Of a stretch of DNA of 54,703 bases, positions 1 to 54,703 are shown in pieces. A program made the position numbers and the translations under genes. The stretch is from Palleronia pontilimi (GTDB lineage Bacteria; Pseudomonadota; Alphaproteobacteria; Rhodobacterales; Rhodobacteraceae): assembly GCF_016412875.1 (NCBI RefSeq), contig NZ_JAEKPD010000019.1, positions 1 to 54,703 on the forward strand. Direction: 5' to 3'. Within the stretch, counting starts at the first letter, position 1; every line of letters begins with the position of its first letter. A model generated the notes under the pieces. The model did no database searches and had not been told where the DNA came from. It worked only from the letters and a program-made list of their open reading frames with translations.

Positions 1-101
1 ATTCCAGATCAAACCGGCCCTAACCGCGGGGGAAGGTCAAAGAATGTGCGCTTTGTTGCTGACAGCCGACGTAGTACGCGAGTCCTCAAGTGTGTTTTGG
101 G

Positions 102-521
102 TTACTCAGTCAGAATTCTAGCGAACACGCCAACCAAGAACGCCGTGGTCAGACCAAACATCAAGACACCGCAGACCGAGGCCATAGCGCCGAAGATTCG
201 GAATTCAGGTGCTAGGGTGATGTCGCCGTAGCCGAGCGTGCTGTAGGTCACCAGAGCAAAGTAGATAGGAGCCTCATAGCCGGTCAGCGCGCCAAAGACC
301 CAGAACGCCAGCGCCCAGAGGTAGATCTGTACGGTATGGGCGAAGAGCAACAGCAGGAACAGAAGGCTTGTTGACAGGGCCGCGGCACGCATGGTCGCGC
401 TGTCACGAAACGGCTGCGCGCGGCGCAGAGTCCGGATCGCGAAGCCCGCCGCCAAAATATGGATCGCGGCGCAGATCAGGATCATCGCGCTACCCGCCAG
501 GATTTGCACCGCGACCGGCAT
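102..521 (-). CDS. Two-TM-type potassium channel protein
   Basis: A 139-residue membrane protein of the Ion_trans_2 type. A long hydrophobic N-terminal helix and a second helix around residues 47-70 are followed by a pore loop with the selectivity-filter motif TLGYGD (about residues 93-98) and a last transmembrane helix. The TxGYGD signature is diagnostic of K+-selective pores. There is no cytoplasmic RCK or cyclic-nucleotide domain, so gating cannot be predicted. The ATG lies 21 bases after the stop of the RND permease on the same strand, so the gene probably ends that operon. Its ribosome site is weak, which fits translation from a polycistronic message. Confidence 0.8.
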   Translation of the reverse strand: MPVAVQILAGSAMILICAAIHILAAGFAIRTLRRAQPFRDSATMRAAALSTSLLFLLLLFAHTVQIYLWALAFWVFGALTGYEAPIYFALVTYSTLGYGDITLAPEFRIFGAMASVCGVLMFGLTTAFLVGVFARILTE

Positions 522-542
522 CGGCGCTAGACCCCCACGCGC

Positions 543-3500
543 TCAGGCCGCTTGCGCCCGTGCGGCGCGCAGGAAGAACAGGCGGTAGAGCGGCGGCACG
601 AACAACAGCGTCAGCGGCGATGCCAGGACAAGCCCGCCGATCATCAGCGCGGCCATCGGCTCGAACAGCGCCCCGCCCGCCAGCGCCATGGGGATCAGGC
701 CGAGGATAGTCGTCAGCGACGTCAACAAGACCGGGTTCAGGCGCTTCATTGCGGCAGCGACGATTGCGTCGTCGAGGGGCCTGTCGCGCCGTTCGATGTC
801 GATCTGGTCGATCAGCACGATGGCGTTGTTGATGATGATCCCCATCAGCGAGATCAGCCCGAGAATGGCGAAGAATGACAGGGGCTGCCCGGTGATCAGC
901 AGAGCCAGTGGTGCACCCGCCAGGATCAGCGGGATCGTCAGGAAGGTGATCGCCACCCGGCGCACCGAGTTGAACTGGAACATCAGCGCCGCGATCATCA
1001 CCAGCAGCGCATAGGGCATGCCGGCCACCAGATCGGCATTCGCCTCGGCCGCGTCGGCGCTTTCGCCGCCAATGACGACCTCGTAGGCCGGACCCAGGTT
1101 CAGCCCGTCCAGCGTGGGCGCAATCAACGCCTCGACCTCGGCCGCGGCCAGCGTGCTGGATTTGCCCGAGATGGTGATCTGGCGCACCTGATTCTCGCGG
1201 CGCAGTTGCGACAGCGTCAGACGGGGCTGGAACCGCGCGACCTGGTCGAGTGAGATCAGGCCGGTATCGGTGGGGATTGTCAGATTCGCCAGATCCTCCA
1301 GACTGTCCCGGAAGACCTCTTCGGCGCGCACGACGATGGGGATCTGGTCGGTACCGTCGCGGAAAACCGAATACTCAGCACCCGAGAAATAGGTCTGCAT
1401 GACGTTCGAGATGTCGCTGGAGGTCACGCCAAGCTCGCGTGCGCGCTCCTGCAGGATGTCGATTCCGACCGTCAGACTCTTGTTGCCCCAGTCGTTGGAA
1501 TTCAGCACCAGCCCCGGCACGCTGTCGAACGCGGCCTCGACCTCGGTGGCCGCCGACAACAGAGTGTCGGCATCGGGTCCGGTGATTTGCACCTCGACGA
1601 TGCCCGACTCGCTGCCGCCCATCGACAGCCGCGTGACCCGGCCACGCACGGCGGGGTGGTTGGCGATCAGGTGGCGGCGGGTGCGTTCGGCGGCGACCAC
1701 CGCGCCTTCGAAATCACGGGTGTTGACAACGAAGAAGGCGCTGGCCGGGTCGCTGTCGGCGGGCGACAGCGCGAGGTAGAAGCGCGGGCCGCCATGGCCC
1801 ACGAACAGCGTGGTGTTGGCGACCTCGGGGTTGGCCTCGGCGTTGCGCAGCCACGCGTCGATGGCCAGCGCCTCATCGCGGGTGGCGGTGATCGAGCTGC
1901 CTTTGGGCAGATCGACATACACCAGAAATTCGGCGCGTTCTGACAGCGGGAACATCTCGGATTTCAACTGGCCGAAGCTGGTGATGCCGAAGGCCACGAC
2001 CAGATAGCAAAGCGCAACCACCGGGATGCCAAACCGCAGGATACGCCGGATCAGGCCGCCATAGGCACGCTCCAGCACGCCTTCGCGCGCCTCCTTCTGC
2101 GGTTTGGGCCTGAGCAGGGCGGCGGCGAGAAACGGCAGGATGTAATGCGCCGTCAGCCATGAGCCTGCGAGCATCAGCGCCACCACCGCGCCCAGCGAAA
2201 ACGCGAACTCGCCGGTCGTGCCATCGAGGATCAGCATCGGCAGAAAGGCGGAAACCGTTGTGATCGAGGCCACGGCGAGAGGCACGAAGAACTGGCCCCC
2301 TGCGGCGATGGCCGCATCGCTGGGCACCGCGCCCTCCTTGATCCGCCGGTCGATATCCTCGACCACCACAAGGCCGTTATCGACCAGTAGCCCCAGCGAA
2401 ATGATCACCGCGGCGATGGAAATCTGTTCCAGGTCGATCCCCCATTGCGACATGCCCAAGAGCGCGAAGTTCACCGTGAAGGGCACGATGCTGGCGATCA
2501 CCAGCGCCGGGCGCAGGCCGAGGAAAACGAACATCACCACCAGCACCACGGCGAAGGTCTGGCCGACATTCGTCAGCGCGCCGTTGATCGACTGGGTGAC
2601 GTTGGTCTCCTGGAAGGTTGACAGATTGTACGAGATGCCAATGGGCTGCGTCTGTTCCAGCCGCGCGATCTCGGCGCGCAGCGTGCGGCCCAGTTTCTGG
2701 ATGTCGCGGTCGTCCGACATCTCGACGCTGACCAGAACCGCAGGTTCGCCATTGAAGAACACCGGCTGCCGCGGCGGATCGACATAGCCGCGCCGCACCG
2801 TCATCAGGTCGCGCAGCCGGACGATATCGCCGGTGGGCAGCTGGGTCAGCACCCCGCCGATGTCCTCCAGCGAGCCGAGATTGCCGTTGGCTTCCAGCAC
2901 GATATTGGTGCCGTCGGCATCGATCCGGCCCGCCGGCAGAATGACGTTCTGGTCGTCCAGGTCACCCAGAAGCTGCGGCAGTTGGATGCCCACGGCGGCC
3001 AGGCGGCGGCTGTCGATTTCAAGCCAGATCCGCTCTTCCTGGTCGCCCGACAGGCTGACCTTCGTGATCCCGTCGACGGCGTACAGCCCGGTCTGCAGCG
3101 CCTCGGCCGCATCCTCGATCTCGGCATAGGAAAACCCGTCGCCGGTCACCGCGATGGTCGCCACCGCCACATCGCCATAGTTGGTGTTGACGAAGGGGCC
3201 GATCGTTCCCTCGGGCAGGTCGCCCGCGCTGTCCTCCATCTGCGTGCGGATGTCCGAGAAGACGCGGTCCAATTCATCGGCGGGCACGCCGTCGTCCACC
3301 GCGACGTTCAGCTGCGCCCGCCCGGTGGTGATCAGCGTGGCGATCTCGTCGACCTCGCCGATCTCGCGCGCCGCGCGCTCCAGCGGCACCGCGATCAGGT
3401 CCTCGACGCGTTCGGGTGACATGCCGGGGAATTGTGCCACGACGATAACAGTGCGGATTGTGATCGCCGGGTTCTCGCGCTTGGGTAGCGCCAGATAAGC

Positions 3501-3584
3501 CAGCGCGCCGATGGCGATCAGCCCGACCATGATCAAAAGGGTGAAGCGGGATTTCTCGATCCCGAACCGAGCGAGGCCGTCCAC
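543..3584 (-). CDS. RND-family efflux transporter permease
   Basis: A 1013-residue inner-membrane pump of the AcrB/HAE1 type, the usual length for the family. It starts with a transmembrane helix, then a large periplasmic porter domain, a helix block around residues 335-470, a second porter domain, and a final helix block up to the C-terminus. The central helix carries LLVDNGLVVVED, the family proton-relay region, with one of the two usual aspartates replaced by asparagine as in several subgroups. The start is GTG, preceded by GAAGG. Only 4 bases separate it from the adaptor gene upstream, so the two are co-transcribed. No outer-membrane factor or regulator is nearby. The substrate is unknown. 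Confidence 0.93.
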   Translation of the reverse strand: MDGLARFGIEKSRFTLLIMVGLIAIGALAYLALPKRENPAITIRTVIVVAQFPGMSPERVEDLIAVPLERAAREIGEVDEIATLITTGRAQLNVAVDDGVPADELDRVFSDIRTQMEDSAGDLPEGTIGPFVNTNYGDVAVATIAVTGDGFSYAEIEDAAEALQTGLYAVDGITKVSLSGDQEERIWLEIDSRRLAAVGIQLPQLLGDLDDQNVILPAGRIDADGTNIVLEANGNLGSLEDIGGVLTQLPTGDIVRLRDLMTVRRGYVDPPRQPVFFNGEPAVLVSVEMSDDRDIQKLGRTLRAEIARLEQTQPIGISYNLSTFQETNVTQSINGALTNVGQTFAVVLVVMFVFLGLRPALVIASIVPFTVNFALLGMSQWGIDLEQISIAAVIISLGLLVDNGLVVVEDIDRRIKEGAVPSDAAIAAGGQFFVPLAVASITTVSAFLPMLILDGTTGEFAFSLGAVVALMLAGSWLTAHYILPFLAAALLRPKPQKEAREGVLERAYGGLIRRILRFGIPVVALCYLVVAFGITSFGQLKSEMFPLSERAEFLVYVDLPKGSSITATRDEALAIDAWLRNAEANPEVANTTLFVGHGGPRFYLALSPADSDPASAFFVVNTRDFEGAVVAAERTRRHLIANHPAVRGRVTRLSMGGSESGIVEVQITGPDADTLLSAATEVEAAFDSVPGLVLNSNDWGNKSLTVGIDILQERARELGVTSSDISNVMQTYFSGAEYSVFRDGTDQIPIVVRAEEVFRDSLEDLANLTIPTDTGLISLDQVARFQPRLTLSQLRRENQVRQITISGKSSTLAAAEVEALIAPTLDGLNLGPAYEVVIGGESADAAEANADLVAGMPYALLVMIAALMFQFNSVRRVAITFLTIPLILAGAPLALLITGQPLSFFAILGLISLMGIIINNAIVLIDQIDIERRDRPLDDAIVAAAMKRLNPVLLTSLTTILGLIPMALAGGALFEPMAALMIGGLVLASPLTLLFVPPLYRLFFLRAARAQAA

Positions 3585-3588
3585 CGGC

Positions 3589-4695
3589 CTAGCCTTCGGA
3601 CCCGAGGAGCTTGACCTCTTGTCCCTCCTTAAGGAACGTTACGCCCGCCGAGGCCACCAGATCGCCCGGCGCCAGCCCGTCGATGACGACCACCATGTTC
3701 TCGCGGATGCCGCCCACCGTCACCATCCGGCGCGTCACGGTCGAGCTGCCGGCCTCGTAGACATAGACGCCCGCCTGCGCCGGGGTCTGGGCGTCGCCGG
3801 GACTACCGCTTTGCCCGTCCTTGATCAGCGCGGCGATCGGGATCGGGTAGCCCTCGCGCGCGGGCAGCGGAAAGTCGATGGCCGCCTCGACCGCCATGCC
3901 TGCTTTCAGCAGCGGATGGGTGTCCTCCAGCCGCAGCACGATGGGAAAGCTCGACACCGTGTCTGCGCGCGAGCCGATCTCGCTTACCACAGCGGGAAGC
4001 GTCACGTCGGGCCGGTCCGCCAGGCGGATAGTGGCCGGTTTGCCGACGACAAGTTCGGTCGCCGCGTCGAAGCTGACCGAGAACGACACCTCGAACCCAT
4101 CGGGCGAATAGATCGTCGCAATCGGCGTACCGGCACCGATGGTCGCGAAAGCCGTGGCGTCAACCGAATTGACAATCCCTTCGAAAGGCGCGCGCAACTC
4201 GGCCTTTCCCAAGTTTTCCTCGGCGGATTCGAGCGACTTCTGCGCCTGTAACAACGCGGCCGCAGCGGAATCGGCCTGCGCCTTTGCATCGTCCACCGCA
4301 ACCCGTGTGGTTGTGCCGCGTTGCAACAACTCCTGCTGCCGCGCCAATGTCTCGGCGGTGTTGCGCGCCGACGCCTCGGCCTGCGCCACAGCGGCCTCGG
4401 CTGCCTCGACTTGCAGTCGCAGCGCCTCGGGATCGAGCTGCGCCACCATGTCGCCCTCAGCCAGGCGCTGGCCAACATCCAGGTCGAATTCGGCCATGCG
4501 CCCGCCAATCTCGAAGGACAGGACGGTCAGGTCAGAGGGTTCCAGCACCGATGGAAATCGCCGCGTCTGGACACGTTCGACCTCGGCCACCTCGTGAACT
4601 TTCAAACCGCGTACGACCGGCTCTGGCGCCGCTCTCTCTTCCCGGCAAGCACCGAGGAATGTCAGAGCCAATATGACCCATGCAGTGCGTTTCAT
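3589..4695 (-). CDS. RND efflux periplasmic adaptor lipoprotein
   Basis: A 368-residue membrane-fusion protein of the HlyD/AcrA type that links the RND permease to an outer-membrane channel. The chosen ATG gives a lipoprotein signal with an LGAC lipobox at Cys17; an upstream ATG at 4728 would add 11 residues and spoil the signal. Behind it come a biotinyl-lipoyl-like strand region, an alanine- and glutamine-rich coiled-coil hairpin (about residues 95-165) and the barrel and membrane-proximal domains ending in a typical VKLLGSEG-like tail. It is the first gene of the adaptor-permease-channel operon. Its promoter should lie in the gap upstream of 4695. Confidence 0.9.
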   Translation of the reverse strand: MKRTAWVILALTFLGACREERAAPEPVVRGLKVHEVAEVERVQTRRFPSVLEPSDLTVLSFEIGGRMAEFDLDVGQRLAEGDMVAQLDPEALRLQVEAAEAAVAQAEASARNTAETLARQQELLQRGTTTRVAVDDAKAQADSAAAALLQAQKSLESAEENLGKAELRAPFEGIVNSVDATAFATIGAGTPIATIYSPDGFEVSFSVSFDAATELVVGKPATIRLADRPDVTLPAVVSEIGSRADTVSSFPIVLRLEDTHPLLKAGMAVEAAIDFPLPAREGYPIPIAALIKDGQSGSPGDAQTPAQAGVYVYEAGSSTVTRRMVTVGGIRENMVVVIDGLAPGDLVASAGVTFLKEGQEVKLLGSEG

Positions 4696-5461
4696 AGCTC
4701 CGCCCGGTACAGTTTTGTTGTTAAACATGCCGCCTAACCACTCATTTGTCCAATTCGATCACGCGAAACCGTGCGAAACCCACGCGGTCTGTCCCGAGGT
4801 CTGTATCCTGCGCATGCCGCGCGGCAGGCCGGTATTAGCCACAGAAATCAGATGAGCAGAGGAACGATCCTCCCTTGATCACGCTCAAGGGCAGATCGGG
4901 TTTGCGTCTGCAGCGAGCGAGCAGTCGCCACCGTAGGCGATCTTCGCTGTGTCGCGAAAGGCGGAAACCAGCCAATCGTTCAAGGAAGTCGAATGGCTGG
5001 AAGGTCCGCTGTTTGGACATCCGCCAGCATTGAGATCTTGCTGGTGCAGCGAACGGTAGGTTTGACGGGCCGCACCGCAGCATGCCGGACGACGGCCCAA
5101 GGTCCGCTAAGGGCCGTGAACGTCGAAAGATCCGCCTGGATGATCTGTCGACCGCCGCGCTGCCGCAGGGCTGCTTCGATCCCATACCGGACCTGCCCGT
5201 TCTTCGCTGCCCGCATTTACAGCAAAAGTGGCGCTACATGGCGGAAGTAACTTACGCCGAAGCGCAACCGATAAATCGACCGTTCATGCACGGCGCTGCA
5301 AAGCCGAACGAGCAAAGATCAGGTCCTTGGACAAATCTGCCTATCGTTGGCTAACAGATGACGGCCGCTGCAATATATCGCTGTCCTGAGAAGCTAGCTG
5401 GCTAGCTGCGCGGCTGCTGTAGCTGACGTATCGAGGATTCTATGATAAGTTGTATGCCACC
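4696..5461. other. Non-coding gap, degenerate sequence
   Basis: About 770 bases between the divergent efflux operon and the small secreted-protein gene. No open frame here has convincing protein character. The stretch around 4990-5230 contains scraps such as GGTCCGCT and CGAACGG that recur in the gaps at about 13.0-13.3 kb and 14.8-14.95 kb, so it looks like decayed repeat or coding material. The promoters of both neighbouring genes must lie at its ends. Confidence 0.5.
5392..5407. repeat. Perfect palindrome upstream of secreted-protein gene
   Basis: AGCTAGC and GCTAGCT form a perfect 7-base inverted repeat with a 2-base spacer, about 55 bases before the chosen start at 5462. The position suits an operator, but no regulator gene is adjacent. 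Chance occurrence is possible. Confidence 0.4.
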
Positions 5462-6091
5462 ATGACCTACTCGCGAAAAGTATTGGCGTTTGTGGCTTTG
5501 GTCATCTCGGCGACCGCGACTCCAGCTGTATCTGACTACGGACATTTGACGCTTTTTCAGTTGCTTACTGGCAACGAAGTCGCGGTGCGCGGCGTCGTCC
5601 GGGGCGCAAAGGACGAAAGCTATAGACTGGAGTCGGTGGAAGACTACCGGACGATGGATGCGCCTCCATCGCTCGAAGTTGTCCGGTTCGACACTTACCC
5701 ACCGGACACGCGTTCCGGCAGTTTTGCGGAGGGACAATCGATCGTCCTGTTTGCCGCGCCAGCCAAAGACGGGTCGGTCAGACCTATCGGAAGGATGGGC
5801 GAAGGTGAGTTAATCCGTGACGAGGGATTTGTCTTCGTGAGGGCAATGGCACGCCCGCCGACAGATCTCGTTCGCAGCACTGTTCCGGGTGGAGCATATT
5901 CAGCCTACCGCATTGATGCGGAGATTTTTGATAAGGGCGTGGCGGGATTTTACGAATGCTACCGACCGCAAGCGCCCGGCAAGATCGAGCGGATTTGCTC
6001 GGACGACGCGCGGGACCGCTATCGAGGCAGTTCCTGGCTGGCGGAACATCTTGTCGGCATAGCCGAACGCGTCATCGGCACGGGGGACTGA
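5462..6091 (+). CDS. Hypothetical secreted protein
   Basis: A 209-residue protein that I do not recognise. It has a Sec-type signal peptide (basic MTYSRK, a hydrophobic core, then small residues to about position 24). The mature part is mixed alpha/beta in character, rich in charged residues, with two cysteines near the C-terminus (in YECY and RICSDD) that could form a disulphide. The ATG at 5462 was preferred over an in-frame TTG at 5450; neither has a strong ribosome site. The large secreted gene at 6121 follows 29 bases after the stop, so the pair is probably one transcript. No catalytic motif was seen. Confidence 0.6.
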   Translation: MTYSRKVLAFVALVISATATPAVSDYGHLTLFQLLTGNEVAVRGVVRGAKDESYRLESVEDYRTMDAPPSLEVVRFDTYPPDTRSGSFAEGQSIVLFAAPAKDGSVRPIGRMGEGELIRDEGFVFVRAMARPPTDLVRSTVPGGAYSAYRIDAEIFDKGVAGFYECYRPQAPGKIERICSDDARDRYRGSSWLAEHLVGIAERVIGTGD

Positions 6092-6120
6092 TCTAAGTTC
6101 AGACCTGAGAGGATTGAAAA

Positions 6121-8715
6121 GTGGCTTACTCCAGACTTTGTCATCTATGCTCAGCATTTCTTTTTGCTCTATTTCTTGCAGCGACCTGCATGACGGCGCA
6201 GGCCGCGACTGTGGATTGCCAGGCCGATCGGAGTGGCGACGGGCTGGTCCTCTATCTCTACTATCCAACATCGTCCGACAGCGACTTTCCGTCGCCCATG
6301 TTCGGCGAAGTCACCTCGCCACTTGCCCCGTTCGACGCCAACGATCTTGATCCCGGTCTGGGAAGCACGGCGCAGTATCGCAATGCGATCACGCAACGGG
6401 TCAGGACCGACTACTGCGAATTCGATGTGAGGGTGGTTCAGACAACCAGCGCCAATGGCACGACCAATCCGGTGCCGACCGACGACAGCTATTTCGTGGT
6501 CGGCATCGGCAGCGATTCCGGAGGCGGCTTTTTCGGGGTGTGCTGCAACAGTAGCATGGCGCGGGTGTTTGCCGGGACTTTCGCAGACGGTGCGGTGGTC
6601 GGCGGCAACTTCGACGGTCTTCTGACACCCGGCGACGGAACGATTGATCGCTGGGCCAATGCCATTGCCGGGACGACGTCGCATGAACCGGGACACAGCT
6701 CGACCCTCGGCAATCCGGGTCATTCGTCCGCCAATCCGCGAACGGGCGAGGATGCACTCGAAAACCACATCATGGATACACCGCCCGCGGCCGACCGGAT
6801 CGAAGACAGGCATTTCAGCGACACCAGCTACGAGGCGCTGGCGGGTGCCCTTGGTCTTTACGAACAGACGCTGAGCAACTGGGATTTCATCAATCCCAAC
6901 AGTTCGACAGCCGATGGCCTGCGCATCACCGTCTTCATTGACCAGGCTGCGGACACGCCGGAGGTCGGGTCTGTCTACGATGGCGGGCTCAGTCCCTGGG
7001 GTGACGCCGAGATCGCCGCAGCGGGGACCGGCAATTTCCAGGGCAACACCTACGACCGCTACAACATCACCTTCACGGACCCGCAAGGCTGGAACAACGG
7101 CGATGCCGGCGAAATCCCGGCAGGCGAGGCGTTCCATGTCGGGGTCGGATTGACCGAAAATTACATCGTGAACGACGTGACGCTTCTGTCTGGTGGCACG
7201 CCAATGCAATTGCATCCGCGGGTGGTGGGATACACGCCGGACAGTTCCTTCAATCCCGAAACCGGTGACTATCACCTTACCCTGTCCGTTCCGGACCCCG
7301 AAAACGGGCCGCTGGTCATTTCGGATGTGCGGATCCGGCATCTGCCGCGCACCTTGGCGATCAACGAGATGACATCGACCGGCGCGATGATCGGTGTCGA
7401 CGGGCGCGCATTGGTGCCCTGGGCGGATCGCCAAGGAGCGAACGTGGAAGTTCAAGGCGCTGCGGAGCTTCCTGTTGCCAACCTCGCCGAACCCCGGGCG
7501 CTTGACGAATTCCGGCAGGCCGATCCCGAATGCGGCTCGCTGCCGGATGTGCCTCCGATCCCGGACCACGCCTTCCTCGATCTGCCGTATTGCGACGAAG
7601 GACCGGTTCTGGGTCTCTTCCCGTCGGCGCGTGTCTATGTCGAAGCCACGGTCACCGACCCGGAGGCGCAGTATTTCGACAAGGCGACCGGAACAATGGT
7701 CACGGGGCCGGTGTCCAACCGGATATTCATCCAGTTCACCGGCAAGGTGCCGGACCTCAACGGCAATGGCGTCGACGATGCGATCGATATCGACACGGGC
7801 GTATGTTCCGACGACAATGGCAACGGGATCTGTGACGATGCAGAACCGACGCGATACCGCTATGCGGCAAAATTCATTTGCGGCACGCAGCCCGAGGCGC
7901 CCAGCGACGGCCGACTGGTCAAAGGCCACTACGCGACCACCATCAACGTGCTCAACGTCTCGGACGATCCGGCGCGGATCAAGAAGTTCCTGTCCCTGAG
8001 CTATCCCCCGCGTGAGCAGCGTCAGGGCGAAGTGAAGCCGATCGCCACCGATGTCCTGCAGCCAGGTCATGCGCTCAAAACGGATTGCGAAGACGTGGCG
8101 CGCAGGTTGTATCCCAACGGGTTCCCGACACCCTATATCGAGGGTTACATCGCGCTGGAAACCGCCACGCGCTTGAACGTGACTGGTGTTTATACCAGTC
8201 GTGATGTCATTGCTGCGCCACCATGTGGCGACGCTGGCCATCACGGCTGCAAGCAAGGCTGCGACCGACCTGTGGGAGGCTGCCGGGGCGCGCCGGCGTT
8301 GTCGACGACCCTTGAAGTGGTCCCGATCAAGGAGTTCGTGATCGAAAGGAAAGAGCCGCCCGAAACCACCTGTCCAGACCTGACAGTTACCGATATCGGT
8401 CGGCCGCGCGTGTCCTGCCCTCAGGGTGGGGGCTCCTGCGTCACGCGGGTAGACTACACGCTCCGGAACATCGGCGACGCGGCCAGCGGCGCTTTCCAGT
8501 CGCGCGCCACGCTCGATCCCAGGCAAAGCGTCGTGGTCGAACGTTCGGTTCCCGGCCTTCTTGCCGGGGCGACGCGGACGATTCAGGTGGTCACACCGCG
8601 TGGCGGAAACTGCTTCGATCCGGACTGCACGGTGACCGTGGAAGCGGATGTGTCCGACCGTGTCATGGAATGCAGAGAAGACAACAATACCGCGGCAGCG
8701 ACCACGCCCGGATGA
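6121..8715 (+). CDS. Secreted metzincin-like protein with CARDB domain
   Basis: An 864-residue exported protein starting at GTG, with GAGAGG upstream and a signal peptide ending near AQA (about residue 29). Residues 188-201 read HEPGH-SSTLG-NPGH, like the metzincin zinc site HExxHxxGxxH but with three extra residues before the third histidine. An HIM tripeptide at 216-218 could be the Met-turn. A middle region is followed by an Asp/Asn/Gly-rich calcium-binding stretch (DLNGNGVDD and DDNGNGICDD, about residues 545-575) and a C-terminal CARDB-like beta domain from about residue 755. Several cysteine pairs suggest disulphides. The protease role is inferred; a non-catalytic adhesin remains possible. 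Confidence 0.7.
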   Translation: MAYSRLCHLCSAFLFALFLAATCMTAQAATVDCQADRSGDGLVLYLYYPTSSDSDFPSPMFGEVTSPLAPFDANDLDPGLGSTAQYRNAITQRVRTDYCEFDVRVVQTTSANGTTNPVPTDDSYFVVGIGSDSGGGFFGVCCNSSMARVFAGTFADGAVVGGNFDGLLTPGDGTIDRWANAIAGTTSHEPGHSSTLGNPGHSSANPRTGEDALENHIMDTPPAADRIEDRHFSDTSYEALAGALGLYEQTLSNWDFINPNSSTADGLRITVFIDQAADTPEVGSVYDGGLSPWGDAEIAAAGTGNFQGNTYDRYNITFTDPQGWNNGDAGEIPAGEAFHVGVGLTENYIVNDVTLLSGGTPMQLHPRVVGYTPDSSFNPETGDYHLTLSVPDPENGPLVISDVRIRHLPRTLAINEMTSTGAMIGVDGRALVPWADRQGANVEVQGAAELPVANLAEPRALDEFRQADPECGSLPDVPPIPDHAFLDLPYCDEGPVLGLFPSARVYVEATVTDPEAQYFDKATGTMVTGPVSNRIFIQFTGKVPDLNGNGVDDAIDIDTGVCSDDNGNGICDDAEPTRYRYAAKFICGTQPEAPSDGRLVKGHYATTINVLNVSDDPARIKKFLSLSYPPREQRQGEVKPIATDVLQPGHALKTDCEDVARRLYPNGFPTPYIEGYIALETATRLNVTGVYTSRDVIAAPPCGDAGHHGCKQGCDRPVGGCRGAPALSTTLEVVPIKEFVIERKEPPETTCPDLTVTDIGRPRVSCPQGGGSCVTRVDYTLRNIGDAASGAFQSRATLDPRQSVVVERSVPGLLAGATRTIQVVTPRGGNCFDPDCTVTVEADVSDRVMECREDNNTAAATTPG

Positions 8716-9147
8716 TGCGCCGCGCGCTGCCGAAATCCGACACGCGGTCCTTCCGTCCAGCCCGTGACCGATGATGTGACCGCCCCTGACGGCATCTCGT
8801 CAGTGCAGCGTTGAACGTCGACCTCGGGATGCACCAGCCGGGCGGCGAGCTTGCGCTTGATTGAGGTATGGAGGCCGATCCCGGTTGTGGGCCAGATCCG
8901 CGGCCTGCTCTGCCGAGCCGTCGGCCGCCAGATGAGACGGACACAATCGTGGGGTCTTCGGTGGCCATGACCCCGTCACTGCGAAGGTCTGCTGAGAGCC
9001 CTCTAAAGGCGTAGGCGAATCCAAATTCATCGCTATGATCGGCAAGCGACCGGGCCGTCTTGGGGTCGCTCGCCGCAGGCAGGATCCTGAGCGCACAGCG
9101 CAACGAGGGTCTCGTCAGGTCGCCCCGTCTTTCCCAGGCGTCCCGGG
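8716..9147. other. Gap between convergent genes, no supported gene
   Basis: About 430 bases between two genes that point at each other. Short open frames on the minus strand look partly protein-like but are interrupted and match no family I recognise. They may be the remains of a lost gene. No convincing hairpin with a T-run was found. Confidence 0.4.
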
Positions 9148-10347
9148 TCAGGCCATGAGGAAGTCGCAGTCGCCAAGGATGCCCACGCCAACGAACTCGA
9201 TCATGACGTCGCCTGTGCCATCACCGTCTTCGTCGATCTCGAGAACGTCACCGGCGAACGGGAACCCTCCGATGCCGAATCCGCCGCCTGCGGCCGAAAA
9301 TGCGTCGTCGCCGATGAAATCGAACCCGAGGTAGCCGCGAATATCGACGAGATCTCGCCCGCTCTGGAAGTTCTCGAAGACGTTCATGGTGTCTTGCGTG
9401 TTTCCACTGGACAGCTCGAAGAACTCGAACTGGTCGGCGCTTGCGTCGGACCCGACCATCCTGTCGACACCCGGGCCGCCATCAAGCGTCACGATGACGC
9501 CCTCACCGGCAATCAACGTATCGGTCCCCTCATCGGCATTCGGATCCTCCCGTCTGGTTTCGGCGAACAGCAAATCATCGCTTTCGCCCACCAGGGTTTC
9601 GTCGCCTTCATCGCCGATCAGGTTGGCATTGTCGTTGTCGCCAAGAAGTGCATCCAACCCGGCTTCCCCGTCGAGAATGTCATTCCCCGCGGCCCCGAGG
9701 ATCGAATCGTTCCCCGCCCAGCCCGAAATCATGTCGTCGTCCCTTGAACCCCGCAGGCTATCATCGCCGTCGAAGCCGCCGGGCTTCACGTCACTCTCAG
9801 CATCGGTCGTGACCGGATCGCCGGATGCCAAGTCCGGACCACCTGCCTCGGATTCCATCGATACCGCCAGCACCTGCACATCTTCCAGCGCTTCGGCCTG
9901 GGTGGTGCCGAAATTTTGCGTGACCACAACGCCGTCGAACGTTCCTCTGCCGGTCGTGAAGTCTCCCTGTTCGATGCCGATGCCGATTTCCTCTAGGTCC
10001 GGGTCAAGGATGTTGTCCCGGTGACGCGGACTGTTCATGAGACTTGCGTGAATATCCGCCACGTCGTCTTCCAGACCCGGATCGCCGCGTTCGCTTTGCC
10101 ACCCGATATTCTCGGCTGTTCGCCAGTTCCCCTCCAGATCGTATCCCGCATCGCTGATGCGATCGGTAGCTGACGAGTATCCAACCCCGGTGTGGCTGAA
10201 CGTGTCGGTGTCGAGCATCCATTCGCTGTGATCCTCTGCCGACTGGTTCAGGTCATTGTCGATTCGCAGCGGATCGAGCCCGCGGGATGTCCGCTCTTCG
10301 TTCACCAGATCGAGCATCAGAAGTTCGAGTGCGCTTGCCTGTGCCAT
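9148..10347 (-). CDS. CAP/SCP-domain protein with RTX repeats
   Basis: A 399-residue protein with a strong AAGGAGG ribosome site. Residues 1-130 form a CAP (SCP/PR-1) domain: it opens LLMLDLVNEERTSRGL, followed by a DHSEWM stretch, FSHTG, AENIGW and MNSPRHRDNIL, all typical of bacterial CAP proteins. Residues about 190-260 carry several GGxGxDxLxG-like calcium-binding nonapeptides, and the C-terminus resembles the tail of serralysin-type RTX proteins. There is no N-terminal signal peptide, so export by a type I secretion system using the C-terminal signal is expected; no such system lies in the window. The function of bacterial CAP domains is largely unknown. Confidence 0.88.
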   Translation of the reverse strand: MAQASALELLMLDLVNEERTSRGLDPLRIDNDLNQSAEDHSEWMLDTDTFSHTGVGYSSATDRISDAGYDLEGNWRTAENIGWQSERGDPGLEDDVADIHASLMNSPRHRDNILDPDLEEIGIGIEQGDFTTGRGTFDGVVVTQNFGTTQAEALEDVQVLAVSMESEAGGPDLASGDPVTTDAESDVKPGGFDGDDSLRGSRDDDMISGWAGNDSILGAAGNDILDGEAGLDALLGDNDNANLIGDEGDETLVGESDDLLFAETRREDPNADEGTDTLIAGEGVIVTLDGGPGVDRMVGSDASADQFEFFELSSGNTQDTMNVFENFQSGRDLVDIRGYLGFDFIGDDAFSAAGGGFGIGGFPFAGDVLEIDEDGDGTGDVMIEFVGVGILGDCDFLMA

Positions 10348-11034
10348 GCTTGGCCTCCTTCGTCATATCCTGGATACCGGGTCTGCCCGGGACCTGCCGC
10401 ACCATGCGGCATGTCGGACCCTGCGGTCGGTTGATGCGCCAGCTCAAATCACGAACGACACAGTTGCGGGTCACGGCGAAGGGTCGCGCTTTCGGGCTTC
10501 TCACCGCAGCGCCAAAGTTCCTATTGCAGATAGCTGGCGGAAACTGGCTGACAGATGGGGCCGAGGTCGGCGGGATCCTCCGCCTACAACATCGATGACA
10601 CGGTCTTATAGGTCTCGCCGATCGCTGTTGGGCGCATTTGCCCTCACGTCTCGGGACTTTGACATCGGATGCCACAGATATCTCAGCCGAAGTCCGAGGA
10701 ACGCTTCAAACCGTCATCCGATCTTGGATCATTCGGCTCGACACCTCGACGCGGTTCACCTCGCGTTCACTCATGATCACCCATTTCATGTCCGCTCTCC
10801 GAGCAGTTCAGCGGCGCGGATCATCAACCGGAATATGAGCTTAAGAGCTGGACGCGCGCCCATGCGTGGGACCTATAAGCGGCGGACCAACTGCCAAAAT
10901 CCTTAATTCGCCAAGTCGACCCACGGAGTCGCCCAAGCCCACCGAACCACGCCGCCCGATCAGGCCGCGTCACCATAACCCAGCTTAGCCGCTCCTAGTG
11001 CGCCCGAAAGTGATTTGGCTAGAGTTCCTCGTGG
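10348..11034. other. Non-coding gap, no supported gene
   Basis: About 690 bases. The right side of the gap is the 3' end of the minus-strand gene at 11035, and the left side must hold the promoter of the CAP-RTX gene. Open frames here are short, biased in composition and match nothing I know. Confidence 0.4.
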
Positions 11035-12807
11035 CTAGTCGCTTGGATGTGCGCAGTCGCTCGGCGCGCCCGAACCGTCGTAGTCCAAGCCCATGGCCGT
11101 TGCGGCAATCGCCTCGACCTCCGATGAAGTGGCGTGCCCGCGGCAGATGAACCCATCCAATAGATCGGTCAGATCCAACCCGTCCAAACCGCGATCGACA
11201 TAGTTTGGATTCTCACCGTTTGCGGCATCGCCTCCCAAGTATTGGATCAGGACATCATCAAGCGCCTGCGTGTTGCCGGAAACTGTATCGAACTGCCCGA
11301 ACTCACACGCCCCGCCACATCCGCCGGGCGACTGGCCCGCCACGATGAATCGGGTCAGATCTTCATCTCCAGCGGCGGTCGACAGATCGTAAACGATGCG
11401 CGGCAACCAGCCCTGATTTGCCAGGTTTGGATCCCAAGCGGCTGCCTGAGGGAAGCCCGGCGTGTCGCCAGACTCCAAGCAGTCCGCGTGATCGTCGAAT
11501 GTATCGATACGGCTCGCCCAGGATTGACCGTCCCAGCAGGCCTGGCGTGAATTCACATCCAGGTTTTCCAATAGACCCGGACCGGCGGTCGACATCCACC
11601 CCGATCCCAGGATCAATGCCGCATGTGCATTCGACATGCCCTCTCCGAACTGATTGTAACTGGGGTTCTCACGCAGGAAATGGCGGTGGAAGTAATGCAC
11701 TGTTTCATGAACATGCGCGTGCGAGTCGAAACCGAAGTCGGCGCAATCCCATGGGATGTGTATGAATCCCGGGTCGATCCCAAAAGAGTAGAAGTTGAAT
11801 CCCAAAAGATCGCCCCAACCGGCTTCATTGCAGGATACGTTCGCGGGTTTCAATCCCTCGGTATGCTCAACATTTATCTTCGGCAGTTCGGATTTCGCGA
11901 CTCCCGGCATGGCATTGTAGTATGCGAGCGCGTCCCGCATATTGTTCATGATGAAGAAACCGCGCGCGGCGTCAGAGCTCTGCGGCACGGTGATCGTGCC
12001 GAGATTCAGACCATCTTGGGCGTCGTCGATGTCGAAGGTCCTGGAATAACTGTAGGCTCTGTAGTCCGCGCTCAGGTTGGTCAGTTCACTTGCGCTGGCA
12101 ATCGGACCGTTGTTCCATCGCCCGACTCCAACCTTGTCCGTGTCGGTAACGGAATAGACCGTGATTTGACCCAGTTCACAGCCCGCCGGGGTCCAGTCGA
12201 AGCTGAAGCTTCCGGTGGCCGACGTCTCCGTTCGGATGTAATGGCCGCACTCGTCAGTCAGGAGAACGATGGCTCGAGCGATATCACGAACCTGCGGAAC
12301 CTCGCTATAAGCCGCCTTCCAAGGCCACATAGGAGAGTCCTGTGCGTTAATCAGCAAACGCACAGGGAACTGATGCTGCCAGCGCCCGGACACGCGATGC
12401 GTGTGTTCGAAAGGCCTCGCCGTGATGTCCAGATCCAACTGGGCATCGCCGCCGGATGCGGTGGGGTTCATGCTCAGAGACAACTGGCGCCGCCCGGTCA
12501 CCGTCTGATCGACTTGCCCCGATGAGCGAAGGATGACGCTGATCTGCGACGCGCCCGGATCCTCCGGGATCAGCGCCCCAGTCGGCGGTGGCGGGACATC
12601 GATGCCACTGGGTCCGATGGTTGCATGACCTGGCGGCCGAGCGCGGCTCAGCGCACGATCTATGACATCAGGGCCTGCGAATTCGATGGTCTGACGCGAC
12701 GGGGTGCCCAAATCTTGCGATGTCGGTTGCGCGAAGGCCGGAGTCACTGCGAGCGAGGGAATAGAGATCAATACGCTGAGAAAAAAGCGCTTTCCCGAAG
12801 AGGGCAT
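11035..12807 (-). CDS. Secreted gluzincin-like metallopeptidase homologue
   Basis: A 590-residue exported protein. The ATG at 12807 was chosen because GGAG lies 7-10 bases upstream and it gives a clean signal peptide cleaved near AFA (about residue 27). A zinc-site-like HETVH occurs at residues 367-371, and a glutamate in FGEG at 389 lies 18 residues later, the spacing expected for the third ligand of a gluzincin. The region before it contains beta-rich segments and several cysteines. The C-terminal part includes a GLDGLDLTDLLDGF stretch reminiscent of dockerin-like or helical packing motifs. I do not recognise the family; peptidase activity is inferred from motif spacing only. Confidence 0.68.
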   Translation of the reverse strand: MPSSGKRFFLSVLISIPSLAVTPAFAQPTSQDLGTPSRQTIEFAGPDVIDRALSRARPPGHATIGPSGIDVPPPPTGALIPEDPGASQISVILRSSGQVDQTVTGRRQLSLSMNPTASGGDAQLDLDITARPFEHTHRVSGRWQHQFPVRLLINAQDSPMWPWKAAYSEVPQVRDIARAIVLLTDECGHYIRTETSATGSFSFDWTPAGCELGQITVYSVTDTDKVGVGRWNNGPIASASELTNLSADYRAYSYSRTFDIDDAQDGLNLGTITVPQSSDAARGFFIMNNMRDALAYYNAMPGVAKSELPKINVEHTEGLKPANVSCNEAGWGDLLGFNFYSFGIDPGFIHIPWDCADFGFDSHAHVHETVHYFHRHFLRENPSYNQFGEGMSNAHAALILGSGWMSTAGPGLLENLDVNSRQACWDGQSWASRIDTFDDHADCLESGDTPGFPQAAAWDPNLANQGWLPRIVYDLSTAAGDEDLTRFIVAGQSPGGCGGACEFGQFDTVSGNTQALDDVLIQYLGGDAANGENPNYVDRGLDGLDLTDLLDGFICRGHATSSEVEAIAATAMGLDYDGSGAPSDCAHPSD

Positions 12808-13355
12808 GACCAATCTCCAAAATCGTTATGCATTATGAAAATCGTCGGACGTGCTCAACTTAGCAGTGTAATCAGTAATTTTTTATCAACTTTTAGCTGA
12901 TTCGTCAAATTTTGCAGAAGCAATACTCGAACTGCTCAGGGCCACTCGTGATCTTTTTACTGTGAAAAGCGTTATTTCTGACGAAACCTCTTCCGAACTT
13001 GAACCCACCAGACCGAGCCGAAGATACCGAGATCGATTTGTGCCGGACCGTGCGCCCGTAGCGGAAGTCTGGCCAGCAGAAGCTGCAACTGGGCGCCCGG
13101 CTGTATGTAGAGGGTCCGCAGTGACGTCAGCGACGTCGCCGGTCGCGCGGCTTGGGGTTTGATGCCGCACTGCCGCAAGTCCGCTTCTAGCCCAAGTTGT
13201 GGTGTGCCGCAAATCCGGAAGAGGTCCGCTGTTCGTCCGAGCGCCGTTGGTCTGTCCATACTTTCGGTGGGTGGTCATCTGAAATTTGGACCTATTTGAT
13301 TGAAATCATACAATACGCAGAATTGAAGTTCTGCATTTGAAACAGGGAATAACTC
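12808..13355. other. Gap between divergent genes
   Basis: About 550 bases between two divergent exported-protein genes. The left 180 bases are noticeably AT-rich compared with the surroundings and probably hold the promoter of the minus-strand gene. From about 13010 to 13260 it carries scraps (GGTCCGC, AAGTCCGC) similar to those in the 4.99-5.23 kb gap. No gene is supported. Confidence 0.45.
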
Positions 13356-14327
13356 ATGACTTCTTTCGATCTTTCGCGCCGTGGATTGATTCTCGGCGCC
13401 GCGGCTGGGGCCGCCTTTCTTGCCGCCGGACGCCCACACCCCTTGCAAGCCGCGGCCCATTCAATGGCACCACTTCCAACCTTCTATGATCGTATGGTCG
13501 GCAATCTGCGCGTGACGACATTGCTGGACGGGTATTTCGAGCTCGATCAGAACTCTGTGACGAACCTCGGGGACGAGCAAATCGAGGAAGGAATGAAGGC
13601 GGCCTATCTTGACCCCGCGGATCCGATCCCGCTGGCAATCAGTACGCACGTCATTCGACAAGGGGACCAGGTCAGCTTGATCGATGCTGGTGCGGGCGGT
13701 GCCTTTGGACCAACGGCAGGCCGGTTGCGCACATCGCTGGAAACGCTTGGCGTTGCACCTGAAGACGTGACGCGCGTTGTGTTGACCCACATGCACCCGG
13801 ATCACATCGGGGGATTGATGGGAGATAATGGCGCGGTCTTCCCGAATGCATCGTTGCATGTCAGCGAAACCGATCATGCCTTCTGGACGGACGAGACGAT
13901 CGCGTCGGGTGCGCCGGAATCGTCGCAAGGTTTCTTCGCACTGGCACGTGCTGTCAGCGAAGCCTACACCCAGCGGACTGAAATGTTTGGCGACAATACC
14001 GATCTCGGTGGCGGTCTCACGACTTTGGCCATGCCGGGGCATACGCCTGGACACAGCGGGATCCGGGTGTCGGATGGCTCTGATCAGTTGCTCATATGGG
14101 GAGACAGCACAGCTGTCGCGTCGCTGCAGTTCCGCCACCCCGATGCCGGTATCGCCTTCGACGCAGATAGCGCGCAGGCCGCCGAGACGCGCCGCCGTGT
14201 CCTGGATATGGTGGTTGCCGACAAGATGGCCGTTGCGGGCACCCATTTGCCGTTCCCCGGTATCGGCCATGTCGAAGAAAAAGACGGGGCCTACGCTTGG
14301 GTTCCGGAAGAGTGGCAGCACATATAG
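13356..14327 (+). CDS. Tat-exported MBL-fold metallo-hydrolase
   Basis: A 323-residue metallo-beta-lactamase-fold enzyme. The N-terminus has a twin-arginine signal (SRRGLILGAA) with an Ala-rich hydrophobic core, so a folded, metal-loaded enzyme is exported to the periplasm. The core motif HMHPDH at residues 145-150 supplies the HxHxDH zinc ligands, and PGHTPGH further on supplies the next histidine. The overall layout matches the broad group of lactonase- and hydrolase-like periplasmic MBL proteins; the substrate cannot be told. An AGGG ribosome site precedes the ATG. An inverted repeat at 14448 lies about 120 bases past the stop. Confidence 0.88.
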   Translation: MTSFDLSRRGLILGAAAGAAFLAAGRPHPLQAAAHSMAPLPTFYDRMVGNLRVTTLLDGYFELDQNSVTNLGDEQIEEGMKAAYLDPADPIPLAISTHVIRQGDQVSLIDAGAGGAFGPTAGRLRTSLETLGVAPEDVTRVVLTHMHPDHIGGLMGDNGAVFPNASLHVSETDHAFWTDETIASGAPESSQGFFALARAVSEAYTQRTEMFGDNTDLGGGLTTLAMPGHTPGHSGIRVSDGSDQLLIWGDSTAVASLQFRHPDAGIAFDADSAQAAETRRRVLDMVVADKMAVAGTHLPFPGIGHVEEKDGAYAWVPEEWQHI

Positions 14328-14447
14328 AGCAGTCGTCCCGCCAAGCTGAAAGCCGGTCGCGGATTTTCGGACCGGTTGTTATCCTTATGTAGCTACGAAA
14401 GCACCTAGACGAAGATGACGAACCGGACATGCTACGCCTGCTGAAAG

Positions 14448-14483
14448 GCGCTGTCGGATCAATTCCAATTTGTCCGACAGCGC
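14448..14483. repeat. 11-base perfect inverted repeat
   Basis: GCGCTGTCGGA and TCCGACAGCGC pair perfectly around a 14-base AT-richer loop. No T-run follows, so a simple Rho-independent terminator is unlikely on either strand. It could be a protein-binding site, a recombination site or an insertion-element end. Confidence 0.6.
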
Positions 14484-14738
14484 TACTAGGGCGACATCAT
14501 GCTGACAACCCGCGCGATTGGTTCCGAAAGATTCGGGCACGAGAAAATGCGCTGTCAGAGATGTCAGATTCTTCAAATTCACGAATACAAGGCAGCACAT
14601 CGCGCCGCCCCTCTTTAATCCAGCCTGGATTTTCGTCATCCCGTCGGATCTCAATGAGGTGTAGAGGGACGTGCTTGGGGATTTTGTCATCGCCATGATC
14701 TTTTCTTTTTGAGCCGGTTGCACATTGGCGAGGACATC

Positions 14739-14761
14739 ATTGGCATTGGCATTGGCATTGC
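14739..14761. repeat. Short ATTGGC tandem repeat
   Basis: Nearly four copies of the hexamer ATTGGC in a row. It lies in a gap with no supported gene. Read on the minus strand it would encode alternating Asn-Ala. Confidence 0.7.
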
Positions 14762-15056
14762 CGAAGCGGACAATAGAATTGGTGACGCGAACCGCAGCTT
14801 CGTTCGCAGAACCGACCTCCGCGGGCAGACCGATGCTGCGCGCCGTCAACAACGTCTGCTTTCGGGACGCGGCACCGCGGCGTGGGCGACTCGCAAACAG
14901 GTCCGCAACGGGCCGATCGCAACGAAGTCCTGACATCAGCTCATTGGCAAGAAAGGCTTTCCGTCGCCTCCGGTCATTTTTTCTTCCGACCCTTCCATCG
15001 TAGTGAAAACGGATTCTGTCGTTGTGCTCGGCGTCATTTTCTTCGCACTCCGACCG

Positions 15057-15569
15057 TCACATCTTGTCCAACCGTCCCTCGTCATCGATCACGTCGAGCG
15101 AATACCGTTCGCTGCTCCAGTTCCAAAGTACCAGGTTTAAGTCAGCGTCCCTCGCGCCCTTCGCGAAGCTGCGAACAAGTAGGCCCGCAAAGCCCGCGGC
15201 GATCAGGTCGCGGGCGAAATCCTGGGTTGGCACCCGCCGCCCCTCCAGCATGGCAAGACGCCAGCCGGGATCGGCCAGAGCCTCATGGGTCATTCCGAAG
15301 GCAGAGAGCTGTCCGGCCTCCCGCGTGTCGAACACGGGCGCGATATCAGCCCGGTAGGAGACGAGGATCGTCGGCTGCAGACTGCCCACCTGGTTGGCCT
15401 CGCGCAGCGCCGTGACCGGGTCGAGCGCGGAATAAAGCGCGGGTGTGCCCTTGGGGTTGAAACGCCCCCCATATAGTTCCGCCCCGCGCCCGGACAGAGG
15501 CATGCGGGCATATACGGGGTTCAGAGCACGGTAGAGCGGTCCACGATAGGCATCGCCGGTCAACGCCAT
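15057..15569 (-). CDS. RES-domain toxin
   Basis: A 170-residue RES-fold protein, the toxin partner of Xre/DUF2384 antitoxins; characterised members degrade NAD+. It shows the typical LYRALNPVYA start, the GGRFNPKG motif with its conserved arginine, YSALDPVTALRE, and a late SFAKGARDADLNLVLWNW segment. The start at 15569 was chosen because it overlaps the antitoxin stop as TGATG and gives the family length; the frame is open further upstream, but that part is a shadow of the antitoxin gene. It sits at the edge of the mobilizable element and probably stabilises it. Confidence 0.88.
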   Translation of the reverse strand: MALTGDAYRGPLYRALNPVYARMPLSGRGAELYGGRFNPKGTPALYSALDPVTALREANQVGSLQPTILVSYRADIAPVFDTREAGQLSAFGMTHEALADPGWRLAMLEGRRVPTQDFARDLIAAGFAGLLVRSFAKGARDADLNLVLWNWSSERYSLDVIDDEGRLDKM

Positions 15570-15919
15570 CAGGCGAAGACGCCCGCGTCCACCGCGTCGA
15601 TGTATTCGAGCACCTGTTGCGCCTTGCCGTCCTGCACCAGTTGCATCGCGGTGCGCCCATCGAACCCGGCAAGGGGTTCCGACCGATACCAGGCATAGGC
15701 GATGAGCGCCGAGCCGAAGCGCGGTTCGACCTTGTTCAGGATCTCCACCAGTTCCCGCAGGCGACGCTGGGTCTTGTCCGAACCGATCCGGGTCCGACGG
15801 TGCAAAGCGTCCTTGCCCAGCCCGACCGTCATGGCCACCTCCTCGGCGGAGGTGCGCAGCGCGGCTGCGATGCGTCGCGGCTCGAATTGTCCGGCTTCGG
15901 TAAAATTCGTGATCTGCAT
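15569..15919 (-). CDS. Xre/MbcA/ParS-like (DUF2384) antitoxin
   Basis: A 116-residue antitoxin. The N-terminal half is a degenerate helix-turn-helix (RRIAAALRTSAEEVAMTVGL), and the C-terminal half is the toxin-binding DUF2384 domain with FGSALIAYAWYRSEPLAGFDGRTAMQLV and a tail rich in Asp and Ala. The ATG at 15919 has GGAG about 8 bases upstream; a longer frame up to 16057 lacks such a site. It is the first gene of a two-gene operon with the RES toxin. An AT-rich stretch just upstream (about 15935-15970) is the likely promoter and self-regulatory operator. Confidence 0.85.
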   Translation of the reverse strand: MQITNFTEAGQFEPRRIAAALRTSAEEVAMTVGLGKDALHRRTRIGSDKTQRRLRELVEILNKVEPRFGSALIAYAWYRSEPLAGFDGRTAMQLVQDGKAQQVLEYIDAVDAGVFA

Positions 15920-16029
15920 TGCAGCACTCCAACAGAAATATTTACGGTATATAGTGTCATAATTTCTGGCGCACAAGATTCTCTTCCGATCAGAATTCGG
16001 CGGCCGGAACGCGAGATGGTCCCTTGATG

Positions 16030-16236
16030 TCACCGCCCCTCCCCTTCCGGCCGCCATCCGACCGGGTCGGCGACCCAGCGGTCGATCTCGGACTCGCGCC
16101 AGCCCGCGCCGTGGACGGAGATGCGGAGCTGGGCGGGGAAGGTGCCCTCGGCGATCTTGCGATAGAGGGTGGAGCGAGACAGGCCTGTCCGGGCGAGGAC
16201 GGTGCGGAGGCGGATGATTCGGTCGGGGTCGGGCAT
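16030..16236 (-). CDS. AlpA-family DNA-binding regulator
   Basis: A 68-residue protein of the AlpA/MerR-like winged-helix type found in prophages and integrative elements. RTVLARTGLSRSTLYRKIAEGTFP is the recognition region, and the C-terminus has the typical GWRESEIDRWV. Such proteins activate excision or act as excisionase-like factors together with a tyrosine integrase. It lies between the toxin-antitoxin pair and the relaxase gene, all on the same strand. Control of the integrase at 21 kb is inferred. Confidence 0.88.
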   Translation of the reverse strand: MPDPDRIIRLRTVLARTGLSRSTLYRKIAEGTFPAQLRISVHGAGWRESEIDRWVADPVGWRPEGEGR

Positions 16237-16366
16237 GGCTGTGCTGGCTCCTGCTGGGGTCGCGTGAGGGGTTCTGGTCCAGTCAGGCCGGGCCGGGATG
16301 GGAGGGCAAGAGCGCCTGGGTCGGCGTAGGGTCAGCGTGTATTGACGGCGGCAAATCGGACGGGTG

Positions 16367-19222
16367 TCAGAGATCCAGGCCGCGGCTGCGGCCGAGCTCG
16401 AGACCGTGGCTGAAGGCGAGCGCCTCGCCGAGTCGCCGTCCCATGTCGCTGGAGATGCCGAGGTCGCGCTTGCGGTTCGCGAGGAGGGATTCCAGCTGCG
16501 GATCGCGTTGCAGGCTGCGGGCCATGTCGCTCATGGCCTTCCGGGAGGCGTGGTAGCCCGTGTAATCGCCCGCGCGGTATTGCTCCCCGCTCCGGCGGTC
16601 GAGCTGCTGCCAGCGCTCCACGAAGCGGTTTGCGCGGGCTCGAGGGTCGGTACGCAGTTCGGTCTCGAGCTGCAGAGCGCGGACGGCGCGACCGAGCTGG
16701 CGCTTGGCGGCGTCCCGCGCGAGGGTCGGATCCTTCAGGTAGGCGGCCTCGGCATCGCGCCAGAGACCGGGGCGCAGGGCCTCGAAGGCGTCGCGGGCGC
16801 GGTTGAGGGTACGCACCTGCTCCGGGCAGGCCTTGTCGCCTCGAGCCAGCGTCTCGAAGACGTCGTGGATGGCCTCGGCATGGCGGATCAGCGCGCGGGC
16901 ACGGGCCGGGCGGAGCGCGGCCTCGCGCGCCTCGGCCAGATCGTCCGGCTGCGGGCGCACATCTGGCGGCTCGGGCGCGTGATGTCCGAAGTCGATGCCG
17001 CGGCGCACGGCAAACCCCTCGGCAGGGTCAGTCCCAGCATGGTCGAGTGCCATGTCTTTCGCTCGCTCGCGACCGAGAGTGCGGGCCAGCCGCTCGGGGC
17101 TGGCAAAGTCGTCGCGGCCGTAGTGCAGCTCCACCCCGTCGCGGTGCCGGGTAAGGGCCACGTAGCTGCCATGGGCGTCCAGCCCGGGCGTGGCCAGCAC
17201 ATGGGCGCGGTCCACCGTCATGCCCTGCGCCTTGTGGATCGTGGCCGCGTAGCCGTGGTCGATCCGGTCGTAGTCCTTCAGGTCGAAGCGGACGGCGCGA
17301 CCTTCATCGGTGCGCACCGTAATCGCCTGGCGGTCGAGCTCCGTGATGGTTCCCAGCGTGCCGTTCTTCACGCCCAACCCGCGGTCGTTCTGGAGGAACA
17401 TGACGCGGTCGGCCGTGGCGAAGTCCCTTTCGCCGCGCTCGACGGTCAGCCGGACCTCCGCGCCCAGATCGCCCACCGCCCGCATCCGCACCCGCGCGGC
17501 GAGGTTCAGCGCGCGGACCTCGTCATTGGTGTGGGTCAGGATGATGCGGCTGGCCTCGGGGTCGGCCTGCCGGTCGCAGTCCCAGCCGTGGATCAGGGCC
17601 TCCCGCGCATCCTCACGGGTCGAAGCCGCATGGACATGGCCGTGGGTCTCGTAAGCCGCGAGCGCCGCCGCGGTCCGGCCCGTCGCCAGATCGCGGGTTG
17701 CCTCCCGCTGCCAGTCCTCGCGTTGGCGGCGCACCTCGCCGATCCGCGCGCCGCCATGGCGGTCGTGCAGCGACCGGAAGGCCGCCCCCGCCTCGATCGA
17801 TTGCAGCTGCTGCGGATCGCCGACCAGCACCACCTTGGCCCCGGCATCGGACGCCTGCGACAGGACCCGCTCGAGCTGCCGGGTGCCGACCATGCCAGCC
17901 TCGTCGATAACGAGGATGTCGCGCGGGGTGAGGGCATCGCGCCCCTGCGCCCAACCCTGTTCCAGGCTCGCGATGGTGCGGGACCCGATCCCCGACCCGC
18001 CCTCGAGGTTCTCGGCCGCGATCCCCGAGAGCGCCGCGCCGCGGACCCGGTAGCCCGCCGTCTCCCAGGCTTCGCGCGCCACGCCCAGCATTGCGCTCTT
18101 CCCCGTCCCGGCGTGGCCGATGACGATCCCGAGGTCGCGCCCGTCGGTGACATGCGCCAGCGCCTCGGCCTGCTCGGCCGACAGGATCAGACCACGCGCC
18201 TCGGCGCGCGCCAGGGCTGCTTCGCGATTGCGGGCGTCGATTGCATGACGCTCTCGCTCCGCCATCGCCATAGCCGCGCGGTGCAGGCGCTGTTCGACCT
18301 TCAGCATGTCGCGTGTGGTGAAGCGCTCGTCGCCGCGTCCGTCCTGACCGAGCGCCACGAGGTCCGGCGCGCGGCGCATGGCCCCCAGCACCGCGTCGAA
18401 CTGGCCCGGCCCGTCGCTGTGGCGATGTGCGAAGGCGGCCATGTCACGCCGGGTGAAGGTCGCCTGCTGCCGGGTGATCGCGTCGAGCGCGAGGCTTGGG
18501 TCTGCGATGATCCGGGTGCCGTTCTCGCGCGCGATGGCGCGGTGCATCTCGGCGCGGTCGGCCTCGCCGCCCTCGCCCAGGATCCGTTGCGCGGGCGCAC
18601 CGATCTTGTCCTGCGGTTCCAGCGCGATGCCCTGCGCCTCGAGGCTCCGATGATCGATCTGCGCGTCGATGTCGAGGTCGGCGAGCCGCGCATTGGCGAA
18701 GCCCGCCCAGCGTTCGCGCCAGCGTTCGAGGAGGTCGGTGCGGTTCCACTCCCGCACCTTCGGGCCGAAGCCGTCCTCGCCCACGGACCGCATCGTCAGC
18801 ATGACATGGGCGTGGGGTTTGGGCAGGCCATCGGCGGTCCGGTCCCAATGCACGTTGAGATCGGCGATCATGCCCCGGTCGACGAACTCGGACTGCACGA
18901 ACTCGCGCGCCAGCGCGATCGCCTGCGCCTCTGTCATTTCCTTTGGAAGGGCGAACTCCAACTCGCGCGCGAGTTGCGCGTCGCGGCGGAGCTCGCAGGC
19001 CTCGACCGTGTTCCATAGCCGTTCCCGGTCGGACAGAGCATCGGGCGCGCCGCCGGGCAACAGCACCTCGGAATGCACGACGCCGCGCTTGGCGGTGAAG
19101 TCGTGGTTGCGCTCGATCCGGTCGTCGCGCAGCCGCGAGGCCGAGCGGTAGGCGGCGGCTGCGACCGCGCTTGCCCCGGAGGACCGTCCGATGACCTTCA
19201 TATGGAGGTGATAGATCGCCAT
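16367..19222 (-). CDS. traA: Ti-type conjugative transfer relaxase TraA
   Basis: A 951-residue MOBQ relaxase-helicase that nicks oriT and unwinds the transferred strand. Residues 1-230 are the MobA/MobL nickase: candidate catalytic Tyr25 in AAYRSAS, and the metal-binding HAH of KPHAHVML at 137-139. The helicase follows, with Walker A GHAGTGKS at 369-376, a DEAG Walker B near 440, GDPQQL, and the late superfamily-1 motifs GYAATIHKAQGMT and YVALTRHR. The C-terminal 200 residues are helical. It is somewhat shorter than TraA of Agrobacterium Ti plasmids but complete. It is divergent from traC with oriT between them, the Ti-plasmid arrangement. Confidence 0.95.
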   Translation of the reverse strand: MAIYHLHMKVIGRSSGASAVAAAAYRSASRLRDDRIERNHDFTAKRGVVHSEVLLPGGAPDALSDRERLWNTVEACELRRDAQLARELEFALPKEMTEAQAIALAREFVQSEFVDRGMIADLNVHWDRTADGLPKPHAHVMLTMRSVGEDGFGPKVREWNRTDLLERWRERWAGFANARLADLDIDAQIDHRSLEAQGIALEPQDKIGAPAQRILGEGGEADRAEMHRAIARENGTRIIADPSLALDAITRQQATFTRRDMAAFAHRHSDGPGQFDAVLGAMRRAPDLVALGQDGRGDERFTTRDMLKVEQRLHRAAMAMAERERHAIDARNREAALARAEARGLILSAEQAEALAHVTDGRDLGIVIGHAGTGKSAMLGVAREAWETAGYRVRGAALSGIAAENLEGGSGIGSRTIASLEQGWAQGRDALTPRDILVIDEAGMVGTRQLERVLSQASDAGAKVVLVGDPQQLQSIEAGAAFRSLHDRHGGARIGEVRRQREDWQREATRDLATGRTAAALAAYETHGHVHAASTREDAREALIHGWDCDRQADPEASRIILTHTNDEVRALNLAARVRMRAVGDLGAEVRLTVERGERDFATADRVMFLQNDRGLGVKNGTLGTITELDRQAITVRTDEGRAVRFDLKDYDRIDHGYAATIHKAQGMTVDRAHVLATPGLDAHGSYVALTRHRDGVELHYGRDDFASPERLARTLGRERAKDMALDHAGTDPAEGFAVRRGIDFGHHAPEPPDVRPQPDDLAEAREAALRPARARALIRHAEAIHDVFETLARGDKACPEQVRTLNRARDAFEALRPGLWRDAEAAYLKDPTLARDAAKRQLGRAVRALQLETELRTDPRARANRFVERWQQLDRRSGEQYRAGDYTGYHASRKAMSDMARSLQRDPQLESLLANRKRDLGISSDMGRRLGEALAFSHGLELGRSRGLDL

Positions 19223-19252
19223 GATGGGGCGATCTGTGCCACGGGCGCTGCG

Positions 19253-19283
19253 ACGTCGGAACGACGTATAAGCGCGCCCTCCC
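19253..19283 (+). other. Origin of transfer (oriT), MOBQ type
   Basis: Between divergent traA and traC lies TAAGCGCGCCCT (19269-19280), continuing CCC. It differs by one base from the RSF1010/R1162-type nick region TAAGTGCGCCCT. Directly before it, ACGTCG and CGACGT (19253-19258 and 19262-19267) form a hairpin with a 3-base loop, as expected for relaxase recognition. By analogy the nick would fall between 19276 and 19277. The assignment rests on motif, hairpin and gene context; no cleavage data exist here. Confidence 0.82.
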
Positions 19284-19394
19284 TCGAAAAAATCTCGGCC
19301 GGGACCGGGCCGTCCCGCGCTGTCCCGGCGACCTTGGAGCCTTTCGGGCCGGGTGCAGGTATCCTCATCGCATCAACGGTTTGAGGAGGATGAC

Positions 19395-19721
19395 ATGCGC
19401 AAACCACGGGATTTCGACGCGGAGCTGAAGGTGCTCGAGGACAAGGCGCGGGAGCTCAAGACGCGCAAGGTGCAGCAGCTGGGCGAGCTGGTGATCGCAA
19501 CGGGGGCCGATGCGCTGGCGCCCGAGGAACTGGCAGGCGCGTTGATTGTCCTGGCCGAGACGACGGATGCGGCGAAACGGGAGGCCTGGGCGAAACGCGG
19601 GGCGGCGATGTTTCGGGGCAAGGCGCGGCGATCTGCTTCACCGGATGGCGGTGACCGAAGCCGTGCAGAGGCGAAACCGGGCAGCAGCCAACCGCCATCA
19701 GGCGGCCCGGGCGCGGCATGA
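19395..19721 (+). CDS. Conjugal transfer protein TraC-like
   Basis: A 108-residue protein starting at an ATG behind a strong GAGGAGG. The first 65 residues are a charged, coiled-coil-prone helix pair (AELKVLEDKARELKTRKVQQLGELV) followed by a conserved EELAGALIVLAE helix, as in TraC proteins encoded opposite traA on Ti-type elements. The C-terminal tail is Gly/Ser/Pro-rich and probably disordered. It is thought to assist relaxosome formation at oriT, which lies immediately upstream. It overlaps the longer possible version of the TraD-like gene. Confidence 0.72.
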   Translation: MRKPRDFDAELKVLEDKARELKTRKVQQLGELVIATGADALAPEELAGALIVLAETTDAAKREAWAKRGAAMFRGKARRSASPDGGDRSRAEAKPGSSQPPSGGPGAA

Positions 19722-19737
19722 CCGGCGCGGTTGGCAG

Positions 19738-19962
19738 ATGGACCGGCGCAAGCGCACCCGGCAGCTGATCGAGCTCGGCGGGCTGATGAAGAAAGCGGGC
19801 ATCGTCGAGATCACGGGCGACGACCGGACCCTGATCTTCGGCGCGCTTCTGTGGATGGCCGACCGGCTGGACGGCGAGCAAGGCGACCACGCGCGGAAGG
19901 TCTGGCGCGACTGGGGACGCGCCGCGTTCGAGATGGATGCGAAGGAGAAGGCCGGGAAGTGA
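19738..19962 (+). CDS. Conjugal transfer protein TraD-like
   Basis: A 74-residue protein matching the small Ti-type TraD (not the large F-type coupling ATPase). RTRQLIELGGLMKKAGIVE, followed by a DDRTLIFGALLWMADRL helix, is the characteristic pattern. The ATG at 19738 gives the usual family length; an in-frame ATG near 19645 would add 31 basic residues and overlap traC. It follows traC by 16 bases and converges on the integrase gene with 16 bases between them. Confidence 0.75.
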   Translation: MDRRKRTRQLIELGGLMKKAGIVEITGDDRTLIFGALLWMADRLDGEQGDHARKVWRDWGRAAFEMDAKEKAGK

Positions 19963-19978
19963 GAAAGCACACTAGGTC

Positions 19979-21154
19979 TTACCGAACGAGCTCCACAACC
20001 TCGCCGCTCTTGCCGGTTGCGAAGCGCCCCCAGGCGTCCATCAGCGCCCGGCGCCGGTCGAAGAGATCGGAGCGCGCATAGGCCCGCTCGACCTCGTTGC
20101 CGGTGGCATGGGACAGCGCGGCCTCGGCCACCTCGCGATCAGCATGGGCGCTCTCACTGCACCAGTCGCGAAAGGTGGAGCGGAAGCCGTGCACCGTGAA
20201 CCCGTCCGCACCCATGCGGCCGAAGAGCGGCTTGAAGGCCATGACGGAAAGGGGCTGCGCCTTGTGGTCCTTGCCGCGCTTCGGGCTGGGAAAGACGTAG
20301 ACCGGATCGAGGCCGCGGACCTTCTCAAGGACGGTCCGCGCCTCGGGTGAGAGCGGCACGCGATGGGTCAGCCCCCGTTTCATTCGCGCGTCGGGCACCA
20401 GCCAGATACCTGCGTCGAGATCGAACTCGGACCATTCCGCGCCCCGGACCTCGCCGCTGCGGAGCGCGGTCAGGATCAGGAACTCGAGACAGCGGGCAGA
20501 GACCGCCTCGCGCGCCGCAAGCTGCGCCATGAAGGCGGGCAATTCGCGCCAGGGCAGCGCCGCCATGTGCTCGGCCTTCCGCTTCACGGCAGGCAGCGCC
20601 TTCTTCAGCCCCGCCACCGGGTTTTCGTGGGGATAATGCCCCGCCCCTTTCGCCCAGTCGAAGACGGCGGCGATGCGCTGTTTCACCCGGCGCGCGGTGT
20701 CATGCTTTTTCGCCCAGATCGGGTTCAGGATGCTCAGGACATCGGCAGAGGTTATCGACTGGATCGGACGCTTGCCGATCCTGGGAAAGGCGTAGAGCTC
20801 GAGCGAGCGCAACCAGAGCTCCGCGTGACGGTCGCTCTTGAGGGTGCGGGAGAGCGATGCGTGGTGACGCTTCGCGGCCTCCTCGAAGCTCAGCTCTTCG
20901 CGCTTTCTCAGCAGGTCCGGGTCGCGCCCCGACCGGGCCTCGGTCCGTAACTTCCGTGCCTCTTCGCGGGCTTCGGCGAGGCTCATCCAGGCCAAGCTGC
21001 CTAGCCCCAGATCGCGCCGTCGGCCGTGAACGAGGGTCCTCAGGATCCAGGATTTCGCGCCGGTCGGCCCTACCCGGAGGTAGAGACCATTGCCATCACC
21101 GTACATCCCCGGCTTGCGGGTTGCAGCGACGCGCTTGACCGACAGACGTCCCAT
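19979..21154 (-). CDS. Tyrosine recombinase/integrase (DUF4102 type)
   Basis: A 391-residue P4/CP4-57-like integrase. Residues 1-90 are the DUF4102 arm-binding domain (GLYLRVGPTGAKSWILR), then a SAM-like core-binding domain, then the catalytic domain with the first arginine in ALRSGEVRG, the HGFRSTFRDW box, a late histidine in LSHATGN, and the nucleophile tyrosine in AYARSDLFDRRRALMDAW. All catalytic residues are present, so it should be active. It converges on traD. A strong repeat array lies just upstream of its start. No tRNA gene is found next to it, so the attachment site is not identified. Confidence 0.94.
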   Translation of the reverse strand: MGRLSVKRVAATRKPGMYGDGNGLYLRVGPTGAKSWILRTLVHGRRRDLGLGSLAWMSLAEAREEARKLRTEARSGRDPDLLRKREELSFEEAAKRHHASLSRTLKSDRHAELWLRSLELYAFPRIGKRPIQSITSADVLSILNPIWAKKHDTARRVKQRIAAVFDWAKGAGHYPHENPVAGLKKALPAVKRKAEHMAALPWRELPAFMAQLAAREAVSARCLEFLILTALRSGEVRGAEWSEFDLDAGIWLVPDARMKRGLTHRVPLSPEARTVLEKVRGLDPVYVFPSPKRGKDHKAQPLSVMAFKPLFGRMGADGFTVHGFRSTFRDWCSESAHADREVAEAALSHATGNEVERAYARSDLFDRRRALMDAWGRFATGKSGEVVELVR

Positions 21155-21516
21155 TCTTCCGACCCCGCAGGTCTAACTTTTGTCCCATCATTTGTCCCAT
21201 CAGTCGGCATGAGAAATGATGGGACAATTGATGGGACAGGGTGAAATCGACTGGGACAGGTGAGGCCCCAAACACCTCTCAAGTATATGCTAAGAAATGA
21301 CTTTCTGCAACAGCGCGAGACAGTATGACGAAGGGTTATGTAGCCCTACGGGCTGCCACTTTTCGCATTAATTCGCGCCGGATGCAGGGCGCTCGCCGAT
21401 CGCCGGGGCGCTCAGGACACGTCACGAAGGCGGTAGAGCCTGGCGTGCGTCGCATGGCCCGGGACGCATGAACCATACTTAGGGGGCGTTGGTGCAGCAT
21501 GGCGGTGCGGGCTCGG
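21155..21516. other. Integrase upstream region and putative element edge
   Basis: About 360 bases between the integrase start and the HAD phosphatase stop. The first 90 bases hold the repeat array; the rest shows no gene. GTAGCCCTACGGGCTGCCA (21351-21369) has a small inverted repeat (AGCCC and GGGCT). No tRNA was found. The right attachment site of the element probably lies here. Confidence 0.5.
21180..21238. repeat. Nested direct and inverted repeats upstream of integrase
   Basis: The left arm holds GTCCCATCA twice (from about 21182 and 21194), and the right arm holds TGATGGGAC twice (from about 21217 and 21229). TTGTCCCATCATTT (21180-21193) and AAATGATGGGACAA (21214-21227) form a perfect 14-base inverted repeat. 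A related GTCCCAT also overlaps the integrase start codon, and TGGGACAGG recurs near 21253. This looks like an arm-type integrase or excisionase binding array, or an autoregulatory operator. Confidence 0.75.
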
Positions 21517-22182
21517 TCACCCGGTGGATGCCCCTTGCGCCAGCAGATCCGCCACGTGGCCGGGCATCGCGGACCAGTCGTCGAACGCCACCGCATGGGG
21601 CAGCTCGGCGATCGCGCTCTTGCGGTAGCCTTCGGTGAAAAGCACGAACGGCACGTCGGCGCGCAGGGCGGTCTCGGCATCGACGTCGCTGTCGCCCACG
21701 TAAAGACAAGGGCCATGCGGCAGCGCGTCAAAGGCGGCGCGCAGCGGGGCGGGGTCGGGTTTGCGCCGATCCAGCGTGTCGCCGCCCAGGATCACGTCGA
21801 AATGGCGGGCCAGGTCCAGGTGATCGAGCACGGCGCGGCACGGACGCTCGGGCTTGTTGGTGCAGATCCCCAGCGCGTGGCCGTCCCCCCTCAGCCGGTC
21901 CAGCGCGCGCTCGGCGCCGGGGTAGATCCGCGTCAGCCCATGCGCGCCGTCATAGCGGTCCAGGAAGACCTGCGTCAGCGCCTCTTGCTTGCTGTCGGGG
22001 ATGCCGCGCGCCGCGCGCATGCGGGCCACGAAGGTTGGCACGCCGTTGCCGATGAAGCTGCGTGCCTCGGCCAGGGTGATCGGCGCGGCGCCGATACCGG
22101 CCAGCGTCGCGTTGGCGATGGCATGGATGTCGGGCGCGCTGTCGATCAGCGTGCCGTCGAGGTCGAAGACGATGCGGGCCAT
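21517..22182 (-). CDS. HAD-family phosphatase, phosphoglycolate phosphatase-like
   Basis: A 221-residue HAD hydrolase. Motif I is FDLDGTL with nucleophile Asp7 and acid/base Asp9; motif II is the CTNK segment; motif III/IV is RKPDP with GDSDVDAETA. A helical cap (about residues 18-80) of the C1 type is inserted after motif I, as in phosphoglycolate phosphatase (Gph) and related enzymes. The exact substrate cannot be told. The ATG at 22182 begins the motif at the usual distance; the frame stays open further upstream only as a shadow of the next gene. It is the last of three same-strand genes with the MBL hydrolase and xylulokinase. Confidence 0.88.
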   Translation of the reverse strand: MARIVFDLDGTLIDSAPDIHAIANATLAGIGAAPITLAEARSFIGNGVPTFVARMRAARGIPDSKQEALTQVFLDRYDGAHGLTRIYPGAERALDRLRGDGHALGICTNKPERPCRAVLDHLDLARHFDVILGGDTLDRRKPDPAPLRAAFDALPHGPCLYVGDSDVDAETALRADVPFVLFTEGYRKSAIAELPHAVAFDDWSAMPGHVADLLAQGASTG

Positions 22183-22236
22183 GGGATCCTGTCTGCTGCC
22201 GTGCCGCAGTGAACCCCGGCACGGCGCGGAAGGAAA

Positions 22237-22256
22237 GGGGGTGGGCCCCCGCCCCC
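22237..22256 (-). terminator. Possible GC hairpin terminator
   Basis: Downstream of the MBL hydrolase gene the minus strand reads a G-run, a short GC spacer and a C-run, followed by TTTCC. The G/C runs can form a strong hairpin, but the following T-run is short. It is common for such hairpins to end transcripts in Rhodobacterales. Confidence 0.4.
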
Positions 22257-22259
22257 GGA

Positions 22260-23144
22260 TCAAAGACCGTTGACGGGCACCTTCAGCATGGGATTGCCGT
22301 CCTTGTCGCGCGGCACCTCGCCCGCGCGCATGTTCACCTGCAGCGACGGGATGATCAGCTTCGGCATGGCCAGCGTCGCGTCGCGCTCGGTGCGGAACTT
22401 GACGAAATCCGCTTTCGTCTTGCCGCCGCCCACGTGGATGTTGTGGGCCTTTTCGTCGCCCACCGTGGTCTCCCACTGGATGTCGCGGCCGTTCGGCCCG
22501 TAATCGTGGCACATGAAGAGCCGCATGTCGTCGGGCAGCGCCAGCACCTTCTGGATGCTGTCGTATAGCTCGCCCGCATCGCCGCCCGGGAAATCCGTGC
22601 GGGCCGAGCCGCCGTCGGGCATGAACAGCGTGTCGCCCACGAAGGCCGCGTTGCCCATGACGTGGACCATGCAGGCGGGCGTGTGGCCGGGCGTGGCCAT
22701 GGCGAAGGCCTGCATCTTGCCCACGTGGTAGGTGTCGCCATCCTCGAACAGCCGGTCGAATTGCGAGCCGTCGCGTTGGAACTCGGTGCCTTCGTTGAAG
22801 ATCTTGCCGAAGGTGTCCTGCACGACCATGATCTTCGACCCGATCCCGATCTTGCCGCCCAGCTTGCCCTGGATGTAGGGCGCGGCGGACAGGTGATCGG
22901 CGTGGACATGGGTCTCGATGATCCATTCCAGCGTCAGCCCGCGCTGCTTGATGAAGTCGATCATGGCGTCGGCATGGCCATAGGTGATGCGACCGGCGGC
23001 GTAGTCGATATCCATCACCGAATCGACCACCGCGCAAGACGTGCTGGCGGGATCACGCACGACGTAGCTGATGGTGTTGGTGGCCTCGTCGAAGAACGCC
23101 TCGACCTCGGGCGCGATACTCAGATCCACGGGATAATCGGTCAT
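22260..23144 (-). CDS. ETHE1-like MBL-fold hydrolase (persulfide dioxygenase-like)
   Basis: A 294-residue metallo-beta-lactamase-fold protein. ETHVHADHLSA (residues 78-87) supplies the HxHxDH metal ligands, with PGHTPACM and VGDTLFMPD further on. The ETHVHADH form and the FPGGDAGELYDSI and CHDYGPNGRDI segments are those of the ETHE1/Blh group, which oxidises glutathione persulfide or acts on related sulfur species. The ATG at 23144 was chosen because GGAG lies about 9 bases upstream. No rhodanese or other sulfur gene is adjacent, so the physiological role is not set by context. Confidence 0.85.
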   Translation of the reverse strand: MTDYPVDLSIAPEVEAFFDEATNTISYVVRDPASTSCAVVDSVMDIDYAAGRITYGHADAMIDFIKQRGLTLEWIIETHVHADHLSAAPYIQGKLGGKIGIGSKIMVVQDTFGKIFNEGTEFQRDGSQFDRLFEDGDTYHVGKMQAFAMATPGHTPACMVHVMGNAAFVGDTLFMPDGGSARTDFPGGDAGELYDSIQKVLALPDDMRLFMCHDYGPNGRDIQWETTVGDEKAHNIHVGGGKTKADFVKFRTERDATLAMPKLIIPSLQVNMRAGEVPRDKDGNPMLKVPVNGL

Positions 23145-23231
23145 ATCAGGGACTCCACTGGGGGCGTCATCCTTGTATCGCATTTCTGGCAATTTTTGAA
23201 GCCGGGCCGCACCGGGGACGGGTCCCGCGAT

Positions 23232-24674
23232 CTAGGCCCCCGGCCGGTGCGCGTCGCGCAGCGCGCTGAACCGGTCCGACCGCGCGCGCATGGCGTCGCC
23301 AAGCTCGCGATCCGGCGAAATCGTCTCGGCCATCGTCGGCGCGGCGCGGAAGGCATCGCCCGCATCGCCTGCCGCCATGGCCCCCAGCCGTGCGGCCCCC
23401 AGCGCAGCACCGTGTTCGCCCGCGGCGGGCACCTGCACCTCCAAATCCAGCGTGGCCGCGATGAGCTTCAGCCAGTAGCGCGCCCGCGACCCGCCCCCGG
23501 CCGCCGTGACCCGCGCCAGCGACGTGCCCGCCTGCTGAAGGGCTGCCAGGTTTTCGCCCAGCGCCAGGGTGACCCCTTCCAGCACGGCGCGGGTCAGGTC
23601 GGCGCGCCCGGTGGCGTGGGTCAGACCGTCGAAGCTGCCCGTCAGGGTGGCGTCGTTATGCGGCGTCCGCTCGCCCGACAGATACGGCAGGAAGGTGACG
23701 CGGCCGGGGGGCTGCGGCGTGTCGCCCAGCTCGTCGATGAGCGCGCCCGGCGCCGCGCCCAGCACCCCCGCCAACCAATCGAGCGCCGAGGCCGCCGACA
23801 GGATCACGCCCATCTGGTGCCAGGTGTCGGGCAGCGCGTGGCAGAAGGTGTGCACCGCGCTTTCGGCGTTGGGGCGGTAGCCATCGGTGGCCGCGAACAG
23901 CACGCCCGACGTGCCAAGCGACACGAAGCCCTGCCCTTCGGACAGCACGCCAAGCCCCACGGCGGTCGCCGCGTTGTCGCCCGCGCCGCCCGCCACGGGG
24001 ATGTCGGCGCGCATCCCCCAGCGCGACGCCAACGTCGCCCGCAACCCGCCCGAGGGCTGCGATCCTTCGACCAGCGACGGCATCCGGTCGCGGCCCAGAC
24101 CCGTGGCCGCAAGGCAGTCGTCCGACCAGTCGCGCGCGGCCATGTCCAGCCAGCTCGTCCCCGCCGCGTCCGACATCTCGGCCACGCGCGCGCCGGTCAG
24201 CCACAGCCGCAGGTAGTCCTTGGGCAACAGCACGCAGTCGATCCGGTCGAAAAGCTCGGGCTCGTGCGCGCGCATCCACGCGATCTTGGGGGCCGTGAAG
24301 CCGGGAAACACGATGTTGCCGGTGATCTCGCGGAACGGGCCGTCGGCGTCCATGCGCGCGGCCTCGGCATGGGCGCGTGTGTCATTCCAAAGGATGCAGG
24401 GGCGCATCACCGCGTCCGTGGCGTCGATGCAGGTCGCGCCGTGCATCTGCCCCGACAGCCCGATCCCCGCGACGCCCCCCAGGTCGTGCGCGTCGGCCAG
24501 CTGGTCCAAAGTGGCCTCTGTCGCAGCGATCCAGTCGGCCGGGTCCTGCTCGCTCCAGTTCGGGTGGGGCCGCGACACCTGCAGCGGTGCGCTGGCCTGT
24601 CCGGTGACGCGGTCTGCGCCATCCAGCAGGATCGTCTTCACCCCCGACGTGCCCAGATCGATGCCAAGATACAT
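23232..24674 (-). CDS. xylB: Xylulokinase
   Basis: A 480-residue FGGY-family sugar kinase converting D-xylulose to xylulose 5-phosphate. The N-terminal MYLGIDLGTSGVKTILLD is the phosphate-1 motif; GLSGQMHGAT and CILWNDTRA are the xylulokinase-specific substrate segments (MQH-like motif and Trp-Asn-Asp). The C-terminal half has GAGDNAATAVGLG, SLGTSGV and GGGSRARYWLKLIA. Its length is normal for XylB. No xylose isomerase or xylose transporter is next to it; it heads a minus-strand set with the MBL and HAD genes and is divergent from the flavoprotein pair. Confidence 0.92.
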   Translation of the reverse strand: MYLGIDLGTSGVKTILLDGADRVTGQASAPLQVSRPHPNWSEQDPADWIAATEATLDQLADAHDLGGVAGIGLSGQMHGATCIDATDAVMRPCILWNDTRAHAEAARMDADGPFREITGNIVFPGFTAPKIAWMRAHEPELFDRIDCVLLPKDYLRLWLTGARVAEMSDAAGTSWLDMAARDWSDDCLAATGLGRDRMPSLVEGSQPSGGLRATLASRWGMRADIPVAGGAGDNAATAVGLGVLSEGQGFVSLGTSGVLFAATDGYRPNAESAVHTFCHALPDTWHQMGVILSAASALDWLAGVLGAAPGALIDELGDTPQPPGRVTFLPYLSGERTPHNDATLTGSFDGLTHATGRADLTRAVLEGVTLALGENLAALQQAGTSLARVTAAGGGSRARYWLKLIAATLDLEVQVPAAGEHGAALGAARLGAMAAGDAGDAFRAAPTMAETISPDRELGDAMRARSDRFSALRDAHRPGA

Positions 24675-24829
24675 GCGCGCGCTCCTTCGGGTGACCTGCG
24701 GGCGACTGTCGGCCAAGTCGACCGGTGGCGCAAGGCGGCGCGATTGGACTGGCCGTCGCGTAACACTGGACCTAACAATCGGTCATGGCCCGCGGTCTTC
24801 TGGGCCCGTCATCCCACGCGAAGGTGCCC

Positions 24830-27241
24830 ATGTCCGACCTACCCGCAGAGGCCCGCGTCGTCGTCATCGGCGGCGGCGTGGTGGGCACGTCGATCCTCTA
24901 TCACCTGGGTCTCGCGGGCTGGCCCGATTGCCTGCTGCTGGAGCGTAACGAGCTGACCGCGGGCAGCACCTGGCACGCGGCGGGCAACGTGCCCAGCTTT
25001 TCCACCGATTTCGCGGTGCTGGAAATGCAGCGCCGGTCGATGGAGCTTTATCGGGGGCTGGCCGAACGCGTGGACGCGCCCCTGACCTACAACGTCACCG
25101 GCTCGATCCGGCTGGCCCATGACGACCGCCGCATGGCCGAATTCGCGCGGGTCCGCGAGCTGGGCCTTCACAGCGGCCTCCCGCTCGAGCTTCTGTCGGT
25201 GGACGAGACCGTGAAACGCTATCCCTTCCTCGAAACCCACGACCTGGCGGGAAGCCTCTGGGATCCCCACGACGGCGATATCGACCCGGCGGGACTGACC
25301 CAGGCGCTGGCCAAGGGCGCGCGCGATACGGGCCAGCGCATCGCCCGGTTCTGTGCCGCGACCGGCGTGCGCCGCGAGGGCCGCGCGTGGATCGTCGAGC
25401 ACCAGCAGGGCCGGACGCGCTGCGACATCGTGGTGAACGCCGCGGGCTACTACGCGGGCCGCGTGGGCGATTGGTTCGTGCCCTTCGGCGGCCGCCCCGT
25501 TCCCATGGCGGTGATGGCGCACCAGTACCTGCTGACCGACGAGATCCCCGAGCTGCGCGCCTGGTCGCAGGCCCATGGCGGCAAGCTGCCGCTGCTACGC
25601 GACCCCGACACCAGCTACTACCTGCGGCAGGAAAAACACGGCTTCAATCTGGGCCCCTACGAGCGCGCCTGCCGCGCCCATTGGCAGGGCGGCGACGATC
25701 CCCTGCCCGAGGATTTCAGCTTCCAGCTCTTCGCCGACGACCTGGACCGGCTCGAACCCTATATCGCGGACGCCATGGCCCGCGTGCCGCTGCTGGGCAC
25801 GGTCGGCATCCGGCGGGTCATCAACGGCCCGATCCCCTACGCGCCCGATGGCCTGCCCCTGCTGGGGCCGATGCCGGGGGTCGAGAACGCGTTCGAGGCC
25901 TGCGCCTTCACCTTCGGCATCGCACAGGGCGGCGGCGCGGGGCAGATCCTTGCGGACTGGATCGTGAAGGGAAAGCCCGGCTGGGACTGCTGGTCGCTGG
26001 ACCCGCGGCGCTTCACCGAGTTCACCGATCCCGACTACGCCCGCGACAAGGCGATGGAGGTTTACGGCCACGAATACGCCATGCATTTCCCGCACCACCA
26101 CTGGCCCGCGGGCCGTGACCGCAAGCTGTCGCCCGCCCACGACGCCCTGCGCGCGGGCGGCGCACAGATGGGCGCCTTCGCGGGGTGGGAGCGCGCCACA
26201 TGGTTCGCCCAACCCGGCGATGACACCAGCGCGGCGGCGACCCAGACCTGGTCGCGGCAGGGCCCATGGTTCGACCGCGTGGCCGACGAGGTGCGCGCCG
26301 CCAGTGAAGGTTGCGGCGTGCTGGACCTGCCGGGGTTCTCGCGCTTCCACGTCAGCGGCGACGGCGCCGAGGCGTGGCTGGATGCGCTGCTGGCCAGCCG
26401 GTTGCCGGGCCCGGGACGCGTGTCGCTGGGCTACGCGCTGGATCGGGACGGCTGCGTCTTGTCGGAATTCAGCGTCCTGCGCGACGGCGACGGCTTCACC
26501 CTGATCTCGGGCGCGGCGGCCAAATGGCACGACCGCGACCTGTTGCGCGCCGTCTTGCCCAAGAACGGCAGCGTGACGGTCTCGGACCGAAGCCGCGACA
26601 TCTCGACCCTGATCGTCTGCGGCGCGCGCAGCCGGGACGTGCTGTCGGCGCTGACCGACGCCGATTTGTCGCTGCCCTGGCTCAGCCACCAGCCCGCCCG
26701 CGTGGCAGGCCACGACGCCCGGCTGCTGCGGGTCTGCTTCGCGGGCGAGCTGGGCTGGGAAATCCACGCCCCCATGGACGCGATCGGCGACATATACGGC
26801 GCCCTGCGGGACGCGGGGGCCACGCCCTTCGGGATGTACGCGCTCGAGTCCATGCGGCTGGAAAAGGGCTATCTCGCGTGGAAATCCGAGATCTCGGACC
26901 AATACGGCGCGCGCGAACTGGGGCTGGACCGCTTCCTCGACCCCGCCAAGGCCACCCTGCCCGACCCTGCGCGCAGGCTCGTGTCGCTGGTCGTGGACGG
27001 GCTCGACATGGACGCGCCCGCGAACGCGCCGGTCTGGCTGGGCGACCGGATCGTGGGCGAAGTGACCTCGGCCGGGTATGGCCACCGCACCGGCCAAGCC
27101 ATCGTGCTGGCGATGGTGACGCGCGACGCCACAGGCCCCGGCACCGGGCTTAACGTGTCGGTCTACGGCCAGACCGCGCGCGGCGTCGTGCAGCCTAGCC
27201 CCTGCCTGTGGGACCCCGCCAACGACAGACTGCGCGCATGA
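24830..27241 (+). CDS. Dimethylglycine/sarcosine dehydrogenase-like flavoprotein 1
   Basis: An 803-residue enzyme of the DMGDH/SARDH type, oxidising N-methyl groups of an amino acid and passing the one-carbon unit to tetrahydrofolate. The N-terminal FAD domain has VVVIGGGVVG (9-19) and STWHAAG, where His49 matches the covalent FAD histidine of DMGDH. An FAO-type middle domain is followed by a GcvT-like folate domain from about residue 415 and a GcvT C-terminal barrel. The ATG at 24830 places the Rossmann motif normally; the upstream in-frame codon is unlikely. The next gene overlaps by ATGA. The substrate may be any N-methylated amine. Confidence 0.87.
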   Translation: MSDLPAEARVVVIGGGVVGTSILYHLGLAGWPDCLLLERNELTAGSTWHAAGNVPSFSTDFAVLEMQRRSMELYRGLAERVDAPLTYNVTGSIRLAHDDRRMAEFARVRELGLHSGLPLELLSVDETVKRYPFLETHDLAGSLWDPHDGDIDPAGLTQALAKGARDTGQRIARFCAATGVRREGRAWIVEHQQGRTRCDIVVNAAGYYAGRVGDWFVPFGGRPVPMAVMAHQYLLTDEIPELRAWSQAHGGKLPLLRDPDTSYYLRQEKHGFNLGPYERACRAHWQGGDDPLPEDFSFQLFADDLDRLEPYIADAMARVPLLGTVGIRRVINGPIPYAPDGLPLLGPMPGVENAFEACAFTFGIAQGGGAGQILADWIVKGKPGWDCWSLDPRRFTEFTDPDYARDKAMEVYGHEYAMHFPHHHWPAGRDRKLSPAHDALRAGGAQMGAFAGWERATWFAQPGDDTSAAATQTWSRQGPWFDRVADEVRAASEGCGVLDLPGFSRFHVSGDGAEAWLDALLASRLPGPGRVSLGYALDRDGCVLSEFSVLRDGDGFTLISGAAAKWHDRDLLRAVLPKNGSVTVSDRSRDISTLIVCGARSRDVLSALTDADLSLPWLSHQPARVAGHDARLLRVCFAGELGWEIHAPMDAIGDIYGALRDAGATPFGMYALESMRLEKGYLAWKSEISDQYGARELGLDRFLDPAKATLPDPARRLVSLVVDGLDMDAPANAPVWLGDRIVGEVTSAGYGHRTGQAIVLAMVTRDATGPGTGLNVSVYGQTARGVVQPSPCLWDPANDRLRA

Positions 27242-29685
27242 GTGCCCTGCCCCCGAAACACGCCCGCGTGGTGATCGTCGGCGGCGGCGTCATCGGCTGC
27301 TCGGTCGCCTATCACCTGGCCAAGATCGGCTGGCGGGACATCGTGCTGCTCGAGCGTAAGCGCGTGACCAGCGGCACCACCTGGCACGCGGCTGGGCTGA
27401 TCGCGCAGCTGCGGGCCAGCCAGAACATGACCCGGCTGGCGAAATACAGCCAGGAGCTTTACGGCGCGCTGGAAGCAGAGACCGGCATCGCCACCGGCTT
27501 TCGCCGCTGCGGCTCGATCACCGTGGCCCTGACCGAGGACCGGCGCGAAGAGATCCTGCGCCAGGCCTCCATGGCGCGGCTCTACGGGGTCGAGGTCGAG
27601 CCGATTACCCCGGACGAGATCGGCGCGCGCTACCCGCATCTGAACCTCGACGGCGTCAAGGCGGGCGTCTGGCTGCCCAAGGACGGACAGGGCGATCCGT
27701 CCAACATCGCGCTGGCGCTGGCACGCGGCGCGAAGCAACGCGGCGCCGCCATCTTCGAGAATGTCGAGGTCACGGCGATGCCCCGCAACGGGCTGCGCGT
27801 CACCGGCGTCGATTGGCGCGCGGGCGATGCGACCGGCCATATCGCCGCCGACGCGGTGGTGAACTGCGCGGGCATGTGGGGCCGCGCGTTGGGCCGGATG
27901 GCGGGCGTCAACGTGCCCCTGCAGGCCTGCGAGCATTTCTACGTGGTGACGGACGCGATCCCCGGCCTCGGCCAATTGCCGGTGCTGCGGGTGCCCGACG
28001 AATGCGCGTACTACAAGGAAGACGCGGGCAAGATCCTGCTGGGCGCGTTCGAGCCCGTAGCCAAGCCCTGGGGCATGGACGGCATCCCGGCCGATTTCGA
28101 GTTCGACCAGCTGCCGGAGGATTTCGACCACTTCGAGGGCATCCTCGACACCGCCTGCGCCCGGATGCCGATGCTGGCCGAGGCCGGGATCCAGAGCTTC
28201 TTTAACGGTCCCGAAAGCTTCACGCCGGACGATTCGTACCTGCTGGGCCTCGCGCCCGAGATGGACAATGTCTGGGTGGCTGCGGGGTTCAACTCCATCG
28301 GCATCCAGTCGGCGGGGGGCGCGGGCATGGCGCTGGCCGCGTGGATGGACAGCGGCGAAAAGCCCTTCGACCTGGGCGACGTGGACATCGCGCGGATGCA
28401 GCCCTTCCAGGGCAACCGCCGCTACCTGATGGACCGCGCGACCGAGGCGCTGGGGCTGCTCTACGCCGACCACTACCCCTATCGCCAGAAGGCCACCGCG
28501 CGCGGGGTGCGGCGCTCGCCGGTGCACGCGCAGCAGGCCAAGCTGGGCGCGGTCTTCGGCGAGCTGGCGGGCTGGGAACGCGCGAACTGGTTCGCCGACC
28601 CCGGGCAAGAGCGTACCTATCGCCACGGTTGGGGGCGGCAGAACTGGCACGACAACGCCGCCGCCGAGCACGCGGCGATCCGGCACGGCGTGGGCCTTTA
28701 CGATATGTCCAGCTTCGGCAAGATCGCCGTCACCGGCCCCGATGCCGAAGCCTTCCTGAACCGCGCCTGCGGCAACGACGTGGCGGTGCCCCCGGGACGG
28801 CTGGTCTATACCCAGATGCTCAACACCCGCGGCGGGATCGAGGCCGACGTGACCGTCGCACGCCTGGCCGAGGACCAGTTCCTGGTGGTCACCCCCGCCG
28901 CCACGCCGCTGGCCGACCAGACCCGCCTGCGCCGCCTCGTGGGCGACGCCCGGGTGACCCTGACCGACATGACCAGCGCCGAAGCGGCGCTGGCCGTCAT
29001 GGGCCCCCGCGCGCGCGAACTGATGGCGCTGATTTCGCCCGACGATTTCTCGAACGACGCCTTCCCTTTCGGCGCCGTGCGGCAGGTCGAGCTGGGCCTG
29101 GGGCTGGCCCGCGCGCACCGCGTCAGCTACGTGGGCGAGCTGGGGTGGGAGCTGTATATATCCGCGGATATGGCCGCCCACGCGTTCGACGTGCTGTGCG
29201 ACGCGGGCGCCGGCCTGGGGCTGAAACACGTGGGCCTGCATGCCGTGGACAGCCTGCGGATGGAAAAGGGCTTCCGCCATTTCGGCCACGACATCACCAG
29301 CGAGGATCACGTGATTGAGGCGGGGCTGGGCTTTGCCGTGAAGACCGCCAAGCCCGATTTCATCGGCCGCGACGCGGTGCTGCGCAAGCGAGATGCCGGG
29401 TTGGAGCGGCGGCTGGTGCAGTTCCGGCTGGCCGACCCCGCGCCCATGCTGTTTCACGCCGAGCCGATCCTGCGCGATCGCGCCATCGTGGGGCAGATCA
29501 CCTCGGGCGCCTATGGCCACCACCTGGGCGCGGCGCTGGGCATGGGCTACGTACCCTGCAGGGGCGAGACGGCGGCAGAGCTGCTGGCGTCGACTTACGA
29601 GGTCGAGATCGCGGGCCGCCGGGTGCGGGCCGAGGCGTCCCTGAAACCGTTCTACGATCCCGGCTCGGACCGGATGCGGGGATAG
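27238..29685 (+). CDS. Dimethylglycine/sarcosine dehydrogenase-like flavoprotein 2
   Basis: An 815-residue paralogue of the preceding protein, with the same order: Rossmann FAD domain (VVIVGGGVIG), the TTWHAAG motif with likely covalent-FAD His50, an FAO-type middle domain, and a GcvT domain including YVGELGWELYI and MEKGFRHFGHDI. It starts at an ATG overlapping the previous stop (ATGA), so the two are translationally coupled. The tandem pair is clearly diverged, suggesting different substrates or a heteromeric enzyme. Compared with paralogue 1, the region after the FAD motif reads IAQLRASQNMTRLAKYS, the usual form in sarcosine/dimethylglycine enzymes. Confidence 0.88.
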   Translation: MSALPPKHARVVIVGGGVIGCSVAYHLAKIGWRDIVLLERKRVTSGTTWHAAGLIAQLRASQNMTRLAKYSQELYGALEAETGIATGFRRCGSITVALTEDRREEILRQASMARLYGVEVEPITPDEIGARYPHLNLDGVKAGVWLPKDGQGDPSNIALALARGAKQRGAAIFENVEVTAMPRNGLRVTGVDWRAGDATGHIAADAVVNCAGMWGRALGRMAGVNVPLQACEHFYVVTDAIPGLGQLPVLRVPDECAYYKEDAGKILLGAFEPVAKPWGMDGIPADFEFDQLPEDFDHFEGILDTACARMPMLAEAGIQSFFNGPESFTPDDSYLLGLAPEMDNVWVAAGFNSIGIQSAGGAGMALAAWMDSGEKPFDLGDVDIARMQPFQGNRRYLMDRATEALGLLYADHYPYRQKATARGVRRSPVHAQQAKLGAVFGELAGWERANWFADPGQERTYRHGWGRQNWHDNAAAEHAAIRHGVGLYDMSSFGKIAVTGPDAEAFLNRACGNDVAVPPGRLVYTQMLNTRGGIEADVTVARLAEDQFLVVTPAATPLADQTRLRRLVGDARVTLTDMTSAEAALAVMGPRARELMALISPDDFSNDAFPFGAVRQVELGLGLARAHRVSYVGELGWELYISADMAAHAFDVLCDAGAGLGLKHVGLHAVDSLRMEKGFRHFGHDITSEDHVIEAGLGFAVKTAKPDFIGRDAVLRKRDAGLERRLVQFRLADPAPMLFHAEPILRDRAIVGQITSGAYGHHLGAALGMGYVPCRGETAAELLASTYEVEIAGRRVRAEASLKPFYDPGSDRMRG

Positions 29686-29760
29686 GCCCGGATCGGCGCT
29701 GGTAAATCGCCCCACGCCCGGCCAATGTGGGACCCGACCCAACAATACCGGACCCTGCCC

Positions 29761-30594
29761 ATGTCGAAGCCCTGCATCATCTGTGTCGCCATCACCGGCT
29801 CGGTCCCGCAGAAATCCGACAACCCGGCGGTGCCGATCTCGGTGTCCGAACAGGTCGACTCCACCCACGCGGCGTTCGAGGCCGGCGCCACGATCTGCCA
29901 TGCCCACGTGCGCACCGACGACGGCGCGCCGTCGTCCGACCCGGACCGCTACGCCGAGCTGAAAGAGGGGGTGGAGCGGCATTGCCCCGGCATGATCTTC
30001 CAGGTCTCGACCGGCGGGCGCTCGGGCGCGGGCAAGGCGCGCGGGGGGATGCTGCCGCTTCGGCCCGACATGGCGTCGCTTTGTGTGGGGTCGAACAATT
30101 TCCCCACCCGTGTCTATGACAACCCGCCCGATCTGGTGGACTGGCTGGCGTCCGAGATGATCGAAAACGACATCAAGCCCGAGATCGAAGCCTTTGATCT
30201 GTCGCACATTTTCCAGGCCCGCATAATGGCCGATGACGGCAGGCTCAAGGGCACGCCCTACGTGCAGTTCGTCATGGGCGTGAAGAACGCCATGCCCGTG
30301 GACCGCGAGGTGTTCGACTTCTACATCCACACCACGAAACGGCTGTTCGGCGACGACGCGCCGTGGTGCGCGGCCGGGGTCGGACGGCACCAGATCACGT
30401 TGAACGACTGGGCGATCGCGTCGGGCGGCCACGCGCGCACCGGGCTGGAAGACAACATCCGGCTCGACAAGACCACGCTCGCGCCGTCGAACGCCGCGCT
30501 GGTCCGCCTCACGGTGGAGCTTTGCGCCAAATACGACCGGCCCGTGGCGACGACGAAGCAAGCCCGCGAGATCCTCGACCTGCGACCCGCCTGA
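29761..30594 (+). CDS. BKACE-family 3-keto-acid cleavage enzyme
   Basis: A 277-residue TIM-barrel enzyme of the BKACE (DUF849, 3-keto-5-aminohexanoate cleavage) family, which splits beta-keto acids with acetyl-CoA to give acetoacetate and a new CoA ester. HAHVR (47-51) gives the two zinc-binding histidines; QVSTGG, EIEAFDLSH and GVGRHQITLNDWAIASGGHARTGLEDN are hallmark segments. Substrates vary widely across BKACE, including carnitine- and choline-related compounds, so the neighbouring N-methyl-amine oxidoreductases make a dehydrocarnitine- or betaine-like substrate possible but unproven. It follows the flavoprotein pair by 75 bases on the same strand. Confidence 0.88.
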   Translation: MSKPCIICVAITGSVPQKSDNPAVPISVSEQVDSTHAAFEAGATICHAHVRTDDGAPSSDPDRYAELKEGVERHCPGMIFQVSTGGRSGAGKARGGMLPLRPDMASLCVGSNNFPTRVYDNPPDLVDWLASEMIENDIKPEIEAFDLSHIFQARIMADDGRLKGTPYVQFVMGVKNAMPVDREVFDFYIHTTKRLFGDDAPWCAAGVGRHQITLNDWAIASGGHARTGLEDNIRLDKTTLAPSNAALVRLTVELCAKYDRPVATTKQAREILDLRPA

Positions 30595-30644
30595 CGCCCA
30601 CAAGGCGCGCCCCTGCCCCATCTTTGTTCTTCCAAATATCCCGG

Positions 30645-30660
30645 CGCCGCATTTGCGGCG
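30645..30660 (-). terminator. Small hairpin after the SDR gene
   Basis: CGCCGC and GCGGCG pair around an ATTT loop just beyond the SDR stop; on the minus strand it is followed by GGGATATTTGG. It lies between convergent genes and could end either transcript, but no long T-run is present. Confidence 0.35.
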
Positions 30661-30674
30661 AGCGGAACGGCCGG

Positions 30675-31427
30675 TCAGTGGATCAGCGATCCGCCATTCA
30701 CGTCCACTTCCGTGCCCGTGCAATAGGCCGACAGGTCCGATGCCAGGAACAGCGCGCAGCCCGCCACGTCCGACGCGCGGCCCGCGCGGCCCATGGGGAT
30801 GCCCGCGAGCACCTGCGCGCGCTGGTCGTCGCTGAGCTTTCCGGCGGTGATGTCGGTGTCGATGAAGCCCGGGCAGATCGCGTTGACGCGCACGCCGTCT
30901 GGGGCCAGTTCGCGCGCCATGGCCTTGGTCAGGCCGAGGATGCCCGCCTTGGCGGCCGAGTAATGCGGCCCGCCGAAGATGCCGCCGCCGCGCTGGGCGG
31001 ACACCGAGCTCATGTTGACGACGCTGCCCGACCCCGCATCGCGCATCGCGGGAATGCAGGCCTGCGTCATGTAGAGCGTGCCGCGCAGGTTCACGTCGAG
31101 CACTGCGTCGTAATTCTCGGGCGCGATTTCCAGGATCCTCAGCGGCTGGGTGATGCCCGCGTTGTTCACCAGCACGTCGATGCGGCCCCAGGCGTCCAGA
31201 ACCCGCGCCACGGCCGCGTCGCACTGGTCCTTGTCGGTCACGTCGCAGGCGAGGCCCATGTGCCCGCCGCCCAAGGCCGCGGCCGCCGCTTCCGCCGCGC
31301 CCAGGTCCAGGTCGAGCACCGCGACCCGCGCGCCGTGGGCCGCGAAAAGCTCGGCCGTCGCGCGCCCGAGCCCGCGTTGCGAGGCCGCGCCGGTGATGAT
31401 GGCGGTCCGTCCGTCGAGCAGTTTCAT
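30675..31427 (-). CDS. SDR-family oxidoreductase
   Basis: A 250-residue classical short-chain dehydrogenase. The cofactor motif is TGAASQRGLGRA, an unusual variant of TGxxxGxG with three extra residues; NNAG lies at 88-91; the catalytic Ser, Tyr156 and Lys160 lie in SSVSAQRGG and HYSAAK. Asp39 and the DLDLG segment after beta-2 suggest NAD+ preference. It follows the solute-binding-protein gene on the same strand, but a strong terminator lies between, so it may be expressed weakly by read-through or from its own promoter. It may oxidise the polyol imported by the ABC system; that is inference. Confidence 0.87.
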   Translation of the reverse strand: MKLLDGRTAIITGAASQRGLGRATAELFAAHGARVAVLDLDLGAAEAAAAALGGGHMGLACDVTDKDQCDAAVARVLDAWGRIDVLVNNAGITQPLRILEIAPENYDAVLDVNLRGTLYMTQACIPAMRDAGSGSVVNMSSVSAQRGGGIFGGPHYSAAKAGILGLTKAMARELAPDGVRVNAICPGFIDTDITAGKLSDDQRAQVLAGIPMGRAGRASDVAGCALFLASDLSAYCTGTEVDVNGGSLIH

Positions 31428-31484
31428 TATTGTCCCCCTTCGGGGCCATCTGAGCGGGGCGGACGGCCCGATGCAAGCCCCACG

Positions 31485-31516
31485 AAAAAGGGGCGCCCGC
31501 GATCCGCGGACGCCCC
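31485..31516 (-). terminator. Rho-independent terminator after glpV-like gene
   Basis: On the minus strand a 12-base GC stem (one G-U wobble) with a short loop is followed immediately by five T. It begins about 22 bases after the stop of the solute-binding-protein gene and separates it from the SDR gene. Confidence 0.85.
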
Positions 31517-31537
31517 CGTCATGTCAGCGAGGATCGC

Positions 31538-33256
<1,719 letters not shown>

Positions 33257-33290
33257 TCTAGTCTCCCTTTGAGTTTTCTTACCGTTGGCG

Positions 33291-33725
33291 TCATGCGTAG
33301 CGAAAGACCCCGCCCGCGATGACGAAACTGACGACCAGCGCCAGGTATTGGGGGCCCAGATCGAGCCCCAGCCATGCAAGGTTCACGAACCCCGCAATCA
33401 GCAGCGAGATGAACAGCCTGTCCCCCCGCGTCGTTTCGATGCCCAGGACACCCAGCTTCGGCGTCTCGGGATAGCGGATCGCCAGGATGGTGAAGACCAC
33501 CAGGATGCCCGCGACGATCCAGAAGAACAAAGCCGTGGGCAGAACCCAGGCCATCCAGCCGCCGGGGTTCAGGCTTTGGGTCCACTGGATCGCCTGATCC
33601 TCGCCGCTGGCGGCCATGGCGAAATAGAGGATGACCGCGCCGACGACCAGCCACAGCGCCACCAGCGTGGCGAAGAAGCCGGTATGGCCGTGGCTGACTT
33701 TCTGATCCGTATCCGAGGTGCTCAT
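33291..33725 (-). CDS. glpU: DUF2160 membrane protein, GlpU-like
   Basis: A 144-residue membrane protein with about four hydrophobic helices (residues 17-37, 57-80, 98-116 and 122-141). It is the DUF2160 family member always found between permease and binding-protein genes in glp-type ABC operons; its role is unknown. Its ATG overlaps the stop of the upstream permease (TGATG), and it is 34 bases ahead of the binding-protein gene. The longer open frame reaching to 34628 is a shadow of the permease. Confidence 0.82.
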   Translation of the reverse strand: MSTSDTDQKVSHGHTGFFATLVALWLVVGAVILYFAMAASGEDQAIQWTQSLNPGGWMAWVLPTALFFWIVAGILVVFTILAIRYPETPKLGVLGIETTRGDRLFISLLIAGFVNLAWLGLDLGPQYLALVVSFVIAGGVFRYA

Positions 33726-34621
33726 CAGACCCTTCCCAGGGCGAAGCCCTTGGCGATGTAGTTGCGGACGAAGAAGATCACGAGCGCGCCGGGCACGATC
33801 GTCAGGACACCCGCCGCCGCGAGCACGCCCCAGTCGAGGCCCGAGGCCGAAACCGTGCGCGTCATGGTGGCGGCGATGGGCTTGGCGTCGACCGAGGTCA
33901 GCGTGCGGCTGAGCAGCAGTTCCACCCATGAGAACATGAAGCAGAAGAACGCGGTGACGCCGATGCCCGAAGCGATCAGCGGCATGAAGATCTTCACGAA
34001 GAAGCCGCCGAAGCTGTAGCCGTCGATATAGGCGGTCTCGTCGATTTCTTTCGGGACTCCGCGCATGAAGCCTTCCAGGATCCAGACCGCCAGCGGCACG
34101 TTGAACAGGCAATGCGCCAGCGCAACGGCGATGTGGGTGTCGAAGAGGCCCACGGACGAGTAGAGCTGGAAGAACGGCAGCGCGAAGACCGCGGGCGGTG
34201 CCATGCGGTTCGTGAGCAGCCAGAAGAACAGGTGCTTGTCGCCCATGAAGTTGTAGCGGCTGAACGCGTAGGCCGCGGGCAGCGCCACCGAGATCGAGAT
34301 CACCGTGTTCATCACCACGTAGATCATCGAGTTGACGTAGCCCATGTACCAGGACGGGTCGGTCAGGATGGTCTCGTAATTCGAGAAGGTCAGGTTGCGC
34401 GGATAAAGCGAGAAGCCGCCCAGGATCTCGGCATTGGTCTTCAGGCTCATGTTGATGAGCCAGTAGATCGGCAGCAGCAGGAACAGCAGGTAGAGCACCA
34501 TCACCACCGTCGAGCCGTTGACGCGGGTGCCCGGCTTGGCGCGGGCATTGGCGTCGGCGACCTTCACGTCGCCGGGCAGGTGATCGGCGGCACCGGGGGC
34601 GGATGCGGTCTGATCGGTCAT
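33725..34621 (-). CDS. glpQ: ABC transporter permease, GlpQ-like
   Basis: A 298-residue inner-membrane permease of the MalG type with six predicted helices. The EAA-loop region reads EIDETAYIDGYSFGGFFVKIFMPLIASG, the contact site for the ATPase. The N-terminal 25 residues are a polar, Ala-rich tail. It overlaps the other permease gene by ATGA and the DUF2160 gene by TGATG, so translation is coupled along the operon. Confidence 0.88.
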   Translation of the reverse strand: MTDQTASAPGAADHLPGDVKVADANARAKPGTRVNGSTVVMVLYLLFLLLPIYWLINMSLKTNAEILGGFSLYPRNLTFSNYETILTDPSWYMGYVNSMIYVVMNTVISISVALPAAYAFSRYNFMGDKHLFFWLLTNRMAPPAVFALPFFQLYSSVGLFDTHIAVALAHCLFNVPLAVWILEGFMRGVPKEIDETAYIDGYSFGGFFVKIFMPLIASGIGVTAFFCFMFSWVELLLSRTLTSVDAKPIAATMTRTVSASGLDWGVLAAAGVLTIVPGALVIFFVRNYIAKGFALGRV

Positions 34622-35486
34622 TGGCCATCCTCCTTATCGAGGTTCGTCATGACGATGTAGAAGACGTAAGAGATCACCATGATCACCAGGAAATACATCA
34701 GGCTGAACGCCGCCGCGGGGCCCAGGTCGAACTGGCCCAGCGCCATCTTCACCAGGTCGATGCTGAGGAACGTGGTCGAGTTTCCGGGACCTCCGCCAGT
34801 CAAAACAAAGGGTTCCGTGTAGATCTTGAAGCTGTCCATGAAGCGCAGCAGGATCGCGATGGTCAGCACGCCGCGCATCTTCGGCAGCTCGATATAGCGG
34901 AACACGGCCCAGCGGCTGGCCTGGTCGATGCGCGCGGCCTGGTAATAGGCATCGGGGATGGATTGCAGCCCGGCATAGGCCAGCAGCGCCACCAGCGAGG
35001 TCCAGTGCCACACGTCCATGGCGATCACGGTTGCCCAGGCGGAATAGAAGCCTTGGGTATAGTTGTAGTCGACCCCGAGCTGGTCGAGCGTGTAGCCCAG
35101 CAGGCCGATATCCGAGCGTCCGAAGATTTGCCAGATAGTGCCCACCACGTTCCACGGGATCAGCAGCGGCAGCGACATGAGCACCAGCACGACCGACGCC
35201 CACACGCCCTTCTTGGGCATGTTCAGCGCCACGAAGACGCCCAAAGGCACCTCGATCGCCAGGATGATCCCGGAAAACGCCAGCTGGCGCCACAGGGCGT
35301 CCCACATGCGTTCGGAATGCAGCTGGTCGCGGAACCATTCCAGCCCCGCCCAGAAGAACTGGTTGTTGCCGAACGTGTCCTGCACCGAGTAGTTGACCAC
35401 CGTCATCAGCGGGATCACCGCGGAGAAGGCCACCAGCACCAGGACCGGAAGGACCAGAAGCCACGCGCGTTGGTTGTCGGTCTTCA

Positions 35487-35487
<1 letters not shown>
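34618..35487 (-). CDS. glpP: ABC transporter permease, GlpP-like
   Basis: A 289-residue permease of the MalF/UgpA type. Six membrane helices are seen, and the EAA-like loop reads YYQAARIDQASRWAVFRYIELPKMRGV. Its ATG overlaps the stop of the ATPase gene upstream (TAATG) and its stop overlaps the next permease start. With the partner permease it forms the heterodimeric channel of the importer. Confidence 0.88.
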
Positions 35488-36592
<1,105 letters not shown>

Positions 36593-36593
<1 letters not shown>

Positions 36594-37678
36594 CACGCGG
36601 CCTCCGCATAGGGGGCGGGCCGCACGAGCGCGCCGGATGTGTCGAAGAGGTAGATGTGGCGCGGGTGCAAATGAACGGTGACCTGTTCGCCCGGCGTCAG
36701 GCTGTGGACCCCGTGGACAAGCCCGACCCAATTGGCGCCGTGATGGGTCATGTGGATGAACGTCTCCGACCCGGTGATCTCGGTCACGCTGAGCGTGGCG
36801 TCGAACGCCATGCTGTCGCCGTTTCCGTGCAATTCCAAGTGGTTGGGACGGAAGCCCGCGGTATAGGTGCCGTCGGCCACGTCGCCGCCCAGCAGGCTGG
36901 CGGGCCGTTCCGAGCCGTCGCCCAGCCGCAGGGTGTCGCCGGTCTTCTCGATATCCAGGAAGTTCATCGGCGGGTCCGAGAAGACCCGCGCCGTCGTGGT
37001 GTCGGCGGGCTTGCGATAGACCGACGGCGTGGGGCCGAACTGGGTCACGCGGCCCTGCCAGAGCGTCGCGCAATTGCCGCCCAGCAGCAGCGCCTCTTCG
37101 GGCTCGGTGGTGGCATAGACGAAGATGCTGCCCGATTGCTCGAAGATCTTCGGGATCTCGGCGCGCAATTCCTCGCGCAGCTTGTAGTCCAGGTTGGCCA
37201 GCGGCTCGTCCAGCAGCACCAGCCCTGCATTCTTCACCAGCGCGCGGGCCAGCGCGCAGCGTTGCTGCTGGCCGCCCGACAGCTCCAAGGGCTTGCGGTC
37301 GAGCTGCGGGGTCAGCTGCATCAGCTCGGCGGTTTCGCGCACGCGGGTGTCGATTTCGTCCTTTTTCGCGCCGCTCAGGCGCATGGGGGACGCGATGTTG
37401 TCGTAGACGGACATGGTCGGGTAGTTGATGAACTGCTGATAGACCATCGCCACCTTGCGGTCCTGCACGCGCTGGTCGGTCACGTCGTCGCCCTGCCACA
37501 GGATGCGCCCCTGCGTGGGCTTGTCGAGCCCGGCCATCAGCCGCATCAGCGTGGTCTTGCCCGCCGAGGTGGGGCCGAGCAGGACGTTCATGGTGCCCGG
37601 CTCGAGCGTCAGGTCGGTGGGGTGGATATGCACATGGCCACCGACGCGCTTCGAGACGTTGTCGAGTTTCAGCGTCAT
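36593..37678 (-). CDS. glpS: ABC transporter ATP-binding protein, GlpS-like
   Basis: A 361-residue ATPase and first gene of the import operon. Walker A is GPTSAGKTT; the signature is LSGGQQQR, intact; Walker B is GLVLLDEPLANLD, followed by the switch region VYATTEPEEAL where the usual switch histidine is replaced by glutamate (TTEPEE in place of THDxxE). The C-terminal part is a TOBE-like domain. Thus GlpS has a normal signature but an altered switch, and GlpT has the reverse, an asymmetric pair. The ATG at 37678 was chosen; the open frame goes 28 codons further without a ribosome site. The operon promoter should lie in 37679-37911. Confidence 0.85.
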
Positions 37679-37911
37679 GGCGTACTCCACCCAAGGGCAC
37701 CCCGAGACGGGGCCGCGTTTCAATCGTTCCGGGACAGAAGCGTCGATGATGGCGCAAGGCACGGGATCACCCGCTTTCGGGTGGTGTGCCGGTCTCTCCC
37801 TGGACGCCCCGGCTCTGTCGGCCGGTGATCGTGGCGGCAGGGTATCTCACGCCGCAGTGATTGCAACAGTCCTGTCCACTTTCCTTGACGGCAGGCCGGG
37901 TGCGGGGCCGA

Positions 37912-39081
37912 TCAATAAGGCAGGCCCACGTAATTCTCGGCCATGGCCTGCTGCGCGGCGGCGTTTGAGCGCAAGAACTCCAGCTCGGCCACCTGGATGC
38001 GGTGGTCGAACGCGGTCTGGTCCGGGTAGCGGTGCAGCAGCGACGAGAACCACCACGAGAATCGCTCGGCCTTCCAGACCCGGGCCAGCGCGCGGTCCGA
38101 GTAGCCGTCCAGCCCGTCGGGGCTGCCGGTCCCGTAGAACCGGCGCAAGGCGGTGTAGAGATAGTGCACATCCGACGCGGCCAGGTTCAGGCCCTTCGCG
38201 CCGGTGGGCGGCACGATATGGGCGGCGTCGCCGCACAGAAACAGCCGCCCGAAGCGCATGGGTTCGGTCACGAAGGACCGCAGCGGGGCGATGGATTTCT
38301 CGATCGACGGCCCAGTGACCAGCCGGTCGGCCTGCGCGGTCGGGATGCGGCGCTTCAGCTCGTCCCAAAAGGCGGCGTCGGTCCAGTCATCGGGGCTGTC
38401 GGACAGCGCGCACTGGATGTAGTAGCGCGACAGGGTATCGTTGCGCATGGAGCAAAGCGCGAAGCCGCGCTCGGAATTGGCGTAGATCAGTTCGTCGTTG
38501 ACGGGCGGCGTTTCCGACATGATGCCGAGCCAGCCGAAGGGATAGACCTTTTCGAATTCGCGCCGCGCGCCGGGCGGGATCGACCGGCGGCTGACGCCGT
38601 GAAACCCGTCGCAGCCCGCGATGAAGTCGCAGTCGATGCGCTGCTGCGTGTCGTCTGTGGAGTAGGTGACATTAGGGGTTTCGGTATCGGCACCGTGGAT
38701 CTGCACGTCCTCGACACTGAAGACGATCTGTCCGCCCGCCCGCTCGCGCGCGGCGTAGAGATCGCGCGTCACTTCCGTCTGGCCGTAGACCTTGACCGCC
38801 GTGCCGGTCAGCGCGGCGAAGTCGATGCGAAAGATCTCGTCCCCGTAGGAAATCAGCGTGCCGTCGTGGGGCATCCCCTCGGCGTGCAGGCGGTCCGCGC
38901 ATCCGGCTTCTTCCAGGAGCGCCACCAGACCGCGTTCCAGCACCCCCGCGCGGATGCGCGACAGGACATGGGCCTTGGTCCTGCGTTCCAGCACGACGCT
39001 GTCGATCCCGCGCGTGCCGAGCAGCTGCGACAACAGCAGCCCCGACGGCCCGCCGCCGATGATCGCGACCTGCGTCTTCAT
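37912..39081 (-). CDS. pobA: 4-hydroxybenzoate 3-monooxygenase
   Basis: A 389-residue flavin hydroxylase turning 4-hydroxybenzoate into protocatechuate with NAD(P)H and oxygen. It shows IIGGGPSGLLLSQLL for FAD binding, the DG motif in IAGCDGFHGVSR, and the GD motif in LFLCGDAAHIVPPTGAKGLN, with SERGFALCSMRN around the substrate pocket. Length and motifs are those of Pseudomonas PobA. No pobR regulator or protocatechuate dioxygenase genes are in the window, so downstream steps must be encoded elsewhere. It points the same way as the ABC operon but is 233 bases upstream of it, probably a separate unit. Confidence 0.94.
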   Translation of the reverse strand: MKTQVAIIGGGPSGLLLSQLLGTRGIDSVVLERRTKAHVLSRIRAGVLERGLVALLEEAGCADRLHAEGMPHDGTLISYGDEIFRIDFAALTGTAVKVYGQTEVTRDLYAARERAGGQIVFSVEDVQIHGADTETPNVTYSTDDTQQRIDCDFIAGCDGFHGVSRRSIPPGARREFEKVYPFGWLGIMSETPPVNDELIYANSERGFALCSMRNDTLSRYYIQCALSDSPDDWTDAAFWDELKRRIPTAQADRLVTGPSIEKSIAPLRSFVTEPMRFGRLFLCGDAAHIVPPTGAKGLNLAASDVHYLYTALRRFYGTGSPDGLDGYSDRALARVWKAERFSWWFSSLLHRYPDQTAFDHRIQVAELEFLRSNAAAQQAMAENYVGLPY

Positions 39082-39180
39082 GGATGTCCCCCGCGTCCGG
39101 TCGCGACAGACTAGCCGCGGGCCCGCGTCGGGAAAACGTCAAACTCGTGCGCCGACCGCTTTGGTCCGGCGCCGCGCGGC

Positions 39181-39666
39181 TCAGAGCACCAGGGGCAGCT
39201 TCAGATACGCGCCGGGAAGCACCACCCCGTTGCCGCGTGGCGCCGGGTCGAGCCTGACGGGACGCAGGCGGTCATAGACCAGGTGGAAGACGTAGCCATA
39301 GGCGGTGTAGGCGATGGTCAGACCCAGATTGACCGCAAGCGCTTCGGCCAATCCGTGGCCGAACCAGACCAGGATCGGACAGGTCAGAAGCACGGCGCTG
39401 GCCTCGTGCGACATGGCGTGGACCAGCCGCAGGGATTTCGGCCTTTGGCACGCGGTCCGGCCCGTCATGCGCCAGTCGGCAAGATCGAACAGCGTGTTGT
39501 GCAGCGGCGACCAGAGCACGATGACCACCGACAAGAGCGCGATGACCTGGACGCCGTGGCCCAGGCTTGCCCCGAAGATCGCGGTATAGACCGGGGCGAC
39601 CAGGGCGATGCCGATGACTTCGAAACATCCGGTCTGGCACGCGCGCTCTTTCCACGATCTCAGCAT
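39181..39666 (-). CDS. PACE-family efflux/BTP-domain membrane protein
   Basis: A 161-residue membrane protein with two tandem BTP (bacterial transmembrane pair) units, four helices in all. The start at 39666 has GGGGGAGGG shortly upstream; an in-frame codon at 39681 is less likely. The conserved FEVIGIALVAPVY, SPLHNTLFDLADW, HEASAVLLTCPI and AYTAYGYVFHLVYD segments match PACE transporters, such as AceI, that export chlorhexidine and short diamines. The natural substrate is unknown. Confidence 0.85.
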   Translation of the reverse strand: MLRSWKERACQTGCFEVIGIALVAPVYTAIFGASLGHGVQVIALLSVVIVLWSPLHNTLFDLADWRMTGRTACQRPKSLRLVHAMSHEASAVLLTCPILVWFGHGLAEALAVNLGLTIAYTAYGYVFHLVYDRLRPVRLDPAPRGNGVVLPGAYLKLPLVL

Positions 39667-40192
39667 CACGCCCTCCCCCAAGGTGATCCGTGCCGCCCGT
39701 CGGCCGATGATCCCGTGTCGGATCTGGCGGCCAAGGGCGGGATCGCGCGGAGCGGGCCGCGCGATCCGTGTAATAAACGGCCGCGTCCTGGTCCGATTAC
39801 TCGGGGGACGCGACCGTGGCTAAAAATGTTTTCGTCATGAAAGCGGTTACTCCGAAGCGAAACCCCGTTGGAATTGGGGTCCGCTCAGAACATCGGTTGA
39901 AAATTGAGTGCCGGAAAAAAAGACATCCCAACTCGCTAAAACCAAGGCCGAAATATGGCCCCTCATCACCACGCACCTGCGGAAACCAGTCGGGCGATCA
40001 GTCCTATTCTCGGTCCTGTCTACGCCCGTGCCGTGCATGGCGATTTCCCCACTCGTTCGTCGCGTTGCCCGAAACGGGCGATATCTTTAATGCCGTAAGC
40101 ATGCATCACGGGGCGGCCGCGGTCTGTGAACTGGATCACGTAACGGAAGGTTTTATGCTTTTCTCTGCCGCGGCGGCGCAGAGGAGACGCCG
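39667..40192. other. Gap with a CRP-like site, no supported gene
   Basis: About 525 bases. It includes a small inverted repeat (CGCGTCC at 39782-39788 and GGACGCG at 39806-39812), a run of lower GC around 39825-39990, and a CRP-consensus-like site at 40125-40140. No open frame looks like a protein. The PACE gene promoter must lie at the left side. Confidence 0.45.
40125..40140. promoter_or_regulatory. CRP/FNR-type binding site candidate
   Basis: TGTGA, six bases, TCACG: one mismatch from the CRP consensus TGTGA-N6-TCACA. It lies about 50 bases beyond the stop of the CRP-like gene and 460 bases upstream of the PACE gene, so which promoter it could serve is unclear. Chance is possible. Confidence 0.4.
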
Positions 40193-40870
40193 CTAGAGCG
40201 AGACGTCGAGATAGATGTCCTGCAGCGCATCGGGGTCCTGGACGACCAGCTTGCCGCGCCCCAGCTTGACGATGCCGTCGCGCCGCCACCCGGTCAGCAC
40301 CTTCGACACGGCCTCGCGCGTGGCGCCCACGTGGTCGGCCAGCTCGGCCTGGGACATGGGCAGAACGGTGCCGTCGCCGACGCTGGTCAGAAGCCAGGCG
40401 ATGCGGCGGGCCAGTCTTATGGGCAGCGGTTGAAACGCCTGAAGCTCGAGCTGGGAGCTGACCCAGCTGAGCCTGCTGACCGCCAGTTGCACCATGGCAA
40501 GCGCCAGGTCGGGATCCGAACGCATCCGCGACAGCAGCACGTCGCGCCCGACACGGACAAGGCGGCTGGGCTGGCGCGCCGAGACGGTCGCGCTGCGCGT
40601 GCCCCGCTCGAAGACGGCCACTTCGCCGAACACCGCGCCGGGCGACAGAACGTTCAGCACCAGCTTGCGCCCGTCTTCGGCCAGCGCGCTGATATCCAGA
40701 AGACCGTCCTGCAGGGCGAAGATCGCGTCGGCGGGGTCGCCCTGCTCGAACAGGATTTCGCCGGCCGACAGCTTCACCGGTGTCGCGTCGTCGCCGAGGC
40801 GCGTCAGAAGGCGGTCGCGGCACGCCGAGGCGTGCTGTGCATCCGGGCCGGGTCCGTCGATCTCGGTCAT
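40193..40870 (-). CDS. CRP-like transcriptional regulator
   Basis: A 225-residue Crp/Fnr-family regulator. The cyclic-nucleotide domain contains FGEVAVFERGTRSATVSA, with the Gly-Glu pair (82-83) and Arg92-Ser93 of the phosphate-binding cassette intact, as in CRP; no FNR-type cysteine cluster is present. The C-terminal winged helix reads SQAELADHVGATREAVSKVLTGWRRDG. So it more likely binds cAMP (or cGMP) than senses oxygen. ATG at 40870 was preferred over a TTG two codons upstream. It is divergent from the membrane cNMP-domain gene at 41020, with about 150 bases between. Confidence 0.88.
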   Translation of the reverse strand: MTEIDGPGPDAQHASACRDRLLTRLGDDATPVKLSAGEILFEQGDPADAIFALQDGLLDISALAEDGRKLVLNVLSPGAVFGEVAVFERGTRSATVSARQPSRLVRVGRDVLLSRMRSDPDLALAMVQLAVSRLSWVSSQLELQAFQPLPIRLARRIAWLLTSVGDGTVLPMSQAELADHVGATREAVSKVLTGWRRDGIVKLGRGKLVVQDPDALQDIYLDVSL

Positions 40871-41019
40871 CTGCAAGCCCCATCACGAAACGCACTGGTC
40901 CCGGGCGTCGGCACTGCTCGAGGACACGTCCTGCCTACGCAGGTGCGCGGGCCTTGTCGAGCGTCGCGCATCCGACAAGCGGCTTGCACGCGCGGTGTCT
41001 AACCCCCTAGAAAAGCGCC

Positions 41020-41736
41020 ATGATCCTTGGCCCCGATCCTTCGATATCCGGTCTTGCGCCAACGATCGGCGTGATCGGCGCGGTGATCTACATCAGCGCC
41101 TACGGGCTGATGCAGATGGGATTCCTGCGCGGCCAGAGCTACGCCTATGCGTCGCTGGTCCTTGTCGCCGCCAGCTGCGTTGCCATCAGCGCGGTCGCCC
41201 CGCCCAACCCGGCGGTCTTCTTCATGCAGGTCTTCTATATCGCGATCAGCGTGCTCGGCATCTCGCGCATCGCGGTGAACGCGATGATGTTGCGCTCGAC
41301 CCCCGAAGAACGCGCCTTCATCAAGGCCCACCTGCCCGATCTGCGGCCCGAGCATGTGCGCCCGCTTCTGAAGCTGGGAACGTGGCGCGATATCGGCGCC
41401 GACGAGGTCCTGACCCGCGAAGGCGAACGGGTTCCGCAATTCTACTACCTGGCCCGCGGCACGGCGCGGGTGGTGATGGGCGGCAAGCAGGTCGGCACCT
41501 GCGACGATTGCCTGATCGGTGAATTGACCCTGTTGACAGGTCTGCCCGCGACAGCGACCGTCATCACGAACGAGCCTTGCCGGGTGCTGGCGTTCGACGC
41601 GCGGCGCCTGCAGGCGCTTCTTCGCAAGCGAAGCGAGATCAAGCTTGCGGTCATCGCGGGGTTCGCGGACGCCACGAAAACCCTGCTGATGCGCCGCAAC
41701 CGCGAGGCGCTGACCGACGCGCCGCTGCGGGATTGA
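41020..41736 (+). CDS. Popeye-like membrane protein with cNMP-binding domain
   Basis: A 238-residue protein. Three hydrophobic helices (about 13-33, 43-60 and 66-88) are followed by a cyclic-nucleotide-binding fold (about 110-225), the layout of Popeye-domain proteins. The phosphate-binding cassette reads IGELTLLTGLPATATV: the Gly-Glu pair is present, but the usual Arg after Pro is Ala. This is common in membrane-bound bacterial relatives and may mean altered or absent cAMP binding. It sits between the CRP-like regulator and the decarboxylase-fold gene. Function unknown; a membrane cAMP sensor is a fair inference. Confidence 0.78.
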   Translation: MILGPDPSISGLAPTIGVIGAVIYISAYGLMQMGFLRGQSYAYASLVLVAASCVAISAVAPPNPAVFFMQVFYIAISVLGISRIAVNAMMLRSTPEERAFIKAHLPDLRPEHVRPLLKLGTWRDIGADEVLTREGERVPQFYYLARGTARVVMGGKQVGTCDDCLIGELTLLTGLPATATVITNEPCRVLAFDARRLQALLRKRSEIKLAVIAGFADATKTLLMRRNREALTDAPLRD

Positions 41737-41787
41737 CGCGCGCGACCCGGAGCCACGGTGCGCGCCCCAGAGAGAGGGAGACGACCC

Positions 41788-43122
41788 ATGAGCACCGAGC
41801 CAGGCCACCCGTTGCAGCAGCCCCACATCACCGCCGACGATGCCTGGCGGCTTTACTGCGCCTGGGCGGGCTTCGGTTGCGAGATGGTGAAGCGCCCCCT
41901 GGCCTTGTCGGGCACCGCCGGTGTGCGCCTGGCCGACGCTGTGGCCAGGGGCATCCTGGGTGCGGAAAGCCCCAGGGCGCTGGCCCGGATGGCCGCGCGC
42001 GAGGCCGGGCAACTGGCGGTCGACATGCTGGCCGTGCCGTCGTCGGCAGCCGCCACGGCCGCCGCGCATTTCGACGAGGCGCAGGCCCCGTCCCAGGACC
42101 GCCTGGCGCGCGCCCTGGCGGGCACCGATCCGGTGGCGACGATCACCCGGGTCGATGTCGACCCCAATCTGGCCGAGGCGCAGTGGCGCGAGCTGACCGC
42201 GCGCTCGGGCGTCGACGTGGATGCGCCGGTGCCCGAGTTCGCGCCGACGACCGGCGCGCCCTTCCTGTTGCCCGCGCGGGTTCTGGACGCGTCGCAGGCC
42301 TGGGCCGCGTGGTTCGTGCCGCTGGACGCAGCCCGGCGCCTGCTGGCGGAGGCCTGCGAGACCGGCCACCAGCCGCCCGAGGTGCTGGATGCCTTCGCGC
42401 CGGTAGCGGTGGGCGATGGCGGGGTGCTGGTGTCGCTGGTGGCATCGGATTACCGCGCCTCGGATTTCGGGGTCGTGCAGGAAATCGGGCTGAGCCTGAC
42501 CGTGTCGCCGCGCGCCGCCCGCTTCCCCGGTCCCGGACAGCTGTTCCTGCGGCTGATCGTGACGCATCCCTATTCGTTGGGCGCGGCGCGGCAGATCTGG
42601 GGCATCCGCAAGGATCTGCACGACAATGCCAGCGCCGAACCGCGCTCGCGCTTCCAGGTGGCCTATGGGGCCGACCGGGTCCGGTTCGGACAGGGCGCGC
42701 TGCAATCGCGCGCGGTTCGGTCCAGCGGCACGTTGCAGCTGGCCTTCCCGCGGCTGGGGCGCGGGCGCAGCGACCGGGTGCCGGGGCTGATCCATTCGAT
42801 GGTCGCCCCGCACGGCCCCCCGGCGGCGGCGGTCGCACCGGCACGATCCGTGCTGATGCGCAGCGGCACCGGCGAGGGCGTCCAGGTCCGCGGCGACGTG
42901 CGGCTGACCCTGCCCGCCGACCGCGCGGCGGGGCTGCAGGCGGGATGCCTCTGCCGCGGGGGGATGGCGTGCCTGTGCGACACGCTGCGCGGGCTGGGTC
43001 TGGATCGCAGGCGACCCGCGGCCAACGGTTGGACCGAACGGCTGACCTGCACGCTGGCCGAGCCGGTGCGGATCGGCGCTCAGTCGTCCGACGGCGCCGG
43101 AAACACCTCGTCGAAGGCCTGA
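41788..43122 (+). CDS. Acetoacetate-decarboxylase-fold protein with helical N-terminal extension
   Basis: A 444-residue protein starting at an ATG with GAGGGAG upstream. Residues about 1-100 are an amphipathic, Ala-rich helical segment that resembles phasins in composition, followed by an acetoacetate-decarboxylase-superfamily domain (about 140-420). The catalytic region of Clostridium ADC, GRELSAYPKKL, corresponds here to [11 protein letters not shown]: Lys275 is kept, but the second Lys is Asp276. GVVQEIGL corresponds to the ADC glutamate segment. The cysteine cluster [11 protein letters not shown] near 390 is unusual. Schiff-base chemistry on a keto-acid is possible but unproven. The 3' end overlaps the convergent flavoprotein gene by 43 bases. 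Confidence 0.72.
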
Positions 43123-44999
43123 CGCCAGCCCTGGTCGACGCCGGACGCCGCGCGGGCGGCATAGGCGAAGGGCCGCATCGCCGTGGCCGCGGCCGACATC
43201 ATCGCCGACGGCACGGTGTCGGGCACCACGATGTCCACGGGCCGCCCCGCGCCGGTCTTGCGCCGCACGGCCTCGGCCGCCATCAGCCCGCTCATGGCCG
43301 CGGCCTCGATCGTGACCACGTCGATGGGCGTTTGCACGAAATCGCCCGCGATGGTCAGGCCGGGGATCTCGGTCGTGGTGCGGGGCCGTGAATTCCAGGT
43401 ATCGACCGCGTTGATGAACAGCTCTTCGCCCGCGTTGGTCTGCAGGTGGGTGCGGCAATGCAGGATGTCGGCCTCGGGGTCGAAGCGCACGTAGCGGCGC
43501 ATCTCGGCCAGCAATTCCTCGATGATGACCTTCATGCCGCCGGGCTTGTCGACATAGGGCATCAGCGTCTGCGCGTCCGACGCACACACGCTGATCATGT
43601 GCTCGCGCGGCTCCTCTCCCGCCTCCGAGCGCCACATCTGCGTGTTGTCGTACAGGCTCATCTCGTATTTCGAGTTCAGCAGGTTGACGATTCCGCGCGG
43701 CAACGGACGCTCGAGTGGGCCGCGAAACACCACGTCGAGCGTCATGATCGGCGCGCTGTGCAGCCGCGTGGCATTGGCCAGGTGCGGATCGGCCGCGGCC
43801 AGGCAGGTCCGGGCGTCGGCCTTTTCATAGCCCGCGCGGGTATAGGCCAGGGTGGCCAGCTGGCGCGGCGGCACCGTCAGGATGATCTGCCCGCCGAAGC
43901 GCCATAGCCCGCCCTGATAGAAATCGCGCTTTTGGTCGTACCCGGGCTGCGGCCCGGGCGAGCGGTCCAGCTTGTCGACGCGCAGCATGAATTCGCCGGT
44001 CTCGAAGTCGATCTCGATCCCCGTCAGCTCGCACAGCGGGATGATCTTCAGGCTGGGCAGCGCGTCGCGTTCGGCCGCGCTGCGCTCCAGCGTCTCGAAA
44101 TGCGCAATCGCGTCGCTGAAGACGGGCCGGTCGCGAAAGATCTCGCCTTCGACATCGAACTGCCCGACCAGACCCGCGAGGGTCTTCAGCCACGGGGTGA
44201 AGATCGCCTCGGACGTGTCGCCGTCCAGCAGCCACATGGTGGGATCGGGCAGCCGCGCGCCGTATTTGACGAAAGACCGGTAGGTCGACGCGGACGCCAT
44301 CGACGTCGAGGCGGCGAATGCCTTCGCCAGCACGCGGTGGCTGGATTTGCGCGACGCGGGCGTGGTGTAGCCATGGTCGAGCAGGAAAGCCTCGACGCTC
44401 ATCTTGTCGAGCCGCCGGTCCGCGCGTTCGGGCAACGCCAGAAGATCCAGCATGGATTGGCCGTGCAGGAACATGTCGACGGGCGTGTTCACGCCGCATC
44501 CGAGGTTGCTGAGCGCGGTCCAGGGCGATCCGGGATTGACCACCCGGTAAGCCTGGGCGTCGGGGTCGGCGGGCTGGTGGCAGATATCGCTGATCGGCAC
44601 GAACCGGTCGACGGCGCCGATGTCGCGCATCAGGCCCCAGAAGTTGTGATACCAGTTCAGGTACATGTGGTAGCAGTGCTCGTGGCGGTCGTCGAACCGC
44701 TTGTCCTGGCAGCAGGGGTCGGTGCAGGTGTCGCAGAGGCGGCGCCCGAACGGGCCCGGATCTTCGGTCAGAGGGGCATCGACCTCAAAGCCGTGCTTGT
44801 TGTGGCGCTGGTCGTCCCAGTCCGTATGGGTGCCGAGCTTGCCGCCGACATATGAGTTCGCTTCCAGCAGGGTCACGTCGTGGCCGCGTTCCAGAAGACG
44901 GTGCGCCGCCGACAGGCCCGCGACCCCCGCGCCCACAATTATGACGTGTGGCCGGGGACTTGGCGCTACCGGATAAGGGACTTCTCCATCCAAATACAT
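43080..44999 (-). CDS. Carotenoid-desaturase-like FAD oxidoreductase
   Basis: A 639-residue flavoprotein related to phytoene desaturases and hydroxysqualene dehydroxylase HpnE. The Rossmann motif is [28 protein letters not shown], and near the C-terminus [25 protein letters not shown] closes the FAD site. The conserved EHG...H segment is split by an insertion containing CDTCTDPCC (residues 89-97) and C109. It also has a C-terminal tail of about 70 residues. GGTGGA precedes the ATG. Given the neighbouring isoprenyl diphosphate synthase, an isoprenoid is the likely substrate. It is read opposite to its neighbours and its start is divergent from the first phasin-like gene. Confidence 0.8.
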
Positions 45000-45068
45000 T
45001 GCGTTTCCACCGTTTGCGGGTCAGGGTGCCGATACAAATGGTTAACACGCGGGGGCCGGGGCCTGTCC

Positions 45069-45380
45069 ATGACTTTGCATCCCACACGCATGGCGATCAC
45101 CGCGGCTCGCGGTTACGGGGCGCTGGTTGCAAGCTGTGCCGATGTGAGCGGCCAGGCGCTGCGCGCCACCGCGGGCGAAAGCGCCGAAGTGGCGCAGGCG
45201 CTCGCGCAGGCCCTGCGCGCGCCCGACACCGCGCGCAGTGCGGCGACCGAGCGGGCCATGTGGATCGCCTACCACGCCCAGCGCCGCCAGCTGCAGATGA
45301 TGCGCGGCTACGCGTCGCTCTTCGGCATGACGCTTCTGAACACCCTCGACGCCGCCGGGACGCAGCGCCGCGCCCCCTGA
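45069..45380 (+). CDS. Small helical phasin-like protein
   Basis: A 103-residue Ala-rich helical protein with no signal peptide or membrane helix. Its pattern (GALVASCADVSGQALRATAGESAEVAQALAQAL) is amphipathic, as in phasins that coat polyhydroxyalkanoate granules or other hydrophobic surfaces. I do not recognise a specific family; the phasin label is from composition and context. It is followed 20 bases later by another helical gene. The ATG at 45069 is the first of two possible starts. Confidence 0.55.
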   Translation: MTLHPTRMAITAARGYGALVASCADVSGQALRATAGESAEVAQALAQALRAPDTARSAATERAMWIAYHAQRRQLQMMRGYASLFGMTLLNTLDAAGTQRRAP

Positions 45381-45400
45381 ACGACCGAAAGGACCCTGCA

Positions 45401-45898
45401 ATGACAAGCACTGGCCCCGATTCATCCGGACCTGCAGCGGAAGAAGGCCGACAGGACGGCACCGGCGGGCTGGCCGGATCGCTGGCAGGCCTTCTGGAAG
45501 GCTACGCGCGGATCATGTCCCAGATCGCCGGGGGCGGACCGGGGGCGGCGGACGGGGCGCGGATCGGCTCGACCGCCGCTTTGATCGAGGCAGGCTCGAT
45601 CGCGTCCGGCAGCGCGCTGCGCTATTCCCAGCGCCTGACCGAGCTTTTCGCGCGGCACCAATCGGCGCTGATCGAGGCCATCCCTGCCCATCTGTCGGGC
45701 CAGGATCTGCCGCCCGACAGGGCCCGGGCCGAGGTCGAAAGCCTGCGGCGCTTCCTGCGCGAAGTGGGCGAGACCGCGATGCTGGAAGCGCGGCGGCTGG
45801 ACCACGAGCTGGCGCAGCTGGGCGAAGCGGTGGCACAGGGCGTCGCGGATCCGGTCTCGGCCGAGGATTTCCAGCGCCGCGCGGAAGCCAAGCTGTGA
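45401..45898 (+). CDS. Phasin-like helical protein
   Basis: A 165-residue protein. After a Gly/Ser/Asp-rich disordered start (1-27) it is almost wholly helical: GSLAGLLEGYARIMSQIA, SALRYSQRLTELFARHQSALIEAIPAHL, then two further charged helices. This resembles phasin_2-type proteins. An AAAGGA site precedes the ATG. Its stop overlaps the start of the isoprenyl synthase gene (GTGA), so their production is coupled; a stoichiometric link between coat or scaffold and enzyme is suggested. Confidence 0.6.
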   Translation: MTSTGPDSSGPAAEEGRQDGTGGLAGSLAGLLEGYARIMSQIAGGGPGAADGARIGSTAALIEAGSIASGSALRYSQRLTELFARHQSALIEAIPAHLSGQDLPPDRARAEVESLRRFLREVGETAMLEARRLDHELAQLGEAVAQGVADPVSAEDFQRRAEAKL

Positions 45899-46845
45899 AC
45901 GACACGGCCAGCCTGGACAGCACCAGCGCATCGGTCATCGACGCGCTGGGTTTTTCGGCCGAGATGTCCGAACTGCGCGAGCGCATCGCCGCCTGGGTCG
46001 CGGGCTGCGACGACGAGATGCGCGAGGCGCTGGAGTGGCAGTTCATGAGCGGGTCGAAGTATTTCCGCCCGCTGACCATCTTCGCCTGCCACCGCGCGAT
46101 GTATGGCGCCGCACCGATCCCGGAGCGGGTGATCCAGTCGGCGCTGGTGATCGAGCTTTTCCACAACGTGTCGCTGGTGATCGACGATATCGTCGACCGC
46201 TCGCCCGAGAGGCGCGGCCGCGCGACGATGCACACCAAGTTCGGCGAGCTGTCGGCGCTGATGACGTCGGGCTACATCGTGGCGGAGGGCTACCTGCAGC
46301 TGGGCGACGACCTGCAGGGGATTTCGCTGTTTTCGGAGCTTCTGAAGCGGCTGGGCGTGGCCGAGTGCCTGCAATGGCGGTTGCGCCGACAGCCGTTGGG
46401 ATACGAGGATTGGTGGCATATCGCGGGCGAGGATACCGGCTCGATGTTCGAGATCTGCGCCTGCCTGGGCGACCGGTCCGGCAAGCTCAGGACCTATGGC
46501 GGGCTGCTGGGGCGGCTCTATCACGGCTGCGACGACGTGGCCGACGTGCGTGGCCTGCCGGCACTGGGCGGGGGTGGCAAGGAAGACCTGCGCGACGGCA
46601 TCCTGACGCTGCCCGCATCGCTTGCCATCGCGGACGACACCGTGTCCGCGGCCTTCTGTCGGCCCGACCCCACCGATGCCGACCTCGAAATCGCCAAGGC
46701 GGCCTTCCTGAAGGCCCTGCCCGCGTCCGAGGCGAAGCTGGACGACATCGCCCGGCAGGCCCGGCAGGAGGCCCGGCTTTTCGCCACCGACACGGCCGCG
46801 CTGGATGCGCTGATCGAGCAGACGCGCGCGCTCAGCGGCCGCTAG
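45895..46845 (+). CDS. Trans-isoprenyl diphosphate synthase
   Basis: A 316-residue polyprenyl-synthetase-family enzyme, starting with GTG overlapping the previous stop. The first aspartate-rich motif is DDIVD (97-101) followed by ERRGR; the second is DDVAD (213-217); GKxxDLRDG matches GGGKEDLRDG. The IPP-binding GGKRxRP region is GSKYFRP, keeping Lys and the last Arg. All residues needed for head-to-tail condensation of IPP are there, so it should be active. Product length cannot be read safely; the residues just before the first motif (LFHNVSLVI) contain no large aromatic at the -4/-5 position except Phe at -8, so a C20 or longer product is possible. Confidence 0.83.
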   Translation: MNDTASLDSTSASVIDALGFSAEMSELRERIAAWVAGCDDEMREALEWQFMSGSKYFRPLTIFACHRAMYGAAPIPERVIQSALVIELFHNVSLVIDDIVDRSPERRGRATMHTKFGELSALMTSGYIVAEGYLQLGDDLQGISLFSELLKRLGVAECLQWRLRRQPLGYEDWWHIAGEDTGSMFEICACLGDRSGKLRTYGGLLGRLYHGCDDVADVRGLPALGGGGKEDLRDGILTLPASLAIADDTVSAAFCRPDPTDADLEIAKAAFLKALPASEAKLDDIARQARQEARLFATDTAALDALIEQTRALSGR

Positions 46846-46899
46846 CGCGCACCGGGCTCGGGGCCGATGCGACCGCTCGCCGCGGTGCGTCGGCGGGAC

Positions 46900-46955
46900 T
46901 TTACCCGTTGGGGAAAATTTAGCAATCTTGTCAAGGGGTCACCCGCTCGGGTAAA
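46900..46955. repeat. Inverted repeat upstream of the cyclase gene
   Basis: TTTACCCG (46900-46907) and CGGGTAAA (46948-46955) form an 8-base perfect inverted repeat with 40 bases between; ACCCG-CT-CGGGT (46941-46952) is itself a small palindrome inside. It ends 24 bases before the cyclase start, a suitable place for an operator. Confidence 0.55.
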
Positions 46956-46979
46956 ATCCGTGCCAAGGGGGAAGCATAG

Positions 46980-49900
46980 ATGTCCGAACAGCGACTGCGG
47001 GCATTTCTGGATGCCCTCGATCTGTCCGAGTATTTCGACGTGCTTGCCGCCGAGCAAGTGACGCTGGACGATCTTGCGATCCTGTCGGATTCGGACCTGG
47101 AAGGTCTGGGTCTGCGACTGGGTCCCCGGCGGCGCCTGATGAAGGCCGCGCAGAGCGAGCTTTCGCAGCCCGACAACGTCGTGGGCGAGCGGCGCAACCT
47201 GACGGTTCTGTTCTGCGACATGGTCGGCTCGACCGAGATCGCGTCGCGGCTGGACCCCGAGGATCTGCGTTCCCACCTGCGCGCCTACCGCCAGGCCTGC
47301 ATCACCGCGATCGAGACCGAAAGCGGGTTCGTGGCGCACCGCATGGGTGACGGTCTGATGGCGCATTTCGGCTACCCGCGCGCGCTGGAAGACGCCGCGA
47401 TCCGCGCCGTGCGCGCCGGGCTCGAGATCATCACGCGGGCGCGCAGCCTGTCTTCCGTGGTCGGCCCCGTCGAGGTGCGCGTCGGCATCGCCAGCGGCCT
47501 GACCGTGATCGAGGAAACCCGCCCGGGCTTCGTGGCCAACGACGAGTTGGCGACCGGCGCAACGCTGTCGCTTGCGGCACGGCTGCAGAACCTGGCCCCG
47601 CCGGGCGGGGTGGTCGTATCGGATGCCACACGGCGGCTTTTGCGCGGCACGTTCGAGCTGCATCCCCTGGGCCGACAGGCGGTGAAGGGCTTTTCCGACG
47701 AAGAAACGATCTGGCAGGTCACCCGCGAGGCCCATCTTGATCCGGAAGGCACCGAAGCGCTGCCCTCGCGCGGGGCGATGATCGGGCGGCACCGCGAGCA
47801 GGCCGAACTGCTGTCGCTGTGGCAGGACGGGCTGCACGGCCAGGGCGGCGCCGTCGTGGTGCAGGGCGAGCCAGGGATCGGCAAGTCCCGCCTTCTGGCC
47901 GAGCTGCGCGGCGCGGCGCAACGGGATGGCGATATCGTGGATCTGCACTGCTCACCCTATCGTCACGGTGCAGCGCTGCACCCGGTGACGGAATGGCTGA
48001 GCGCCGAGTTCGGCGTCGAGTCCGCCGCCGATCCCGCCGCGGCGCTTGGCGAGCTTCCGGGCACCACGCCAGAAAGCCTGCCGTACCTGGTCGGCGCGTT
48101 GGGCCTGAGCGCCGGGCCGCACGCGCCCGACATGGATCCGGCGGACCGCCACGCCGCCACCATCGACGCGGTCGTCGCGCTTCTGGAAGCATCGGCCCAG
48201 CGCGCGCGCCTGCTGACGGTCGAGGACATCCAATGGGCCGACGCGGCGACCCTGGACGTGCTGGACCGCTTGGCCGAGCGCGCGAAAGAGCATCCGCTGC
48301 TGCTGGTGGCGACCGCAAGGCCCGACGCGGGTCGGCTGCCCGCGGCGCCCGCGCTGCGCAAAATCGCCCTGGGACCGTTGCCGTCCGACGCCACCGACGC
48401 GCTGATCGCCGCCCAGGCCGGTGCCGACGCCCTGCCCGACGACGTGCGCCGGACCATCGCCGAGCGCTCGGGCGGGGTGCCGTTCTTCACCGAGGAACTG
48501 ACGCAAGCGGTGCTGGAACAGCCCGACGGCGACGCAAGCGCCGTGCCCTTCACGCTGCAGGACACCCTGATGGCGCGCCTGGACCGGCTGGACGCGGGCA
48601 AGCCGGTGGCCCAGATCGGTGCGCTGATCGGGCGGCGCTTTTCCACCGACCTGCTGATCGCCTGCGCCGATCTATCGGAAGACCAGGTGCGGGCCGGCCT
48701 GGCCGAGCTCGAAGGCGCGAACCTGATCGAGAAGGGGCGCCAGTCGGATCACGCGTTCCGCCACGCGCTGCTGCGCGACACGGCCTATGGCTCGCTGCTG
48801 CGCTCGCGGCGGATCGCGCTGCACCGCCGGGTGGCCGAGACGATCGAGACGCGGTTCCAGGCGCTGACCGAGGCGCAGCCCGAAACGCTGGCCTATCACT
48901 ATTCCGAAGCCGGCGATCTGGAGACCGCGCTGCAATACTGGGAACGCGCCGCCGAGCAGAGCATCGCGCAAGGTGCCATGGCGTCGGCGATTTCGTATTT
49001 CCGGACCGCGCTCGAGCTGATCGGACGCCAGCCCGCCACGGCCGCGCGCGACCAACAGGAAGCCGCGCTGCGCATCCGTCTGAACATGCCGCTGACGGCC
49101 ACCACGGGGTTCGCGTCGGACCAGGTCGAGCAGAACCTGGCGCGGCTGGCGGGCCTCTTCGAGATGTCCGAACCCGGCGAGGCCGCTTTGCAGCTGCTCT
49201 GGAGCAGGTGCATGTCGGCGCTGGTGCGCGCCGACATGGTCTCGGCCCGCACCACGGCGCTGCAGATGAAGCGCGCGACCGAGAATTCGCGCCTGCCGAA
49301 CGCCTACAGGATGCCCGAGCGGATCCTGGGCTACGTCGCCATGCTCGAAGGCGAGCTGGACGCGGCCGAGGCCCATTTCGACCGCGTGCTGGACGGCTAC
49401 GCGCCCGACGCGCACGATTCGATCCTGCCGGGCCATCCGTTCGACGTGCTGGCCGCGACGCTCGCGCAGCAGACCATCCTGATGGCCCTGCGCGACCGCC
49501 CCGAGCGGGTCGAGCTGAACCATGTCCGCGCGCTGGAACGCGCCCGCGCGCTCGACAATTCGGCGACGCTGTTTCAGGTGCTGGTGCATCTGTGCATCGC
49601 GCGGATCGAGATGGGCGATTTCGACGCCGTTCCGCCGCTGCTGGAGGAGTTGCGCGAGGTGGTGGAACGCGGCGAGCTTGCACCGCTCTACGCCGATCTG
49701 TGGGATGGGTGGCTGAAGGCGCGGCGCGGCGCGCTGGAGGACGGGCTGACCAAGATGGCCGAGGCGCAGGGCGAAGGCGGGCAATACCCGCTTTGGGTGC
49801 CCAGCGCGATGCTGCTGCGGGCCACGCTGCTGCGTGACGCGGGCCGGTTGGACGAGGCCCTGGCGCTGGTCGATGACTGCGAGGCCGAGATCGAGCGCTC

Positions 49901-50123
49901 GCGCCATCTTTACCTGTTGTCGGAGGTGCGACGCCATCGGGCCGCCTGCCTGCACGCCATGGGCGCGTCGGACTCGACGGTGGCCGAGCTGTTGCAGGAC
50001 GCGGCTGACCTGGCGCGACGACAGGGGGCAACCCGGTTCGAACGCGCCGCCAGCGAAGATCTGGCGGGGCTCACCGGATCCGGGGCCCACGGCCTGACCC
50101 CGAGCGGAATGGCCGACGCCTAG
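46980..50123 (+). CDS. SAM-class III cyclase-AAA ATPase-TPR signalling protein
   Basis: A 1047-residue soluble protein. Residues 1-60 are a SAM domain (LRAFLDALDLSEYFDVL). Residues about 70-235 are a class III adenylate/guanylate cyclase domain with metal-binding Asp80 (LFCDMVGSTE) and Asp124 (HRMGDGLMAHFG). Residues about 265-600 are an AAA/STAND-type ATPase with Walker A GEPGIGKS (296-303). The rest is TPR-like helical repeats. This architecture occurs in many Alphaproteobacteria, where signal input is thought to act through the ATPase/TPR part. A GGGGGA ribosome site precedes the ATG. It is a likely source of the cyclic nucleotide for the nearby cNMP-domain proteins, which is inference. 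Confidence 0.9.
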   Translation: MSEQRLRAFLDALDLSEYFDVLAAEQVTLDDLAILSDSDLEGLGLRLGPRRRLMKAAQSELSQPDNVVGERRNLTVLFCDMVGSTEIASRLDPEDLRSHLRAYRQACITAIETESGFVAHRMGDGLMAHFGYPRALEDAAIRAVRAGLEIITRARSLSSVVGPVEVRVGIASGLTVIEETRPGFVANDELATGATLSLAARLQNLAPPGGVVVSDATRRLLRGTFELHPLGRQAVKGFSDEETIWQVTREAHLDPEGTEALPSRGAMIGRHREQAELLSLWQDGLHGQGGAVVVQGEPGIGKSRLLAELRGAAQRDGDIVDLHCSPYRHGAALHPVTEWLSAEFGVESAADPAAALGELPGTTPESLPYLVGALGLSAGPHAPDMDPADRHAATIDAVVALLEASAQRARLLTVEDIQWADAATLDVLDRLAERAKEHPLLLVATARPDAGRLPAAPALRKIALGPLPSDATDALIAAQAGADALPDDVRRTIAERSGGVPFFTEELTQAVLEQPDGDASAVPFTLQDTLMARLDRLDAGKPVAQIGALIGRRFSTDLLIACADLSEDQVRAGLAELEGANLIEKGRQSDHAFRHALLRDTAYGSLLRSRRIALHRRVAETIETRFQALTEAQPETLAYHYSEAGDLETALQYWERAAEQSIAQGAMASAISYFRTALELIGRQPATAARDQQEAALRIRLNMPLTATTGFASDQVEQNLARLAGLFEMSEPGEAALQLLWSRCMSALVRADMVSARTTALQMKRATENSRLPNAYRMPERILGYVAMLEGELDAAEAHFDRVLDGYAPDAHDSILPGHPFDVLAATLAQQTILMALRDRPERVELNHVRALERARALDNSATLFQVLVHLCIARIEMGDFDAVPPLLEELREVVERGELAPLYADLWDGWLKARRGALEDGLTKMAEAQGEGGQYPLWVPSAMLLRATLLRDAGRLDEALALVDDCEAEIERSRHLYLLSEVRRHRAACLHAMGASDSTVAELLQDAADLARRQGATRFERAASEDLAGLTGSGAHGLTPSGMADA

Positions 50124-50308
50124 CGCGGCGCAGCCTTGGCCCGACGCCTTGCGCGGCCTCCGGCACGGGCGCGCGCCGGTGCCGCAGATGTTGATACGCG
50201 CGCAACAGATTGTGGCTGCGTGGACCGGGGCCGCGTATGGTTGTGGTGGAGTGATAGGGGCTTTGGGCACAGTCTGTCCCAAACGGCCGCGGGACGGTTA
50301 GACACCTT

Positions 50309-51589
50309 ATGACAAAGACGCAAAGAAAGCGTGGAAGCGCCCCGGGCGATGCACGTCGGCCCAACGAATCACGCGGCGCGATGACGGCCCGGGATCCCAC
50401 CGACCTGCCCGGTGCAGCTGGCGACCTGCGGCCCGAGCCTCTCTCGCGGAAGTCGCGGATCTGGCTTTGGCTCTTCGTCGCGGTCGTGGTCGTGCTGCTG
50501 ATCGTTCCGATACTAATCGAACTTCTGCTCGGCGGCCCGACCGATTTCCTTACCTTCTATGCCGCCGCCCAATTGGCGCTGGACGGTAATCTCGAAGCGG
50601 CATTCGATGGTCCCAGTCTTCTGGACCGGCAGCGCGCAACCTTTCCCCGGACCGAGCGCCTGGCGCCCTTCTACTATCCGCCGAGCTACCTGCTGCTGAC
50701 CTTCTGGCTGCCCGCCCTGCCCTACGCTGTCGCCCAGATCACCTTCCTGGGCGTGACCTTCGTCCTGCTTCTGATCGCGATCCGGCCCTTGCTGGCGGAT
50801 TTCGACGATCTGGTGATCTTGCTCGCCGCGCCCGCGGTCTGGATCAACGTCGCCCACGGGCAAAACGCTTTCCTGACGACGGCCCTTGCGGTGCTGGCCT
50901 GTCGATGCCTGGCCAAGCGGCAAGCCCGGGCGGGCGCCTGGCTGGGCCTTCTGTCCATAAAGCCGCATCTCTGCCTGCTCTGGCCGGTCTTGCTGCTGGC
51001 GGGACGTCGATGGGTCACCATCGTCGCCGGGTTTGTCAGCCTGGCCGTTGTGATCGGTCTGTCGGCGGCGATTTTCGGGACGGGCGCCTGGCGGGCGTTC
51101 TTCGCCTCGGCGCTGTTGGAGGCCTACACCAACCTGGCCAATTCGAATCTGGCGCTGTCATGGATGGCGTCCCCCTATGCGGGCCTTTTGCTGTTGGGCA
51201 TATCCGAAAGCGTGGCGCTGAGCGTTCACCTTGTCTGCGCCCTGACCATAATCGCTATCATCGTTCATCTGATCATGCTGCGAGCCGCCGCGCGCTTCGT
51301 TCTTGCAGTAATCTTCGTGGGTACGCTTCTGGTCACGCCGCACAGCTACACTTACGATTGGGTCTTCACCCTGCCGGGACTGTTGATCGTCTGGCAGCGG
51401 GCCCGCGCTACCGGCTTCTTGCCCTTTGAGCGCGCGGGCCTCGTGCTGGGCTATATAGCGCCTGCCCTTGTCGCGGTGTCGAAGGATCTGGACATGCCCT
51501 TTGCGCCGCTGCTGCTGCTCGCAAGCGTCGCTACCGTCGTGCGGCGCGGCTACGCAGAGTCGGGCTTCCGGAGGTCCGGGCAACTATGA
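50309..51589 (+). CDS. GT87-family membrane glycosyltransferase
   Basis: A 426-residue polytopic protein with about ten membrane helices after a 50-residue polar N-terminal tail. It fits the DUF2029/GT87 group of polyprenyl-phosphate-sugar-dependent mannosyltransferases: an early DFLTFYAAAQLALDG loop, then FYYPPSYLL, NVAHGQNAFLTTALAVLA and a KPHLCLLWPVLLLAGRRW segment. The donor would be a polyprenyl-phosphate sugar, which may be relevant to the isoprenyl synthase nearby, though that is only context. The ribosome site before ATG 50309 is weak, and a start at 50381 is possible. Confidence 0.78.
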   Translation: MTKTQRKRGSAPGDARRPNESRGAMTARDPTDLPGAAGDLRPEPLSRKSRIWLWLFVAVVVVLLIVPILIELLLGGPTDFLTFYAAAQLALDGNLEAAFDGPSLLDRQRATFPRTERLAPFYYPPSYLLLTFWLPALPYAVAQITFLGVTFVLLLIAIRPLLADFDDLVILLAAPAVWINVAHGQNAFLTTALAVLACRCLAKRQARAGAWLGLLSIKPHLCLLWPVLLLAGRRWVTIVAGFVSLAVVIGLSAAIFGTGAWRAFFASALLEAYTNLANSNLALSWMASPYAGLLLLGISESVALSVHLVCALTIIAIIVHLIMLRAAARFVLAVIFVGTLLVTPHSYTYDWVFTLPGLLIVWQRARATGFLPFERAGLVLGYIAPALVAVSKDLDMPFAPLLLLASVATVVRRGYAESGFRRSGQL

Positions 51590-51618
51590 TCACAGCACTT
51601 TTCCCAGACCATAGGGCG

Positions 51619-52767
51619 TCAGTCAGGCGATCCCTCGCGCGAGACATCGTCGAGCACGGTCGCAAATCCCAAATCATGCCGCAGTACGACGGCACGCAGG
51701 GGTGCGCCCACAACCAGTCTTCCCGCCGTCGCGAACCCCATCAACTCTGCCGGTCTCGATGTAGCCATGACGATTGCCTGTTCCGAGGTCAGGGCAAGGT
51801 CGCGGATGCAGGTCGCGATAGCGTCGGGCATGATCAGGTCCGCGCCGGCAAGCGTGCCATCCGGCAGGGCGAGCCGACCGTTTGAACGGGTAACGATGCG
51901 GCCGTTCAAAGCGAAGCTTTTCAGGTCGGTTCCGGCGATCGCCATGGCGTCACTGACCAGGAAGAGCCCGTCACCGCGCGCCGCTAAAGCGGCCCGCATC
52001 GCGGCGGGATGGACATGGATGCCGTCGGCGATCAGGCCCATCATCACGCCCGGCGCATCCAGCGCTGCGCCGACCAGTCCGGGCGCCCGGTGGCCGAGCG
52101 GGCTCATCGCGTTGAACAAGTGCGTGACGCCGCGCGCGCCCGCGCGAAAGGCCGTCATGCAGGTTTCGTAATCGGCATCGGTGTGGCCTAACGAGACGAT
52201 GACACCAGCACCGCTCAGCGTGGCGATTTGTTCGTTCGTGACGTTTTCCGGGGCCAGCGTCACCATCAGCGCGGGAAGAGTCCCTGACGCTTCGCAGAGA
52301 TATGTCAGATCCTCGAGCTCCATCTGGCGGACCAACGTCGGATCATGCGCGCCCTTCCTGGCGACCGACAGGTGCGGCCCTTCAAGGTGCAGTCCGGCAA
52401 CGATGGTATCGCCAGCCGCGATCAAGCTGCGAACGGCCGCGACGGCGGCCCTTGTCTTTTGGGGCGTATCGGTGATCAGCGTCGGCAGGAAAGCACTGGT
52501 GCCGAGCCGCGCGTGCGCGCGTGCGATTTGCCGCAACCCGTCCGGATCCGGGCGCTCGTTGAACATCAGGCCGCCGCCGCCATTGACCTGAAGATCGACA
52601 AAGCCCGGACAGATGATGCCATCGCTCACCACGCGCAGGGCGCCCTTGGGGATGTCGGCGGCCGCCACGATCCCCGCGCAGACGCCGTCCTCGACGATCA
52701 GCGCGGCGTCTTGGTGAAGGCGCGTGCCGTCGTGGACGGCCGACGCAATATGGGCAAGCAAGCTCAC
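51619..52767 (-). CDS. nagA: N-acetylglucosamine-6-phosphate deacetylase
   Basis: A 382-residue amidohydrolase that removes acetyl from GlcNAc-6-phosphate. Metal and catalytic motifs are clear: GLHLEGPHLS, SLGHTDADYE, THLFNAMSPLGHR, DGIHVHP and VSDAMA with the catalytic Asp. The start is GTG at 52767, which overlaps the stop of the kinase gene (GTGA) and gives the family length; the open frame upstream is only a shadow of the kinase. It would act directly on the product of the neighbouring kinase. NagB is not in the window. Confidence 0.93.
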   Translation of the reverse strand: MSLLAHIASAVHDGTRLHQDAALIVEDGVCAGIVAAADIPKGALRVVSDGIICPGFVDLQVNGGGGLMFNERPDPDGLRQIARAHARLGTSAFLPTLITDTPQKTRAAVAAVRSLIAAGDTIVAGLHLEGPHLSVARKGAHDPTLVRQMELEDLTYLCEASGTLPALMVTLAPENVTNEQIATLSGAGVIVSLGHTDADYETCMTAFRAGARGVTHLFNAMSPLGHRAPGLVGAALDAPGVMMGLIADGIHVHPAAMRAALAARGDGLFLVSDAMAIAGTDLKSFALNGRIVTRSNGRLALPDGTLAGADLIMPDAIATCIRDLALTSEQAIVMATSRPAELMGFATAGRLVVGAPLRAVVLRHDLGFATVLDDVSREGSPD

Positions 52768-53657
52768 CGTCCCGACCGTCCCCGTCTCGCCGCAAGCAGG
52801 ATCGCGCCATCCAGCGCCGATCCGCGGGGGCGGGTCAGCTCGGCCCCGGCGGCTGATACAAGCCAGCTTTCGTAGTTCGGCCCAAGCCCGCCCGTCAGAC
52901 ACAGCCGATCTCCGCGCGTGAAGCCTAGGACCCGAAGGGCACGATCGAAATAGGCCGCGCCGTCGATCATCAGATCTAACGCCATCGGGTCTGCCTTGCC
53001 CGCCGCACGCGTAATGTCGGGGGCCAGCTTGGCAAAGTCGGCGGGGGTCGCGCGGGCCGCCCAAGCGGCGATGCCAGCGGGCCCATCGAAGCGGGCGAGC
53101 AGTTCATCGCTCAGCGCCGTCCGCTCGACAAGCCCGTCATGGGCCTGCAGCGTGCGCGACAGGGCCCGGCGTCCCAGATCGCCGCCCGAGCCCTGATCGG
53201 ACAAAACGAAGCCCCAGCCGCCCAGCCCCGTCAGTCGGCCATCCCTTAGCCGCGCCACGATCGAGCCGGTGCCGATCGCCAGCAGGTAGCCGTCGCTGCC
53301 TCCCAGCGCGCCAAGCGCCTGAATCTCGCGGTCGTCCGAGACAGAGCAGCTCGCGAAAGTCGTGTCCTTCATCATTCCGCGGGCGACGGCGGTCGCGACG
53401 CCGGGCGAGACCACTCCCGCAAGTCCCGCATGGACATGCGAGCGTCGAAGGTCTTCGCCGGACAGGCCCGCCATGGCGCACGCGGCGTGGAGTGCGGACA
53501 GGACATTCGCGATGGATTGAAAAAGATCGGTCGTCGCGTTCGCCGGTCCGGCTTCTGCGGACCCGATTTCGGCACCGCTGGCCGCGCGGATCGATACCCG
53601 GCAGCCGCTTCCGCCGCCATCGACACCAATGAGGTGGGCATCTTTCGCGATGGACAT
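52764..53657 (-). CDS. BadF/BadG-type ATPase, amino-sugar kinase
   Basis: A 297-residue ASKHA-fold kinase of the BadF/BadG/BcrA/BcrD type that includes N-acetylglucosamine kinases. GVDGGGSGCRVSI gives phosphate motif 1, AIGTGSIVAR phosphate motif 2, and LTGGLGPNYESWL the adenosine motif. With nagA overlapping downstream, GlcNAc is the likely substrate. It is the first visible gene of the operon; the usual ABC transporter and GntR-type regulator are missing, and the upstream side is taken by degenerate DNA and an insertion element. Confidence 0.85.
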   Translation of the reverse strand: MSIAKDAHLIGVDGGGSGCRVSIRAASGAEIGSAEAGPANATTDLFQSIANVLSALHAACAMAGLSGEDLRRSHVHAGLAGVVSPGVATAVARGMMKDTTFASCSVSDDREIQALGALGGSDGYLLAIGTGSIVARLRDGRLTGLGGWGFVLSDQGSGGDLGRRALSRTLQAHDGLVERTALSDELLARFDGPAGIAAWAARATPADFAKLAPDITRAAGKADPMALDLMIDGAAYFDRALRVLGFTRGDRLCLTGGLGPNYESWLVSAAGAELTRPRGSALDGAILLAARRGRSGR

Positions 53658-54038
53658 GGACAGGTCCGTTTCAAGTCAGGGCATCCGCACTGCGCGATGT
53701 CATACGAGACCAGCGCCGCCAGATGAAGTGCCTTATGGTGCAAGAGGGTTTCGCAGTAGGGGACGAACGTGGGCGACGTGTCTATGGGTCATATCGAATT
53801 TGCGGAGCTTCGTTGGGAAGACCCACAACACGTCGCACTCCTTGAATTCAGGATATTGAGGATCCGCTGCTCAGAGACTATTGGACCAGGTAGTACGTTT
53901 CCGGACCTCCTGAATTCGAACCGCGCGTTCAACTGCACCCGCAAGAACAACGGAAAATGCTTTTCCCTTACTCACCTGCCCCCCGCGAAATCGCTCACCG
54001 TGATGTAGGGTCTGCGCCACCTCTGAAGGAGCAGACAG
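53658..54038. other. Gap between kinase gene and broken IS
   Basis: About 380 bases. It must include the kinase promoter near 53700. Open frames here are short and unconvincing. A TGTAGGGTCTGCGCCACC stretch at 54004-54021 is where a left terminal repeat of the insertion element would be expected. Confidence 0.4.
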
Positions 54039-54703
54039 ATGCGAAAGAGCCGTTTCACCGAGGCGCGGATGATCGGGATGATCAAGGTACAGGGTTCAAG
54101 CGTTAAGCGATTGATCCAGTGGATCAATCGTAGTGCCGAACGGAATGTCGACCGCTGAGGTGTGCCGCAGGCATGGCCTCGGCACAGCGACGTTCTACAA
54201 GCTGAAGTCCAAATACGGCGGCATGGAGGTATCCGAGGCGGCCAGGCTGAAGGCGCTTGAGGATGAGAACGCCAAGCTCAAGCGCCTGCTGGCTGATACC
54301 ATGCTGGACAATGTCGTGCTGAAGGACCTGCTGGGAAAGAGCTGACGGTGAGCCATTGATGCGCCATTGGTTCGAGCAAAATGGCGAACGACCAAGCGGC
54401 GAGACGCGGCGCTCCGGGTGATGCGGGATCATGACATCTCGCAGCGCCGGGCCTGTCGGCTGGTCGGTGTTGATCCCAAGGCTGTCCGGCGAGACCGCCC
54501 GCCCGACAGCGCTGAGATCCGCAAGGAGATGTAGCAGATCGCTGGCAAGCGACGTCGGTTCGGCTATCCCGCTGCCCGGCAGGGCATCACGAAGTGATGT
54601 CCCGAAAGGGGCCGGATCGGCATCCTGTTGGAGCGCAAGGGCATGATCATGAACCACAAGAAGCTCTATCGCATCTACCGCGAGGAAGGGGTGTCGGTAA
54701 CAC
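54039..54703 (+). pseudogene. Broken IS3-family transposase (orfA/orfB), cut by window end
   Basis: The start MRKSRFTEARMIGMIK is that of IS3-family orfA. The frame is then lost and resumes as STAEVCRRHGLGTATFYKLKSKYGG through KRLLADTMLDNVVLKDLLGKS, ending at 54345. OrfB-like sequence follows (RRACRLVGVDPKAV, then a TAG stop at 54532-54534, RRRFGY, RIGILLERKGMIMNHKKLYRIYREEG) with frame breaks. At about 54090-54135 and 54570-54612 there appear to be short palindrome-bearing insertions of about 40-45 bases relative to intact relatives. The element cannot make a working transposase. The right part lies beyond the window. Confidence 0.85.

Follow-up and report, generated by a model that had tools for sequence, protein, structure and literature searches.

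A putative gene set for isoprenoid synthesis, linked to a cyclase-like sensor gene and sparsely scattered among bacteria

The genes at positions 40193-50123 of the DNA analysed here (the window, a stretch of 54,703 nucleotides) raise the question of whether they form one system and, if so, what that system makes. All genes were found where a first-pass annotation had placed them, and none of the open-licence papers listed describes their combination. The locus looks like a real but unnamed system found in a few scattered bacteria, in which a small gene set for making, and probably oxidising, a long isoprenoid chain is kept together with the gene for a cyclase-like sensor.

Conservation of the gene set

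Genes for the flavoprotein, the prenyl synthase, the small protein H2 and the cyclase-like protein occur together in all four carriers, i.e., the window's genome, G999 (a different genus), G856, and G1132 (a congener of G856). The sets of G856 and G1132 lie at other chromosomal sites, and the flanking genes differ between carriers (RNase H in G999, purM-purN in G856 and G1132). G999 additionally has counterparts of the acetoacetate decarboxylase (ADC)-like protein, the small protein H1 and the CRP-type regulator; present in two of the four carriers, these three belong to one branch formed by the window and G999. Homologues were thus not scattered without a conserved neighbourhood, the outcome that would have spoken against the first-pass grouping; its non-random nature is borne out, as the set recurs in three genera. 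The proposal of a single system that produces or alters an isoprenoid is the best fit; a membrane protein with a cyclic nucleotide monophosphate (cNMP) domain probably falls outside the set.

We tentatively favour, as plausible though short of probable, the explanation that the locus is a transferable biosynthesis and sensor module, in which a prenyl synthase, H2 and a flavoprotein, joined in one branch by an ADC-type enzyme, are combined with a cyclase-like AAA sensor. Counted against this explanation are the dN/dS values of 0.33 to 0.70 between the window and G999.

Prenyl synthase and the small protein H2

The synthase gene (45895-46845, + strand) encodes a trans-polyprenyl diphosphate synthase with the motifs DDIVD and DDVAD that belongs to PF00348 (E 3.2e-28; 99.1 bits, cut-off 27). 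Its relatives in the other carriers are 76, 58 and 59% identical, and residues D97, D98, D101, D213, D214 and D217 are invariant in all four. The first motif, DDxxD, is presumably that of the medium- or long-chain kind. As previously annotated, the synthase gene starts within a GTGA overlap with the preceding small gene, which encodes H2 (45401-45898, + strand; 165 aa). Counterparts of H2 precede the synthase in every carrier, measure 160-165 aa and are predicted to be helical; the two genes overlap by 4 bases in the window, G856 and G1132 and touch in G999. The predicted structure of H2 is a two-helix hairpin (mean pLDDT 66.4), for which Foldseek against the PDB only returned no match at E<=0.001; the best PDB hit of H2 (E 0.016) was a designed protein. 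H1 (45069-45380, + strand; 103 aa, probably helical, 50% identity over 88 aa in G999) had no Pfam or NCBIfam match at E<=0.001, and no common origin of H1 and H2 was seen.

A small helical protein encoded alongside a DDxxD synthase recalls the heteromeric synthases HexA/HexB and HepS/HepT. According to a review, chain length may be under the joint control of HexB and its small subunit HexA (PMC7839719). H2 could correspondingly be a small subunit without catalytic activity in a heteromeric prenyl synthase, the counterpart of HexA beside HexB, and set chain length with no granule or coat involved. Gene overlap or contact, protein size and predicted helicity agree with such a role, which we consider possible but doubtful: H2 had no detectable homology to such subunits in PDB, Pfam and NCBIfam scans and evolves faster than the synthase (dN/dS 0.33 vs 0.09 between G856 and G1132), and the synthase, with both Asp motifs kept, could suffice alone.

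The two proteins previously called phasin-like, and the granule role attached to them, gained no support from family matches. Neither Pfam nor NCBIfam gave a phasin family match for H1, H2, the N-terminal part of the ADC-like protein or their scanned relatives (NCBIfam only for H2 of G999), and support from amphipathic helices was mixed. A phasin-like role, with H1, H2 and the helical stretch of the ADC-like protein forming a coat around a lipid or polymer body, is unlikely. The hairpin model of H2 would fit a coat, as would amphipathic moments that few shuffled sequences reached (H2: 0/1000 for the window, 12/1000 for G999; N-terminal part of the ADC-like protein: 3/1000 and 1/1000, respectively), but the moments of H1 (75/1000 in the window, 184/1000 in G999) and of H2 from G856 (162/1000) were not significant, and the H2 model had no structural match in the Foldseek search.

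Family 2B encapsulin operons, whose cargo is a polyprenyl transferase, resemble the locus in combining a polyprenyl synthase with a cyclic-nucleotide-binding theme, and among NCBIfam models it is the cargo model NF041169 that matches the window synthase best. The synthase does not, however, classify as Family 2 encapsulin cargo, as its score stays below the threshold (76.9 bits, cut-off 450) and no capsid family was found among the ten proteins scanned. An N-terminal domain of 50-100 residues is reported for such polyprenyl transferase cargo (PMC8346489); the match of the window synthase begins at residue 25 and leaves no room for one.

Putative cyclase-like sensor and CRP-type regulator

The protein encoded at 46980-50123 (+ strand) combines SAM, class III cyclase-like, AAA_16 and TPR parts (Pfam domains), and its cyclase domain belongs to PF00211 (52.7 bits, cut-off 21.9). 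Class III cyclases depend on metal-binding Asp residues, a Lys that contacts adenine, and an Asn and an Arg that act in the transition state. The metal Asp residues and the Arg are kept, but His replaces the usual Lys and Ser the usual Asn. The cyclase thus lacks two of the residues that cAMP synthesis usually requires, and the first-pass label of class III cyclase applies to its domain composition but not to its full catalytic set. TOMM-type kinase/cyclase AAA proteins (TIGR03903) share the cyclase-AAA-TPR arrangement (438.9 bits over residues 62-1029); the window protein differs in scoring below the cut-off of 705.75, in lacking a kinase domain and in its N-terminal SAM domain.

The CRP-type regulator (40193-40876, - strand) is a member of the CRP/FNR family by its domains (Pfam cNMP_binding, E 7.2e-22; HTH_Crp_2, E 4.9e-17). 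Its cNMP cassette, earlier described as intact, fits the consensus. The relative in G999 (tblastn, 48.7% identity over 199 aa) is encoded after the cyclase gene, an order also seen in Qingshengfaniella. This order favours the earlier proposal of cAMP control, but the His and Ser in the cyclase and the lack of a CRP-type site in 10 intergenic stretches searched with one strict pattern leave that proposal weak.

The adjacent membrane protein (41020-41736, + strand) had been described as Popeye-like. At E<=1, Pfam returned PF00027 alone (8.2e-12), and NCBIfam returned CBU_0592, to which the membrane part corresponds, and cNMP-binding models (NF047864, CBU_0592, 63.3 bits, cut-off 25), results that do not support membership of the Popeye family. 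As read from the sequence, the Arg is missing from its cNMP cassette. Only the window's own genome among 17 encodes the protein at E<=1e-8, and it probably lies outside the conserved module.

ADC-like protein and flavoprotein-ADC fusions

The ADC-like protein (41788-43122, + strand; 444 aa) consists of an amphipathic helical N-terminal part (residues ~14-95), a putative ADC-type core and a C-terminal CxC-x5-CxC motif; its length and both terminal features set it apart from acetoacetate decarboxylase (PF06314). In that enzyme a Lys is catalytic. Lys275, in the motif IWGIRK, is conserved in the window and G999 (2/2), and hhalign placed it in register with ADC proteins (E 0.056), IWGIRK aligning with the ADC motifs GREGWGFAK and GREIWGFNK. 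The G999 relative (47% identity) matches PF06314 at 1.4e-6, with 28.5 bits just under the cut-off of 29.8, but the window protein itself is below detection and has no Pfam match at all. Aligned as a pair by hhalign, the two matched neither the true ADC of G006 (E 0.51) nor the ADC part of a fusion protein (E 0.8). In blastp against the G006 ADC, the G999 relative reached no better than E 0.002 over 56 aa and the window protein 0.063 over 16 aa, and an AlphaFold model from the two sequences was unusable (pLDDT 29.2). Membership of the ADC family is thus shaky; of the decarboxylase fold with helical extension annotated earlier, the extension was seen and the fold is hinted at by the G999 relative. 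A weak ADC-like match in G020 was discarded, as stop codons interrupt the reading frame.

In G009, a congener of the window's organism, a flavoprotein-ADC fusion gene is followed by a cyclase-AAA gene, and no synthase match was found within 18.2 kb of the fusion. A fusion or an adjoining ADC gene was recovered from three of four plasmid genera: Qingshengfaniella has the fusion, a cyclase and Crp in a row (tblastn over the whole fusion), and in Catenovulum and Azospirillum (one of eight records examined for the latter) an ADC gene adjoins a flavoprotein of the fusion's kind. In Rufibacter, a 317-aa neighbour was rejected as ADC, having neither a Pfam match nor an alignment as such. Two of the four genera (Qingshengfaniella, Rufibacter) have a class III cyclase domain; the kinase-AAA_16 protein of Azospirillum is truncated where the stretch ends, and the incomplete gene table of the Catenovulum stretch lists a diguanylate cyclase and no AAA or adenylate/guanylate cyclase gene. 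The loci with a fusion or with adjoining ADC and flavoprotein genes speak for the module, but similarity between the window flavoprotein and that of the fusion type is remote (hhalign E 3.5e-12, confined to 88 N-terminal columns), so these loci may be parallel to the window locus and not the same system.

Flavoprotein

The flavoprotein (43080-44999, - strand) is HpnE/desaturase-like (PF01593, 4e-14), and its relatives in the other carriers are 55, 35 and 34% identical. The earlier description as carotenoid-desaturase-like is right at the level of family similarity, but the protein remains below every curated cut-off shown for HpnE and the phytoene and zeta-carotene desaturases (HpnE, TIGR03467: 92.3 bits, cut-off 283.05). 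It further differs from these enzymes in having no head-to-head synthase beside it and, in the window and G999, in a Cys-rich insert (CxxCx4C and HEHC) that is absent from G856 and G1132.

A carotenoid or hopanoid (HpnE-type) side branch is very unlikely. HpnE is the best NCBIfam match of the flavoprotein in the window, G999 and G856, and squalene/phytoene synthase is strongly matched at two other places in the window's genome (C1 and C24), adjoined by desaturase-like genes named from sequence, but the scanned locus proteins gave no SQS_PSY match. A single SQS_PSY match was found in each of G999 and G1132; with 75.9 and 71.9 bits both exceed the cut-off, but they extend over no more than positions 2-171 or 2-172 of 263, in frames of 257-260 aa that resemble a different family member. 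A carotenoid or squalene role is disfavoured because two of the four carriers thus have only a partial squalene/phytoene-synthase match.

Putative function of the locus

In the favoured module, the synthase would make a linear all-trans prenyl diphosphate, with H2 as its helical partner or membrane anchor. The flavoprotein would oxidise or isomerise the prenyl product at the membrane surface and, in the window/G999 branch, the ADC-like enzyme would then act on a carbonyl product via Lys275. The SAM-cyclase-AAA-TPR protein would sense a ligand or the pathway state and signal to the CRP-type regulator, either through an unusual nucleotide or simply through binding. A bolder version, which we consider quite improbable, is a shell-free isoprenoid factory borne by a membrane or droplet: amphipathic helical proteins would gather synthase, flavoprotein and ADC-fold enzyme on a hydrophobic surface to make an undescribed long-chain isoprenoid ketone or hydrocarbon, sensed by a cyclase-like AAA protein of altered specificity that signals to the linked regulator, and the flavoprotein-ADC-cyclase core would recur, diverged or fused, in other Pseudomonadota.

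If this reading is right, the locus would represent a scattered isoprenoid pathway, as yet without a name, that carries its own sensor and is genetically tractable in alphaproteobacteria. An HpnE-like flavoprotein and an ADC-type enzyme, fused to each other in some genomes, would thereby acquire a function and a product, and the pathway would add, besides family 2B encapsulins, another isoprenoid synthesis linked to cyclic-nucleotide-type proteins.

Distribution and selection

Flavoprotein matches were absent from viral contigs and plasmids (E<=1e-20) and from phages (E<=1e-5), as were plasmid matches of the ADC-like protein and the synthase. Two genome-contig loci whose similarity was confined to the N-terminal FAD-binding stretch (residues 8-74 and 19-73) were not counted as flavoprotein relatives. 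In class and phylum samples, the flavoprotein was recovered from the window's genome alone (up to three candidates scored per genome; 1/385 at 1e-30, a limit that would miss relatives as distant as that of G856 at 1.5e-27; 1/398 at 1e-15), as was the synthase (1/289 at 1e-45). That the genes are chance neighbours is hardly credible, because conserved sets with different flanks in G999, G856 and G1132 contradict it for the core genes, although the membrane cNMP protein is confined to one genome and the ADC-like protein occurs in none of 13 congeners searched. In family samples of 394 genomes (up to three flavoprotein and five synthase candidates scored per genome), flavoprotein (E<=1e-10) and synthase (E<=1e-50) were found in the same three genomes, and the chance of the two other carriers coinciding is about 1.3e-5, assuming independent genomes. 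Between G856 and G1132, dN/dS is 0.09 for synthase and flavoprotein alike, 0.21 for the cyclase and highest for H2 as given above, ratios by which the genes of this pair are under purifying selection.

Locus anatomy and conservation

The locus at 40193–50123 of the window comprises eight genes. A CRP-type regulator (40193–40876, minus strand; Pfam and NCBIfam scans) and a protein joining a CBU_0592 membrane domain to a cNMP domain (41020–41736, plus strand) are followed by an ADC-like protein (acetoacetate decarboxylase family, PF06314; 41788–43122, plus), a flavoprotein (43080–44999, minus), two small, probably helical proteins, H1 (45069–45380, plus) and H2 (45401–45898, plus), a polyprenyl synthase (45895–46845, plus) and a cyclase-AAA-TPR protein (46980–50123, plus). 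The ADC-like and flavoprotein genes converge and share 43 bases at their 3' ends, and the H2 and synthase genes overlap by GTGA.

A flavoprotein search of 394 genomes (393 genera) from the window's family returned three at E ≤ 1e-10: the window's own, G999 from another genus (54% identity) and G856 from a third (35–37% in its two pieces). A synthase profile search of a sample identical in size and tallies returned the same three at E ≤ 1e-50 and no other, their scores being inflated as the profile was made from their own sequences. Two of five genomes in the genus of G856 encode the synthase. The gene order in G999 is ADC-like(−), flavoprotein(+), H1(−), H2(−), synthase(−), cyclase(−) and CRP(−), with identities to the window of 47, 54, 50, 49, 76, 51 and 49%, respectively. 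In G856, H2-synthase(+) faces a converging flavoprotein-cyclase(−) pair, an arrangement shared by its congener G1132 (52, 88, 85 and 74% identity to G856 for H2, synthase, flavoprotein and cyclase). H2 is weakly conserved (window versus G1132, E 1.4e-5; versus G856, not significant), and the stretches read around the G856 and G1132 loci (19.5 and 19 kb) yielded no relatives of ADC-like, H1 or CRP. The window locus is flanked by a pobA-like gene (37912–39081; FAD monooxygenase, PF01494, presumably resembling 4-hydroxybenzoate hydroxylase) and a PACE-type efflux transporter (39181–39681; NCBIfam) at one end and by a GT87 gene at the opposite end, that of G999 by RNase H, and those of G856 and G1132 by purM-purN. 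The dN/dS ratios were 0.09 to 0.33 for G856 versus G1132 and 0.33 to 0.70 for window versus G999. Searches, synteny, differing flanks and dN/dS thus define a conserved four-gene unit kept together at different sites, with three further genes belonging to the window/G999 branch; the core of the grouping proposed in the first-pass annotation was right.

The membrane cNMP protein occurs in one of 17 genomes, the window's own, and was not found in G999, G856, G1132 or 13 congeners; its cNMP domain lacks the usual phosphate-binding Arg. In G999, ispH (L009:14112–15116; LytB family, 4.5e-95), whose product supplies precursors for prenyl synthesis, is located 2.4 kb past the ADC-like gene, which may be coincidence.

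Protein features and signalling

Both DDxxD motifs of the synthase are kept in all four carriers. The best curated match of the flavoprotein is HpnE (hydroxysqualene dehydroxylase), below the HpnE cut-off. A carotenoid or squalene locus is improbable: SQS_PSY matches exceed 150 bits in the window's genome (two), G856 (one) and the window's congener G009 (one), while G999 and G1132 have one match each, of 76 and 72 bits and confined to the model's first two thirds. An encapsulin system is also improbable from family scans and cargo comparison.

The G999 ADC-like protein matches Pfam ADC at 1.4e-6. A single comparison (E 0.056) aligned the window/G999 pair at IWGIRK275 to four ADC proteins; hhalign against single ADC sequences gave no match. 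In window and G999, CxC-x5-CxC occurs in the ADC-like protein and CxxCx4C plus HEHC in the flavoprotein, the latter missing from the G856 and G1132 flavoproteins; that these motifs bind metal is a guess.

H2 is predicted to form two long helices (51–98 and 105–147; block pLDDT 59 to 91 there, whole-protein mean 66.4), and its model had no PDB match at E ≤ 0.001. Amphipathicity exceeds that of shuffled sequences for H2 from window and G999 and for the ADC-like N-part, but not for H1 (window and G999) or G856 H2. Two first-pass labels, Popeye-like for the membrane cNMP protein and phasin-like for the helical proteins, are probably wrong; no phasin model matched the helical proteins scanned (Pfam and NCBIfam).

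Metal Asps, adenine Lys, Asn and Arg are the characteristic cyclase residues. Both Asps and the Arg are present in all seven domains compared, Asn in four and Lys in two (G009, Rufibacter). Since the window cyclase has His and Ser for Lys and Asn, cAMP production is doubtful. A strict TGTGA-type pattern (one pattern, ten intergenic stretches) had no match, and the proposed cAMP control is likewise doubtful.

Related loci and putative carotenoid genes elsewhere

Among 16 genomes searched for PF06314 (own included), the congener G006 has a true ADC, and another congener, G009, matches weakly. The G009 match forms the C-terminal end of a 950-aa protein with an HpnE/desaturase-like N-terminal part; the next gene downstream encodes a cyclase-AAA-TPR protein that shares 26% identity with its window counterpart over 704 aa. 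This fusion occurred in one of 17 genomes searched and is therefore absent from carriers of the window's module. Against plasmids it matched 11 records from four genera. Fusion, cyclase-AAA and Crp are consecutive in Qingshengfaniella, ADC precedes flavoprotein in Catenovulum, and Azospirillum (L021:8953–15651) carries flavoprotein, outer-membrane transport protein, ADC, a second related flavoprotein and kinase-AAA_16. In Rufibacter, kinase-AAA-GAF-cyclase adjoins a flavoprotein, whose other neighbour is not an ADC. These loci support the module by recurrence, not orthology, because fusion-group and window flavoproteins are only distantly related.

The G006 ADC lies between patatin-like and SDR-like genes (L016:304–3640; the latter two named from sequence), perhaps a polyhydroxybutyrate breakdown neighbourhood. 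The window's genome carries crtB-, crtI- and magnesium-chelatase-like genes (contig C1, L035:6422–10841) and a second crt-like set (contig C24), with SQS_PSY alone assigned by family search; the organism may be photosynthetic and carotenoid-making. A tyrosine integrase with Arm-binding domain (19979–21154) adjoins a GC-rich stretch at 16–30 kb of the window, together possibly an integrated element.
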